The notes beneath the pieces are model-generated. The model did no database searches. It saw only the letters and a program-made list of their open reading frames with translations, and was not told where the DNA came from. From Patiria pectinifera (lineage: Eukaryota > Echinodermata > Asteroidea > Valvatida > Asterinidae), in contig CM057150.1 in assembly GCA_029964075.1 (NCBI GenBank), positions 1,736,001-1,800,000 of the forward strand: a DNA stretch of 64,000 nt, written 5' to 3'. This document shows positions 1 to 64,000 of this stretch, piece by piece (position 1 is the first letter of the stretch; the number at the start of each line of letters is the position of its first letter). The translations under genes were made by a program, and so were the position numbers.

Positions 1-500
1 TTGTCAGGGATGATCAAGGATAGTCTGTGTTGTGATCTTGGAAACTGATCGAGGATGGTACGGTGAGGAAGAGGACCATTCAGGTTAACAAAAGCCAGGT
101 CCGGGTTGGAGGTGGGTGTTCCAACGGCCAGAGTGAAAGCTGCCAGGCTGCTTAGAGTTATAGAGGAGGTAGATGCCAGTAGCTGAGGCCCACTCTTCCA
201 GGGTAGTACCATCTTGATTGGTTGAGCGGTATCCCCATGTTGTGCTATGACAGTTGAAATCTGGATATTACTCTCAGTGTATGCTGCCAAGGTGTAACCT
301 AGGACCTTCAGGAGGGAGGAGTTGCTGACATGGGTCTCTTAGAGGAGGATAACACTGACTTTGTGGTTTTGTGTCAGGTGCTGACATTAATCTTGGCCTT
401 TGTTAGGCCTTCCACATTCCACTGCAAAAGGGAGATGCCGTCCCGTACGACACTTGTAAGTGACCGCCCTGAAAAGGGCGCATGCTCCGGGTTGGCATCG
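1..500 (-). pseudogene. Non-LTR retrotransposon endonuclease fragment
   Basis: On the minus strand this stretch reads, with several frameshifts, like the APE-type endonuclease domain of a non-LTR retrotransposon. The domain start resembles LQWNVEGL (about 406-430), and a later block resembles NPDLAFVNL (about 82-108), which in this family precedes a run ending in PRSQHR-type residues. The endonuclease nicks target DNA before reverse transcription. No reverse transcriptase follows because the window begins here. The frame is broken, so this is a fossil lying upstream of the first visible Ig exon. Confidence 0.55.
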
Positions 501-2279
501 AGCTGCGGTGGCTGAGGTTTGCATTGAGGATGTACTTGCTTGACGTTACGGGAAATAGCTGTAGATTGATTGTGCTTCTGCTATCTCTGTTGTTGTCGTT
601 CGCCTGACAGAAGTCAGTTGACAGGGCTCACCACGTGGAGGTCGACAACTTGAACCTTGCTTAAGTCCCTGTCACACATTTCTTGAAAATGTACCAAATA
701 CGTAGGAAATATGGCGCCAAATTCAAATTTCTGCGATTTCGTCCCGAATACTACGACTCCAAAACGACCTCGAACCGAATGATACGACTTCGCTACGACT
801 TTGATCCATTCATTTTAATTTTTTTTCATGACTGAGTCCCGATCTCGTTACGACATAACCGACAGAGTACTGACAGAGTAGCGACACAACCGATTGACTA
901 CCTACGCAAAAGACTGAGAACCGTTGCCGAAACGACTCCGAAACGATAGAGTTACGTCATCTTCGGAATCTGTCGTCTTAATGATCGTCTCAAAGTCGGC
1001 TAAAACAATTGGCCGACCATGTACGACCACTGCCCATCTCGTACCAACTACTGCAATTTTGTTACGACTTCGTTACGACTTCGTTACGACACGACCGTTT
1101 GTTTACAGACAGAGAACAGACTTTGATCCGTTTTGGATTCCGATTCCGGGTAAATCAGACCCAAGAGAGTTTAGATGGACCTGGCTCCGAAGTTATCTTT
1201 CAAAGCAATAGTAATTACTACCTTGCAAAGTCTATACAGCAGATGCTGATCCCAACTTAAGTCTTCTACAACTTAAGAGACATAGAAAATGAGGAATTCA
1301 TATTGGTTTCAAAGAGCGTTCAGAGCTGTAGTTCTGTACTATGTTTAACATGCATGCATATTCTGCCAACGCAGCAGTTTACAACAAGATAAGGAACATT
1401 TCAATGAGATTGATGTCATCCACGCGCCAGCCAACTCCGATATTACAGTTATTCTCACCAGCACCAACTATGTTTTTTTGTCCTGTAAGTTAGGAACCTG
1501 TAGCTTGCCATCGCAAAATTGACTCCATTTCCTGACTTTAGGGGTACATGATGAATATAATGACTACCAGGCTCTGCAATAATCACATACTGTTTTTCTG
1601 TTATTGTGCTTGGGTAGAGTTCTTAACGAACCTTCTGTTGATAAAGGGTAACATATCGTTTTCAATCGAAGGTCACATCTCGTTCTCAGTCAAAGTTAAT
1701 ACTACAGTTCCTCTCAATCGGATTTATCTGCTTAATTTGGATCATATTGTCGATTATTCTTTTACCTTACAAATTTGCGAGAATCAGCTCATTGCCATCT
1801 TGTGATCTTTCGATGCTAGCTTAAAGTTAAGACAAAACAGGATATTGTTTTGCTAAATTATATACTATGCAACAATATCTGCTCCAGAATAATTTTCTTT
1901 GGTTCAAGGTAACAATTTACAACAGTATGTGAATAACATCAATTAGAAGAACTTGTTCAGAACACTTTCTAAAGTTAGTCGTGTCCAAAAACAAAACAAA
2001 TAAAAACCGGATAAAGCATATCAGAGAAGAAACTGGAACAGAAAACCATATAAGTCTTAAGGACATCATTTGGCCTATTCAGAACTTGATTTTCAAACAT
2101 TTTTGAAATTCACTACAACACCCTGATGCGGATTTTCGGTAACTTTCTGAATATGGTAAATATTATATTTTATCAAGCAGAAGGAAGCCTTCCCATCACT
2201 TATGGTTGAAACATTCAGGTCAATGATTTGTCTATGCCCAAAATTATAGCTTGGACATAATGTTCACTTTTACTTTCAG
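501..2279. other. Non-coding stretch, no gene seen
   Basis: No coding exon is supported here. From about 690 to 1130 the DNA is made of degenerate short words of the TACGACTT/CGTTACGAC type, with a clean piece at 1061-1090. The rest is AT-rich unique-looking sequence and probably lies in an intron of the Ig gene or just upstream of it. Confidence 0.5.
1061..1090. repeat. 11-bp short tandem repeat
   Basis: The word GTTACGACTTC occurs nearly three times in tandem. Related degenerate words surround it between about 720 and 1130. Confidence 0.7.
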
Positions 2280-2639
2280 TTGCATCTGTTGAGACACTAC
2301 CCGCTATCGCAGGAGAGCCCTGGGTGGATATCAACCAAGCAACAACATTGACCTGTCTACCGAGTCAAGGGACTCTACGTGATTTCCAATGGAGAAAATA
2401 TTCTCTGACTGAACAATCTTGTGTTTCCTCATCATGCCAAATTATCGTGCGATTTGAATCTGGCACTGTAGGTTGGGATGATTCAGTAGATCCAAACCGT
2501 TTTAGTTTTGATGAAACTCAAAGTGATTTTCCTCTAACCATCAAATCAGTGACATTAGCAGATGAAAGTAACTATAATTGCTTTACCTTTGTTTCCGGAG
2601 AAGGAGGACAATCTAACTCAACAGCAATGCGAGTAAGAG
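2280..2639 (+). CDS. Ig-domain exon 1 of an Ig-superfamily adhesion gene
   Basis: This exon encodes one Ig-like domain. The cysteine of strand B sits in LTCLPS, the core tryptophan in FQWRK, and the strand F cysteine in the DESNYNC motif. The acceptor is a pyrimidine stretch ending TTTCAG at 2279, and the preferred donor is AGAG|GTAAGG after 2639. Both borders are phase 1, as is usual for Ig exons. A second possible donor (CGA|GTAAGA, after 2632) would break the phase match. It is the first of eight same-strand exons with the same phase. The protein is probably extracellular, but no signal peptide is visible here. Confidence 0.8.
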
Positions 2640-3678
2640 GTAAGGGATACAGCCATTTCTCTTAAATAACGCCATGTAGTGTTAACAATCCTCCGCATTT
2701 TTTTTTTTTTAAGGTTTATGAATGTAAAGCGTCCCCGCCTGCTACCTTTTTGGCGACCGCTTGGATTAAAAAAAAGCCCCCCCCCCCAAAAAGCAAAAAG
2801 TGTCCACCGATCCATTATAAGTTCGAATACTTGCAAGTCGGAACTTCTAATTCTAGACTCTATCGGTCACTTCCCACATCATGCAGTCGACCCTGCGATC
2901 TCCAAACAAGCCTTGACGTGGACATGAATGCCCGCGCGGCAGTGGTTTTTAATTCTTAGAAAACCGTGCTAAAAAACTACTAAAACACTGTCAATATGTT
3001 TAATTCTCTTGTCCAGCATGTCTGTTTTTATGTTTTGTATCTTTAAATAGTGTAAAAACTACGCCTTCTCTTTTGAATTCAAAAACCCGGACACTACACG
3101 TTTTTTTTTTAATTGGCCTAAAATCAAGGTTTTTAAAAAAATTAAGAATCGTTGTTCATTTTAATAAAAGCGGTACTAAAAATGAAAAAAAAAAAATCAA
3201 ATCAATGCATATCTCTTAACTAGTAACAATCACGTACGTAAACATGTCATTTCGTTTATGTCAAGCTACATAAACATTTGTATTGTGACCATTGTCTAAT
3301 AGATTTTTGGGGGTCCGCGCGTAAGTCCGACGCCTCATAACTCCGACAAAATCTCATCCCCCAACCAAATAACGGCCCATACGTCGGACGTTTCATAGGT
3401 CCGACCCCTCAGAAGCCCCACGCCTCATAAGTCCGACGCCTCATAAGTCCGAAACATCATTTGTTCGTTGTCGGACCTATGAGGCGTCGGAGCTATGAGG
3501 CCGAATGCCTAAATCCAAAGCCTCAAAATCCGACGTTTCATAATTCCGAAATTTGGGACTTATGAGGCGTCGGACTTACGATACGGCCCCCAATTTCGGT
3601 ACACAGCCCTTACTGAATGAGGTTTCGCAGTATTCAGTTTGTTTGACATTGCACATGTATTCTTTTATTGTTGAACAG
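2640..3678 (+). other. Intron 1
   Basis: This interval lies between two phase-1 exons. It holds poly-T, poly-A and poly-C runs (around 2700, 2770, 3100 and 3190) and a foldback minisatellite near its end. No coding exon is seen. Confidence 0.65.
3316..3596. repeat. Foldback minisatellite of GTCCGACGCCTCATAA words
   Basis: A unit of about 17 bp containing GTCCGACGCCTCATAA occurs repeatedly, first in one orientation (about 3326-3455) and then in the opposite one (about 3475-3592). The ends mirror each other, with CGTAAGTCCGACGCC near 3322 and its complement near 3570-3590, so the block could fold into a long imperfect hairpin. It ends fewer than 90 bp before the next exon. Confidence 0.75.
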
Positions 3679-4029
3679 TGCCACCGAACTCTCTTGCAAT
3701 CACTTATCACGGTACATCATACAGCGATGGGGTGTCCTTCCCTGTTGTTGCCGGAGACAACCATTCATTCAACTGTACCACACCTGGAGTCAAGCCAGCG
3801 ACCAAGTTTACCTGGATTCTATCTGCTGGCATCACTACAGACGACCAAGGAGGATATCAGACAGATACTCCTATTAGCAGTGACAACAGGTTGACAGACA
3901 GCTCCAACACGATTACTGTAGACATCGCAGAGACCCCAGCTACTGCTCAGCTGACTTGTGTTGCTACCAACAGACAGGATGGATCAAACATTGCAGACAT
4001 TAGCATCAATGTTATTCTTCAAGTCAGAG
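3679..4029 (+). CDS. Ig-domain exon 2 of the Ig-superfamily gene
   Basis: This exon encodes the second Ig-like domain. The strand B cysteine lies in HSFNCTT, the tryptophan in KFTWIL and the strand F cysteine in AQLTCVATN. The acceptor is TTGTTGAACAG ending at 3678 and the donor is AGAG|GTAGAA after 4029. Both borders are phase 1, so joining to exon 1 keeps the frame and gives a valine-proline-proline linker start. There is no stop or frameshift. Confidence 0.82.
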
Positions 4030-5469
4030 GTAGAAAACAAATAATCAAACTTAATGTTTGTACATATTCCATTAAAATACACAAATATTCCGTCAGTGAT
4101 TAATTGGCGAAAACATTGTGCGGTCGCTAGAGCGGATCAATATTACATGACCGTTTACAATCATGGTTTTAAACAAATTTATATATAAACGAGGATTCGC
4201 TTTATTCGCTTTGCTGACTTCACTGCCTATCGGCTGCTTCGCGGTCGAGCAACTCGTGAACATACACATATACACCATTTCTTCTTCATAGTATAGCGTT
4301 GATAACTAGCATTGTGCCAGTGATTATATCCAGTTAAGTCATTAATGCAGCATGATTGTTTGATATAATCAATAGAAGTCCTTACTAACAAATACATGTG
4401 AGTTCAAGACGTGATGTCATTTAGGATGAAAGTGCAAGTGGTGTTTACAATGGAAGGTTTGTGATAACAAGTAATTGTAGCGCAATGCATTTAATAGAGG
4501 GCGCACTTTAAATCTTTACTGGTAGCCATCGGGGTGCGCGTGCACTCACCCGGGTTTAAAGGGGCACCCAGGTTATAAGCGGCCGCGCGCTCAGCTTCAC
4601 TGTCTTTCTGCTGTGGCCGTGACCCGAGCGCGGTCTCGTGTGAAGAGTTCTCGCACTGCTCTAATCTCGCGCAATCAACAAATCACCAATCATCTACAGT
4701 TGCAGTGGAGGGAGCCTCACACATTGAGTGAGTGTAATGGACAAATGATTCCTGTATCATTATCCAGATAATTAGGTAATCTCTGAGTTTATAAGGGAAG
4801 TGATTTAGTATACGATTACGTAGGCGAGGCACCTATTAAGGACAAGGGTTTGCGCAAACCAGTGTCCAGTGCCGAATTCCTCCCCCGAAATATCCCCTGT
4901 CTGTCAGCCCAGTGAGTGGAGTGAGTGCGTGATAGGGTGTTGTTTTTGGTAGTCTACTTCGGGCCTGCCCGGCCTGGCAGGAAATCTCCGCCGAAACGGA
5001 TCTGCGTACCCGACCGTTCAGGCTAGCCTGTTCGCCTCTACTCGTTGGGGCAGTCGTCCGAAGCAGTACCACTAGATAATTTTAAATTTTTAATTCTAAA
5101 AAAATTAAATTGGCCTTTTTAACGTCTGCTTCAGCCTACATGTACATGTGTGGGTGGATGGTCTAGTTTTACTTCGGGTGTAAAGTCTCTATAATGCAGC
5201 AACTCGCAACAAAGCATAAATATATTTATAAATAAATAAATATAACATAATATATATCATGCAATAAATTCAGAATATGAGCTAATCAATCTTTGGCATA
5301 TCTCTCTTCTGGACAGACTTATTTCGAATCAAGCGCGCGCTTGCGTTACGCGATTTATGTCATTGAAGTTAGTACGCGTTTACGTCACTGAAGTAAGAAC
5401 ACACCCGTATCGATGCCTGCACTTGGAGACGATTTCGCTTCTCTTATTTAGTGTACTTAGATCTAGCCT
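4030..5469. other. First part of intron 2, unassigned
   Basis: No exon is supported. From about 4530 to 5090 the DNA is GC-rich. It has a TATA-like word (GGTTATAAG near 4570) followed by a GC-rich tract, which could be a retroelement promoter or LTR remnant, but no matching second copy was found in the window. An AT-rich stretch follows at 5090-5300. Confidence 0.4.
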
Positions 5470-6783
5470 ACATATGATTATGTACTTCTATGCCATACAC
5501 AAATTGCATCTCTTGTTTACGTTAGAGTAGGGCAGTGCTTTCTGAACAATGTCCCATTTGATTTCATAGTCTTTCCCCTCGTCCTTTAAATCCCATGTTT
5601 ACTTAGCTCTGTTTGCGCCCTTTTGTCTTGGATCTGAATGACTACTTGTGGTTCGCCAGTCTCACCTTGAAGGTTGTGGATGTCAGCCCGACGTATGCCT
5701 CCTTCCTGCCTTCGCTCGTGACGGTGGCTTGGTACACGATGTTCTTGCTGAGGCACTCCCCGTTCAGCGGGCATTCGGCATTGCGGGGGCAACTACATGT
5801 TCTACCTCCGACGTCGTCCTCTTGTTTTACCTTCCGTTTGTTGATTGGCTGGATCGTTGCCTTCATGTTCGGCATGCAGCTGTGCGATAACTTGACTGTC
5901 TTCCGGTTGAGCACTTTGTGAAGCTTATGTTCCTTGGGGAAGCATTTGTCTATTATCTGAAGGAATTTCTTTCCAATGTTGGTACGTACGTTCTTGTTGT
6001 ATGGCGGGTTGTAACATGTCACCTCCCTTTTTCTAGTCCTTTTCCTTGTGTTATTGCCCGGTGTGTATGTCAACCGATACTTGTGCCCGCTTTTTTGCAG
6101 AGACTCTTGGTAGGCAGGGGCCGCTTTCTCGAATGCCTCCTTGGACGACGAGATGCTGGAGAGACGCTTGTTGATTCCCTCTGGTATCTGTTTGATGACG
6201 GCGGGTGGATGGTTTGACTGGACATGTACATAGAGATGTACATTACCTGGTTTCATGTATGGCTTGTACCCTCCCGTTCGCAGGTCTAATGTGACGTCAA
6301 GGAAGTTGACTGTTGCCTTGTTGGCTTCGATCGTTACCTTTAAGTCATTTTCCCGGACTACTTAGCATATTTCCTTTTTAATGTTTTCTATTTTCTGCGG
6401 GGGGTCTCTCTGAATACTGCCAGACCGTCGTCCCTGTATAGTCCCACTCTATTTCCGTACTTTGGTTTCAGGATCGACAACATATATGCTACAACCAGCT
6501 CGCATGACTCCGCGCCGTCGAAACTGGCCACCGTGACATCGAATTTGCCGTCTGCGTTAAGCTTTTGCCACGCTACCTGGTCGTTGAATACTACTGTCTT
6601 CTTCGCGTGGATGATGATATCTTTCTCCTTATTGCTAATGTTCTCGTAGTTTTTCGCGAACCCTAGGGCCACCAGGACAAGCTTTTCCGTTATCGAGGGG
6701 TAAACCTCCACAATGTCGAAATTTATGAAGCCCGATTCTTGCTTGTTTGGGATTTCCTTATACCAGTCCAGTGTGGCGTCAGA
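5470..6783 (-). pseudogene. Penelope-like retroelement: reverse transcriptase and GIY-YIG endonuclease
   Basis: Read on the minus strand from 6783, the sequence gives part of a Penelope-type reverse transcriptase. It includes a palm block with VEVYPSITEKL (about 6675-6710), a later catalytic block with GLYRDDGLAVF (about 6410-6445), then NFLDVTLDL and a YVHV...NHPP region. The C-terminal domain has a cysteine cluster of the CxC...CPL form and a GIY-YIG-like core with YVGLTSTTF (about 5650-5690). A frameshift near 6390, a stop near 6350 and another stop near 5640 break the frame. The N-terminal part of the reverse transcriptase is missing. The element lies in intron 2 of the Ig gene, antisense to it. 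Confidence 0.82.
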
Positions 6784-6789
6784 GATAGG

Positions 6790-6925
6790 ACATAAAAGTA
6801 AAGTGATCCTCGACAGAATCGTCGGTATAAAGTCGTAAACGCGACGGAATTCAACCTGTACACTGACGCCGTACTGGACTGGTACAAAAAAATCCTAAAC
6901 AAGCAAAACGATTTAATTGGATAGC
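6790..6925 (+). pseudogene. Inverted fragment of the Penelope-like reverse transcriptase
   Basis: On the plus strand, 6858-6915 encodes a block (TDAVLDWYK...) matching the minus-strand block at about 6722-6783 of the neighbouring Penelope-like element. The two fragments meet head to head. Penelope-like elements often sit as partial tandem or inverted copies, so this may be a second broken copy rather than a later inversion. Confidence 0.65.
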
Positions 6926-7089
6926 TCAAATCTTATGATAAAAATATATTCAAATGTGATTCCCATCTCAAAAAAATCTTAAAATAATAAATCAAATTAA
7001 CAAAAACAATCCGATCTTGTCTAGAAGTGCAAAGAAATACGTTGCAAAGTAATACAAACTTAAGTTTAAAAATTTATTTTAGAGAAAAC

Positions 7090-7715
7090 TCCCTATAGTG
7101 GAGCAGATAACATCAATTTTGATGGGGGAATCGTGCAAATGGTGATACAAGCACCACATTCGGCACAATAATTCTTTAGGGTATACTTTACAAATCTGCC
7201 CGATTGGCCACTTGAAAATCCAAGATGGCGGCCATTTTTCAAGATGGCCGCCAAAATTACCTCCATAGAACTATTTTTTTTTTCATTAAAATACTTCCAT
7301 ATGGTCGATTTGGATAATCCTGATATCAATATCTATGTATTCAGGCATGCTGGACTCATTTTTGATAGTTTCAGCAGCGTTTTTTAAAATTTTAGTAGTG
7401 GAGAATAGCAAATGTATTTAAAATAACGACAAAATCACTCAAAATACAGTATAACATTTTTAATTACAGTTTCAATCGAGTAAAGACAATACGGATATAA
7501 ATGTGCACGGAAACAATTTTTCATATTGGTAAAGAAATTGTAATTCAAATTAACATAGTAGCAAGACGCATGTACAATGTAGACCCAATACTCAACATAA
7601 TGTCCTGTGGTTTAACAACATATACTTTTCGAATATGTGGGTTATATGATCTCACAAGGACACTAATTGAATCTATCGCGCTCTATGCCATAAGTCGAGG
7701 CCATATGGCAGCTCG
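7090..7715. repeat. Dispersed repeat copy shared with 13.85-14.84 kb
   Basis: The stretch around 7100-7190 (GTGCAAATGGTGATACAAGCACC...) recurs in the same orientation at about 14700-14790. The stretch 7430-7690 (with TATAAATGTGCACGGAAA) recurs in the opposite orientation at about 13860-14140. No open protein is convincing. It is probably a piece of a non-autonomous DNA transposon family. Confidence 0.6.
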
Positions 7716-8160
7716 AGCCCGCCCAATGATCTTCGTCTAGTCCAGCATGCAGGAGCGCACCTCCTCAGCGGTGGCGAAACCGGTGGGTTTCCCATTCCAG
7801 CATATCCACAAAGGATAGACTTATTTTCCCAGCTGAGGCAGTGCCCCGTGTGATGGGCTCCGAGAGAAGATTTGGTTAGTGGCCAGCTTCAGGTGACGTG
7901 TGCAATGTCCTGTAAGCTTGAGACAGCGTTCCCTGATCTTTTTCGTCACCTTCAGCAAGCCAGCGTACGGGTCTACATTCCTCATGAGATCCTACCACGG
8001 GATGTTCAGGGGAATCAGGGCCTTACGCAGCATCCTCGTGTAACACCCATCCACACACTTCTCCATCTTAAAAGTGAGAGTCCATGGTCTCAGCTCTGTA
8101 CGGAAGTACTGCCTCTACCATTGACACAAGCAGTTACCTTACTTTGATCACTGAGTGCTG
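7715..8160 (-). pseudogene. Non-LTR retrotransposon C-terminal region
   Basis: The minus strand encodes a broken version of the C-terminal part of an RTE-type LINE polyprotein. It has a GCYTRMLR block, a later RNVDPYAGLLKVT block, a KIRERCLKLTGHC block and then LEWETHRF/WNGKPTGFATA. In this family that region follows the reverse transcriptase. Several frame changes are needed. It is probably the downstream end of the LINE whose upstream parts lie at 9.5-10.0 kb and 12.5-13.8 kb. Confidence 0.6.
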
Positions 8161-8515
8161 ATGACCACATCTTTTCCATTCTGTGGAGCACTGACCACGC
8201 CTGCCCTCTTCAGGTCTTGAGGTCCTTCTCACTGGAGCTGATCCAAGCTAAAAGGTCAGGTCAGGTCAGCTTCAATTTGGAGAGTTGTACCATCTCTCAT
8301 GCAGACAGCCGTGTCAAAGATGTTATAGGCGAGCACCTCGATCTTTTGAGAGCAATCTTTTTAGAGCATTTTTATTTAGACCAGTGTACTGCGATGTCAT
8401 CCGCAAAGTCCATGCAAGTGATCATCACATGAGATTCACACTCGATCGCAGGCTCTTGCGGGGCACCATGGTGAAACCTAGTTCCTCTTCTCTACCGTTG
8501 ATGGCCTTCTTCAGG
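8161..8515 (-). pseudogene. Second, more decayed copy of a LINE reverse transcriptase segment
   Basis: This segment is a diverged duplicate of 9480-9830. Both begin with a GCTGATGACCACA word and end with CCTTCTTCAGG. On the minus strand it corresponds to the FADDI-containing region of the reverse transcriptase and its downstream linker, here more damaged. The two copies flank a gypsy fragment, which suggests a segmental duplication or recombination rather than a simple target-site duplication. Confidence 0.6.
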
Positions 8516-8790
8516 TTTTTTTCTGACTCGCAACGAGTGGACCTCAAACTTTTTTCGTTTGAATTTTTTTCGCGTTTTGTTTTGTTACCAGAAGTTAACG
8601 CAATTGTATTAAAGTGTTACTCCTTCAACTTTACTTTACGTCCGTACGCGTTCGCCCCTTTGGCATTCTACAACGCAGGCGTACAGATTCCCCCCTGTTG
8701 GAGGCTCAAGATCGAACTCTAGGGTAAGTTTTTGACTTGTCTAGTGTTAATTGTTTGTAGCAAGCACCTACAATATTGGTGACCTATATT
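8516..8790 (+). mobile_element. Gypsy LTR fragment, copy 1
   Basis: The sequence from CTGACTCGCAACGAGTGG to the word GCACCTACAATATTGG is a copy of the LTR seen at 16078-16350 and, more diverged, at 17549-17868. A TTGGTGACC primer-binding-like word follows the end. The 5' boundary with the LINE segment is abrupt. Confidence 0.6.
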
Positions 8791-8866
8791 TGGTGACATT
8801 TTGAGCATTAAAACTGCTGTTCAAACCTCAATTTTTTCGCCCCACCATCTTCCAATTTTTAACAAC

Positions 8867-9475
8867 ATGGCGACCGGTGGAACACCAAAGACTGTTGATC
8901 AACCAGACATGCCAGAGGATAAGCCAGAAATTGGAACTTTTCCTCCAAGCTTCCAACCTTTTAGCCAGCAGATCCCCTCATTTGGTTTGCGCAAGTTGAG
9001 GCACAATTCCACACAAGGAGGACACTAACTTTGCCCACGTTTTGTTGGCGGTACAATCTGAGATAATTCAAGTCTGTGACTTGTTGATCACTCCTCCAAA
9101 GGACAACCAGTATCAAAAGCTCAAGGAAGAAATTATCCGACGAACGTCTGCCTCTGAACTAAACTGACTGCAGATTCTGCTCACCGAAGAAGAGTTGGGG
9201 GACACAAAAAGCCTTCGCAGTTATTGCGTCGCATGCGACAACTGCTCGGTGAACGTAAACTAGAGGAAGGCATTTTTGCGCATCTCTTTTTGCAACGGCT
9301 CCCATCAGCTCATCCTCGCTTCTGCCAGGGACACAGTTCCTCTGTACCAGCTTGCTTCACTTGCCGATCGCGTCCTCGATGTTTAAATCCCTCCAGTCAA
9401 CGCCTTCCTTGTCTGGGGAACTTGCTGAGCTGCATGACCAGATCTCGAAATTCACCATGGAAGTGAGCTCCATGC
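8867..9475 (+). pseudogene. Gypsy gag fragment, copy 1
   Basis: The start [18 protein letters not shown] is at 8867. It is followed, with frameshifts, by a typical Ty3/gypsy gag body: [13 protein letters not shown], then PPKDNxYQKLKEE, an RTSASEL block, LLRRMRQLLGE, and LASLADRVLDV near 9350-9380. Gag forms the retrotransposon particle. The coding part ends at about 9475, where sequence switches abruptly to the antisense LINE, so protease and pol are absent. It is a close relative of the copy at 16.46 kb. Confidence 0.72.
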
Positions 9476-9995
9476 ATGCTGATGACCACACCTTTTCCAT
9501 TCTGTGGAGCACTGACCACGCCTGTCCTCTTCAGGTCTTGAGGTCTTTCTCACTGGAGATGATCCAAGCTCCAAGGCACTTAGGTCAGCTTCAATTTTGA
9601 GAGTTGTACCATCTTTCATGCAGGCAGCCGTGTCAACGATGTTATAGGCGAGCACCTCGGTCTTTTGAGAGCAGTCTTTTGAAAACATTTTCTTTTTAGA
9701 CCAGTGCAGTGCGATGTCATCGGCAAAGTCCATGTCAGTTTTCATCACACGAGACACTCGTTCGCCGGCTCTTGCGGGGCACTATGGTGAAACCTAGCTC
9801 CTCTTCTCTACTATTGGTGACCTTCTTCAGGGCGTAGGCGTAGTCAAATACAATGATGAAGAGCATGGGGGTCAATATGTCACCCTGAATTTCCCTATCA
9901 GCATGTCAAAGATATTTCAAAGACACCACCCGTTGAAGTGACCCTGGCCCGGGTGTTTGCGTACGTCGCCCCAATGATTTGCACTAACTTATATA
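9476..9995 (-). pseudogene. Non-LTR reverse transcriptase, catalytic region
   Basis: The minus strand carries the reverse transcriptase palm. A GDILTPMLFIIVFDYA-like block lies at about 9850-9900, then the catalytic FADDIAL motif at about 9705-9735, followed by a TEVLAYNI and MKDGTTLKI region. Upstream, an ATYANTRARV block lies near 9950-9985. A frameshift separates the first blocks. The preceding portion of the same enzyme seems to lie at 12505-13765, so this LINE was probably split by a later insertion of about 2.5 kb. Confidence 0.72.
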
Positions 9996-10879
9996 CTGGG
10001 GATCTCTGTCACCATTTTCATTTTTCTCTATCTCTATCGACTTGTAGAAGTTTATTAATGGTGACCCCGGCTCAAATTATCAATGATCAAAGAAGTATCA
10101 GACAGAAAGAATTATAACCAACAGACACAATAATCTTCAGATTTTGAACAGGTATTATTTAAAAAAAATATTAATAAGGGAATAAATGTGTGCTCCGGAG
10201 GTTTTTATCACTCTGTTTAATACCACTTAGAGTCTGGGTGCTGATAATTACCCGAGCCGGAGGCGAGGATAATTATCAGCACCCAGACTCTAAGTGGTAT
10301 TAAACAGAGTGATAAATACCGACCGAGCACACATTTATTCCCATTCATAAATACCTTTTCGGTAAAAAAAGATCAAACAATTCATTCAAAAATCCTGATT
10401 TTGTTCAGCAAGTTCACTTCATGCTTTTTGAAACATCCCTCTAGCAAAATAATGGAATGTTCAGCTGGCGAGTAAGATGTTAACAACCCTTTTATGGAGA
10501 TTGACGCGCGCGTATCATGTTCTGCGCCATGTCGCGCAGAAGGCACCTGGCGTGTTGCGTTTTGAATTTAGAACTATAAAATTCTGACTCCCTGGTAGTG
10601 TTGCGCATGCCTACGTGAGGATTGTGAACGTTCAACCAATGAAACGATAAGAGGCACTGGATTTTTAGGAGTCCACATTTTATTGTGACACTGGAAAAGT
10701 GTTTAAGACCAGCTAGCCATGTCTTTATCATCCGTTTAAGACCGGCCACGTGACGGGCTCTCGACCAATAGGACTGCGTAAACTGTCTTAGGTATTTATG
10801 AATAATAATATAATAACCAAAACCTAAAGAGCATTTCGTCCAATAATTCAAACAAATGCAAGGTTAATACAACTTGCTA
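9996..10879. repeat. Hairpin-repeat family copy A
   Basis: This copy includes a strong palindrome at 10203-10316 and a flank at about 10600-10800. The flank reappears inverted at 25330-25530 (the words CGAGAGCCCGTCACGTGG and AACACTTTTCCAGTGTCAC are shared). No coding capacity is visible. It looks like a non-autonomous foldback or MITE-type element inserted, together with the CR1/L2-like LINE, into the minus-strand LINE. Confidence 0.6.
10203..10316. repeat. Inverted repeat (about 50-bp arms)
   Basis: The arms containing ATCACTCTGTTTAATACC and its complement flank a loop with CCGAGCCGGAGGCGAGG. Related palindromes occur at about 14850-14935 and 25815-25960. The central CCCGAG...GGCGAGG core is the most conserved part. 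Confidence 0.85.
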
Positions 10880-11683
10880 AGATCAATGTCCATGGTATCA
10901 ACATCCAAAATTCACCTGTTAAGTTGTCGGCGACCTGTCGAAATCTGGGAGTCACCTTTGACTCACTTATGTCAATGTCTCATCATGTTTCTAACACATG
11001 TAAATCTGTCAGATTTCAACTTCGTAACTTGGGTTTAATTCGGAAGTATATAACCCGCTCAGCAACAGAGAAACTTGTTCACGCCCTCATTTCATCTCGG
11101 TTGGATTTTTGTAATTCCCTGTTGTTTCAGCTACCCCGTGACCAACTTGCTCGCCTATAAAGACTCCAAAATTCTGCCGCTCGAATTGTGACCCTGACAC
11201 CCTCTAGAACCCATATCACCCCGATTTTGCAGTCTCTGCATTGGCTCCCTGTTGCTGACCGGATTAAGTACAAACTGTTACTGCTTGTTTTTCATCGCCT
11301 TCATGATTCAGCTCCTGAATACAACATACACCTATTAACTCATATAATCCATCCTGGCGATTGAGATCTTCTGATGCTTCTTTGCTGGTTGTCCCTCACA
11401 CTCACAAATCTTGGGGTGATCGGTCATTTTCTTACGCAGGTCCTCACCTTTGGAACAAACTACCCCTCGCTATTCGCAATATCTCATCGCTTTCTGAATT
11501 TAAAGTTGCCCTAAAGACCTATTTGTTTCAGACCACTCAGAATATTCTTGTTTAGTTAAATTAAATTGTTTTGTTATTTCTGATTTGATATAATTTTTTG
11601 TTTCCGCCATGAGCGTCATTTATGGCGGATAATGGCGCGGTATAAATTTCCGTTATTATTATTATTATTATTACAATAAATTG
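10880..11683 (+). pseudogene. 3' end of a CR1/L2-type LINE
   Basis: The plus strand encodes the end of a CR1/L2-like reverse transcriptase: CRNLGVTFD, LIRKYITRSATEKLVHAL, SRLDFCNSLLFQLP, SLHWLPVADRIKYK, PHLWNKLPLAIR and a final LKTYLFQT block ending at 11555. A frameshift or stop near 11160 and another near 11365 break it. The 3' end has the GGCGCGGTATAAAT word and an ATT microsatellite tail (about 11655-11675), typical of such elements. The 5' part is missing, the usual truncation for LINE insertions. Confidence 0.8.
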
Positions 11684-12504
11684 AAACAACTGCCGTTTCG
11701 GCATACATGTAGACCGTTCTTCAATTCAATTTCACAACCATGGCAATTCATCAAAGGTCTATACGACGTTCAGGATGTGGCCTTACGTGATTCACAATTC
11801 ATTTCATGGATTGTCAACTTTGCACAATGAAATAAAAATGAATGTCTAGATAAGTCTATAAATATTTTAAAATAACACTTACGGTTGTGGAGATTGCATT
11901 TTAGTTGATGACGGGCTGAGTGTTGCGATGTTGGTCACAATCGGACCGGGGACTGCTGGTCCGAAGATCTTACTTCGGCACTGTAATTTTGCCGATCGAG
12001 TTGACACACTGAATTTTGTAGCTGATTTCCACAAAAATCCGAATCTTGGGTTTTTCTATAACCTGCTGCATTCAGGCGCCTTCGGACAGTTGATACCGGT
12101 CGCATTCACACACACTCAGACTAACACGGACTAATTTTGATGATGCTTTCTGATCTGACGCTACTATCGTTCTGATCTGACGCTACTATCTTTTCTCTCT
12201 CTCATTCTCTCTCTCATTCTCTGTACATTTACATACCAACCAGTTAAGGGAATAATAGTACCACCATCCACAATGGTTGATGACAATGCTGGAGAATGCT
12301 AGAACATGTCCTATTACATCACATCGCTGCATGCATCGAATGCCAACGCCTTAAATCTCAGTGGTTATACGTTGTAATGGCGCGGGAACTATAGTCGTTT
12401 CTTATTGGAGAAAAACTTCAGGACTCGACTATTTATGTGCGGAGGGGTGATCTCATTACCGAGTTATGAGGTGTGCGGAAATAAAATAAAAGAAAAGAAT
12501 TTAC
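11684..12504. other. Non-coding stretch, no gene seen
   Basis: No coding signal is supported. It contains a short duplication (TCTGATCTGACGCTACTATC twice, about 12150-12190) followed by a CT-rich run (12193-12225). The boundary with LINE sequence lies near 12505. Confidence 0.45.
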
Positions 12505-13765
12505 GTTGTGACAATCTCGTATGCGGTTAGGATGTTCATCATCTTGACCCGGTGGATAGTGTCAAACGCCTTATTACGAATTATATATAAACGATTTATA
12601 TTAATGAAGGTGATGACTGCAGGAATATGTTAATGTTTGACACCTTCAATAATTCTCATCAACGCAATGATAAGCCCCACACTGGACCTCTCTTACCTGA
12701 ATCTGTTCTGTGCTCTAAGAAGGGTTCCAGCAAAGGCCGATTCCAGTTTTTGAGTACTATCCGGTTAAATGTTTTGCCGACTGGGATTATATTAATAATG
12801 CTCCACTGATCTGGTATTTCCTCTTTCTCATTTGCATTTTTGCCAACGTCGAATACGAGGTCGTCAATGGGGACATACTTCAGGACTTCTGGGACGATAC
12901 AATCCTCCCCACAGCACTTTTTACCCCTGTGCGCCCCCGCCCCCTTTGCCTCGACACACTCCTCATCAAATTGGGACAATCCTCAATGTCCAGGTCCTCA
13001 AACTCTATCAACCCCCGCCCGTCCATCCAGCATCTCTTGTTCATAACCAAGAAGGTTGGTCATAACCAAGTGGTTGTATACCATGCCTCAACCCGTTGCT
13101 CATCAGAATCTCCCAAAGATCTGAGAAAGCTTGGAAGACTTTTTACCAGTAATTTTGTTGATCACCTTCCAGCTTATCGCATGCTTTAGGTTGACCTACA
13201 TGTAAGCATCTTTCGACTCACTGAATTTCTGAGTAAGCACCTCCTCTTCGATGATACCATAGGTTTCGAATAGGACATTCTTCTTGTTTGAGTACAACAC
13301 TCGATTGGCGAGGCTGAATTCTGCCACAAGAGACCTGTACGTAGGCATTTCCATCTCATTCCTTGCTCTGACGACACAAGGTTCCGATGAGGCTTTCGCC
13401 CTCTTCCTTACCTTGGGGACCTTGACCATGCAGACCTCCGCTTCCTCCTCTTTTCCTTTCACAAGCTGGTCATATCGGTTGGTTGCCGAATCCCCCTCCT
13501 CGGTCAGTACCAGGGAACCAATTGTGATCTTCTATGGCTTACCTCTCCAGCAGATCTCTGTTTCCCTTGAGCTTCTTCCATTCGTATTACACCCTTCTTG
13601 TGACTGCCTTTCTCGTTGCCCGGAGGCTGAGACACGCCTTTGTCACAACCACTCTATGATCTGATCCCACCGGAGGGAAGGTACTGTGGGCGTAAGAGTT
13701 GATAATGCTGTTACGCCTATTCTTCCTGGTCAAGATGAAGTCAATCTGGGCTTACTCCTTTGCTA
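12505..13765 (-). pseudogene. RTE-like LINE: endonuclease end and reverse transcriptase start
   Basis: Read on the minus strand from 13765, the region gives the endonuclease C-terminus, with a DFILTRKNRR block and the GSDHRVV motif (about 13645-13665) that carries the family's catalytic Asp-His pair. A linker region follows (13196-13462). Then comes the reverse transcriptase start: GEDCIVPEVLKY (about 12890-12920), IPDQWSIINIIP, and an NKAFDTIHRVKMM block near 12545-12580. Stops and frameshifts are frequent. The catalytic FADDI part continues at 9.5-10.0 kb, after an interruption. Confidence 0.75.
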
Positions 13766-13849
13766 GTGACAGCCACGTCCATAGCCTTCCCTGACATGAA
13801 TGTTATACGAAAACATTGCTTCCAGAAATGCACTAACTTTGTGTGACTG

Positions 13850-14368
13850 CTAAACTGGGCGTTAATGCCCATGTCTCACGAGTGCATCTATGTATTATGT
13901 TTATAGAGCGCAAAAGATTCAATAAGTTACCTCATGAGATCATATTGCCCACAGCATGTGCCTGTTTTGAAGATTCGAAAAGAATATGTTGTAAAACCAT
14001 GCCAATTAACCACAGGAATGACAATTTCTTTACCAATCAGAACAAATTTTTCCGTGCACATTTATATCCTAATCGTGTTTATTCGATTGAAACTGTAATT
14101 AAAAGTGTTTTCTGTATTTTGAGTGTTTTGATGTCATTTTTAGTTCGCCAGACGAACACGCCAATGTCCTTATAAGGTAACGAGTTGTGGAGGGGCATTC
14201 CATATTATAGTCAGAGGGGTGTTCCGTAGAACATGAAGTACAATTGTTGAACAAAATGGTTGGCATCGTCAAGTCCTTTGACTTGTTTTGATTTTTGGAC
14301 CGATTTTTTTTTTTACCGAAAAGGTGTTTACGAATGTGAATAAATATGTGTTCGGTTCCCTTAATAAA
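13850..14368. repeat. Dispersed repeat, inverted relative to 7430-7700
   Basis: The interval matches the complement of 7430-7700 and includes the word TTTCCGTGCACATTTATATCC. An ACCGAAAAGGTGTTTACGAATG word at about 14313-14334 mirrors one at 10340-10365. It is non-coding. Confidence 0.6.
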
Positions 14369-15128
14369 TTAAGGGCACATGTTGAAAGACAATTGCAATT
14401 ACCTCTTAACTGTCAAAAGACAAGCTATGGGTAAGAAAATATTGCCTAATGATCATTGGCTGCTGTGGGTTGATTCTTCAATGCGATGGTGGGGGGGGGG
14501 TGAGGGCTTGGGTTGTTAATTTTCTTGTGTGTAGATTTTCATCTGTGTTAATTAAAGCTGGTGTATGTATTTCTGATTTGATATTTGTAATTATTTAACA
14601 TTTCGTTGGTCTTTGTAGTGTCATAATGTTTTAATTTCTTATGATTCTCCACAGTGATTTCGGTAGGTGTTTTTGTTTTGTTTTTAGTAATGGAGCAGAT
14701 AACGGAAAAATCGTGCAAATGGTGATACAAGCACCACATTCTGCACAATGATTCTCTAGTGTGCCCTTCACAAATCAATGCTGATAGTTCCAGCAGCATT
14801 ATTAAACTCTTAGTGGTGGAAACTATCAAATTTATTAAGGTAATAAATATGTGTTCGGGAGGTATTATAACACTCTGTTTAAGACTGGTGGGAGTCTGGA
14901 TGGGTGATAATTACCCGAGGCGAAGCCGAGGGTAATTAACACAGATGAAAATTAACACAAATGAAAATCTACACACAAGAAAATTAACAACCCGAGCCCT
15001 CATCCCCCCCACCATCGCATTGAAGAATCAACCCACAGCGGCCAATGATCATTAGGCAATATATTCTTACCCATAGCTTGTATTTTGAAAGTTAAGAGGT
15101 AATTCCAATTGCCTTTCAACATGTGCCC
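14369..15128. mobile_element. Foldback element with about 190-bp inverted arms
   Basis: The left arm (about 14369-14555: CACATGTTGAAAG..., GGTAAGAAAATATTGCC, AATGCGATGGTGGGG, TTTTCTTGTGTGTAGATTTTC) is the complement of the right arm (about 14935-15128). Between them lie the repeat seen at 7100-7190 and a smaller palindrome at 14850-14935. No transposase is encoded. The right arm ends about 130 bp before Ig exon 3. Confidence 0.75.
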
Positions 15129-15261
15129 CTTCCAAACTACCGCTAAATGTACATTTACGTTCAATAATGAGATTTCTCCTTTGGTCACTTCAACCCATGT
15201 ACACGCACACGCATGTACACGTTTTGTACATGTACATACTTTGTTTCTTTCTATTCTTCAG

Positions 15262-15591
15262 TGCCACCAAAAGAAGTGAAGCTATCCGATTCAAGTGGTG
15301 ACAAGGGACCAGGAGAAGTATTGAACGTTAGTGAGGGAAAACCTCACACCATTACATGCATGGTCCGGGGTACCAGACCAGCTGCCACTATTCAGTGGCA
15401 GATTGATAATGTTCCATCGACGGGGATCGATACCCCAACTGATTCCCCTTCAAATGGATTGATAGATACAACAGGAAACTGGACATTTACTCCAACCAGA
15501 GCCAATCACAGACACGTTGTAAAGTGTGTTGCCAACACTGCAGAGTCGCAGCAACCATACCCATTGGCAGAGATTACACTGAATGTCTATG
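15262..15591 (+). CDS. Ig-domain exon 3 of the Ig-superfamily gene
   Basis: The exon encodes a third Ig-like domain, with strand B cysteine in HTITCMVRG, tryptophan in TIQWQID and strand F cysteine in VVKCVANT. The acceptor is CTATTCTTCAG ending at 15261; the donor is TATG|GTAAGT after 15591. Both borders are phase 1. The domain starts PPKEVKL, a common opening of Ig domains in nephrin-, kirre- and hemicentin-like proteins. It stands alone between an intron of 11 kb and one of 9 kb, both filled with repeats. Confidence 0.85.
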
Positions 15592-16077
15592 GTAAGTACG
15601 TTAGGATTTAATTTAAAGGTCCACCTGTACTCCAGAACATTCTCCTGAATGTAATGAAAGGAAACTATACAATTTATTTAGAAAAATTAAAATATTGCAA
15701 GATGTCAAATGTTTAAATTTCTGGGTACAAAGTCATGGACACAGACGTAAACAAAATGTTCATGTACATTGTTCGTACATGAACATGCATCAAGCTTCAC
15801 CAAACAGATGTCTAGACGCAATTATGGAAAAAAAGATCACCTGGACGTTACACATGTTGTATATTAAATGTGTTGTTTTTGTATACTGAGCAAAATACAT
15901 TCTGTGAATTTCTGTATTCATGTACATGTACATGGAGACGTACGTATCATGTGTACATAAAGATTTACTTTTTCCAATTTTGTTTTGAATATACATATAC
16001 ATTGTATATGTATACATGTGTATTGCCCTTTAAAATTTCCAAATCAGAACTTTGCGCTATGCAAATCAGTGATGCTT
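15592..16077 (+). other. Start of intron 3, unassigned
   Basis: No exon is seen. The sequence is rich in TACATGTA-type words (15900-16020). Confidence 0.5.
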
Positions 16078-16352
16078 AGTCAGCCACCTTGTTTTTCTGA
16101 CTCGAAACGAGTGGATCTCAAACTTTTACATCGTTTGATTTTTTTCGCGTTTTGTTTTGTTGCCAGAAGTTAAGGCAATTGTATAATAGTGTTCCTCCAA
16201 CTTTACTTTACGTCCGTACGCGTTCGCCCCATTGACATTTTTTAACGCAGGCGTACAAATCCCCCCCCCCCCCTGTTGGAGGCTCAAGGACGAACTCTAG
16301 GGTGAGTTTTTGACTTGTCTAGTGTTGATTGTATGTAGCAAGCACCTACAAT

Positions 16353-16370
16353 TGGTGACCTTGACATCAA
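16353..16370 (+). promoter_or_regulatory. Primer-binding-like site of gypsy copy 2
   Basis: TGGTGACCTTGACATC begins two bases after the LTR end (CACCTACA). TGGTGACC is a frequent primer-binding start in gypsy elements of animals. The site would prime minus-strand DNA synthesis from a host tRNA. Confidence 0.5.
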
Positions 16371-16458
16371 AGTACTACACCTTTGATATTTGGTGACATT
16401 TTGAGCATTACAACTGCTGTTCATTTTGTCGCCCCACCATCTTCCAATTTTTAACAAC

Positions 16459-17330
16459 ATGGCGACCGGTGGAACACCAAAGACTGTTGATCAACCAGAC
16501 ATGCCAGAGGATAAGCCACAGATTGGAACTCTATCCTTCAAGCTTCCAACCTTTTGGCCAGCAGATCCCCTCATTTGGTTTGCGCAAGTTGAGGCACAAT
16601 TCCAAACAAGGAGGACACTAACTTTGCCCACGTTTTGTTGGCGGTACAATCTAAGATAATTCAAGTCTGCGACTTGTTGATCACTCCTCCAAAGGACAAC
16701 CCGTATCAAAAGCTCAAGGAAAAAATGATCCGAAGAACGTCTGCCTCTGAACTAAAATGACTGCAGATTCTGCTCACCGAAGAAGAGTTGGGGGACACAA
16801 AAGCCTTCGCAGTTATTGCGTCGCATGCGACAACTGCTCGGTGAACGTAAACTAGAGGAAGGCATTTTCGCGCAACTCTTTTTGCAACGGCTCCCATCAG
16901 CTCATCCTCGCTTCTTCTAGGGACACAGTTCCTCTGCACCAGCTTGCTTCACTTGCCGATCGCGTCCTCGATGTTTACATCCCTCCAGAAAACGCCTTCC
17001 TCGTCTGGGGAACTTGCTGAGCTGCATGACCAGATCTCGAAATTCACCATGCAAGTGAGCTTCATGCAGTTGCAACTCAAACGACAGTCTCGCGCCCGTA
17101 GCCAGAGTCGCCCGCGCCAACGCAGTGCCAGCCGTTACCGTGCATCTTCATCTCCTGACACACCGACCACACAAACACTATGTTGGTACCATCGCCGTTT
17201 CGGTGCTGAGGTTCAGGTGTGCGTACAGCCTTGCTCCTACACCACTCAGCAGGAAAACGAACCCACCAGGGGATTGGCGCGGCACTTCCACCTAGTACCC
17301 AACCTGGCCGTCCGTTCTTCATCAATGACT
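16459..17330 (+). pseudogene. Gypsy gag, copy 2
   Basis: The reading starts [18 protein letters not shown] at 16459, runs through [19 protein letters not shown] and [16 protein letters not shown] residues, then needs frameshifts to continue through PPKDNPYQKL, the RTSASEL block, LLRRMRQLLGE, LPSAHPR and LASLADRVLDVYIPPE (about 16950-16990). The next part (17090-17160) is arginine/serine-rich, and a degenerate cysteine/histidine region may be the nucleocapsid. At least three frameshifts or stops make it non-functional. Confidence 0.72.
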
Positions 17331-17548
17331 CTCAAAACAAACGGAAATTCCTAGTAGACGGAGGGGGAGCTGTCAGCATTTTCCACCCAACGCAGTCGAA
17401 ATGAAACACGCGTCTACTTTTCACTGCAAGCCGCAAATGGTACCAGCATACCTACTTATGGACGAAAGTCAGTGACATTCAGCATCGGACTCAGACGCAC
17501 TTGTCGCTGGATTTACTTCCTGGCCGATACACCAACACCAATACGAGT
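17290..17548 (+). pseudogene. Gypsy aspartic protease remnant
   Basis: After gag, a block resembling KRKFLVDGGGAVSIF appears at about 17337-17385, where the family normally has the Asp-Thr/Ser-Gly active site; here it is Asp-Gly-Gly. A later stretch reads like ANGTSIPTYGRKSVTF. A stop follows the active-site block. Sequence then switches to the LTR at 17549. The changed active site and the truncation show that it is dead. Confidence 0.6.
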
Positions 17549-17868
17549 CAGCCATCTTGTTTTTCTGACTCGCACCGTGTGGACCTCAAACCTAAATTTT
17601 TCCCGGTCCATTGTCTTGCAAAAAGTTAAGGCAATTTTATAATAGTGTTACTTCTTCAACTTTCCTTTCCAACTGTGAATTGACGATTATTAATCGAACT
17701 CACCTCAGTTGAGGGAGACTTTTGTAAGCGATTTCGTGAGACATTTTAAGCGAGTCAACTGTCCCCAAACTCCGTACGCGCTCGCCCCGTTGGCCTTCTA
17801 CAACGCAGACGAACTACAGGGTGAGTTGTTGACTTGTTTAGTTTTGATTATATGTAGCTAACACCTAC

Positions 17869-19084
17869 ACTCGTATACATGTCAATGCTTATAACATTAT
17901 TTAATCAATTTTGAGACTTCATATGCAGTGTCGGCTTCCTTTCCTAGCTTTAAAAAATAGCAAAATTTTTGATATTTTGATGTGGTAAATTGTCTTTTCT
18001 TTGGTAATTCGTTATTTTGTCAGTGCAATGCAGAAAGCCAATGACCAAAATGTTCTCAAATCTTTTCAATGAGCACATTTTTGGGTTAACAGTTTGAACA
18101 GAAAACCACCAAAGTTAACATTGTCTTCCTCGAATGACATAACAGCAATAGCGCCCTCAGTTGCCTGAAAAAGTTTGATTTTTTTTTTAATGTTTAAAGA
18201 ACTGCACTTTTCAATTAAATTAACCAAAAAGGGATGGCAAACTTTTTTTCATACATTTAATAGGAAAAGAAAGCTGCACGAGATGTGTTCCTCAGAAACA
18301 TTCGTTTCATTAAACTTTTTACATCTTCACGTAACCTGATGTTTTAGATATGTAAATGTTATATATTCCGAGAAATCAATATTTTAGGATTTCGATATTA
18401 ATTCAAAAGTTGCTGTCATGTTTTGAATTGCGCCCAAAATCAGCATTCGGGACAAGTTCTTATTCAGCCTATCGCACACATATGTTTCACTCACATAGAA
18501 CGTGCGATATGTATAAGTTATCTATAGGTGCGTCGGGGACTTGACTGCGCCCACGGAAACCGTGCAAAATTGTCCCTGGCAACCAGGCGCGTCCTCTTGT
18601 TTGTATTAAGCAAACCCCAGCAATGCTAAGGCTAGAAGTTCATTTCGGGGAAACAAATCCATGTGGTGATTTTCCCCTTGTAAAGTTTTTGCTCAGGTGC
18701 CAACAAATTCTGAATTTCGATCGTTCATGTGTAGCCCTTTCGCTTAAGATTTCTAGACAGTTTTCACAGGGCAATAAAACACTGAACATAAAACCTCTCA
18801 AGACAATCTTTTAGATACCATAGATTTCTTTTGGCTACATTTTTGTTGTTGATAAAAACAAGCAATTTTAAAAGCTGCCTCAACAGTATTGTTTTAGTAT
18901 TTCTTGATTGCTCGCAATACGTGGTAACAGACCCCAACAAACCTGACTTATTTTCTGAGATCGTAGTTACGTTCTCAATATATTTTGAAAGCAGATTTTG
19001 GACAATATTCAAACGCGGTCAATCAAGAGATAAAAGATCCAGCGAAAATGTGTTCACAAATTTGATTACTTGATAATCCCCTCT
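17869..19084 (+). other. Intron 3 continued, no gene seen
   Basis: AT-rich sequence without recognisable exon, domain or repeat partner in this window. Confidence 0.5.
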
Positions 19085-20260
19085 ACCGTTATGTACAAGT
19101 CTGAATGTTGGGTAAACAACTGAAATTTTGTTTTTGTCGATAACAAAATGGTCCTAAATGTAAACAAACAAAATCTGCAGCAGTCACTTTGATTCCAATC
19201 GGGCGATGTTGGGTCTTTGGAATAGGGTCAAGGACCATCTTGTTGCTAAGCGAGGCGATATTGTGGCTCACAAAGGCTAGAGCAGGGTTGAAAATTCATC
19301 TCCAGTCTCCACTGTGGAAAGACTTCGGCAGTTTGGCACTGTGAACAAGGCTAAGTTGACTTGATTCTGCCAGCGATTCAAAAGCGTTGCCGTCTGTGAT
19401 GGAATGATAGCCAATAATGCTCAAGGGCGGATCCAGAACACAAGTGTTCCCCCCCCCCAAAAAAAAAAATAACGGCGTGGGGTTCGGGGCCCGCTTAAGG
19501 GGTCGGACTTTTTTTTGGATTCTAGATGCTCTGTGGTGCGATCTGAGGCAATTTCTGACCACGTAGGGACACTCATCATTGTCCATGTTATACCGCACTT
19601 GGTGTTCATGCAGATATTGGCAAGAAGGTAGTATTTGGTTGGCCATATCCCCTCAAAGTTAGCAGATACTGTCAGCGCCGGCCTTAACAAAGGCCCCCGG
19701 GTGTCCACTGCTGTGCCCTGCTGTGGGTGGGGTGGCAATTTGGAATTTGGGGAATCATCTTCTTTCCCCGTCGATATTAATCAGATAAACAGCTCGTTGG
19801 TTGAATTGTTTTGTTTTGTTGGTTGGGGTGGCACTGGGACTAAGAAACAGTATTATACCATTGGCACCAATAATAGCCAATGCCCTTGGCACCTCCACAG
19901 ATGCAGGCTTCCATGCTTTCACTGGAGCTGAGCAGATACGGGCAAGTTTGCGATGATGGGCAAGCTCAATTGTTGGCAGGCACTAAATTAGTGTTCTGCT
20001 GAGGTGTTATCTGCCTTTGCTGCGTTGGGAGCTGCCTGCAAGCTGACAGCCGCAACAGAAGGAGGCATCAAGGCATTGTATGCCGACCAGTCACGTTGCT
20101 CGAGTGACGACGATGATGAGGATGATGATCCTTCAATTTAGTTCTGACACTGCAGCAGTTTGTACTGCTGGTATGGTCGGCCATAGACACAATCCTTTAT
20201 AAACATTAGAAAGATGAACATGCGTTTGCTGTAAGATCTAAAAGTGTATGTACATGTATG
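19085..20260 (-). pseudogene. Non-LTR endonuclease element, left inverted copy
   Basis: On the minus strand, blocks of an APE-type endonuclease can be read: CMNTKCGI (about 19600), QLSLVHSAKLPKSFHSG (about 19310-19360) and KMVLDPIPKTQHRPIGIK (about 19185-19240), with frameshifts and stops between. The interval matches 30055-31310 in inverted orientation. In both copies the opposite strand has a short open stretch (here about 19990-20141, plus strand) ending in an acidic DDDDEDDD tail before a stop, which may be coding or chance. Confidence 0.62.
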
Positions 20261-21339
20261 TAATGCTTCAGCATTTTGGGGTATATTATGGAAAATAAGA
20301 TAAAGGTATCAGAAAATGGTCAGAAAAAATGGCAACATAATTTTTCTGTAAGTTTAAACATCCTAGAAGATGGTACAAACAATTGCCAAAAATTAACAAT
20401 TCATGCCAACGGAAGTACATTGGCCCCCACTACATGCCGAAAACGGCCTGAACTTAAGAGGGGGGCTGTGTAGAGAAATGCGGTTTTGGTGCTCTGTTAT
20501 TTTTGTACGTTTTGCCCTCCATTATTTTGCGTGCGTGTTGGAACTGAGAGGTGCACCTGTGCGCTATGCGCTTTTTGGTCAGTTGCCGCCAGCGAGCCGG
20601 AGAGGAAGCATAGTCTTAGCTTTGCGTAGTGTGCCGTGCCGTTCACAAGTCGTAGCGCTGTGAGGAGTTTCGCGTGGTAAGTTCTGAGATTACCACACTT
20701 TGGGATGCGGAGTTTGGGTCTGTTGGTGTAATAAATTCTTTAGACGCACTTTCCAGGAAGTTACGATTTCAGCATTGTTGATAGGAATTCAGAGCACTTA
20801 GGCAACATTTCGTCTTTTGGATCACGGCCGTAATTGGGATCAATTTAGCGATATAATAAATACAAATTTGGTTGCTAAGGATTGACTTGAGGATTCTCCT
20901 TGCCTCGCCTGAAACCTACCTTAAGCGAGCCTAAGGACTTCCCTTAAGGAAACCCCTAATGCGTTTGGATTCCCCTCATACTTAAGAAGTTGCCATCCCG
21001 TAGGATAACTCCCCCAAGGAGTCTGTGTGGAAAATAAAGGGGTGGCTGTGTGACCCAACTGCTGTTGAAGTAACTTGGTGTCCTTCTCCCTTTTGTGAGT
21101 TTACATTATTTTGTCATCCCTTACCATTTGCTTCGGTGTGGTCGTTAGGCGCTGCGATGTACGGTCTCCACACGGACCACCCCATACAGTACCGGCTGGA
21201 TTGCCGCTCGCCCAGTATGGTAGAGGAGCGACCCAAGAAACGGTCAGCTCAGACATAGGGGGTTTTCGCCACATTATTATTCACCCCAAAAACCACAACA
21301 GCAAATATCTGACTTCGTAACAATCCTACAAATGTGTTT
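20261..21339. other. Non-coding stretch, no gene seen
   Basis: It contains a GC-richer part (20440-20700) that could be an untranslated part of the neighbouring LINE, but no partner copy was found in the window. No exon is supported. Confidence 0.4.
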
Positions 21340-24200
21340 GTGGACAAACACAAGCTGTTGAACACATGATGACGTCACTTCAAATCGAACATATATTTCT
21401 ATACTTCATATATACATATATTTCATATATCGTCGCGTCATTGCAACAAGGTCGTATCTCCTAAAATGGCATGAACGACGCAAAACGCGAGTTTTAGAAT
21501 GTCAAAAGGTCGTATCTCGCTTTTAATAACCCGGATGTACACGCAAAGTCAATGGACGTCGAGATATGACCTTGTTGCAAGGAGCGTATTCGCGCGAGAC
21601 ACGACTTTGTTGCAGAATGGAGTTACAACCTTGTTGCACTGACACGACTATAACGTCCCTTAAAGGGAATATACATCATTTGCTTTTGCCGTAATTTTCA
21701 GAAATGGATGGAACTGGGGGGTTAGAAATATAAAGCAAATACAGTTACACTGACTTTTTGGAGGTTTTGGGTTCGAAAATGCTATAAAAACCAAGAAAAA
21801 CGATAATTTTCCTGTAGTCTGGTTCCCTGACTCCATATAAGAAGAAACAGAGCAGTTTACATACATTGGGGAATTGTAAGGTCAGGGAACCAGTCTAGCT
21901 GGCTCGTACCCGTTCATAGGTTTGTAATCGATTGCAAACAAGTGCAATGGTCAACTGGGGCCAGTATTTGAAAAAAAGCCAGTTGTTTCCAACGCTGATC
22001 GGCCGATCAGCGTTGGAAATTGATACAAAAATACCACTTTTCTTGAAAATGACAGTATACCAGGCGCCATAATTTTACAGGATGCTTAAACTGTCATTTA
22101 CCAACATCCTATTAAGGGATTTCGCAAAAACTTGGTAGTTTTATTTTTCGATGTTTGCAAATGTTGTATATTCCCTTTAAATGGACGTCACATTACATTT
22201 GATGATGTCATGATGACATCACTTGAATGTCTATCTATTACACATCCCGGTATGGGTACATATCAAGTTAAAATCCAAACGGCCAATAGTTCTGTAGATA
22301 TAGGCCTTAGAAAATTGCCCTTTAAATGTGACGTCGCATGACATGTAATGACATCATGATGACGTCACTTCAATATTCACGTGTAACACATCCCTGTGTT
22401 TTGCATATCAAGTTTCAACCCTATCGGATTTGTACTTTATAGCGATAAAGTTATAGCGATTTGAAAATGCACAATTAATATGAAGTCACGTGACACATGA
22501 TGACGTCATTGTTACCAAAATCGTCGGGGACCATCTTCGGCTGCAGGTCTAAGTGTCTGCCAAGTATAAAGTCAATCAGACATGTTAAAGTGCAAAAGTG
22601 TATGGTTTGAAGATAAACGTGTACAAAACCTATGAGAAAATATGCATCTTTAATGTGACGTAACCTATCATCTGATGAGGTCACAATGACGAATTTCTTC
22701 TAGGACCATCTGTGGGCAGTGGTTTAAATATGTGCCACGTCTGTAGTCAATCGGATTTACGAAAGAGGCAAAGTGTGCTGGTGGAAGAAAAACGTGTACA
22801 AAACCTATGGAGGAGTCTAAAAAAGGTGTAAAAAAACTAGAGATCTACGTCTGTTTGCAACATAACATAGGGCTTTGCCACAATATGATTTTTAATCAAT
22901 AACACGTCCCTGACTATGCATGTACAACGTTTCCATCGAATCTGACCTCGGGTTCTTTAGATATATTTTGAAAATATGCACCTTTAAGACGACGTCACAA
23001 GACCCGTGATCACCGGCCAACAGATTGCGTTCAAATAATGCATGACGTCACTGGTGAGATTTTTGAAAAGCCCACCCTTGCCACAGACTGACATCGTTAA
23101 GAGCAAGTTTACATCTTTTTCCAATTTTAAATTATAAGGCATTTCCGGTTTGGACCGGAAGGAAGGGTCAAATGGATTTTGCTTGTAATATAAAAAAAAA
23201 TGAGGACGCTTGATTAGTCTGTCTATTCCCGTCAAAAGCTAAATCAGATCTCTCACAGTTGATTTAATATTGATTTTCAAAGATAAAATCTAGAAATCTT
23301 TGATTGCTTGTCATCGTGACGCTATTCACAGAAAGCTTGAGAGTCATGTTAACTGTGCTATTAGAAGTAAAAATCTGGATTAAATCTCTCGCGCTTGATC
23401 TGGTGACGTCATCAATCTTTCTCCACCATAATTGTTTCTTAGCATAAAGCTGATGATAAACATCAAATATAAAGTGCTTTAAGCAAATTTCGCCACACAC
23501 ATCAACAGATTATTCATTTTAAACGTTTTCATCTTGCCGCTGGAGGTCGCCCTTTCATGTTATGACGTCACCGGTAATATTTTTGAGAGGGTCTCCTACG
23601 GTTAATTTTATATTGATTGTCAAAGATTAAATCTAGAAATTTTTAACGTGACGTCACGTGACCAATGATAACGTCCCCAGGACGTCACTCTTCGGAGCAC
23701 ATTCTATGCTAAAAGGACTATGCCTGTGCTGGATGATGTATGACAAAGATGAATGACAAAATTGAAGGACGTAAAAGACGTGTACAATGTCTATGGGATT
23801 GTGTGGCGACAAAAAAGGAGAAAAAAAATCCGAACAAAAGGAAAAGCCCCAAAATAGAGCTATGTTTGTTTGATGAACAGAACACAGGCTTTTCCGCATT
23901 TTCAAAAAATACTGGAGAAAAATACTTTAAAAGAATACTATGTGAATTGTTTGTATTAGAAGAAAATATAAAAGGTTTATAAATTAATAAAAAAAATAGA
24001 TGATAACGTCATCACGACGTCACTTCAGACTTTGCATATAATTAACAGTATTTACCTACCCACTAAGTTTTAAGATAATCAGACTTACCCTTATATGTGT
24101 AAAAAAAAACCCAAAACACTAATTTTTGATGACGTCAAAGTGACATCGTGCACTTCTTATTACATTCGGGCATATACCTATTACCTTACAAACCTAATAC
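21340..24200. repeat. TGACGTCA-rich degenerate repeat array
   Basis: The palindrome GACGTCA and close variants recur (about 21370, 22358, 22500, 23043, 23404, 23562, 23650, 24018, 24131), usually next to words such as CCTTTAA and TGATGACGTCACTTC. The spacing is irregular and the units are strongly diverged. The part around 22195-22310 matches 29410-29520 in inverted orientation (shared word GGGTACATATCAAGTT). No exon is seen in this part of intron 3. Confidence 0.65.
21986..22019. repeat. Perfect 34-bp palindrome
   Basis: TTTCCAACGCTGATCGG is followed at once by its exact complement, giving a loop-less palindrome centred on CGATCGGCCGATCG-like sequence. Confidence 0.9.
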
Positions 24201-24667
24201 AACAATTTTTGAACGATAAAAATCCTGCCTTGTCAGTGCCGTTTGCGCCAGATTATCATTGACCCCGTATATAAGAGTGTTTTGCTGCACAATTTAATAC
24301 GGTAACCATCGATTGATTTAGCAAAAATGAAGAGAATTAGAAAACACAGATAAAAGTGGGCATGCATTCGGAAAATAACATTAAGTGTGTGAAATCTGAG
24401 CTTCACCACATTCAGTCCCAAGTGAACTCGGTTTCATGATGAATTTCAGTGTTGAGGCCTAACATAAGAAACTTTGACATTTAACTCTGCCGAGACGCAA
24501 CATTTCAATTTTCAAAGTTATGTTAAGAAACTAATGATCTATTCTGTAAAACAATGGGGTTATTTTGTTTTTGTTGGTAAGATTTACTGCATGTAGACGT
24601 AAGTGCATGCAATGGCAAATAAAATGTATTCATATATTGAGTACGGTATTACAAAATTCACGTCCAG

Positions 24668-24973
24668 GTCCCCCTGACACCCCTACGATTTCCGGGTGTA
24701 CATCTTTGACTGAGAGTGTAATGACAACGCTGAACTGTACAGCAGACATGGGATACCCTAATGACTGGACTCTGGAGTGGTCCAATGGAGGTTCACCTAT
24801 AATTGGACCAACTACAACAACATCGTCAGCATCAGGCACTCGCTACAGCTACAGCAGCATGCTGAACTACACACCAATGAGAGAAGATAATAGAAACACA
24901 TTAACATGTACGGCAACTAAAACATCATGGACAGCCACTCCTACAGGAACGCTGGGTCCTATTGACATACAGT
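24668..24973 (+). CDS. Ig-domain exon 4 of the Ig-superfamily gene
   Basis: The exon begins PPDTPTISG. It has the strand B cysteine in TTLNCTADMG, the tryptophan in TLEWSNG and the strand F cysteine in NTLTCTATK. The acceptor is ATTCACGTCCAG ending at 24667 and the donor is ACAGT|GTAAGT after 24973. Both borders are phase 1. It is the first of a compact set of five exons within 3.7 kb. Confidence 0.85.
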
Positions 24974-25329
24974 GTAAGTGACATCAAGTGACAGTTGTCT
25001 TTCAGTTTGTACTAGCAAATGTACCTGTATGATCAAAGGTCTTGAGCATTGAATTCATTAGAATTGCTTCCACTTTTGTCATGAAAGTGTACATACTTCA
25101 GTTGATGTCAGGACTTTTGGGTATTACGTACCGGTGACAACGAGTCAAATAACGACAAGATTGTAACAATTGATGCATGACTGGTCTTGCAGTTATCTTT
25201 GACTGAAATAATTAGTATACTTGCAAGATCTGAACGGTTTCATGTAAATATCCGTGTAATATTTACATACATGTATCAGAGACCCTTTCCCTACTATTTG
25301 AAAGTGTAATCCGCAATTCATAAGAACCT

Positions 25330-25980
25330 AAGACAGTTTACCCATTCCTATTGTTCGAGAGCCCGTCACGTGGTCTGAAGCGGTTGATAAGACACTGGCT
25401 GGCTGGTCTAAAACACTTTTCCAGTGTCACATGAAATTTGGACTCCCATGAAATCTGGTCCCTTTTACCCTTTTATTGTTTGAACATTCAAAATCCTCAG
25501 TTAGGATGCGCTGTACTACCATAGTACTACTACCGTAGCCCAGTACTACCATAGTCCTAAATTCACACTATACTACTCCGGCACAGTTGCGTTCTGCGTC
25601 ACATCATGTACATGTAACATGCACATGTAACATGCACAACATCGTGTAACATACGCAACACGCACGCACATTTTCTTACAAGGAGTTGTTTACGGCCACT
25701 TGGGAGAGGCACATACCATAACGTAGCTTGAGGGGTATTTAAAAAAAAACTTGATGTAAACTTGTTGAACAAAATCATTGAAAGTGTATATTATTTGACT
25801 TGTTTTGATTTATGAATGGGAATAATGTGCTTGGCCGGTTTTAAACACTATGTGTTAGACTGGTTTCGAGTCTGGACGCTGATAATTGCCCGAGCTGAAC
25901 AGCGCCCAGACTCAAAACCGGTCTTAAACATAGTGTTTTAAACAGGCCATGCACACATTTATTTGCATGTTGATGTCCAG
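25330..25980. repeat. Hairpin-repeat family copy C
   Basis: It matches copy A (9996-10879) in inverted orientation. Within it lies a palindrome (about 25815-25960) with arms around TTTTAAACACTATG and GACTGGTTTCGAGTCTGG. It fills most of the intron between Ig exons 4 and 5. Confidence 0.7.
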
Positions 25981-26020
25981 ATTTTTACTCTTGACTTACA
26001 TGTAACTTGTATTATTCTAG

Positions 26021-26332
26021 TTTGTGCACGGAGTGTGAATGTGAACATGGAACCAGATGCAGTCAACGAAGATAGCCCAGCAACTTGGAAGTGTAGATCA
26101 GAGAGTAGCAACCCAGCCACCGAATGGACATGGTCAATAAATGGCACAGGACAGTCTACTTCAGCCCAGGTTGTGCTGACTGCCGGTAATTACAATGGTC
26201 AAGTATCAACTGCAACGTTTACAACAGGTGCACTGAGCAAGATGGACAATGGAGCTGTGTTAATGTGCTGTGCTGAGAAAACTAAACAGTGTACTGTAGA
26301 TGTCTGTTCGACATCAGTCCTGAACGTCAAAT
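26021..26332 (+). CDS. Ig-domain exon 5, cysteine-rich
   Basis: The exon begins CARSVNVN and encodes an Ig-like domain with strand B cysteine in ATWKCRSES, tryptophan in TEWTWSING and strand F cysteine in AVLMCCAEK. Extra cysteines follow in KQCTVDVCS, so an additional disulfide is likely. The acceptor is ATTATTCTAG ending at 26020; the donor is AAAT|GTAAGT after 26332. Both borders are phase 1. Confidence 0.84.
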
Positions 26333-26735
26333 GTAAGTGCCATGACATTTACTTTTATATCTACCTGTAAGTACGGAATATGTACAAATTTAAACTTTGC
26401 GTGTGTTCATGCTACATATACACCTGTTTTAAATAAATTGAATATAGTGCACAATGGCAGCCGTTATCATCAATAAAGGGACCAGGCTTGACAGTTTTAA
26501 TGACTGATTTGTGGATATTTGTGGTAGTCGTCTAATGAGATGTTTATGTACGAACCTGTTGTGTGGGGTAATTGCTTAAGAAATAAGACTTGGTGAACCT
26601 TATGTGCATGTACAATAGTTGGTATGTCGTGTGTGGGCGTTGCAGAACATTTGATAAATGTACATGATTTAAACAACATTATAAGCACACTCAAATACAT
26701 TGTAAGACTTCTTTTCTCTATTTTTAAACATTTAG

Positions 26736-27044
26736 ATAATCCTGAATTCTTTCCATTGGCACAATCTCCCTCCAACCCTATCGTAGAAGGAGGTGACGTG
26801 TTACTGAGATGCTCAGTAGATGCCAATCCGATGCCGACTAAAGACATCACTTGGGAGAAGCAAGGACCTGGTACTGCACCGACATCAGACATGTCAGTCA
26901 ACAGAGATGGCACTAGTAACCTGACTCTGAGTAACATTAGAAGGGAGCAGGCTGGGGTATATGCGTGTAGAGCTAATAACGGCGTACCTGATTCTACTAC
27001 CAACTCTGATGCGGTGTCTGACTCAGTCACTGTCATTGTACACT
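26736..27044 (+). CDS. Ig-domain exon 6 of the Ig-superfamily gene
   Basis: This encodes a canonical I-set-like Ig domain. It opens with a PSNPIVEGGDV segment, has the strand B cysteine in LLRCSVDANP, tryptophan in DITWEKQG, a SNLTLSNIRREQAG segment and the strand F motif GVYACRA. The acceptor is AAACATTTAG ending at 26735 and the donor is CACT|GTAAGT after 27044. Both borders are phase 1. A long antisense open frame (26497-27099) is a shadow of this exon. Confidence 0.88.
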
Positions 27045-27256
27045 GTAAGTTGCTTCTGACTACTGAGTCTGTACTTTTAAAAGTAAAGCCAATACTCAAT
27101 TATATATTCAAATTGAAAATAATATGACATGAAAAAATGGAGATATCCAAAAAAGGAAAGAGGAGGATTTAGGTTGGAATAAAACATACAAGGTGAAAAT
27201 GTATTAATAAAAAAAAAATTGTCAATGAGATTCACCTCCCCCCTTCATTTCTTTAG

Positions 27257-27583
27257 ATGAGGTCAACATTACCAACAAAGCCAATAATGTGATTGGTGTC
27301 AAGAATGGAGATGATACAGAATTGACTTGTACAGCAAAAGGCAATCCTACACCAACGTTTGTGTGGTACAGTCCCAGTAACATAGAGATAACCAGTAGCA
27401 CTGACCCATCTAAATACACTGTATTTGTTGAGACTACTGAAGGAGATGGTGTGTATGGATATGTGGCTACCAGCAAGCTTGCTATCAGAGAAGTGGATTC
27501 ATTGGTGGACTATGGAACCTATGCCTGCATCAGTAATAACAGCATTGGAGAAGATGTTCTTAATATCAACCTCACGGAAACAA
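27257..27583 (+). CDS. Ig-domain exon 7 of the Ig-superfamily gene
   Basis: This Ig domain has its strand B cysteine in TELTCTAKGNPTPTF, tryptophan in FVWYSPS and the strand F motif YGTYACISNN. The acceptor is TTCATTTCTTTAG ending at 27256 and the donor is ACAA|GTAAGA after 27583. Both borders are phase 1. The following exon is a fibronectin domain, so this is probably the membrane-proximal Ig domain. Confidence 0.88.
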
Positions 27584-28015
27584 GTAAGATTTAAAGAGTG
27601 AAAATAAATCCTCCTCCTTGTTTGTTTTGTTAACTAACATTATCCCTTTTGTAAGAGTAGCGCCCGAAAATGCCCTGCATATTAATCACTGTAGCGCCCG
27701 ATACCACCTAAGCACCCTATGGTTTATTAATTTTTCAGTGAATAAATACAATGTTGTAGAATGAAGTACGGGTGCTAACAGGTTAACAAGCAACACAAGG
27801 AAAACATATCAACTGTCATCCTTTGAAGGGAGTTGTTGGTCTACATGTATATTTCAAACACGTATTGAATAGACAGGCTTAACAGGCTGCCAGCTTCCTA
27901 TATAAATTACCCCCCAAAAGTGCCTTTAAAATTTACCATTTTATGTACTGCATCTTACGCAATATCATTTTTGTATTTTACCTTTACATATAAGTTTCTT
28001 TCTATATCCTTGTAG

Positions 28016-28315
28016 CAATACCAAATAAGCCCACAGATGTACAAATATCTGAGCGAACTTCAGTGTCTCTGACCGTTAGATGGACAGCAGGACTTGATAG
28101 TGGTGAGGACCAGTTCTTCCTGGTCAGCTACTTCAAGACAACAAACCAAGACATAGAGACATTCAGTGATCCCATCGACGCCATTGATGACCAGACAACA
28201 TACTCATATAGAGTCAGCTCTCTTGAGCCATTCACACAGTACGAAATTAGGGTGTATGCTGAGAATACAGTCGGCAGAAACCCGGATTACGGCAGCGTGA
28301 CCCACTATACATTGC
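28016..28315 (+). CDS. Fibronectin type III exon of the Ig-superfamily gene
   Basis: The exon encodes one fibronectin type III domain: PNKPTDVQISER at the start, VSLTVRWTAGLD with the conserved tryptophan, then YSYRVSSLEPFTQYEIRVYAEN, the classic LxPxTxYxxxVxAxN region. The acceptor is TATATCCTTGTAG ending at 28015 and the donor is TTGC|GTAAGT after 28315. Both borders are phase 1. Several Ig domains followed by one FN3 domain resembles nephrin, but other Ig/FN3 families are possible. The transmembrane exon was not found downstream. Confidence 0.87.
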
Positions 28316-28379
28316 GTAAGTATATGTTATAACTAAAGCAATACTTTTCATGCACTTTTGTCTTGTAATTGACTCTACA

Positions 28380-29335
28380 CAGTGTGTCCCAGAAACAAAA
28401 AGGAAATGTCCCTTTGGAGGATGAACGAAATTCTTGTAATTTTTGAAGAAAATTTTCAAATTTAATAAAAGAGTTGATGAGTCCAAACATTTTTCTTTAT
28501 TGTGTGAAGTTTTTGTTGGATTCGGTTCAGTGGTTTTGAAACAAAGATCATTAATGCAACACCAGTCCATTTTGCTCCATTCCAAGTTTGACAATACATA
28601 CTGTACCCCACGTGTCAAAAACAATCCTACTTTTGATCCTTAATAACTCTGTTGTTTTCCAATGGAATTTAACCGCAATGTTAGATCTTGTAAACAGGGC
28701 ATTGCATTATTATTGAGCGAGTTTCATCAGCTTTGTGCAAGAGGGTGAGATTTAAACGCCATACAAAAAAGAATACTCACTTTCAGAATTTGCAACTCTC
28801 TACTTGACGTCCTCAAAAGTCGACACAGCGCTGGAGGACGGGGCTGAAGCCGCGTTCTAACATTTGAAGCTTTTGGATGAATGCAGCATCACTTCTGATG
28901 TCCTTGCAAATGATCGAGGACGATCGAAGAGGTGTCTCCAGCCCCGTCTCCAGCGCTGTATCGACATTGGAGGACGTCAAGTCGAAATGGGAAGATTCTG
29001 AAAGTGAGTATTTCGTATGGCGTTTAAATCTCACCCTCTTGCACATAACTGATAAAACTCGGTCCACACTATTTGTCAGGCTTTGTTTACGTGATCTAAA
29101 CTTTTGGTTTAATTCCACTGAAAAAACAACAGAGCTATTAAGGATCAAAAGTAGGACATTCTTTTTGATTTTTTTTTTGGAATGGAGCAAAATGGACCGA
29201 ATCTTACAAAAATTTCTTACAAGAAAAGAAATATGATTGGGCTCATCTATTCTATAATAGGATTTGAAATTGTCTTAATAAATTACGTGAATTCTGTACA
29301 TCCTTCCTACTATAAATTTATTTTGTCCTTACGTG
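28380..29335. repeat. Imperfect inverted duplication with exon-like arms
   Basis: The left arm (about 28380-28860) is the diverged complement of the right arm (about 28920-29335). They share GGAGGACG, GCGTTTAAATCTCACCCTC and AATGGAGCAAAATGGAC. Each arm, read outward from the centre, has an open stretch ending at an AAA|GTGAGTAT donor-like site (right arm about 29006). The plus-strand open frame 28877-29236 and the minus-strand one at 28813-29190 both come from this symmetry. No known domain is recognised. Confidence 0.65.
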
Positions 29336-29399
29336 GTCAAATCTTTATATGGTCAAAGAGGTATTTGACTGTTTTAGGCAGAATTGTTGTCACAAGAAA

Positions 29400-30050
29400 A
29401 AGTCATGTTATATCTACAGAACCATAGGTCCGATTTGGTTGTAACTTGATATGTACCCATATCGAGAGATGTTATAGAGGAAAATACAAATGACCTCAAT
29501 ATGACATTATCACATGTATAATGACGTCCCATTAAACATGCACTTTTGTGAGGCCCATATCTAAAAACTATTAGTTCAATTTGATTGTTAGTTGATATGA
29601 ATGTAGACCGGGATGTGTCGTATATGAAATTTGACGTCATCATGTGTTGGTCATGTCACAGAGTCATTTTAAACAGCCAAAACAGCTTGTGTTTGTCCAC
29701 AAAAACATTTCTAGTTTCTTTTTCTTTTAATTCTACCCCAAATCCAATACACTTTGTACATGTTTCATTTAGCCGCTCACTTTAAATCTAAAACAAAGTC
29801 GTTTTGTAATAAAACTTAACATAGGTCAAGATGTCAAAGTGAACCCGTGTCCCGAACAGTAACGCCTTGATGATTACGTCATCATGGGTCACGTGATGTC
29901 ATCTTAAAGGTTTATATTTTAAGTCCTATATCTATATACCTATAAGTCCGATATGATGTAACTTGGTATGTAGGCAAATCGGAATGTGATGACTTCACGA
30001 TAACGTCATCACAAGTCATGTGACGTCATCTTAACACGACGTCTTTTGCC
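29400..30050. repeat. TGACGTCA-rich repeat array, inverted partner
   Basis: This carries the same type of words as 21340-24200 (ATGACGTC, CACGTGATGTCATC, ATGTGACGTCATC). Its part at 29410-29520 is the complement of part of that array. Confidence 0.6.
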
Positions 30051-30054
30051 GGAA

Positions 30055-31900
30055 CATTACATACGTGTACATACACTTTTAGATCTTACAGCAAACACAT
30101 GTTCATCTGTGTAATGTTTATAAAGGATTGTGTCCATGGCCGACCATACCAGCAGTACAAACTGCTGCAGTGTCAGAACTAAATTGAAGGATCATCATCC
30201 TCATCATCGTCGTCACTCGAGCAACGTGACTGGTCGGCATACAATGCCTTGATGCCTCCTTCTGTTGCGGCTGTCAGCTTGCAGGCAGCTCCCAACGCAG
30301 CAAAGGCAGATAACACCTCAGCAGAACACTCATTTAGTGCCTGCCGTTAATTGAGCTTGCCCTTCACCGCAAACTTGCCCGTCTGCTCAGCTCCAGTGAA
30401 AACAGGGAAGCCTGCATTTGTGAAGGCGCCGAGCGCATTGGCTATTATTGGTGCCAATGGTATTTCCTATTTCTTAGTCCCAGTGCCACAGTGCCACTTC
30501 AACCAAAGAAACAAAAACAATTCAACCAACCAGCTTTTCATCTGATTAACATCGACGGAGGAAGAAGATGATTCCCGCAAATTCCTGGTGTCTCTCCAAA
30601 TTCCAGATGTCATCGCCACCCTCAGCAGGGCACAGCAGTGGGACCCTTGTTAAGGCCGGCACTGACAGTAATATCTGCTAACTTTGAGGGGATATGGCCA
30701 ACGTAGACTACCTTCTTGCCAATATCTACAAGAACACCAGGTGCGATGTCCTTTGCCTGCAACAAATGCACCATGGTCCCAACAACAGACCAAAAATCCA
30801 CGGTATGACACTGCCAATGATGAGCGCCCCTACGAGAAGAGGGGGCAAAACTGAGACTGTCATCCAGTCACCTTTCATATCTGATGACCAGAACATTTAA
30901 GTCCTGAATACTGAGCTGAGGTAGAGTAGCAACATCTGTCTACAAACCATCCGGAAGCCCCTTCCTAATGTCACCGCCACAATCCACAAAACAGTCCAAG
31001 CCATGCATAATTATCGGGGATTTAATAGCCGCATCATTGGCTATCATTCCATCACAGATGGTAACGGTTTTTAATCGCTGGCCGAAGCCAGTCAACTGAG
31101 CCTTATACACAATGCGTAACTGCCGAAGTCTTTCCAAAGTTGAGGCTGGAGACAAAATTTCAACCCTGCTCTAGCCCTTGTGAGACACATCGCCCCGCTT
31201 AGCATTAAGATGGTCCTTGACTCCATTCCAAAGACCCTACATCGCCCTATTGGAATCAAAACGACTGCTGTTGTCTCTCCGCAACAATTCCATTCCGAAG
31301 CCATTTCAACTTAGTAAGGCTAACTGGAAAGGCTTCACCAATATTAGCTCAAACACCATCTATAGCTAAGATTGATCCAATTCCCGATAACTATGATTCT
31401 GGTTTGTTGATGTGGTACTGCAAGAACATCCATAGGGGCTGCCGCACTGATTACATCCCAGGCCTAGCATCCCGTAGTGCTGAACTTTACAGGAAATACA
31501 AGCGCCTGAGTGAAAACGAACCTCTTGCTGTCGATATCATCTCAGCTGGGGAGGAATTAATAACAGCCATATCAGAACAGCTTCAAAGCCTGTGGCAATC
31601 CCTTGTTGTAACCACCACTATAGCCAAGAAGCCAATATGGCCTCCGAGCGGGGAGAATAATCAAAAAGCTCAGCAATGACCGCGCAGAGCCAAGTGGACA
31701 GCATTATAGCATCACCACCTACCAAATCGCCCACAACAACTGCTGTTAAATGGTAAATTTCCATGTTCTCCTAAGCGACCGAAACCCAAGCTCCGCCAGC
31801 AAGACCCTGCCCTCGACATTGGCTTCATCAATTCCTTCTCTGCTAATGAACTTGCGACTGGCATAAATAAAGAACAGGAAAGCAAAAAACAGAATAACAT
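30055..31900 (+). pseudogene. Non-LTR endonuclease element, right inverted copy
   Basis: The plus strand shows endonuclease blocks with frameshifts: YLLANIYKNTRCDVLCLQ (about 30705-30765), an IIGDFNS-like metal-binding motif (about 31008-31025), KMVLDSIPKTLHRPIGIK (about 31210-31262), then a linker up to the reverse transcriptase start (DPIPDNYDSG near 31376, YSITTYQIAH near 31706-31735, FSANELATGI near 31836-31870). The reverse transcriptase itself is missing. The part 30055-31310 is the inverted twin of 19085-20260. The minus strand also has an open stretch (about 30183-30330) with an acidic tail, as in the other copy. Confidence 0.68.
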
Positions 31901-32339
31901 TGGTCAATGAACTTGCGATTGGTCAATTCGAGTGCAGCGTGCAGCGCATTCGCGTAACATGATACTGGCGCCGCGCACCGTGATTTTTTTTTTTAAATCG
32001 ATGTCTATGACACGCAACAGGAGAATGACCTAAGACCCGATAGACCTATAGAAAGCGCCTGCTGATTGGTCAAAATTTAGGAAGTCAAGAGGCGGGGTCT
32101 TGCCTAATTAATCCGCAAATCTGTTTGTGCCTAATAGACCACGGCATCCGTCGTGGTCTATTACATAGACTACACGGCCTCCACGCTCAGTGAAAATACG
32201 CAGGGACGCGCTGACAATAATTTGTAGCCGTATCTCCGTGCATAGGACTACATCGGGTTTGTAGCTCTATGCTCCGTGGAAGCTCATTTCGGACACGGCC
32301 TAACGAGGCGCCCGCCGGACATTGCATGGCCTTATCGGC
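31901..32339. other. Non-coding stretch with a hairpin
   Basis: No gene is seen. A hairpin lies at 32132-32163, with 12-bp arms (TAATAGACCACG and complement) and an 8-base loop. Confidence 0.5.
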
Positions 32340-32456
32340 GAGTCGGTCACTTGAGCCAGACTCGAGTAAGCGCAAGAAGTCACGTGAGAGGTAATCGAAC
32401 GCTGTCGCGCTTGCACAAGTAAGCACGGGGGGAAGTAATCGAACGCACTTGTATGT
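32340..32456. repeat. Direct repeat, left copy
   Basis: About 115 bp with AGTAAGCGC, GAAGTCACGT, TCGAACGCTGT and GGGGAAGTAATCGAACGCACT recur in the same orientation at 34340-34462. The two copies flank the TTCGAA foldback block on both sides. Confidence 0.75.
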
Positions 32457-32659
32457 CTAGGGAACAGCGGTGACCAATCACCAATGTGGTTTCTTCAACG
32501 TCCGCAAAAGGCAAACCCTTTACGAATGAAATCACAATTAGCATCCAAACAGCTCGCATTGATGGGGTCGCAAAAGTGGACCTCAAATTTGGTCTCAAAA
32601 TGTGCGATAAATATAAACCATTACTTGCCCATCACAACAAATAAACTTTTAATTTTACT

Positions 32660-33970
32660 AACATCGAAATGTACGGAGCTTTTAAAGGGACATAGGTGAA
32701 AAAAAAAATTGAAAATTTCATCGTAACAATGAAAAATATCTTCGTTCGAACGAAAAAAATCTGCGTTCGAACGAAAAAAATCTGCGTTCGAATGAAAAAA
32801 ATCTTCGTTCGAACGAAAAAAAATCTGCGTTCGAAAGAAAAAATCTGCGTTCGAACGAAAAAAATCTGCGTTCGAACGAAAAAAATCTGCGTACTTGGGC
32901 TGCCGGCCGGAGACACAGACGCCATTGTTGACGATGTGGTTAATTTAAAATTTAATTCCAAGAATTGGTTATATTTTACACCAAAGGTGTCGTCATATAT
33001 AGATAACGGGAAAAAAAATCAAGAGTAACACTGTTTGTGTCATATTTAACACTCCGTGTTTGGCAGTGTGGAATGTACATACAGAATGTAGTATTTAGTT
33101 TGGTGCTGGATCGAAATGAAAGAAACAAATATGGGATAAGATTTAAAAAAATGGTTCTCATTAGGATTGAAACCCAGGACTCTTTGCAAGGGCCGTCACA
33201 GCCTGCACTATGAAATTAGGAAAAAATCTGTGGTAGTCCCCCTGGTCAGTGTTTTAACTGTGACAGAACTGATTGAGTGCCCCCCCCCCCAAGAAAAACA
33301 GGCCCCCCAAGTGCCCCCGCAAATTATACCCCAATTATGAAACTGGTCTTGGTTTGGAATCCCGATGATGAACAGGTGCTTTTCTCTCCCATGTTGAGTT
33401 CGATAGTGATTTGGCACCACAATATTTCTGGCCTTTCCTGCAAAATAGGGTCCTGAAAGGGTCCTGTTATTACACAAGTGTTAAAACCTTTAGCCAAACC
33501 ACGAGTACTTTAAAGTAAACAGCAATGTCAATTTGCAAAAGCTTTAGGCTTTAAAATAAATACCAATTACAAACTCACAAAAAAGTCACAGAAAACCAAT
33601 GATTTAATTTCATGTTTATAAGACCGCTTTTCTTTATTTGCGAGTCTGTAAGGCTCATGCATAAAGAAAGCCCAAACAAACACGGCTTAAGCCATAAGTA
33701 GATATACATGTACTTAATTGTTCAAAACATCTTTCGGGAAAACAACGAAAAGTTTTTTTCGTTCGAACGAAGATTTTTTTCGTTCGAACGCAGATTTTTT
33801 TCGTTCGAACGCAGATTTTTTTTCGTTCGAACGAAGATTTTTTTCATTCGAACGCAGATTTTTTTCGTTCGAACGCAGATTTTTTTCGTTCGAACGAAGA
33901 TTTTTTTCATGCTTACGATGATTTTTTCAATTTTTTTTTTCACCTATGTCCCATTAAAAGCTCCGTAGAA
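32660..33970. mobile_element. Foldback element with 21-bp TTCGAA subrepeats
   Basis: The left arm (32660-32895) and the right arm (33755-33970) are inverted copies. Each has an outer flank (GGAGCTTTTAAAGGGACATAGGTG and complement) and an inner array of a 21-bp unit containing CGTTCGAACG plus a run of A or T and ATCTGC/ATCTTC. About seven units lie in each arm. The inner 850 bp have no coding region. This architecture resembles Foldback/Galileo-type elements, whose long inverted repeats are built from subrepeats. The repetitive peptides (RTQIFFV and RTKKICV types) in all frames are by-products of the repeat. Confidence 0.72.
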
Positions 33971-34278
33971 ATGAAATAACAGAAAATAATTTATAAATGA
34001 GCAACAATAAAAACACGTTCGTTCGAACGCAGATTTTTTTCGTTCGAACGCAGATTTTTTTCGTTCGAACGCAGATTTTTTTCGTTCGAACGAAGATTTT
34101 TTTCATTCGAACGCAGATTTTTTTCGTTCGAACGCAGATTTTTTTCGTTCGAACGAAGATTTTTTTCATTCTTACGATGATTTTTTCAATTTTTTTTTTC
34201 ACCTATGTCCCTTTAAAAGCTCCGTAGAAATGAAATAACAGAAAATAATTTATAAATGAGCAACAATAAAAACACGAA
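33971..34278. repeat. Tandem copy of the foldback right arm
   Basis: The right arm and its outer flank (33756-34016) are repeated once more in direct orientation at 34017-34277, including the GAGCAACAATAAAAACACG end word. The two copies differ by few bases, suggesting a recent duplication of about 261 bp. Confidence 0.75.
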
Positions 34279-34339
34279 CTCAAAATATTACGTTGCTTTA
34301 ATTCTGCAAGCTAACAGGAACATTATGGGATACTTACCC

Positions 34340-34462
34340 AAGTAGTCGGTTACCTGGGTCAGGCTTGAGTAAGCGCGAGAAGTCACGTTAGAGGTAAATC
34401 GAACGCTGTTGCGCTTGCACGAGTTAGCGCGGGGGAAGTAATCGAACGCACTCATTGAGTTG
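34340..34462. repeat. Direct repeat, right copy
   Basis: This is the partner of 32340-32456, with about 85-90% identity by eye. It lies just outside the foldback block. Confidence 0.75.
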
Positions 34463-34719
34463 TTTCGTACCCGCGTGCATGCGTTCTCGTATTCACCAGT
34501 GGTGAACTGGAGGTGGAATTTTCTCCTGAAATTCATGACTTCGCGTGCGCATGTCTAAAAACGCCCTCACGACGTGATTGGAAACATTGTATACGGCACA
34601 AAATTAAACATTATTTGGAAAATTAATGTTAACTGTCAAGATGGATTTTGTTTACTGTTCCAGGAGTGGAATGGTTGCACAATGATTTCACTTTACTGTG
34701 TCCGATTATTCATTTAAAC

Positions 34720-35413
34720 TGAAGAAAGGCTCTGTTACCCATCAAATGTGATTGATCCTCGTTTACACACCAAATAAGATTAAAACGTATAAATACATGT
34801 ACATGTTTATTAAATTCAAAATTATGAGGGATGGGCTGCCTTTTCATTCCTGTGACATGTATTAGTTTCTTTATCGAACTTTTTTCTGGAGTAACTAGTT
34901 GCTCCTTTTTTAGGCCTTTTACCACCTCTCTGACGCAAAAGATATTTTTTTCTACAGTCGTTGATTCTCCTGCCGGAGTTATCTGTTTTCCTGTTCAAGC
35001 TTGGATAACCTTCCTGCTACTGCCGGGGGTAGATCCATTTCTGGTGGTAGACTGTATGCATGCTCTATCGCTGTTTGTTTTGCCGATACAGCCTGCACTG
35101 AAGCAATATCTTCGACGGGGGCTTGGGTCGGTTCTTTCCTTGCCGTGGGCAGCTTTTCTCTCTCGTGCTGAAGTCCACACGCGAGACTGTAATAGTTACA
35201 GGCTTCAAATGAGTCGGGTAGTTTTCAAAGATTGACGGTACAGCATCGTCACGCAGACGCGTTCTCCCCCATTCCACCTGGAAGCACTCTGCAGGGAAAT
35301 GATTGCTGCACGGACGATCGTGCTTTGTTGCATTCCATTTGCTGCCATTTGGATTATTTTTCTAAATCAGCTGCAGCCGAACTTTCAATCTCTTAGGATT
35401 GCCGTGGGAGAAC
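34720..35413 (-). pseudogene. THAP-domain protein exon, interrupted
   Basis: On the minus strand, a splice acceptor (TTTATTTCCCAG) ends at 35414. The exon then reads most of a THAP zinc-finger domain: NPKRLKV at the start, a tryptophan block (GSKWNATKHDRPCSNHF, about 35290-35345) and the AVPSIF signature (about 35235-35255). The first cysteines must lie in an upstream exon. A stop codon interrupts the domain near 35363, and another ends the frame near 35065. A second open part in a shifted frame continues to about 34720. THAP domains bind DNA in host factors and P-element-like transposases. Either origin is possible. Confidence 0.55.
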
Positions 35414-37435
35414 CTGGGAAATAAAAATAATAAGCCTCAATTGGATGACTTTTGTAGTTTCAGGAAAAATGCACACAGTTTTTGGTAGGACTTTTAGCCT
35501 GAAGGTTAACAGTTTTATCCTTTAAGCCACATGCTTTTTGTGTTCTAAAAAAAAAATGAGGTGGGAGATGTCCAGATGCACTAGGCACTACAGATCAAAC
35601 AGCATCATATCTTTACAAATCAACACTTTCTAAGTCTAAAAGGTACTGACGTTCCAACTCCCCAAAATTTCAAGTTTTGTTGAATCTTAAAATGTTTTCG
35701 TATAGTTTAGAACACATAATTAGTGAACAGATTTGTAGTAAGTTTTTCTTAACATTGGACAAATTAAAATAAATTCATATGCGATAAATATTGAACACCT
35801 TCATGTTTGAAGAAAAATGAGCTCGATGTTTTACTTTTCAGTGGAAATGTTAAATCTGGGCTGAAAATGCATAACATAGCTATAAAACAATTGTATTTGT
35901 AGCCCTAATTTTAGCCCTAAGCTACAAGTTTAGGCAAGCATGCCCAGAAAAATACAACTTCTACAGAATAGAAAAGCTGGCAGTTTAAAAAAAATGAACG
36001 TGTTCGTTGATTTGAAAGCATATTTCTACCCTTATACCGGCTTCTCCCTTCTTATAATATGACGGATTATCACAGACGCCGTAAAATTGTTTCCATGAAG
36101 TGCAAACATCATTGATGTATTAAAAGTAGGAGAAAGGTGCATTTTCTTTAATCACCTACATCCCACAACTTAAGTGACCCCTCATCCTTATTTACCGCGG
36201 ACTATTACTTTAAAGCAGTAGAGGGGAGGGTGACTTTAGGGCAGAAATAATTGTTAGTCGACGTTAAAGACTACCACGGTCTATCTTAACTTTTTTAACA
36301 ATATCAAGATTTTAAGTAGGCCCTACGCACGGCGGTTATTCTGGGGATCCTTTGGATCACCCATGGGGGGATTTTTAGCCCATTATTGAGTTAATTTTTT
36401 AAAACCTGCCTTGTTCGGAATACAGTCTCAACAGATATATTCTTTATATTAAGTTACTCCCACATGATAAGTTAACTTCTTCAGAGACTGTCCTCCAGGA
36501 CCCTTTCTCCGTCTTCTGCTGTTGTACATTATTATGTGTTCTACTCTCACTAGTGGGATAACTAATATTTTTTTGAATATTGCCGCTTTTAAGGATATCC
36601 ACAAAGTTAACATGTGGTGAGTTCTGTTTCTGTGAAAATTGAAAAGTTGAAGTAATTTTAATAGGATAAAGTAATTATGTGTACAGGAGATTTATTAGGT
36701 TTCGGAGCTCTGACATGTTTTCTTTGTATTGCTACAATTGAAAATGTTTGCAGATGAACATGAAGCCTGTTATCTTGAAAATACATGTAGAGCCATACTA
36801 GCCAAACTAACTGTCATTAGTAAACACATCTTTCGAGGTTTAGAGGTAGACTTTAACACGAATTCCGGTACGGTAAAAATTGAAGGGTTGTAGGCGGAGG
36901 ATGCATGGATGCATCCAACTGGAAGTCCAATACCAAGGCAACAATACCTGGCAGGAGTGTGGAGATTGCATTGAGTCTGATCAGACAATGACCCTTTATG
37001 GTGTGCGTCATTACAGAAGCGACGTAAAGGAGCTGTATGGGACATTGAAGCCGTCGGCGCCAAATTGTGCATTGATAATTTGAGTAGTGAACCAGATAGA
37101 GGTATACAAGTGATCCCTTAATGTCTATAGTCAGGTTAATTTATGCTGTAAACTGAGGACACCCCTTTTGCTGTTTTTGTTCTGAGCCCTACGTTAGCAT
37201 CATGATTATTATGCAAACATTACTCACAAAATGTGCACGTACATGTTTTTATTAGGTCTGCACAATTCATGGGAAGCTCAAGATCAGAGTGTTTTTTTAA
37301 GGCCGTTTAGAAATAATTGTGTTTGAAATTAAATATACTGAAGTTATCCCTCGGTGTTCAAAATCTTTATAAAGTATAGCGTAAAAGTCGTTTTTGTTTT
37401 TGCAGAGCAGTTTCGGATCCAGGACGTTTTGCAGG
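35414..37435. other. Non-coding stretch, no gene seen
   Basis: AT-rich sequence without a recognised domain. The short open frame at 36880-37083 has no recognisable features. Confidence 0.45.
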
Positions 37436-38926
37436 GGGGGGGGGTTCCATCAGCAAATCATTGCTGAAATGTAGACTGGCTTTTTTTGTCCAGCCCCGTA
37501 AATTAATATGTGTGTGGGGGAGGGGGCTCGTACCATACTTCTACTTTCAATGGGGGCGTTATTCAAATTCGACGATTTTTAACACTATATTATACAATAG
37601 TGTACAAATTCCCCGACCGAGCAGGATCTGTCCGTGTTTTCTGCACAGGCGGACATTACTACAAGTATAATTTTTTGACGGGTGTCAGAGCGGGGGCCGG
37701 GGGGGGAGGGCGCATACCTATGTTCCCCAATACCAATGTTCCCCAATAACGATGCTCCCCCAAATCCCTACCCTATAACCCTAGCCCTAACCCTAACCCT
37801 AATCCTATTTGATTTCGGGGAACATCGGTAGTGGGGAACATTGGTAGTGGGGAACATCGAGTAGACCCGGGGGAGGGGGTTCGCATGAGTAGGAGAGGGG
37901 CAGGTACCAGACCAAAAAAACCACTCTCCCACCAGACAAAACTCCTAGGGAGGGGGAGGGTACGTCGCCAAAAACCGGCCCCAAATATGTTTGTCTCTGA
38001 GTTGTTATATTATAAGTGAAGGGTACGGCGCCAAAACCCAATTATCTCCCTGTCTTGAAGATCTCTCTGTCTAGGTACCGAATCAAAACCCTTACTCTCC
38101 TCCCACTTATAAACAGCGCCCTCTAAAAATATTTCCTTTTGTAAATATTAACCAGCACCCTCTATAATATAAAAAAGAGTCCGACGTTAAAAATATAATT
38201 AGACAAAACAGAAATCATATTTACATTAAATTCATTAAACAAAAATTACGCTACTCCGATACACTTGGGGGTAGGGTTATTTACATTATAAACTCTATAC
38301 ACAATAATAATTAAAAGCAGACAATATGATCAAATGTCTTTTCAAAGTCTCTCAACCAGCAGAACAGTCAATACATACGCCAGTAGATCATGGCAGTTGC
38401 ACAGCATGTAAACATACATTTTGACGATGCAAGATGCTATAGTCCTATGTTGGCGTGTCTGTATGAACGCTTATTGACGAGGCAGTTGCTATTCTTCGGG
38501 GAACCAACTTGATTGTTTTTTTTTCTTGACGACAATGGCATCACTACATCAGTATTGTGTAGGGTTCACAACAGACGATTACTTGTCAACTTGTGATGTC
38601 AGTATTTGTTGATTGCTGATGGCCAGATTGACTTTTGTTGACAAGTTAAAGTTCTCTTTGTGACTTGGCGTTTCTGTCATGTATACCAGGCTGTCAGTAG
38701 ATATTGGTCCTGTTGGCGTGCCCGTATACCAGACTGTATACCATGGATAAAGATTTAGTAATATAGATGGATACCTAGACTGGCTCCCCCGGGCCGGACG
38801 CCAGTTGATTGTTTTATCCTGACGTCACTGCTTTGTGTTAGGTTGACTGATGTATTTGACGATTGCTGGTGGCTAGACTCACTTTTGTTGACATGGTTCC
38901 GTGACAAAGTCAGATGCCTTTGTTCA
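37436..38926. other. G-rich and low-complexity stretch
   Basis: It contains poly-G runs (37435, 37700, 37870, 37950), the telomere-like hairpin described separately, and AT-rich sequence. No gene is seen. Confidence 0.45.
37721..37859. repeat. Telomere-like CCCTAA tract inside an inverted repeat
   Basis: CCCTAA-type units (37766-37805, four to five, with variants) sit between two inverted blocks. The left is made of TGTTCCCCAATACCAATG units (37721-37760); the right is made of GGGGAACATCGGTAGT units (37817-37859). It is an interstitial tract too short to be a telomere. Confidence 0.7.
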
Positions 38927-39094
38927 TCAGGTACAGATCCACGAAGCGTAATAAATTGAAATGTGTTTATCAGGTACAGATCCACGAAGCGTAATAAATT
39001 GAAATTTGTTTATCAAGTACAGATCCACGAAGCGTAATAAATTGAAATTTGTTTATCAGGTACAGATCCACGAAGCGTAATAAATTGAAATTTT
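38927..39094. repeat. 43-bp tandem repeat, about 4 copies
   Basis: The unit TCAGGTACAGATCCACGAAG...TTGAAATTTGTTTA recurs at 38927, 38970, 39013 and 39056 with almost no variation. Confidence 0.92.
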
Positions 39095-39419
39095 GCACTC
39101 TGTTGTTACACTCGTGGGAATCTTTAGGTGCATATTGTCTGCTGGAATCAGTCAATAAGGACTGTTTATAGTCTCTTTAAGCGGTAAATAAAAAACCCAA
39201 ATGGTTTGGTATGGCATAGAGCAATGAACAGATATGGATATATGGGCATCGATGCGGCAAATTAAACAAAAAAGTTTGAATTCGGCATAGACTGGACTTT
39301 TTCTGCATAAAAAGTAAGCGCTCTCTTTTTTAGCGACCGTCACCCAACTGAAAAAAATCATACAAAATTAAATTTCTACAAAAGAAAATTCTAACGAGCT
39401 TATGCCAACACAAATATTT

Positions 39420-40070
39420 AAACCGTAGTTTGCTGCCAAACATAAGCGACATGTGGGTCTACTAACATTATCCTAATTTCATTTCTAAGATTGTTAATTG
39501 TTTTGAATGGCACTCCTAATTTGTCAAACAAAAGGTATTTTTAAAATAAATTTGATATAAGACGTATTTTGTTGGCATAAGATCGTTGAATACCTACATT
39601 TTGTTTAAGCCACTCCTCCCAAGATTTTACTAGCTTTTCACGACTGTGAAGGTAATGAACAGCATCAGAACTTCCCATACTCGATATAAATACCGATTAA
39701 AGAAGCCTGACGCTGGCCAATCCCCTCATAGCCAGAAACTAGATGTTGAACAGCTTCCATTAGGGTCTTTATACTAGCTAAGTTTCTTACTAAAGGGAAG
39801 CTGTTCGGCTGAGAGGAATGTTGTACCTTACTCAGCAGATGCATGTGTAGGTCATCGCTGGTAAGTTTTGATTTTGTTTTAGTTTTACCCAAAAGAGACT
39901 TTATATTTCCTCGCGGTTTTATCGGTATGATTTGATCAGGTGGGCCATTTAGTTTTAAATCACCAAGAAATGTCAACATTTCTTGGTAATATTTTTCATG
40001 TGATTCTATCATTTCTCAATCATCTCGACTCCAGTTATAAAATCCATTGGTTCATCATTATTTTCCATGG
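39420..40070 (-). CDS. Unrecognised protein, probably mobile-element derived
   Basis: On the minus strand, 40012-39665 encodes 115 residues without stop, starting MIESHEKYYQEML. A frameshift near 39660 leads into a further open part with LVKSWEEWLKQNVGI (about 39575-39620) and a charged C-terminus ending near 39420. A short in-frame ATG start (MENNDEPMDF) lies at 40070 in another frame. The SWEEWLKQNVGIxxSYA-type segment looks helical, perhaps a DNA-binding fold. I do not recognise the family. It lies about 0.8 kb left of the first Polinton gene, so it may be an accessory gene of that element or independent. Confidence 0.4.
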
Positions 40071-40087
40071 TTGCTAAAAAAAGAAAT

Positions 40088-40457
40088 CGCTTAGGCAAAA
40101 AAAAAAAGTCTCCGGTTTCTGGTATGCGCGCGCGTCGCCGTAGCCATGCGCGTCGGCAAAATGAAAAGTTTTTTTTTCAATACAAGATGATGTTTCAAAA
40201 CCGCCAAACTCACTGGTTTGACTGGAATTCTGCTGCTGCACAATTTTAACGTGTTTTTAGATGAGGTTATGATCGAGAATAAGATTTATGTGGCCTCTCT
40301 GGATTCCCATATATTTGCACTAAGTTTAGTCGGGCACCATTTGCAGTCATCAGCCGACATTTGAAGCAAAAAAAAAAAAAAAAACAGGTAAATCGCCGCA
40401 CCACTTTTTGGGCAAGCTCCATACCAGAAACCGGAGACTTTTTTTTTTGGCCTTACC
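40088..40457. mobile_element. MITE-like element with about 33-bp inverted ends
   Basis: AGGC, a poly-A run, then GTCTCCGGTTTCTGGTATG at about 40090-40125 are mirrored by the complement at 40418-40457. The interior of about 300 bp has no coding region. Confidence 0.6.
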
Positions 40458-40564
40458 TTGTAGAATCGGTGTAAAATGCTATACACACAGTAGCCCCAAA
40501 ACACGTCCGGTTCTGACTGCGGTCAATGTTATATGTGAAAGCGTATATGGGCGGCGCCTGAAAC

Positions 40565-40712
40565 GAACTAGTTTTGGAAACAACAATAGCGAGACAGATT
40601 GAAATTTTGCAGTCGCTGCATGGTAGGCGGTTTATTGACTTTGCTCTTGGAAACAACAATAGCATTTTTGTGCAGTTGCTGCATGGTAGGTGGTTTATTG
40701 ACTTTGCTCCGT
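40565..40712. repeat. Tandem duplication of about 70 bp
   Basis: The unit TTGGAAACAACAATAGC...GCATGGTAGGCGGTTTATTG is present twice in a row, with small differences. Confidence 0.8.
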
Positions 40713-40877
40713 GCAAGTCATCAAGGTCGATATTTTCATAGAGCTAGGACCCATATGTTTAGTGAGCCAAATTTGTCAAATCACTCAAGGTTTTCTGTGT
40801 GAAATAGACTGCTTACAAGCTGCATGTGTACGGAACCTTGAGGCACACTAAAAATAATTAAAAAAATACCCAGAGCC

Positions 40878-41214
40878 GATCTGATAAAACATAAAACAGA
40901 TCAATGCGATCACAAGATTTTCATCGAATATGGATTCCTAATTTGTAAAACCTGCGGCGAAATAATCTCACGTTACTTTGATTTTTCGGCAGAGGAGAAT
41001 GTATCAATTGGTCTGTTGTAAAGAAGAATCAAAAGAAAATCTCAAGAAGTTGCTTTTAGACGTGTCTCCAGAGCAAGACTCAGAAGACGTCCAAGAAACG
41101 ATCAATAAATATAACGAGCTCGTTCATTACAAAACATTGAGGGGAAACGGATGCGTCAAAAGATCATTAATAAGAGCGTGTTATCATCACGCTCTTATTA
41201 ATTATTTAAAGTGA
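40878..41214 (+). pseudogene. Putative zinc-ribbon protein at the left side of the Polinton
   Basis: The reading from about 40878 has a CDHKIF segment and then LICKTCGEII, which together look like a zinc ribbon (C-x-H ... C-x2-C, about 40905-40970). A frameshift near 40980-40990 leads into a charged, helical-looking C-terminus (RRMYQLVCCKEES to the stop at 41214). It is the leftmost gene I can tie to the Polinton block and is oriented like the integrase. Zinc ribbons occur in transcription factors of large DNA viruses, but I cannot assign this one. Confidence 0.4.
41167..41201. repeat. Perfect hairpin, 14-bp arms
   Basis: TTAATAAGAGCGTG and its complement surround a 7-base loop, inside the 3' end of the zinc-ribbon reading frame. 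Confidence 0.85.
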
Positions 41215-41429
41215 TACAAAATCAATTTGATAAAGCCTTAAAAAGATACAATGACCACTACAATGAAGGTGGGGCCGTCGATACCGCCCGTATAGGTGAT
41301 ATAGGGGGTATTTAAGTATAACTCGGTGAATTGCTTTCATAATATTTATTTACCGAGAATTCGAACTTATACGTTTTTCGATAAGAATTTTTTTTCTTTT
41401 GTCAGCTGTTCGTCTACCCGTTTTTTAAC

Positions 41430-41828
41430 TTCTTCTTTTTTAAGTCTGAATCGTTTTTATTTTTTGAGCTGGTCTTTGTTCTAATTTTCTGCTTAAGCTC
41501 GTTAAATTTTGCGTAATCAATAAAAACTGTCTCGTAATCAATAAAAACTCTTCGTGCAATATATCTCCGTCGTTGATGGCTTGGGACACGTATTCTTCAA
41601 TCGTGTTAAGTTTGGAGTCCGCTAATATTTTAATCTGGTCGTGCTTTTTCAGCTTGGCGGATAATATCTAAGCAGAATGTCTACACCAAATGCGCCTATA
41701 AACGTTCCTTCTAGCACCAATCCAACGGGGGCTGATACGATTCCCAAGAGAGCGGGAATACTGACAGCCCCCGCTATAGCTCCCGATCCTTCAACTCCTA
41801 GCTCTTCGTAGTTAATCGTGTCGATCAT
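41430..41828 (-). pseudogene. Polinton accessory membrane-like protein
   Basis: The minus-strand ATG is at 41828 (MIDTINYEELGVEGSG). A hydrophobic glycine/alanine-rich stretch follows (AGAVSIPALLGIVSAPVG, about 41715-41780), then, after a frameshift near 41665, a hydrophilic part with KHDQIKILADSKLNTIEEYVSQAI (about 41575-41650) and a basic C-terminus. This combination recurs in proteins beside Polintons of invertebrates, from memory. The function is unknown. A small duplication (CTCGTAATCAATAAAAACT, around 41513-41550) lies in its 3' part. Confidence 0.5.
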
Positions 41829-42023
41829 TCTCTTTATTTTTTTTATGAGTGCGCTCTTGGTGGTCTCTCTCTTTTAAGATTAGAGATCAAATCTCTTCAA
41901 TCTTTTAAAATCTGTACACTTTTGTTTCTTCGTTACTATTTAATCTAAGTACATCTCAAGAAATATCGGGGTATAATGACTTATTATCTATACTCATGTT
42001 AGTAATATAAAACGATTTTAAAA

Positions 42024-42641
42024 TTAAAAGATTTCTAACTCGATAATGATACCCGCACCCTTATTGTTGAATACCTGTCCTTTTTCACCGCTGATTGAAA
42101 ATGTCAGTTTGTCGATTATACCGTGTTTAAGTTTTTTAAAACCCTCGACCCTATCAGGCTCAGGTTCGCGCGTACCCACGGGTACGATTTTTAAAATGTC
42201 AGAAGGACGACAATTAAAAAGGTTTTCACTCGTACTTAATTGCGGGCAGCGAATAAACAAAAATTTAAACGGATTAACGTCGTAAGACCCCGTATACACC
42301 ACTTTGGGTACCAGTCTTCCTTTGGGTGAATTGAGTAATCGAGATACTTCTCTGTTCAAGCGCAATTTGAGATTTACGTCGGTTATCACCAACGTCACCT
42401 TTTTAGATTCTCTAAATATTCGAAAACTTACCCCAGGTATAGAATTTAAAATGCAGTCGAACCAATCGACGTCGTACCACCCTGGTGGTATGATGACCGA
42501 ACCGATACTTCCGAGTGGTAACGACTCTAAATGACTCGGAGGAATAAAATCTAAATCATCACCCGTCACGATAAGACTTCCTTTTATAATCACCCCTGCT
42601 TCTCTACCATCTCTCAACTCAGTCAACTCGCTCGTACCCAT
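42024..42641 (-). CDS. Polinton-associated protein, possibly structural (205 residues)
   Basis: An uninterrupted frame from ATG at 42641 to 42024 encodes MGTSELTELRDGREAG and onward. It is rich in predicted beta-strand segments with hydrophobic/proline turns (SIGSVIIPPGWYDVDWF, KFLFIRCPQLST, LTFSISGEKG) and ends LEIF. The C-terminal half (PQLSTSENLFNCRPSDIL...) looks like a beta-rich capsid or penton-like fold, but I cannot confirm it. It is one of few Polinton genes here without a frameshift. Its neighbours are other minus-strand small genes. Confidence 0.55.
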   Translation of the reverse strand: MGTSELTELRDGREAGVIIKGSLIVTGDDLDFIPPSHLESLPLGSIGSVIIPPGWYDVDWFDCILNSIPGVSFRIFRESKKVTLVITDVNLKLRLNREVSRLLNSPKGRLVPKVVYTGSYDVNPFKFLFIRCPQLSTSENLFNCRPSDILKIVPVGTREPEPDRVEGFKKLKHGIIDKLTFSISGEKGQVFNNKGAGIIIELEIF

Positions 42642-42718
42642 TTCTCCTTCATTAAACTATAAAGCCAGTTCCTCATCTTCAAAGATTTTTCTTTCTCTAA
42701 CAAATAATATTCTTCTAC

Positions 42719-42845
42719 AAATTAAAGTGGCCTGACGTTGCGAACTTAGCAAGTTCTTCTTCAGAGGCTAAAACAGAAATCAGATTTCTGTTTTAGCCTC
42801 TGAAGAAGAACTTGCTAAGTTCGCAACGTCAGGCCACATTAATTT
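42719..42845. repeat. Near-perfect palindrome with hammerhead-like motifs
   Basis: Arms of more than 50 bp meet at a single-base loop at 42782, with one mismatch near the base of the stem. On the plus strand, 42796-42834 has the order expected for a type I hammerhead: stem I GCCT/AGGC, core CTGAAGA (42800-42806), stem II GAACTT/AAGTTC with loop GCT, then GCAAC and GTC. The complement carries the same order on the minus strand. The A13 position is C rather than A, so activity is doubtful. Confidence 0.8.
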
Positions 42846-42947
42846 TTAGATTTATACATTTCAGGTCCATCCAGTCAGTAAGCAGTTTGCAGCAGTCTTA
42901 CTTTTTTTCAAATAATATTCTTATTAAAGATTGAAGCGTATTAGGTT

Positions 42948-43390
42948 CTAATTCAGTATTGGTATTTCTGAAAACATGGCGGCTAAAATCAACTCTCGCC
43001 GTTCAGCTATGAGAGCTCTTTTTCTTTTGTTTGATTCTAGTCTATCGTCTTCGCACGCTTTTATATGATCGTTTGTATTTTTTTGTAAAACATATTCGTC
43101 GTTAAATAAATAGTCGTAGGGTATATCGGGTAACAGTCGCTCTATAAAATCTCTATCCGGCGTTCTGATGTACATCTGAAAGAAACTCCGCGGGTATGGG
43201 TGGAGGTTTATCTGTGGTAAACGCGGGTCTCCCGTCTATTTGCGTAAACCAGTCGATCTCCGTGGCGCTTGAAATATTTAGCGTTAAACAACACCCTTTT
43301 TACGCGTACAGATTTTTGACCGTTTAGATTATCTACGATGTCTTCTAATTTAAACGTCTGCTCATTTTGAAACAACTGAAACGAATGCAT
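42948..43390 (-). pseudogene. Unrecognised Polinton-region protein, one frameshift
   Basis: Two minus-strand open parts appear to form one gene: 43390-43208 (MHSFQLFQNEQTFKLEDIV...) and 43175-42948 (IRTPDRDFIERLLPDIPYDY..., then a lysine/arginine-rich helix KRKRALIAERREL). The frame shifts near 43190. It diverges from the plus-strand gene starting at 43432, with 41 bp between them. No family is recognised. Confidence 0.42.
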
Positions 43391-43431
43391 TTATTTTAAA
43401 GTTTTTTTTATATTAAAACTGAAACTTAATA

Positions 43432-44771
43432 ATGAGTGACTTTATGTTAAAAAAAGAAGAGATACAATCGATAGCTGATATGGTAACTAGTAAAGTGAAT
43501 CAAACTGTAGCCCAGGCAACCAGAGAAGCGCATCAAGCTGCATCCCAGGCAAAGTTTTTGAACAGCACTAAACCCGATGAACTGGAGGTCATAGTTAATA
43601 ATACCTACGGGTTTTAACCTTGTTTCCCGACTTAACCTCTGACTATAAATTACCTCACATCACAACAGACGAGGACGTAGATCGTTGGAAATCACACCCC
43701 ATGTCGTTTTATCAAAATCAGTTAAATTTTGCAATCTATTGTGCTTCTACGGGCTGCGGTGTTGGATTCGATCTTTTAAACGCAAGTACGTTTGGGCCAT
43801 CTTTAACTTTCATTTATATTTTACGGTCAGAAAGATCTTGTACGACCTATAACAACTATAATCACGGAGCATTTACCGATACTTGTTTGTTGTTTGGCAT
43901 AGATCAAAACAAGTCTTTTAAACAGACGAGAGACACAAACTCTAACGGTTTGGGTACCTCATACATCTTTAATAAGGGCAAGTTTGTGGCGGTTGGTGAA
44001 AACGATAGAGCATTACCCGACGACCCCAACGTTATTTACGGCGGCTACCACGGTCTAGATAGTCCTGAAAAGGATGGAAGCTGTTACGTTCCTTGGACGG
44101 TTATTTACATCGAACAAGATGAATCGGTACAAAAGGCTTGGTTAGATTTGATACCCGACACGAGTTCGTTTACCCCCCACAGGAATCATAAAGATCAACG
44201 AATCGATCAGATCTTACGTGTACGCTTTACGCAGTGCAGAGGCTCAAACAAAAACGAGCGTATTTACACCAGGCACCGGATTAGATGCTCAGAGACAATT
44301 AAACGCCATCGTGGAAAACATCATCCCACGGAAGACAACATGGAAACGAGTATCGATCGATTTCAAGACTCGTTGCAGTATGCCAGAACGCCTTTAAATT
44401 TTGTCGTGAAACCGGGTTTGTATCTCATTCCTTTCGATATAAACTTGAGGGTTGGAACGCACGACGGATATAACAACAATCTACAAATCGCTACCCAGAG
44501 TAAGAAAACGGGTTTGGTGCCAGATTTAAACTCGCAACCTCAACCGGACGACTCTTTCGATGACACCGATGACGTCGCGGTACCAACACCCCAAGAGCCT
44601 ATGACGAACGATGTTTTATTACCAACGCCAACACCAACACCAACACCAACACCTACAGTTACTACCCAGGAGCCCACGAAACTACAAACTCACCAAGAAG
44701 AAACATTATCGTTGACGGTAGGAATGTTAGCTATCGTTGGCATTGGTATTTTAGCTTACTCAACGCAATAA
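43432..44771 (+). pseudogene. Polinton surface or structural protein with C-terminal membrane anchor
   Basis: The first open part (43432-43617) starts MSDFMLKKEEIQS and is helical. A stop at its end is followed at once by a long open part (43620-44771) containing FPDLTSDYKLP, YCASTGCGVGFD and a C-terminal linker of PTPTPTPTP repeats, then a hydrophobic segment (LTVGMLAIVGIGILAYS) just before the stop. The two parts probably were one gene. The proline/threonine stalk and the C-terminal anchor suggest a membrane-linked protein. The biological role is unknown. Confidence 0.55.
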
Positions 44772-44788
44772 GTCACACTCTAATCACA

Positions 44789-44828
44789 AAAAAAGCCTCA
44801 CCAACTTTGTGCTGGTAAGGTTTTTTTT
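44789..44828. terminator. Stem-loop between two convergent genes
   Basis: An A-run and GCCTCACCA pair with TGGTAAGG and a T-run around a short loop. It sits between the stop of the plus-strand gene (44771) and the stop of the minus-strand gene (44854), so it could serve as a shared 3' end signal. This is inference. Confidence 0.4.
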
Positions 44829-44853
44829 GTTAAAACTTTAATTACAACTATTA

Positions 44854-46062
<1,209 letters not shown>

Positions 46063-46106
46063 GTCAAATCTTCCTTCAGCCAATTTATTTTATAAAGCCA
46101 TTTAAA

Positions 46107-46415
46107 TTACACCGTTTTTACGATACTGCCCGGTAGTATACCCTGGGTCACCAACCAATTTTGCGTGGCTAGAGCTCCACTATATTACCCGTCAATTTAC
46201 CCGCATCTTCTACGCTTAGTTTGTGAAGATCTGGCGCTTGTTGGGGCGTTTGGTGTAGTTGGTTGCGATACTGTAGGCACTGGCTGTACCACCGGTACAG
46301 CCGCCTTACTTTTTAATATCAGCAACCCCACTCCTATTTCCGACGCTACAGCTCCCCACATCGCCCAAGAGCTGTAATCCGGTGAGCTCGTAGCGTCGTC
46401 CGATGTTACATCCAT
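46107..46415 (-). pseudogene. Small Polinton membrane protein
   Basis: The minus-strand ATG at 46415 starts MDVTSDDATSSPDYSSW. A hydrophobic segment (AMWGAVASEIGVGLLIL) follows, then a proline/threonine-rich linker. A frameshift near 46205 and a stop near 46165 interrupt the C-terminus, which ends near 46107 with QGILPGSIVKTV. The function is unknown. Confidence 0.45.
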
Positions 46416-46421
46416 TTTTGC

Positions 46422-46604
46422 TTATTTTAATTTCATCTGCCTATTGTGCTCGGCTAACGCTTTACCCTGCTGTATTCGTTTAGAATTTTTAGTCTTGGTC
46501 ACTCTCGTTACTGTCGGTGTTGACGCTGTTTTTACTGGTTGGGGTGTCTCTGTCTCTGCTGGTTGAGCCGCAGGCGTTGCTGTCGCTGCTTTCGGATATT
46601 CCAT
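46422..46604 (-). CDS. Small basic Polinton protein (60 residues)
   Basis: The frame begins MEYPKAATATPAAQPAE at 46604 and ends with a lysine/arginine-rich tail (KRIQQGKALAEHNRQMKLK). It overlaps in another frame the C-terminal tail of the upstream open frame. A basic tail suggests nucleic-acid binding. No family is recognised. Confidence 0.4.
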   Translation of the reverse strand: MEYPKAATATPAAQPAETETPQPVKTASTPTVTRVTKTKNSKRIQQGKALAEHNRQMKLK

Positions 46605-47067
46605 TTATTATTTTAGTTTTGTTCAATTTCAAATGTTTTGTTGTGATTATCGTAGCTATCAAGGGTGATATAAAAGTTCCGTACTTGTAACAAACGACGC
46701 TCAACATACCAGCCATACTCGCGCTTATAATAGGATCAGAACTCAAGTCGTTGGTGAGTTCTTCTTCAGAATCTATAGTGACGTTATATCCTAAAACTTG
46801 TACGGGTGTAACCACATCTAACACTCGCGAAAATAGACTTAAACTGTATTTGCCAACAGTTTGAACGATTTCATTTCCAAATTTAGTTTCGTTCAGATGA
46901 TGCAGCTTTTCGAGTTCTTTACTGTCAAGAGCTTCGATATTTTTAACGGTATATTCTTTCCTCAACTACCGTGTAGAGTTTCCGGCTGCTACTACACCGC
47001 ACAAACGATCTTTATGTTCTATGTTTTGAACTTGTTCGCTCGTTAAAGCAAGTTTTAGGTCCTCCAT
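46489..47067 (-). pseudogene. Polinton conserved protein of unknown function
   Basis: The start is the minus-strand ATG at 47067 (MEDLKLALTSEQVQNIEHK). A stop codon near 46966 interrupts it; the frame then runs on (MRKEYTVKNIEALDSKELEKL..., SDPIISASMAGMLSVVCYKYG). The last part, after about 46610, overlaps the next gene and may not be native. The opening LTSEQVQNIEHKDRLCG and the ISASMAGMLSVVCYKYG core recur, from memory, in proteins next to Polintons of other invertebrates. The role is unknown. Confidence 0.55.
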
Positions 47068-47375
47068 CTAGTTAGAAACAAGTTTAATTTGAGCAGAGCT
47101 GAAAAACAAAATTATTTGTTACGTTGTAGATGATAGTGCGGTAACGTATATATTCGTAGGTGTAAAACGATAGATTTAGAGAGATAATCATAATAGCCAA
47201 AAATTGTAAGTACTCGAATATTGCTATCATTTACTTACAGCAAAATGTATTTTGTTGACGTTTATCGAATAGGTTGCTACTCAGCTAGCTTATTTTACTT
47301 AAGCAGCTAACTTATTTCACTTGAGCAGCTTGCTTATTTCACTTAAGCAGCTAGCTTATTTCACATTATATTAAC
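47068..47375. other. Intergenic spacer with 22-bp tandem repeat
   Basis: Between two Polinton genes. The unit CAGCTAGCTTATTTCACTTAAG repeats about four times at 47282-47367. Confidence 0.75.
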
Positions 47376-47932
47376 CTACTCAAGTAGCTCGTAACTAACT
47401 GGAGTTTCGGTGTGCACGACTAATTTACTGTATTTAGCGTCTCTCAAACGTCGTTTTATATGATCTCGTTCTTCAATTGGTACGACGTCGTTTTCGTCTA
47501 ACGTTTGATCAAAAAAAGTTTGATCTTTGCAGTAAAATAACGCTAACCAAGCCGTATTCTCTGTATAATCTTTTAAAACGCCGTTGTATTTTTGAGTCAG
47601 TATCCAACAGCTGTGATTTACGTGTATTCCGCTAAACGCCATTTTGCTTAAAGTGCACGTCTTTTTACGATATTTAATCTCTTGATCCGAAGAGCAATCG
47701 TCTACGATAAACAACGTAGCAACACCTTCGAATACTTTCCTGTAAAAATCGATCGCTTCGTTGAGCGTCTTGTACAATTCCGGATCGCAGAGATATACCT
47801 AAAGACGGCAGGGCAAATGATGACTATCGCTTCAAATGTATTTTTCTAGTCTGACTCTAACAGATCCAAAATCCATTTGGTTTTACCCGATTTTGTTTTG
47901 CAAACGATTAAAGCGCAATGCGGCTGTGCCAT
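47376..47932 (-). pseudogene. Polinton packaging ATPase (FtsK/HerA-type)
   Basis: The minus-strand ATG at 47932 starts MAQPHCALIV. The Walker A loop follows (CKTKSGKT, 47879-47902), with Cys where the family has Gly at the first position. A stop near 47846 and a frameshift before 47777 interrupt it. The Walker B motif is clear (LFIVDDCSSD, about 47690-47714), followed by SKMAFSGIHVNHSCWILTQKYN and FYCKDQ blocks that match this ATPase group. The enzyme pumps DNA into the capsid. Its ATG lies one base past the stop of the capsid gene, so the two form a tight pair. Confidence 0.82.
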
Positions 47933-47933
47933 T

Positions 47934-48511
47934 TTAACCTAACAGAGATTTAAAGTTCAATTGAGGATCCATGATTAAAGATACGTACATCGTGAGGTCG
48001 CCTTGGCTTTCGGCTTCTCTGATCAATGGAATGTTGATGCCTCCTCCGTCTCCAAGTTTCCTACCGGATCCGTGAGCGGAATTGTTGTCGTTACTTCTAA
48101 AATCGAGCCACAGACCGTACTTGTCTTTTAGGTAGTCTCAGTGGTCACAACCCGTTAAATTTAAGTCTTTATCTACTCCGCGCCCGCTTTCGGTATCGCT
48201 GTCTCCAAAGAACTTGCTAATTTCGTTCCAGTGTTGCTACTGAAACATGCCTTGACTGTAGAGTTGATTGGGTTTACCTTCTACAGTCACCGATGTTTTG
48301 GTTATTGTTTGATTGTAAAATCGCTGGGGATTTTTGACCGCGGGATCTTTAAACAAAAACAAAATACCCTTGAGACTCCTTATGGGTTGATTGACGCTGA
48401 CGTTTCAAAGCGTGTCCGATTTGCTGACGGATCTAACTTCTAGCGAGTGGATTTTATCAAACAGGTATTGCATTAAACCCCGGTGTTCATTTCTGACGGT
48501 GAAAACTATGT
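47934..48511 (-). pseudogene. Polinton major capsid protein, C-terminal part
   Basis: Minus-strand blocks include VRNEHRGLMQYLFDK, a SLKGILFLFKDP block (about 48325-48370), VEGKPNQLYSQGMF (about 48245-48290), YGLWLDFRS (about 48080-48110) and LTMYVSLIMDPQLNF, ending at a stop at 47934-47936. These fit the double-jelly-roll major capsid protein of Polintons. Stops interrupt it. The N-terminal part lies at 53579-54152 beyond a 5.06-kb insertion, and the two ends meet in frame. Confidence 0.8.
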
Positions 48512-48515
48512 CTCT

Positions 48516-50427
48516 TATAGCCAAGGGAAGAGTTATTGAATTGGATTGGCAGGGAACTTCTCATGTGGCCGAAGGTTACTTATAGTTAATAAAGATTGAT
48601 GTGAAGCGAGTGGACACGGAGAGATTACTAGATTTGATTAATGGATGATACTTTATTCGGATGAAGATGCAAAATATACAGTCGTGGCTCTCTCGAATGT
48701 ATATACAAAAAAAAACGACAGTCAAATGGGTGTACCGTTGTAAGTCTGTGGAATTAAAGAAAACAAAATGGACATCTCATTAGTTTGTTATCATTTAAAA
48801 GTACATGTACATAGCAATTCAATTCAGCATTTACAGCTTAGCTCCGCAATGTAAATACGTTAATTTATATGTAACAATTGTACCATACAATCCTGAAAGA
48901 GGTTCAATATATTTTCTTATCAAAGTTCCAAGGATATGCAATAAATGCATTATAAAATCCCAAATCCATCCATTAATAATAGGCCAGTGAATAATTATTA
49001 CTGTCAGAGTCCGTGTCCTTTAAGACACACCGTAGTGTTTATGCAAAACCGTGATGTCATCATGTCTATTTATAACACATGTGATTTGCCATCTTATAAT
49101 GCGCTATGCAAAACGGTCCTTTACGGGTCCGCCACCAAACGGGTAGGTAGTTAGATTAAATTGTGTCCCAAACCCTAACTATTAAGGATAAATTTGCTAG
49201 ATATATTACATAATTACTATGCCATATTCTCTCATTATCATCCCTGTTTCCATTGTGCAAATCTCAAGTCCATGTGCTGAATCGAAAAAGGGTAATTTGG
49301 GATTCATTTATCGTATCGATCTGGTGAAAACGTTTGCGGGTAAAGCACATGGTTGTACACAACGACTGTTTCATGTCGGGTATATAAAACGACTGTTGCA
49401 TGTTTAATCTTAGCTTTAGCTGATAAAATTGGAAAAACTTCAACATCCAGGAATTTAATTATTTAACTGAAGCTATTTGGAATGTGAACATATATTTGTA
49501 AAACTTGCCATAGTGGAAAACTGGTTGTCATCCATTTAATTTTACCTTGCTTAACAAAATCCAATCAGTTACAAAACTAGTAAGATAATTCTGACATTTA
49601 AACTAATATTTGGCGGAGCCTCATGGTGCATAATACTGCCCATGGTCTCTGAAACAGTGCTTTAGTTTACTTTAGCATCAGGTAATAAGAGAAACTTGAA
49701 GAAGCACGTTCTACTTTAGTTATTGCTTTACATTTCTTGCTAATTCACCTTACAATTATGGCCAATTGTGCCTACAGCTGGTGGGAAAAGGTGATATTTT
49801 ATAGCATGTATTCCCTTTAATATCGAGAACACTTCTCTTTCAAACATAATTACAATTGAAGAGAATCCAACCCTTTGTATTATGTGAAAATCTATCCATA
49901 GTATCTTCACACAAGGCTTGTACAAAAATTACAATAAAAATTGAAAAGAAAGATATAAGAATTAGGTGTGTACTCACCGTTTAGGCTGACCAACGGTCGT
50001 GCCGCCACCAACCGAAGGGGAAATTGTCCCCAACTAGGTGTAGTTGAGCGGTAATCAGAGCACTTCTAAAATTGTAGGTGTGGTCTGATCGCAAGCAAGT
50101 GGATGAGTGTCTCCAGCAATGCCTTGTCATTACACGGAAGCTAAGCTATGCAGCATGCAATGCAGCTCAGAAAGTGTTAACAATATTCTGGAATGCAAGG
50201 TATGTTGGAATGTTCCTGGCCAATGCAGCTAGTTATGCTAGAATGTGATTGCAGGAAAGTTAAGGAACCAAGCGAGGGCGTTGCAATAAAAAGTTTCTGT
50301 AACTACAGAGAGCGCTAATTATGTTATCAAAATAATGGCTCATCATATTGTACAGCCTATGTACTATGCTTATGATTATATTAGAAATGTTACCGAGACC
50401 TGTCTGTTGTAAAACACGACAGGTCAC
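48516..50427 (-). repeat. 3' LTR of the pol-less element, with insertion
   Basis: Positions 48516-48741 and 49979-50427 match the other LTR closely. The 48742-49978 part has no partner there. Either this LTR gained it or the other lost it. Confidence 0.8.
48742..49978. other. 1.24-kb extra sequence within an LTR
   Basis: AT-rich and without recognised coding. It begins next to a GTAAGT word and ends near GTGTACTCACC. No terminal inverted repeats are obvious. Confidence 0.5.
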
Positions 50428-50442
50428 TCTCACCCCCTAATT
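50428..50442 (-). promoter_or_regulatory. Polypurine tract of the pol-less LTR element
   Basis: On the minus strand a purine run (AGGGGGTGAGA) sits directly upstream of the 3' LTR, the expected place for priming plus-strand DNA. Confidence 0.55.
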
Positions 50443-51214
50443 AAAAAAAACAAACAAAACTATACGAGGAAAAAGTAGACTGAGGAATAAGTAGCAGTAG
50501 TTAGATGGTGTTATGTACAAGTTCAAGTTTCTGCCTCTACAAATGCCAACTTATCCTAAAATCTTCCTAGAGGATACTGCATGGTGAATACCTAGTGATC
50601 AATATCAATTAGAAATATCTCGTAGTCCAGACTCAGTATATCACTAAGAGCGAGTTGACCTCATGGACTAATATAAAGATGTTCTAAATATCACAATAAA
50701 GATGATAAACTAGGCTACTATTCAAACCAAATGTCCCCTAGTATGATAGAACTATCTAGGATGGTATTATACAAAACAGTCCAACCTAGGATGTCCCTAG
50801 AAACAAGTTAACCTCAATGCACTGATGAAGCCTTCTAGTCATTCTGCGAATAGGGCATGTGAATGGCTGATAAGAAACTTGACAATACCTAAAATTTGCT
50901 AATTAAACTGACAATGCGGTCACATCTAAATATGCGAAGTAACCTCGACAATATGGCCTTATTTTAAATTTACTTCAACCTACCCTTGATTAAAGCTAAT
51001 TTATAAATGTATGTTAAAAATATGTACAAACTTGTTAACTAAACCACTGTAGTCAACCATCCAATGACTTCATGAACGTTACAACATCAACAATTCTCAT
51101 CCTGTGTCACCAACACCACTGAAAACATGGCTGGATCAATATGACAAGGATACATGATGGAAATAGCCAGAGTAAATGAAAATATCCAACTATTTGTCCA
51201 ATGTTAATTGCTAC

Positions 51215-51350
51215 AAGAAGGATCACAACAATTGGATCTGATGGAAGATCACAACAATTGGATGTTATGGAAGATCGAAACAATTGGATCTTATGGAAGA
51301 TCACAACAATTGGATCTTATGGAAGATTGAAACAATTCGATCTTATGAAT
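51215..51350. repeat. 27-bp tandem repeat, about 5 copies
   Basis: The unit GATCACAACAATTGGATCTT plus ATGGAA occurs about five times, with small changes, just downstream (minus strand) of gag. Confidence 0.85.
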
Positions 51351-51710
51351 CGCCAAAAAGCTCTCTTAGGACTGAGAATACCTCATCAAGATTATCCTTC
51401 CTATGGTATCTAACTTCTTCACGGGCTGGACCACTAAGATGTTGTAAGGCAAAATCAACTTCAGCTTCCTTCGTCAAAGGTCGAGACTTAATTGCTGTGG
51501 TTATGTCATATATCCAGTCTTCTAATTTAGTCACAGTTTGGCCAGAAAAAGAAGAAATCTTCTGACTAGGAACTACCAAGTAACTAGGACTGGATTTTTT
51601 TTCGACTTATAGGATGTTGCTTGATTTTCCTGAACAAGTTCACGAAGTTCCTGGATCTCAGACATTAATTTTGAGACACTAGGCCCTGAATCTACCTCTT
51701 CAGAATCCAT
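51340..51710 (-). pseudogene. Gag fragment of the pol-less LTR element
   Basis: The minus-strand ATG at 51710 starts MDSEEVDSGPSVSKLMSEI, followed by a coiled-coil-like ELRELVQENQ stretch. A frameshift near 51580 leads to a capsid-like part (KISSFSGQTVTKLEDWIYD, then FALQHLSGPAREEVRY), which fits the retrotransposon gag/capsid fold. It ends at about 51343. No zinc knuckle, protease or pol follow. Confidence 0.6.
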
Positions 51711-52875
51711 TTCTCAACTTGACTAATACTATCTATCTACAATGGGGAAAGAAGGTTAATACATGTGAAAAAAAATGATGCGCTGTGCCAGCTCAAACTC
51801 GCGGACGGAAATCGCATGCACTTATACCTTAACTTGCACCAAGCGTTGTATGTTACGACAAGCAACGAGTAGCAGTGAGCGGTACGTCAACAAGTGCAAT
51901 GCAGAGGCATAAGTCCACTGACGACAGTCAATGTAGCAGAGTGAAGAGTGGAATGGCACGATCGTTGGTCACCCCGGCAGGTGTCAATACACGAATAACC
52001 TGTATGCACACAAACAAAATAAAAAGAGAAAAGACTGCACCAAGGTTATTATAAATTTACGAACGTCTGCTTACACTAAGAACAGTAAAGGATGACAATG
52101 ATTGTTAAATGCTTAGGTATATAATATGCAAAAAAAAAATCAAGATTTGAAAGCTGACAGTTGGATTTTGGTAAAATGGAGAGCTTCCAATATTCTATAT
52201 GTCACCAATTTTCTGTTAAAACGTGTATAAAAGGCAAAGCTCCACTCTTTTCAATTATGTATTTACATGAATCTACAGTATATCCGTCAGGCAGTTCCTG
52301 TACATAACACAAATTTATCGGTTGCTGAACTTAATTTTGTTGATAGCAATTAACTTCACTTCTATGTTACAATTCCTTATATACACTCAATGCAGAATAA
52401 AGAAAAAATATGTTCCGCTTCAATACTCAATTTAGTTGGGACCTTTCAATAGTAGTGCAAAAATTAGTTGTCCTATATTTGTTTTGGGTAACTACTTAGG
52501 TTCACCGGTATAGCAGTCCCTGGCTAGCAAGGTAGACGACTCGGCTGCAGATATTGCTTGCAGTGGGGAGCCTGCGGCCAGCAAGATGGACCCACTTGAC
52601 AGCAGGACAAAGTCCCTTGATTGCAGGATGGAGTCTGCTGCTAGCGAGGTAGACGACTGCAGGACTAAATGTCGGGCGGGGTAGCCTCCAGATTAGTCAC
52701 CAGTAGCCTATACCCTATTTATTTGACTGCCGTTAATATCTCCAAAATCTATTAGTCCACTTTTTCAATGGAAGATTGCAAATGTCTTTCTATGCTTCAC
52801 ATCAGAAGAAGATTCTTAGTGTTCAACGAATCACATGCCGACTACGCCATTTATAGCCAAGGGAAGAGTTATCGG

Positions 52876-52893
52876 ATCCTGCCGACTACGCCA
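52876..52893 (-). promoter_or_regulatory. Primer-binding site of the pol-less LTR element
   Basis: On the minus strand TGGCGTAGTCGGCAGGAT follows the 5' LTR end by two bases. This type of sequence is common as a tRNA primer site in gypsy elements. The LTR end plus this site is partly duplicated just to its left (about 52836-52875). Confidence 0.65.
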
Positions 52894-52895
52894 TT

Positions 52896-53574
52896 TATAG
52901 CCAAGGGAAGAGTTATTGAATTGGATTGGCAGGGAACTCCTTATGTGGCCGAAGGTTACTTATAGTTAATAAATATTGATGTGAAGCGAGTGGACACGGA
53001 GAGATGACTAGATTTGATTAATTGATGATACTTTATTCGGATGAAGATGCAAAATATACAGTTTTGGCTCTCTCGAATATATATACAAAAAAACCGACAG
53101 TCAAATGGGTATACCGTTGTAAGTCGCCTAGGCTGAACAACGGTCGTGCCACCACCAAACGAAGGGGAAATTGTCCCCAACTAGATGTAGTCGAGCTTTA
53201 ATCAGAGCACTTCTAAATTGTAGGTGTGGTCTGATCGCAAGCAAGTGGATGAGTGTCTCTAGCAATGCCTTGTCATTACACGAAAGCTAAGTTATGCAGC
53301 ACGCAATGCAGCTCAGAAAGTGTTAACAATATTCTGGAATGCAAGGTATGTTGGAATGTTCCTGGCCAATGCAGCTAGTTATGCTAGAATGTGATTGCAG
53401 GAAAGTTAAGGAACCAAGCGCGGGCGTTGCAATAAAAAGTTTCTGTAACTACAGAGGGCGCTAATTATGTTATCAAAATAATGGCTCATCATATTGTACA
53501 GCCTATGTACTATGCTTATGATTATATTAGAAATGTTACCGAGACCTGTCTGTTGTAAAACACGACAGGTCACA
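52896..53574 (-). repeat. 5' LTR of the pol-less element
   Basis: Matches the outer parts of 48516-50427. It contains a GTATATATATTCGAGAG TATA-like word (about 53073-53092, minus strand). Confidence 0.8.
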
Positions 53575-53578
53575 CTCT

Positions 53579-54152
53579 GTTGGTCACCTCTTCGTATTCG
53601 AGAGTCAAGTGTGAAATACTGTACATCGCCGACGTATCTGTACTGTTGACGACTTTATCTCGTACGTCAGAGGTTGTTTCCGACCGCTGGGGTCAAAAGG
53701 GTGATGGGAAGTCAGTATGTCAATGTCCAGGGGAATACAATATCTGTTACCATAGGCATCCGCGATAGCTTTATCTTTACCGTTGTTGGCGCCCGCGTTA
53801 GCATCTGCAGGACCCGTTCTTAGTTAAGACACGTTTACTTTTTCTACTCCCGAGTACGCTTTGTTTCGAGTCACCGAGTTGTTGAGCCAATTGTCTTTAA
53901 AGTTGTAAACACGTCGGCGTGACGATAACTAACGATATCATTACCTTGAAGTCTGACGCTGATTTCGCTGACTAAATTTCTGGCTAAATTGCCAAAAATG
54001 GTTCTGTTGTCGTCGCTTCCACCTTCGAGTTCTAAAGAGAAAGCTAGTTTACATGTGTCGGGCACGATAACATCGTCTACGCCCAATTGAGGAAACTTGA
54101 CTCTCAGCGTTTGCCCCGCCGATATACTACTAGGATTGTGGGTGATGACCAC
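53579..54152 (-). pseudogene. Polinton major capsid protein, N-terminal part
   Basis: The minus-strand reading includes VITHNPSSISAGQTLRV at the start, FPQLGVDDVIVPDTCKLAF, the strand block ISVRLQGNDIVSYRHADVF, then, after a stop near 53823, a YGNRYCIPLDIDIL block (about 53735-53775) and a TLEYEEVTN block next to the insertion. The protein forms the icosahedral shell in the Polinton-like virus group. The true start may lie up to 60 bp upstream, past a stop in the same frame. Confidence 0.82.
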
Positions 54153-54240
54153 CTCTTATCTCTCACCCCTGATAGATCTGAGTATTTTTAATAGCCTGCT
54201 GGGATCGAGCTTTAATTTTTATTTATAAAGAGTTTTAAAT

Positions 54241-54471
54241 TTAAAGGTATCTGTAAGCCAAGAAGCCCGACAATAGCGTTCCTCCCGCGATAAACGCGAG
54301 TTCTCTTTCTATTTGTTGGTCACTAGGCTCGTAAAAATTTTCGAGTTTGGGTTCGCATTGCAGTCCTACGGGTAGTTCGGCAGATTGTCCACTCACTTTG
54401 TTGTAGTACAGCAACGCTCTGTCTACGTCGGAAAATGAATGTGCTATACCTACCCTATGATAAAGTAACAT
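54241..54471 (-). CDS. Small Polinton-region membrane protein
   Basis: The frame starts MLLYHRVGIAHSFSDVDRAL and ends with a hydrophobic alanine/glycine-rich segment (AFIAGGTLLSGFLAYRYL). Its 5' 37 bases overlap the integrase reading on the opposite strand, so the N-terminus could be an accident of the junction there. The function is unknown. Confidence 0.45.
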   Translation of the reverse strand: MLLYHRVGIAHSFSDVDRALLYYNKVSGQSAELPVGLQCEPKLENFYEPSDQQIERELAFIAGGTLLSGFLAYRYL

Positions 54472-55211
54472 GCAAGACTTACAAATACACTTTGACGGTT
54501 GTCGACGTTGCGAGTCGATACCACGAAGCAGAACCTTTGATTTCTAAAACGGCGGATTCCACCAGAGATGCTATCGTCAAGATTTACGCGAGATCTCCTT
54601 TGAGTTACCCTAAAGCGTTGAGAGTAGGCGCTGGTAACGAATTTAAAGGCGCTTTTAAACAATTGATGACCTCAAAAAATGTCGAGATTATCGTCGGTGA
54701 ACCTGGAAACCACCGATCGCAGGGTATCGTAGAAAGATTTAATCGAACGCTAGCCGAGAAATTGTTTGGTCATCAGTACGCTCAAGAAATGCTAAATCCC
54801 AAAAGTAGAAACACGCAATGGGTCGAGCGATTACCCGGCGTGATCCAGGCAATAAACAAAGAAACGACAAGATTAATAGCTAAAGCACCGTCACTGGCTG
54901 TTAAACTACCCCGAGTCCGGCAATCGCCGGCTAATCCAGTTAAAACAAAAGAGCAGAATTTACCGCAAGACGCTATGGTGAGATATTTATATAACCCGGG
55001 CGAACAAGAGGGGGGTACTTCGAGAAGAGCCATGGATCCCATTTGGAGCGTAGACATCTTCAACATTGAAAAAAGAACGAGTCAATTTAAACTGGTTAAC
55101 GGAAAAGAAGTGATGACGGGCCACGCTGTATTACCTGCAAGACGGCCCAAAAATGAGTTTCGTGAACATGAGCTGCAAGTTGTACCCGAGGACACCCAAT
55201 TAACGCCTTAG
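54435..55211 (+). pseudogene. Polinton retroviral-type integrase, N-terminally truncated
   Basis: From 54435 the frame reads a DDE integrase core. TLTVVDVASRY has the first catalytic Asp. The second site, normally VDPGxEF, is VGAGNEF here, so the Asp is Gly. SQGIVERFNRTLAEKLFGHQ holds the catalytic Glu. A C-terminal chromodomain-like part follows (VRYLYNPGEQEGG, PIWSVDIFNI, ELQVVPEDTQL). The N-terminal zinc-binding region is missing. The enzyme would join element ends to target DNA. The stop (55209-55211) overlaps the polB stop on the other strand. Confidence 0.85.
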
Positions 55212-55710
55212 TGACCAAAAGCCAGCGTGTTTATACCGTCGGGTAAAATGTACCTCTTTGTGTCCAACGGACTTAACGATAGTTAATTAAGAGAAACGGT
55301 GTAAAGGATATGATTTTCCGACCTTATGTGAGTCATGGTTTCGTAATGAGATTTCTTTTGAAAGATGCAGTCGTAGTAATGTTTAACACGGTTTTAGTCT
55401 TGTACATTTCGACAAATGACAGCTTGCATTCTTTAAAGATCGATGTCTGTTTGTAATTTGGTTTTGACACTATCATTTCATAACTTTTATGCTTATCCTC
55501 TCTGAGTAACTTTGCGTCTATTCTATTTGTAACGTCTTCCATCGTTTTTCCAAAAACGCTATTATTCATGAGTTAAAAAAAAAGTTCTTTTCAAAGTTAA
55601 AGGTCGTTTTAGCTCTGAGTTGAGTTTTTTTAATCGATGTACGACTTCATCCAAGGCTTCTGTTTAAATCCGAAGACGCGATTTACTTTTTTGAGTTTTA
55701 ATCCGAACTC
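55208..55710 (-). pseudogene. Polinton DNA polymerase B, C-terminal part
   Basis: On the minus strand the reading has FGLKLKKVNRVFGFKQKPW (55650-55707), the LMNNSVFGKTMEDV motif of protein-primed polymerases (about 55530-55575), a FKECKLSFVEMYKTKTVLN block, then a deletion and frame change, and finally KRYILPDGINTLAFGH at the C-terminus, ending at a stop at 55208-55210. Stops and small deletions interrupt it. It copies the element from a protein primer. The N-terminal part is at 62879 onward. Confidence 0.82.
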
Positions 55711-55960
55711 GATATAGGGAGAAGGCAGTCGCCTCTGCCTCGTCGGATTCCTCCTCACGGGCTCATGATTGGTCTGGGTTCCCCGGCCAAAATCCTCATT
55801 GAGCTCCAAGGCTTCGGCGTCCTCATTTTGTTGCAGTGGCTGGAGCAGTTCCTCATCCAGCACGTCTCTCCTCTCATCTGGCGAGGGATCGATCTCACAG
55901 TCGGGTGACACATCTGGTTCAGGCTCTATAACACCGCCGGGCGGCATCTCTGGTTCCTCA
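55711..55960 (-). pseudogene. Gypsy pol C-terminal tail, fused in frame to polB
   Basis: An acidic, proline-rich stretch (PGGVIEPEPDVSPDCEI, then EELLQPLQQNEDAEALEL) ends with a basic NPTRQRRLPSPY, typical of the end of gypsy Pol. The same open frame continues without stop into the polB block at 55707. A stop near 55963 separates it from the integrase. Confidence 0.65.
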
Positions 55961-55978
55961 CCCTAGTCTGTGTTAGGT

Positions 55979-56645
55979 TCATCTCCCCTCAAAAGTGGTG
56001 TCTCCGTCGTCAAGTCTATCGGCAACGCAACCTCCAGTCCGAGCATACGCATATTCAGGGTCTCTCCTGTGGACTCCTGAGGAACTGACCAATAGGCAAA
56101 TGTAGCAAACTGTTCGTCCCAGTCCCTCTGGCCTCGGCTCGTCAAGCATCATTGACACTGTGGTTATCAGAGTACGGTTAAATCTCTCGATTAACCCATC
56201 GGATTTTGGGTTATACGCCACTGTCAGGGTCTTTCTTATCCCAAGGATCTTGCACATTTCCGAAAAGATAGCAGACTCAAAGTTACGCCCCTGGTCGGAG
56301 TGCAACTCCCGAGGTACTCCATACCGGCATACAAAGTTTGTCACAAAAGCTTTAGCCACGGTGGGAGCATGGACATCGGGGAGGGCATAGGCCTCCATCA
56401 ATTTGGAGAAATAATCTCCAACGACAAGCACCCACCTGTTACCCTCTGTTGACACTGGTAGCGGTCCAACAAGATCAAGGGCCACTCTGTCCATGTCATT
56501 GCTCTTACGTCTGCTGCCATACTACACCAGTAAAACCGGGCCTTCAGCCTAGCTAGTGTACGGCTTACACCGAAATGGCCTCCGCTTTTTCCTCCATGTA
56601 ATTCCTCTAGTATCGCCTCACGAAATTCGAAGGGTAGGATCACTT
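55979..56645 (-). pseudogene. Gypsy integrase
   Basis: The zinc-binding start is only partly present: LHGGKSGGHFGVSRTLARLK (about 56560-56620) holds the HH pair, but the CxxC part seems deleted near 56510. The catalytic core has ALDLVGPLP (first Asp, about 56470), SDQGRNFES (second Asp, about 56270) and DGLIERFNRT (Glu, about 56180). A frameshift near 56140 leads to a damaged C-terminal part. It would integrate the retrotransposon cDNA. Confidence 0.82.
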
Positions 56646-56659
56646 GCCATTTAATTTCC

Positions 56660-58470
56660 TGACCATCATTGGATTCCCAACGCCTACTCAGTACTCTCCA
56701 GTTGGTCCCATTTTGACCAGTAGACCTTAGCTGTTCCTGCTCTTGAGGAAACCTCGCTCCAATCCGGGCGACAACCAGACTCCTCTTTTGCCTCTATTAC
56801 CCAACTGATCGTTGGATCCCTCAATTGGCCCTCACGCAATTCTCCCATGGTAATTTGAGGCTCCAATTCGGTCATTCTTGTTGTCACATGCTCAGATGCC
56901 TCAACCTCTTTATGCGGGAGGCATTTCTCCAGTCCACTGTCAGTTATTGAACCCTCGGCTCTCACTCCCTCGGTCGTATCCTTCTCGTCCAATACGGGGT
57001 TCTGAGGTTCCTCATCCGAGCGTCCGCATTGTTTGTACGGCTGGCGGGAGAGAGCGTCGGCATTGCCGTGTCTCTTTCCAGGTCTGTGAACAATCTCATA
57101 GTTATACTCCCCAAGACCTCCAACCAGCGAGCTACTTGGCCCTCAGGATTCTTAAAGGTAACTAGCCAGCGGAGCGCCGCACGATCCGTCCGAATCAATA
57201 TCCGCCGCCCATATAGGTACTTCTTGTAGTCTTTCAGGTACACAATGATCGCCAGCAGCTCTCTCCTAGTTACGCAATAGTTCCTCTCAGCTCTATTGAG
57301 CGTCCGGCTGCCGTACGCGATAACACGCTCTTGTCCTTCCTGTACTTGCGAAAGTACAGCTCCTATTCCGATGCCGCTCGCATCGGTGTCCAATACGAAT
57401 TGCCCCTCTTGCTCAGGGTACGCCAGAATGGGTGCCTTCTGTAGGTGTTGCTTTAATGTCTCAAAGGCATTTTGGCAGTCATCACACCAGACGAATAGTC
57501 GCGCCTTCTCCGTAAGCTTGTGCAGTGGACGGGCTATATCCGCGAATCCCTTGATGAACCTTCTATAGTATGAGGCTAACCCCAAAAAGCTCCTCACACG
57601 TCTGACATCCGTCTTCCATGATTTGACTGCCTCCACCTTCTCAGGGTCCGTAGATATCCCATTGGAGGAAACAACATGTCCCAGATATTTCACTTCCCGC
57701 CTGAAGAGATGGCATTTCTTAGGTTTCAGTTTGAGCCTCGCCGCACGGAATCTTTGCAGAAGCTCCCGCAACCGACTAATCTCCTCCTGTACAGTTTTAT
57801 CATTGACAATTACATCGTCCAGATACACCAGTAATGTTTCCCACTGTAGGCCTGATGCTACCCTCTCCATTAGCCTCTCAAATGTGGCGGGGGCATTGCA
57901 CAGACCGAAGGGCATAACCCCCCAGCTGTACAATCCCCCGCGCACAACGAAGGCAGACTTGCGTTTTGCGTCCTCATCTAGCTCCACCTGCCAGTACCCA
58001 GCGGCCAAATCAAGCGTGGAGAACCATCTGGCCCCGGCAAGTGCGTCCAACGTGTCATCGATCCTGGGTACTGGATAGGCATCTTTCACGGTCTCGGCAT
58101 TTAGCCTCCTATAGTCCACGCAGAAGCGTCGTGTACCGTATTTCTTTCGCACTAAGACCACATTCGATGCCCAGGGGCTATCTGATGGCTGAATGATGCC
58201 TCTTGCAAGCATATCGCTTACTTGGTTGTCAATTTCTTTTTGATGGCAGGCCGGCTGACGCCTCGACCTCTCCCTAATAGGGTGGGCGTTGCCTGTATCG
58301 ATACTGTGTTTTACCAATCCTGTCCTCCCGATATCATCGTCACCTATAGAAAATACGTCAGCATAATCGATAAGTAGCTGAGCAATGGCGGCGTGATGAC
58401 TCGGCTCCATCTCCTCAGTCGCCCAAGTAAACAAATCCTGGAGGTGGGCCGGAACTTTAACGTCTTTCTG
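56660..58470 (-). pseudogene. Gypsy reverse transcriptase and RNase H
   Basis: The minus-strand frame from about 58470 to 56962 is open for 490 residues. It shows DMLARGIIQPSDSPWASNVV, FCVDYRRLNAETV, FSTLDLAAGYWQVEL, FGLCNAPATFERLM and the catalytic YLDD (57814-57825). The connection follows, then RNase H with LDTDASGIGIGAVLSQ (about 57385-57415), RRELLAIIVYLKDYKKYL and LIRTDRAALRWL. The family tail goes on in a broken frame to about 56660. It is the best-preserved domain of the element. Its N-terminus directly abuts the 2.1-kb insertion at 58479. Confidence 0.92.
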
Positions 58471-58478
58471 AGCGCCTC

Positions 58479-60613
58479 TGTCACACTACCTCTTAGAGGT
58501 TTTCTACGGACATTATTTTAGAGGGAACTGAACACGCTAAGTACATGGGGACACAGACAAATAAAAACACGGTTAACTCAATCTTGGGTTCTCAAACTTA
58601 TTCACTTAAACTGTCTCTTATTCACTATCAAAATTTACCAATTCCAAAACTATGATATGAAATTACACTCAAATAATCGAACGGAAATTTGGGCCCAGAC
58701 AAGTTTTAAAATCTCAAGTATTCGTCTCCAAATTTACAATTTCAAAGTTATAAAATGGACGTCACAATTAGAAAGAGGATTTTACATGAGCTGCACTAAA
58801 ATTATTTGAGCTTCTAAAATTCAGTAATTAATGCATTCAGAAATCTAATCAGTAAAATAGCTCACGATATCTAGATGAGTTGTACCCGTAATTCAATCAT
58901 TCAATTCCACAAAATGGCATATTCCAATCTAGGTTGATCACTTAAGTCAAATGTATCAATCAATTCCATCAAATCTATCAATTCTTCAAATTTTTCAATT
59001 CTCAAATCTTCACCTCTTAATTATTCTCTAATTTTCAATATCTGCACTTTCCTTCAAATTTCGACTGAGAATCTTTAACTCAAACACTCCTTGTTTGACA
59101 CTTAGTGTTTTATCACCGCAATTAATTCTAATAACCTTAATTCTCAACTTGTAACAATTCACAACTTCAAATCACCAATTAACCCGTGAAGTTTCAAACT
59201 TTCAATTCTTAAACTTCAATCACAAAATCTTTGTTCAATCACAAAATTTCTCAATTCGTTTCTTAGATTCACTTATTAATCACCGTATCTTCAATTTGAC
59301 CTCAAAATTCACAAATCGTAATTCACTTCAAGTTTATCAATTTTCTCTTCTGTTTAAGTTGAAACCTTTCTGTTTCTATCACAATTTACACTTTCGATAA
59401 CACTTCTTTAATTTTTGTTCAAACACTTCTTCCAATTTTGGTTCAAACACTTCTTCAATTTTGGTTCAAACACTTCTTCAATTTTGGTTCAAACACTTCT
59501 TCAATTTTGGTTCAAACACTTCTTCAATTTTGGTTCAAACACTTCTTCAATTTTGGTTCAAACACTTCTTCAATTTTAGGTCAACCTTCTTTTCTTTCTG
59601 TACTAATCTCAAGTCATTTAGATTACCAATACCACATCAAATATTATCTTCGGGAAAATTGAATAATTATTAATCCTTCTTTCAATCTTGTTGATTTAAA
59701 ATATTTACATTCTCACATTCAAAATCCAAATCAAGTTTATGTTATTATGCCAGTTATTTTATACAATCATAAAGGTGACTGCCGCCAGGTCCTTGTCAGC
59801 CTGCCAACTGTCTATGCAGCATCACTCAGATTTCGGTCCAAGGGGTCCGGTAGAGGTAGGGGTCCTGGACAAGAGCTTCAGTTCCTCAGGGTAGTGCGAG
59901 GCTCACTGTACTCGGTAGAAACATCTCCCCATTCTTTGTGCCATCTGAGATTACGAATTTTACAAGCCAAAATCCCACTAAGATTCCGCACCATTTTTAG
60001 CAAGTAAAGAATTCAATCTCAGATTTTACAATTAAATCAATTTCACTTCTAATTAATACAAGAAATAAAGTGGGCAAAGAAAATAATTTAAACTTACAGT
60101 TAGCATCTTCGAAACTCTCTCAGAGTTGCATACAATGTCAGCTTTTTTATGCAGACCACATAATTGCAATGAAGATGTGGTTGTTGGCTGTTCAGGCTAA
60201 AGCTGACAATAAATCAGACTAGCTGTATGACTAGCTGTATGACTAGCTTCAGGACAAAATAGGTCCTCTCTCACGTGTGTCTGGCGAGCAAGTGCCTGCA
60301 GCAGCTTAGCATAGGCAAAACCCCAAGCCGCTCCCATGCAAGGAATTTTGGAAGGCATTTGGCAAATGTTCGTACTCTACTAATCACTCATACTGCTAAC
60401 TATGGCACACACGGGTAACAAAGCACTTTCCTTGGCACACCCACATACCATGAATAGCTTATTCAACAATACTGAATATTCATCACTGGAACTTACAACC
60501 TATCACTGAATCCACACACACATACATATACAAACACTCAAAACCACTCAACCAAATAAATCAGTTCAATGAATAAATGAAACTAAGGAAAATATACACA
60601 GTCACTTGTGACA
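58479..60613. mobile_element. 2.1-kb insertion between protease and reverse transcriptase
   Basis: It starts TGTCACAC and ends CTTGTGACA, so it has TG...CA ends and a short inverted terminal match. The flanks GCCTC (58474-58478) and GCCTT (60614-60618) look like a 5-bp target duplication with one change. The interior is AT-rich, with a minisatellite and no gene. A solo LTR or a non-autonomous element are both possible. Removing it on paper makes the pol frame continuous at this point. Confidence 0.6.
59417..59585. repeat. 23-bp tandem repeat, about 7 copies
   Basis: The unit ACACTTCTTCAATTTTGGTTCAA recurs with almost no change inside the 2.1-kb insertion. Confidence 0.92.
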
Positions 60614-61345
60614 GCCTTCATAAGTGTGGTGTGACTCCTCGATATCCTCAGGTATCTACAGGTGTTAAATGACCCGCCGTCAACCCACATCGGAGGACAC
60701 ACTTCTGCCGTCCTGGGTTAAGTACCCTCAAGGCGACTGTGTCCTCTTCAGTGTTAACCAGAGTCCTTCCTAGTATTAGCCCCTTCTTCTCTCACCGCCC
60801 CTTACCGCCCCTTACTGGCTCTACAATGCCAGCACTGTAAGCCTCAAATGGCGTGGACATCCTTCCGGGAACTATAGTCTCGTGTCCGGTCGGTATAGTA
60901 GTGATCTGCGAAACAACAATCCTAGCGCAGAACGAGGCTCCAAATCGGCTGGTACATTTCAGAGGCTCTCCATTGAGTACCAACTCACGCCTCTTAAAAT
61001 CCAACTTCCCTCCCGTCGGGAGCAAAAAGTCCATCCCAAGTATTCCTTGAATCCCTACTTTGGCGAACACTACTCGAACGGGATAAGTTGTCCTCCCAAC
61101 CCGTACTTCAACCTGCACTACGCCTAGAGTCTCCAGAGGTTTCCCGTCTGCCTGGAGTACCCTCACAACCTGGTCCTCCAGCTTTGGTCTCAGTAAATCT
61201 CAGCAGAAATGATGGTGTCTGTTGTTCCAGTGTCAACCAGCATTCGAAACTTCAGTGATCGAACTTCTCCTTCAACAAATAATCCTTCTTTGGCTGACAC
61301 TAGAGGCGATAAAACCCCCCTCTCTGTAGTTTCTATGGGCAAATT
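60614..61345 (-). pseudogene. Gypsy aspartic protease region
   Basis: The minus strand has the active site LVDTGTTDTI with DTG at 61226-61234. A stop near 61190 interrupts it. The frame reopens at 61166 (MRVLQADGKPLETLGV), with GIQGILGMDFLLP, the usual second protease signature (about 61010-61050). The C-terminal linker continues with frameshifts to the insertion at 60613. Confidence 0.75.
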
Positions 61346-61745
61346 AGTCCTGTTTTGTGGTTATTTGTTGACCCTGTGGCACATCTAGCCCCTCCTTGGG
61401 TCCCGGGACGGGCTGTGACTCGTTTCCCTGCTGTATTTTGTTCCTTTTTGTTGGGCACTCCCGTGCAAAGTGCCCTCGCCCTTTGCAGCTGAAACATGTG
61501 TCGTTCATTGTTGCTTGACGCTTTGGCCATGGATGGTAAATCCTCGTGTCAGGCTTCCTCTTTGTTGTTGTAGCCTTGGGCTGCGATGGTGGTCCTCTGG
61601 AGGAGAGCCGCTCATCAACCAGGCTTTCTACTGTGGCACGAACCTGCTCTTCCAAATCATTCATCCTGCACGCTTTCCTTTGGAACTCACTAAGACCTGA
61701 CCTCCGCGCCTCCATTCGTTCCAAATTTTCTGTACCCTTCATCAC
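61333..61745 (-). pseudogene. Gypsy gag nucleocapsid part with zinc knuckle
   Basis: The frame has LEEQVRATVESLVDERL, a basic region and the CCHC zinc knuckle CFSCKGRGHFARECP (about 61455-61500), which binds RNA. The capsid part between the coiled coil upstream and this block is shorter than usual and probably deleted. Confidence 0.8.
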
Positions 61746-61993
61746 CGGAGGGTAGCCTCCCTGGCGCTCCTCCTGTGTTCTATTTTGGCTATTTTCTCTT
61801 GTAGCCTCGCGATCTCCACCTCCTGTTCAAAAACCTTAAGCTTTAGCTCAAGCTCTTCATTCGTCTGGAGTGATCGCTGTAATTCGTCCTCTTTTCCCTG
61901 CATCTCCATCCGCAGGTAATGTACTTCGTCCTCATAGTCAGCAACATCATGACTTGAGTCTCCTGACGCCTCTTTGGTGTCCTCCCTGTCCAT
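61742..61993 (-). pseudogene. Gypsy gag N-terminal coiled coil
   Basis: The likely start is MDREDTKEASGDSS near 61993, 78 bases after the primer-binding site. An acidic part is followed by a long coiled coil (LQRSLQTNEELELKLKVFEQ and on). The longer open frame that begins at 62068 runs into the leader region and is less likely to be the real start. Confidence 0.65.
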
Positions 61994-62070
61994 AGTTGAG
62001 GCTACGTTTGTTGTCCCCGAATGTACTGATTTATGGTGAATTTTGGTCCAATGTGAAGTCGAGTGCATTT

Positions 62071-62088
62071 ATCCCACTTCTGACACCA
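62071..62088 (-). promoter_or_regulatory. Primer-binding site of the gypsy element
   Basis: TGGTGTCAGAAGTGGGAT on the minus strand starts two bases after the LTR end. It is a well-known gypsy-type primer site. Confidence 0.8.
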
Positions 62089-62090
62089 TT

Positions 62091-62878
62091 TGTAGCGGAA
62101 TTACCAAATTACCCCGTACGATTTGTTCCCCCCGGTGGTCACCCAGCAGGTGTGGTACCTCCTTCAAGAGACCCACGGCCGGTGGAGTAGGCCCGTTGGG
62201 CGGAAATGTACCGCCTAATGCACAGGGCTAATGACTGGACCCTCAGTAAACCTCCTCGGGGACAGACAGGACACAGGACAAGAGTAAATGGGACAAAGAA
62301 ATAATGATGATGTGACCTCCTTTAATTATCATTCAATTAACTGCTGATTGAACCTCCCAGTTATCATCGATTAAACTGTACCCTCTATAATTAACTGATT
62401 GCTGTAATTACAAGTAAATAAATAATTGAATGAGTGCCTCTGATCCGCCTAGCGCTAGCCGTGCCGCGTCCCAGCGATTGGCGCGCCTCCTAGTTTGGAT
62501 CCTCCCGTTGTAGCCTCTCGAGGCCACGAGTGCCTCCCCCTAGGGTTTCCAAAGGTAAGTTAACTCCCTTCCCCTAGTACACGGACCAGAAACTAATCCC
62601 TAGTTTCCTTATCGGCATCCCACCGCAGTCCCACTCAAGTATTCCTAACAGTGGCCCACGCTCGAATTGAGGTAGCGCACACTGTAGCCTCCAATACCTG
62701 AGCTCAGCACTCCACACGTCTGTTCCCGACAATGTCTGAACACGCACTGCCGCTCGCGCGCCGATTGTGTGCAACTAGCGCAGTAGCGCTCTAGCGCCCT
62801 CTGTAGTTAGACTCTGATTTCTTGCTCGCGCTTGCTCGCGCTCGCATCGCATAGCAAATCTCGCTCAGTTGCGTTACA
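62091..62878 (-). repeat. 5' LTR of the gypsy element
   Basis: It starts TGTAACGC and ends CCGCTACA on the minus strand (TG...CA). It is about 788 bp, and no second copy is in the window. The start interrupts the polB frame exactly at 62878. Confidence 0.78.
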
Positions 62879-64000
62879 ATTCTTTTTTACACACGCGTCT
62901 AAAACTCTCAAACACGCCGGTTAGTAATAACGTGTCGGTAGTTACGTACAAGTCGTGATATTCGCCCACGTTTTTTACCTTAAACTCTTTCCATACTCGT
63001 CGAGCTCTGTCATAGTCTTCTCGCGATATCCCTACGTCTTTTAGACTGCTGTAAAAGTTTTCGATTAGTGGTAGACTGGTCTCTTCAAATTTATCAAACG
63101 AGTCCATATATTCGTAAGGGTAAACTCCTTTTTGTAGTAACTCGAATTTTCAAAATTTTCGAAATGCTTTCTCAGTAAAGTAAACGACTCTTTTGGACAA
63201 GCTTTGACTAAGCCATAAAATAAACGAGTCTATAAATCGTAGATTTCCCATTGAAATCGAAATATACTTTTCTGCATATATAGGGATACAATTTATTTTA
63301 CCTTTGCAAACAGAAATGCCTTACATGATCAACTGCGCGTAGTAATTTTGTAAGACGACCGGTATCGGGGAACAACCAGGTTTAACTCGTAGCTTGGTGT
63401 TACAGTAGGCGTGTGCGGTGCCTATATATGTACCAGTGACGTGGCAGGGATCTTTCACCTTTCTAAATATGTTAATCTTCTTTTTGCAGTTGAGACATTT
63501 AGACTCGTTAAATCCCTTACTATTTTCGTACTGATATTCTTTTATTTGTTCTGTCGTTTTGGGTTCTTTAGGTTTCTGGCACTGACAGTTGCTCGAGTAA
63601 TTGAGATAATTTTTTTTTTGGAAATCCAACACGCGTTTGTTTTTTCATGATTTTTTTTTTTATCTCGCTCAGTAAATTCCATGGGTATGGGATCGTCAAA
63701 TATGCAATTAATGTCGCGGTGTTAGTTGTGGCGTCTTTGCCCCTACATCTAACGACTACCAACGAATAACCGCTTGCTTTGTGAATGTTTGTTTTTTGCG
63801 TGTTTTCCTTTTTATTGTGTGGTTTTTTTCAAGTACCGATTCAAAGTCGGCGTAAATGACACATGGTGCGTCCTGAACACATATGTGGTTTTTAAATTTT
63901 AATACGTTGTTCTCGGGAAAAACGATTTCAGACTGAGGCTAGTCTATTCCCTCACAATCTTGTTTGTGTCTGTCTAGTTTTTCTTGCGTTTTGTAGTGTT
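62879..64000 (-). pseudogene. Polinton DNA polymerase B, N-terminal part (runs off the window)
   Basis: On the minus strand, VIYADFESVLE carries the ExoI Asp-x-Glu motif (DFE at 63840-63848) of the 3'-5' exonuclease. Then come a VVVRCRGKDA block, a cysteine/histidine zinc-binding segment (KCLNCKKK, then DPCHVTGTYIGTAHAYCN, about 63380-63500) and YEYMDSFDKFEET (about 63075-63115). Next is an exonuclease-like LGEYHDLYVTTDTLLL block (about 62925-62975). The frame changes several times. The polymerase domain follows only at 55710, past the gypsy element. Confidence 0.82.

Follow-up and report, generated by a model that had tools for sequence, protein, structure and literature searches.

Inverted pLTRs, a tail on one side only and palindromic junctions are already known for Penelope-like elements (PMC3846280, in its available parts), and hammerhead ribozymes have been described in these elements in the available parts of four further sources (PMC11167929, PMC6155905, PMC7761336, PMC7229834). 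For one of them, PAc (Poseidon of Anolis), the available text of PMC11167929 reports that in vitro the two target strands are both cut and extended by the Penelope protein, and that reverse transcription (RT) starts at two neighbouring sites in agreement with the genomic tail, with the same use of start sites on the top and bottom strands.

We describe here a palindromic insertion in a 64,000-nucleotide stretch of Patiria pectinifera DNA (the window, meaning the whole stretch that was analysed) and its copies in the genome. The family resembles EN+ Penelope-like elements such as Pen2a_Av in its inverted 5′ pLTR, its tail on one pLTR end, its short duplication and its palindromic inverted junction. 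It differs from the elements in the available parts of PMC3846280 in that many copies lack any internal part, which leaves a palindromic match of 106–142 bp, in its duplications (mostly 11–15 bp versus 8–10) and in its tail (63 nt versus 31 bp). PAc likewise has two internal RT start sites, which delimit its tail, and a hammerhead that lies immediately upstream of the RT start, and its both-strand extension in vitro resembles the reading that we propose below; in contrast to what the available text says of PAc (PMC11167929), in the palindromes here the inner start site lies at one end of an insertion and the outer site at the other, and the hammerhead has C at A13.

The insertion is thus of a known kind, but it records how Penelope elements insert. 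In L1 twin priming, a second priming yields an inverted segment; here, however, the inverted segment repeats the same RNA 3′ end and not an upstream part. Penelope elements, Terminons and animal retrozymes carry minimal type I hammerheads, a group treated in the available parts of PMC7761336 and PMC7229834. Such hammerheads have a CTGANGA strand, a short stem II and no stem III loop. The motif in our arms is like them, but it has one unpaired base before stem II in addition to the C at A13, and, unlike in animal retrozymes, no tandem retrozyme repeat was found around it.

A palindromic insertion in a Polinton gene

The palindrome at 42719–42845 is real. It is odd-centred at 42782, with 55 perfect pairs, then one mismatch (42726/42838) and then seven further pairs, which bears out the description in the initial annotation of a palindrome of about 127 bp with a one-base loop and a single mismatch. 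The limits given there were exact, but the feature is larger, reaching from 42701 to 42922 when both duplications are included. The RNA fold of 42713–42914 has −114.8 kcal/mol, against −36.9 ± 4.0 in 200 shuffles (z −19.7), none of which equalled it, and a 36-nt motif is found exactly in both arms, where none would be expected. The whole insertion measures 194 bp (42715–42908), the palindrome being its greater part, and is bounded on both sides by a 14-bp direct repeat, CAAATAATATTCTT. The features are as follows:

42024–42656, minus strand: Polinton gene, downstream part, split by the insert (relative P0001, 93% identical over 88%)
42701–42714, no strand: target-site duplication, left copy CAAATAATATTCTT, single in 10/10 fetched paralogs
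42715–42780, minus strand: inverted arm, a tail-less end of a Penelope-like element, whose start is close to the inner RT start site
42730–42768, minus strand: hammerhead-derived motif (very probably) of the inverted arm, with stem I of 4 bp, CTGAAGA, extra A, stem II of 6 bp, GCAACGTC
42781–42783, no strand: junction bases CAG, 3 nt, explained by neither arm
42784–42845, plus strand: direct arm, element end
42796–42834, plus strand: motif of the direct arm, very probably hammerhead-derived, with its predicted cleavage site following 42830 (GTC/AGG)
42846–42908, plus strand: element tail, reaching from the inner to the outer RT start site, with T7 at its end
42909–42922, no strand: target-site duplication, right copy CAAATAATATTCTT
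42948–43235, minus strand: the same Polinton gene, upstream part (frame open over the site in 5/5 translated paralogs)

The state of the site without the insertion was seen in Polinton paralogs, obtained by a search of the same genome with the left flank (best 40 of 478 candidates scored, 10 fetched). All ten contain the target once and no insert, and a hairpin specific to the Polinton itself is thereby ruled out. The two parts on either side had been taken for two decayed genes; they are instead one gene cut by the insert, because the frame runs open across the empty site in the five translated paralogs.

The Polinton family appears to be abundant, with the 478 first-look candidates and 39 other scored places that are 94–95% identical to 42480–42712 of the window. 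A TA repeat of 103 units (45733–45938) lies within reading frames of the Polinton region. Elsewhere in the window, 21-bp tandem repeats on TTCGAACG (32731–32892 and 33753–34186) stand in opposite orientation and flank about 0.9 kb; a sequence of about 0.54 kb occurs twice in direct orientation (8941–9476 and 16534–17068; 96% identical, 7.6 kb apart); and frames on the minus strand at 55979–58485 resemble Ty3-type retrotransposon genes, integrase and reverse transcriptase, a name that comes from reading the translation.

The parent element and its head-to-head copies

The palindrome was used as a query against the window's own genome (613.5 Mb). Among the best 40 of 989 candidates scored, the window copy is 100% identical and the others are 85–96% identical, nearly all of them matched in both directions. 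The 39 other places were fetched and compared with the window copy (n = 40), and target-site duplications were detected automatically in 32/40 copies, compared to 4/190 mismatched pairings; in several of the eight copies that failed this test, a duplication is visible by eye beyond a short repeat, rich in T, with which the tail ends. A MITE with a TTAA duplication would have suited the window by itself, but was dropped in view of the longer duplications and the one-sided tail of the copies. More generally, where a palindromic MITE has a duplication of fixed length and a palindrome inherited as a unit, the duplications, apices and arms vary here and the parent is a retroelement. MicroRNA precursors were also rejected, as the many Rfam miRNA families that match do so weakly and below their cut-offs, as long hairpins may, and exact scans of viral contigs gave no match.

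The parent was reached with the tail alone, leaving the palindrome unused (best 40 of 876 candidates scored; 37 copies fetched, together with the window, L020 and L042). The direct arm continues past 132 nt in 26 of the 37 fetched tail copies and ends at 109–132 in the other 11. An upstream ORF of one of these loci, L044, matches RVT_1 above the cut-off (E 1e-7, 32.3 bits) and GIY-YIG (PF01541) just below it (E 1.5e-4, 22.4 bits, cut-off 22.6); a GIY-YIG domain is also annotated for relatives, e.g., P0005 and P0007, and, of the named relatives, those of sea urchins, a sea star, a sea cucumber and a brittle star are nearest. To judge from these domain matches, the parent is a multicopy Penelope-like element with a reverse transcriptase and GIY-YIG. 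The window insert derives from this Penelope-like element, with which it has the tail and arm in common, and to this are added the 14-bp duplication and the ten empty sites. A hairpin-headed SINE was dropped once the tail search had yielded non-palindromic parents. A second, divergent Penelope-like fragment lies on the minus strand at 5621–6349 of the window (tblastn with relatives of the first element, best E 4e-13, about 23–34% identity in the matches listed).

Both pLTR arrangements are present, tandem in L081 and inverted in L082. In the latter, two 3.2-kb arms, 99.2% identical, stand head to head with a tail on one side only and a 12-base duplication seen by eye. A head-to-head inverted arm was found in at least 16/40 tail copies (13/37 fetched, plus the window, L020 and L042), a lower bound, as the fetched sequence of some other tail copies is too short to tell. 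The proposal of a head-to-head insertion of two retroelement ends, made from the window alone, is therefore upheld by the copies, the Penelope-like parent and the layout of L082. The shortest of these arms measures about 58 nt and the longest 3.3 kb. When coordinates are counted back from the tail end and limits are set by BLAST, the direct/inverted limits include 127/117, 1016/745, 111/127, 164/1628, 444/413, 1133/99, 1962/691 and 987/1912, and in L082 3261/3331. The inverted arm is far longer than the direct one in L060 and L073, and longer by 114 nt in L082. Among 42 mini-palindromes (the 40 copies of the palindrome search, L052 and L056), the inverted arm is the longer in 14 and the direct arm in 18, while the two are equal in 10.

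The hammerhead-like motif of the arms

A descriptor scan, with a descriptor composed after the motif was seen, finds the order of a hammerhead on the plus strand (42796–42834) and on the minus strand (42730–42768), provided that one core change is tolerated along with an additional unpaired A (42807) after A9 and before stem II. The CUGANGA strand and stems I and II of a type I hammerhead are present; the extra A keeps A9 from standing directly before stem II, and instead of GAA with A13, the motif reads GCAA. The initial annotation was thus right about the order on both strands and about the C at A13, but had left out the unpaired A that this order needs. A stands at position 13 in 0/159 arm readings, from copies chosen for high identity, and the core is identical in 137/159, a count biased by the choice of copies by similarity and by a few overlapping loci. 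One copy of the same family, L134, has GAAACGTC, i.e., A at core position 13.

The genome pattern CTGANGAN{10,24}GAAACGTC, derived from the motif as initially annotated, has 455 matches, compared to 63 for the reversed control. Stem II reaches at least 4 bp in 47 of the 83 distinct strings among the matches listed, and the register in these 47 is offset by one base in 45, canonical in 1 and offset by two bases in 1; a first pass on 39 strings had given the one-base offset in 21/22. With these matches and this recurring offset, the earlier assignment to the minimal hammerheads without a stem III loop proves right in kind. In random sequence, the class with an extra base and one core change gave 65 matches in 148.4 Mb (0.028 per 64 kb), and all four scored classes together 151 matches in 148.4 Mb (about 3e-5 per 65-nt strand).

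A genome search with Rfam Hammerhead_1 (best 73 of 76,780 candidates scored) gave one match, the type I hammerhead of L087 (37.8 bits). The window holds a remnant of the sequence around this ribozyme on the minus strand at 5247–5319 (L087 1533–1598, 82% identical over 73 columns); the match starts inside the ribozyme, whose 5′ half was not seen in the window. Three short head-to-head pairs with other arm sequences were picked for closely spaced opposed pattern matches; L135 and L136 have good hammerhead-like motifs and L137 has a poor stem II. A partial literature survey gave nothing relevant on Penelope hammerheads in echinoderms.

The two motifs might be working back-to-back hammerhead ribozymes that process the element RNA in dimeric form. 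Their minimal layout, the excess of pattern matches over the reversed control and the common register would fit such a function, and hammerheads with a weak stem III can act as dimers according to the available parts of PMC6155905, PMC7761336 and PMC7229834. However, besides the C at A13, the covariance search with Rfam, the check that had been suggested with the original description, found no hammerhead in the window at E up to 10, nor in five further copies; the predicted cleavage site is the start of 0/40 tail-bearing copies; the palindrome folds as a single hairpin; and hammerhead mutants of PAc leave insertion unaffected (PMC11167929, available parts). We therefore find working ribozymes unsupported and, as far as sequence can tell, unlikely, and the motif in the window arms probably does not cleave. 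A chance likeness to a hammerhead, or an assembly artefact, would explain why the canonical core is departed from twice and why no covariance model matches, and the 455 pattern matches were counted genome-wide, whatever their element context. Against chance stand the rate of about 3e-5 per arm strand, the recurrence of the one-base offset and of the ACGTC end across the genome, and the position of the motif 82 nt from the outer RT start, near the 85–92 nt that we derived for PAc from the available text of PMC11167929; an artefact at one place does not fit the many copies and empty sites. Both appear highly improbable to us, whereas we consider it very probable that the motif goes back to a hammerhead of the Penelope type.

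Two start sites and a proposed route to a palindrome

The starts of the arms were read from a tail-independent search (40 places at 100% identity of 957 candidates; 36 fetched, giving 37 arms). They are bimodal, with 26 at an inner site, 10 at an outer site about 60 nt away and 1 elsewhere, which resembles an outer start with an internal deletion; when the other four of the 40 places, which also belong to the tail sample and hence bear the tail, are added, the counts are 26, 14 and 1. In the palindromes found without the tail query, the tail is on one side in 39/40, on both sides in 1 (L027) and on neither side in 0. The inner site is the commoner, yet it is used at both ends in 0/40 palindromes, whereas about 40% would be inner/inner if the ends were independent. 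Hence, we take the two target strands to use the two start sites complementarily, an arrangement at the two ends of one insertion of which a partial literature survey gave no account. Among the inverted arms with a visible start, 8/11 start at 52–65; the others start at 41 (L064), 77 (L073) and 0 (L080).

At the other end of the arms, direct limits cluster at 122–132 in 12/40 tail copies, mostly 9–16 nt past stem I of the motif, and a stop there would account for the abundance of tiny palindromes. The mini-palindrome junctions (n = 42) show 0–2 nt of overlap in 18 and 1–22 extra nt in 24, the window having 3 extra. Since simulated blunt joins give the same overlaps of 0–2 nt, these alone are no sign of microhomology. 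The apex was encountered only once in 30/42. The common flanks within each of the pairs L015/L017 and L021/L039 mark duplicates of one insertion, and the palindrome centres differ within each pair. Apices are thus also able to change once an insertion is in place, so that the arm-length counts carry less weight for the mini-palindromes, though the long-arm cases are unaffected.

The best explanation, to which we give a probability of about 0.8, is a both-strand, target-primed insertion of a Penelope-like element into the Polinton gene. The retroelement would enter the gene by target-primed reverse transcription, with both nicked target strands acting as primers. One cDNA would start at the outer RT start site and keep the 63-nt tail, and the other, on the opposite strand, would start at the inner site and have no tail. 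Both would copy the element RNA toward its 5′ side and stop about 129 nt from the element 3′ end, 15 nt past stem I of the hammerhead-like motif; the two cDNA ends would then be joined into an inverted pair, and the staggered nicks would give rise to the 14-bp duplication. What the element is, its duplication and empty site, the head-to-head layout of many copies, the two main start sites and the unequal lengths of the arms are observed; priming by both strands, the sequence of events and the union of the cDNA ends are our inference from them, in line with the extension of both strands by the PAc protein in vitro. The low divergence between the arms, for which the initial annotation considered gene conversion among other causes, gives no support to gene conversion and is best read as the copying of both arms from one element RNA at insertion, with most apices being single. 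Against both-strand priming, as far as the available text of each source goes, the genomic palindromes have one start site of each kind, unlike the strands in vitro in PMC11167929, and head-to-head palindromes are interpreted as self-priming in PMC3846280; the three inverted-arm starts outside 52–65 also count against it.

Such self-priming, in which a single tail-primed cDNA folds back on its own 3′ end and copies itself, would readily give the short loops, the near-perfect arms and the extra or repeated bases at apices, and the same substitution is mirrored in both arms in 14 cells, against 31 with a substitution in one arm only. Under self-priming the inverted arm should not exceed the direct one in length, contrary to L060, L073 and L082 and to 14/42 mini-palindromes, though apices can change later, and on its own it leaves the clustering of inverted-arm starts near one inner site unexplained. 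The change of apices slightly lowers our probability for both-strand priming (from 0.82 to 0.80) and slightly raises that of fold-back synthesis, which we still consider improbable as the general route; the equal arm limits (10/42) and the extra apex bases (24/42) are also compatible with some fold-back synthesis. If the hairpin had already been in the source RNA, as in a hairpin-headed SINE or a palindromic MITE, the palindromes would be inherited, which would suit their number and likeness and the two mirrored variants common to several copies. The direct arm, however, enters Penelope sequence past 132 nt in most fetched tail copies, most apices were seen once, head-to-head arms reach kilobases and non-palindromic parents exist, so that an inherited hairpin is hardly credible.

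Returning to both-strand priming, a more general form of it can be put forward only tentatively, and we would not yet bet on it. Penelope insertion may be inherently two-ended, with the outer start on one nicked strand and the inner start on the opposite one, so that each new insertion would at first consist of a head-to-head pair. From this the palindromes, the inverted pLTR and the tail would follow as one consequence, and the adjacent upstream hammerhead motif would be an RT stop or structural element and not a ribozyme.

In summary, this genome apparently holds hundreds of copies (876–989 first-look candidates for each query, of which 40 were scored), and their junctions keep a record of where both cDNAs start and stop. 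Opposite start sites at the two ends would link the both-strand extension seen in vitro to the long-standing question of why the pLTR is inverted and the tail optional, and the copies examined show a route to short, near-perfect palindromes with paired hammerhead motifs in one insertion.
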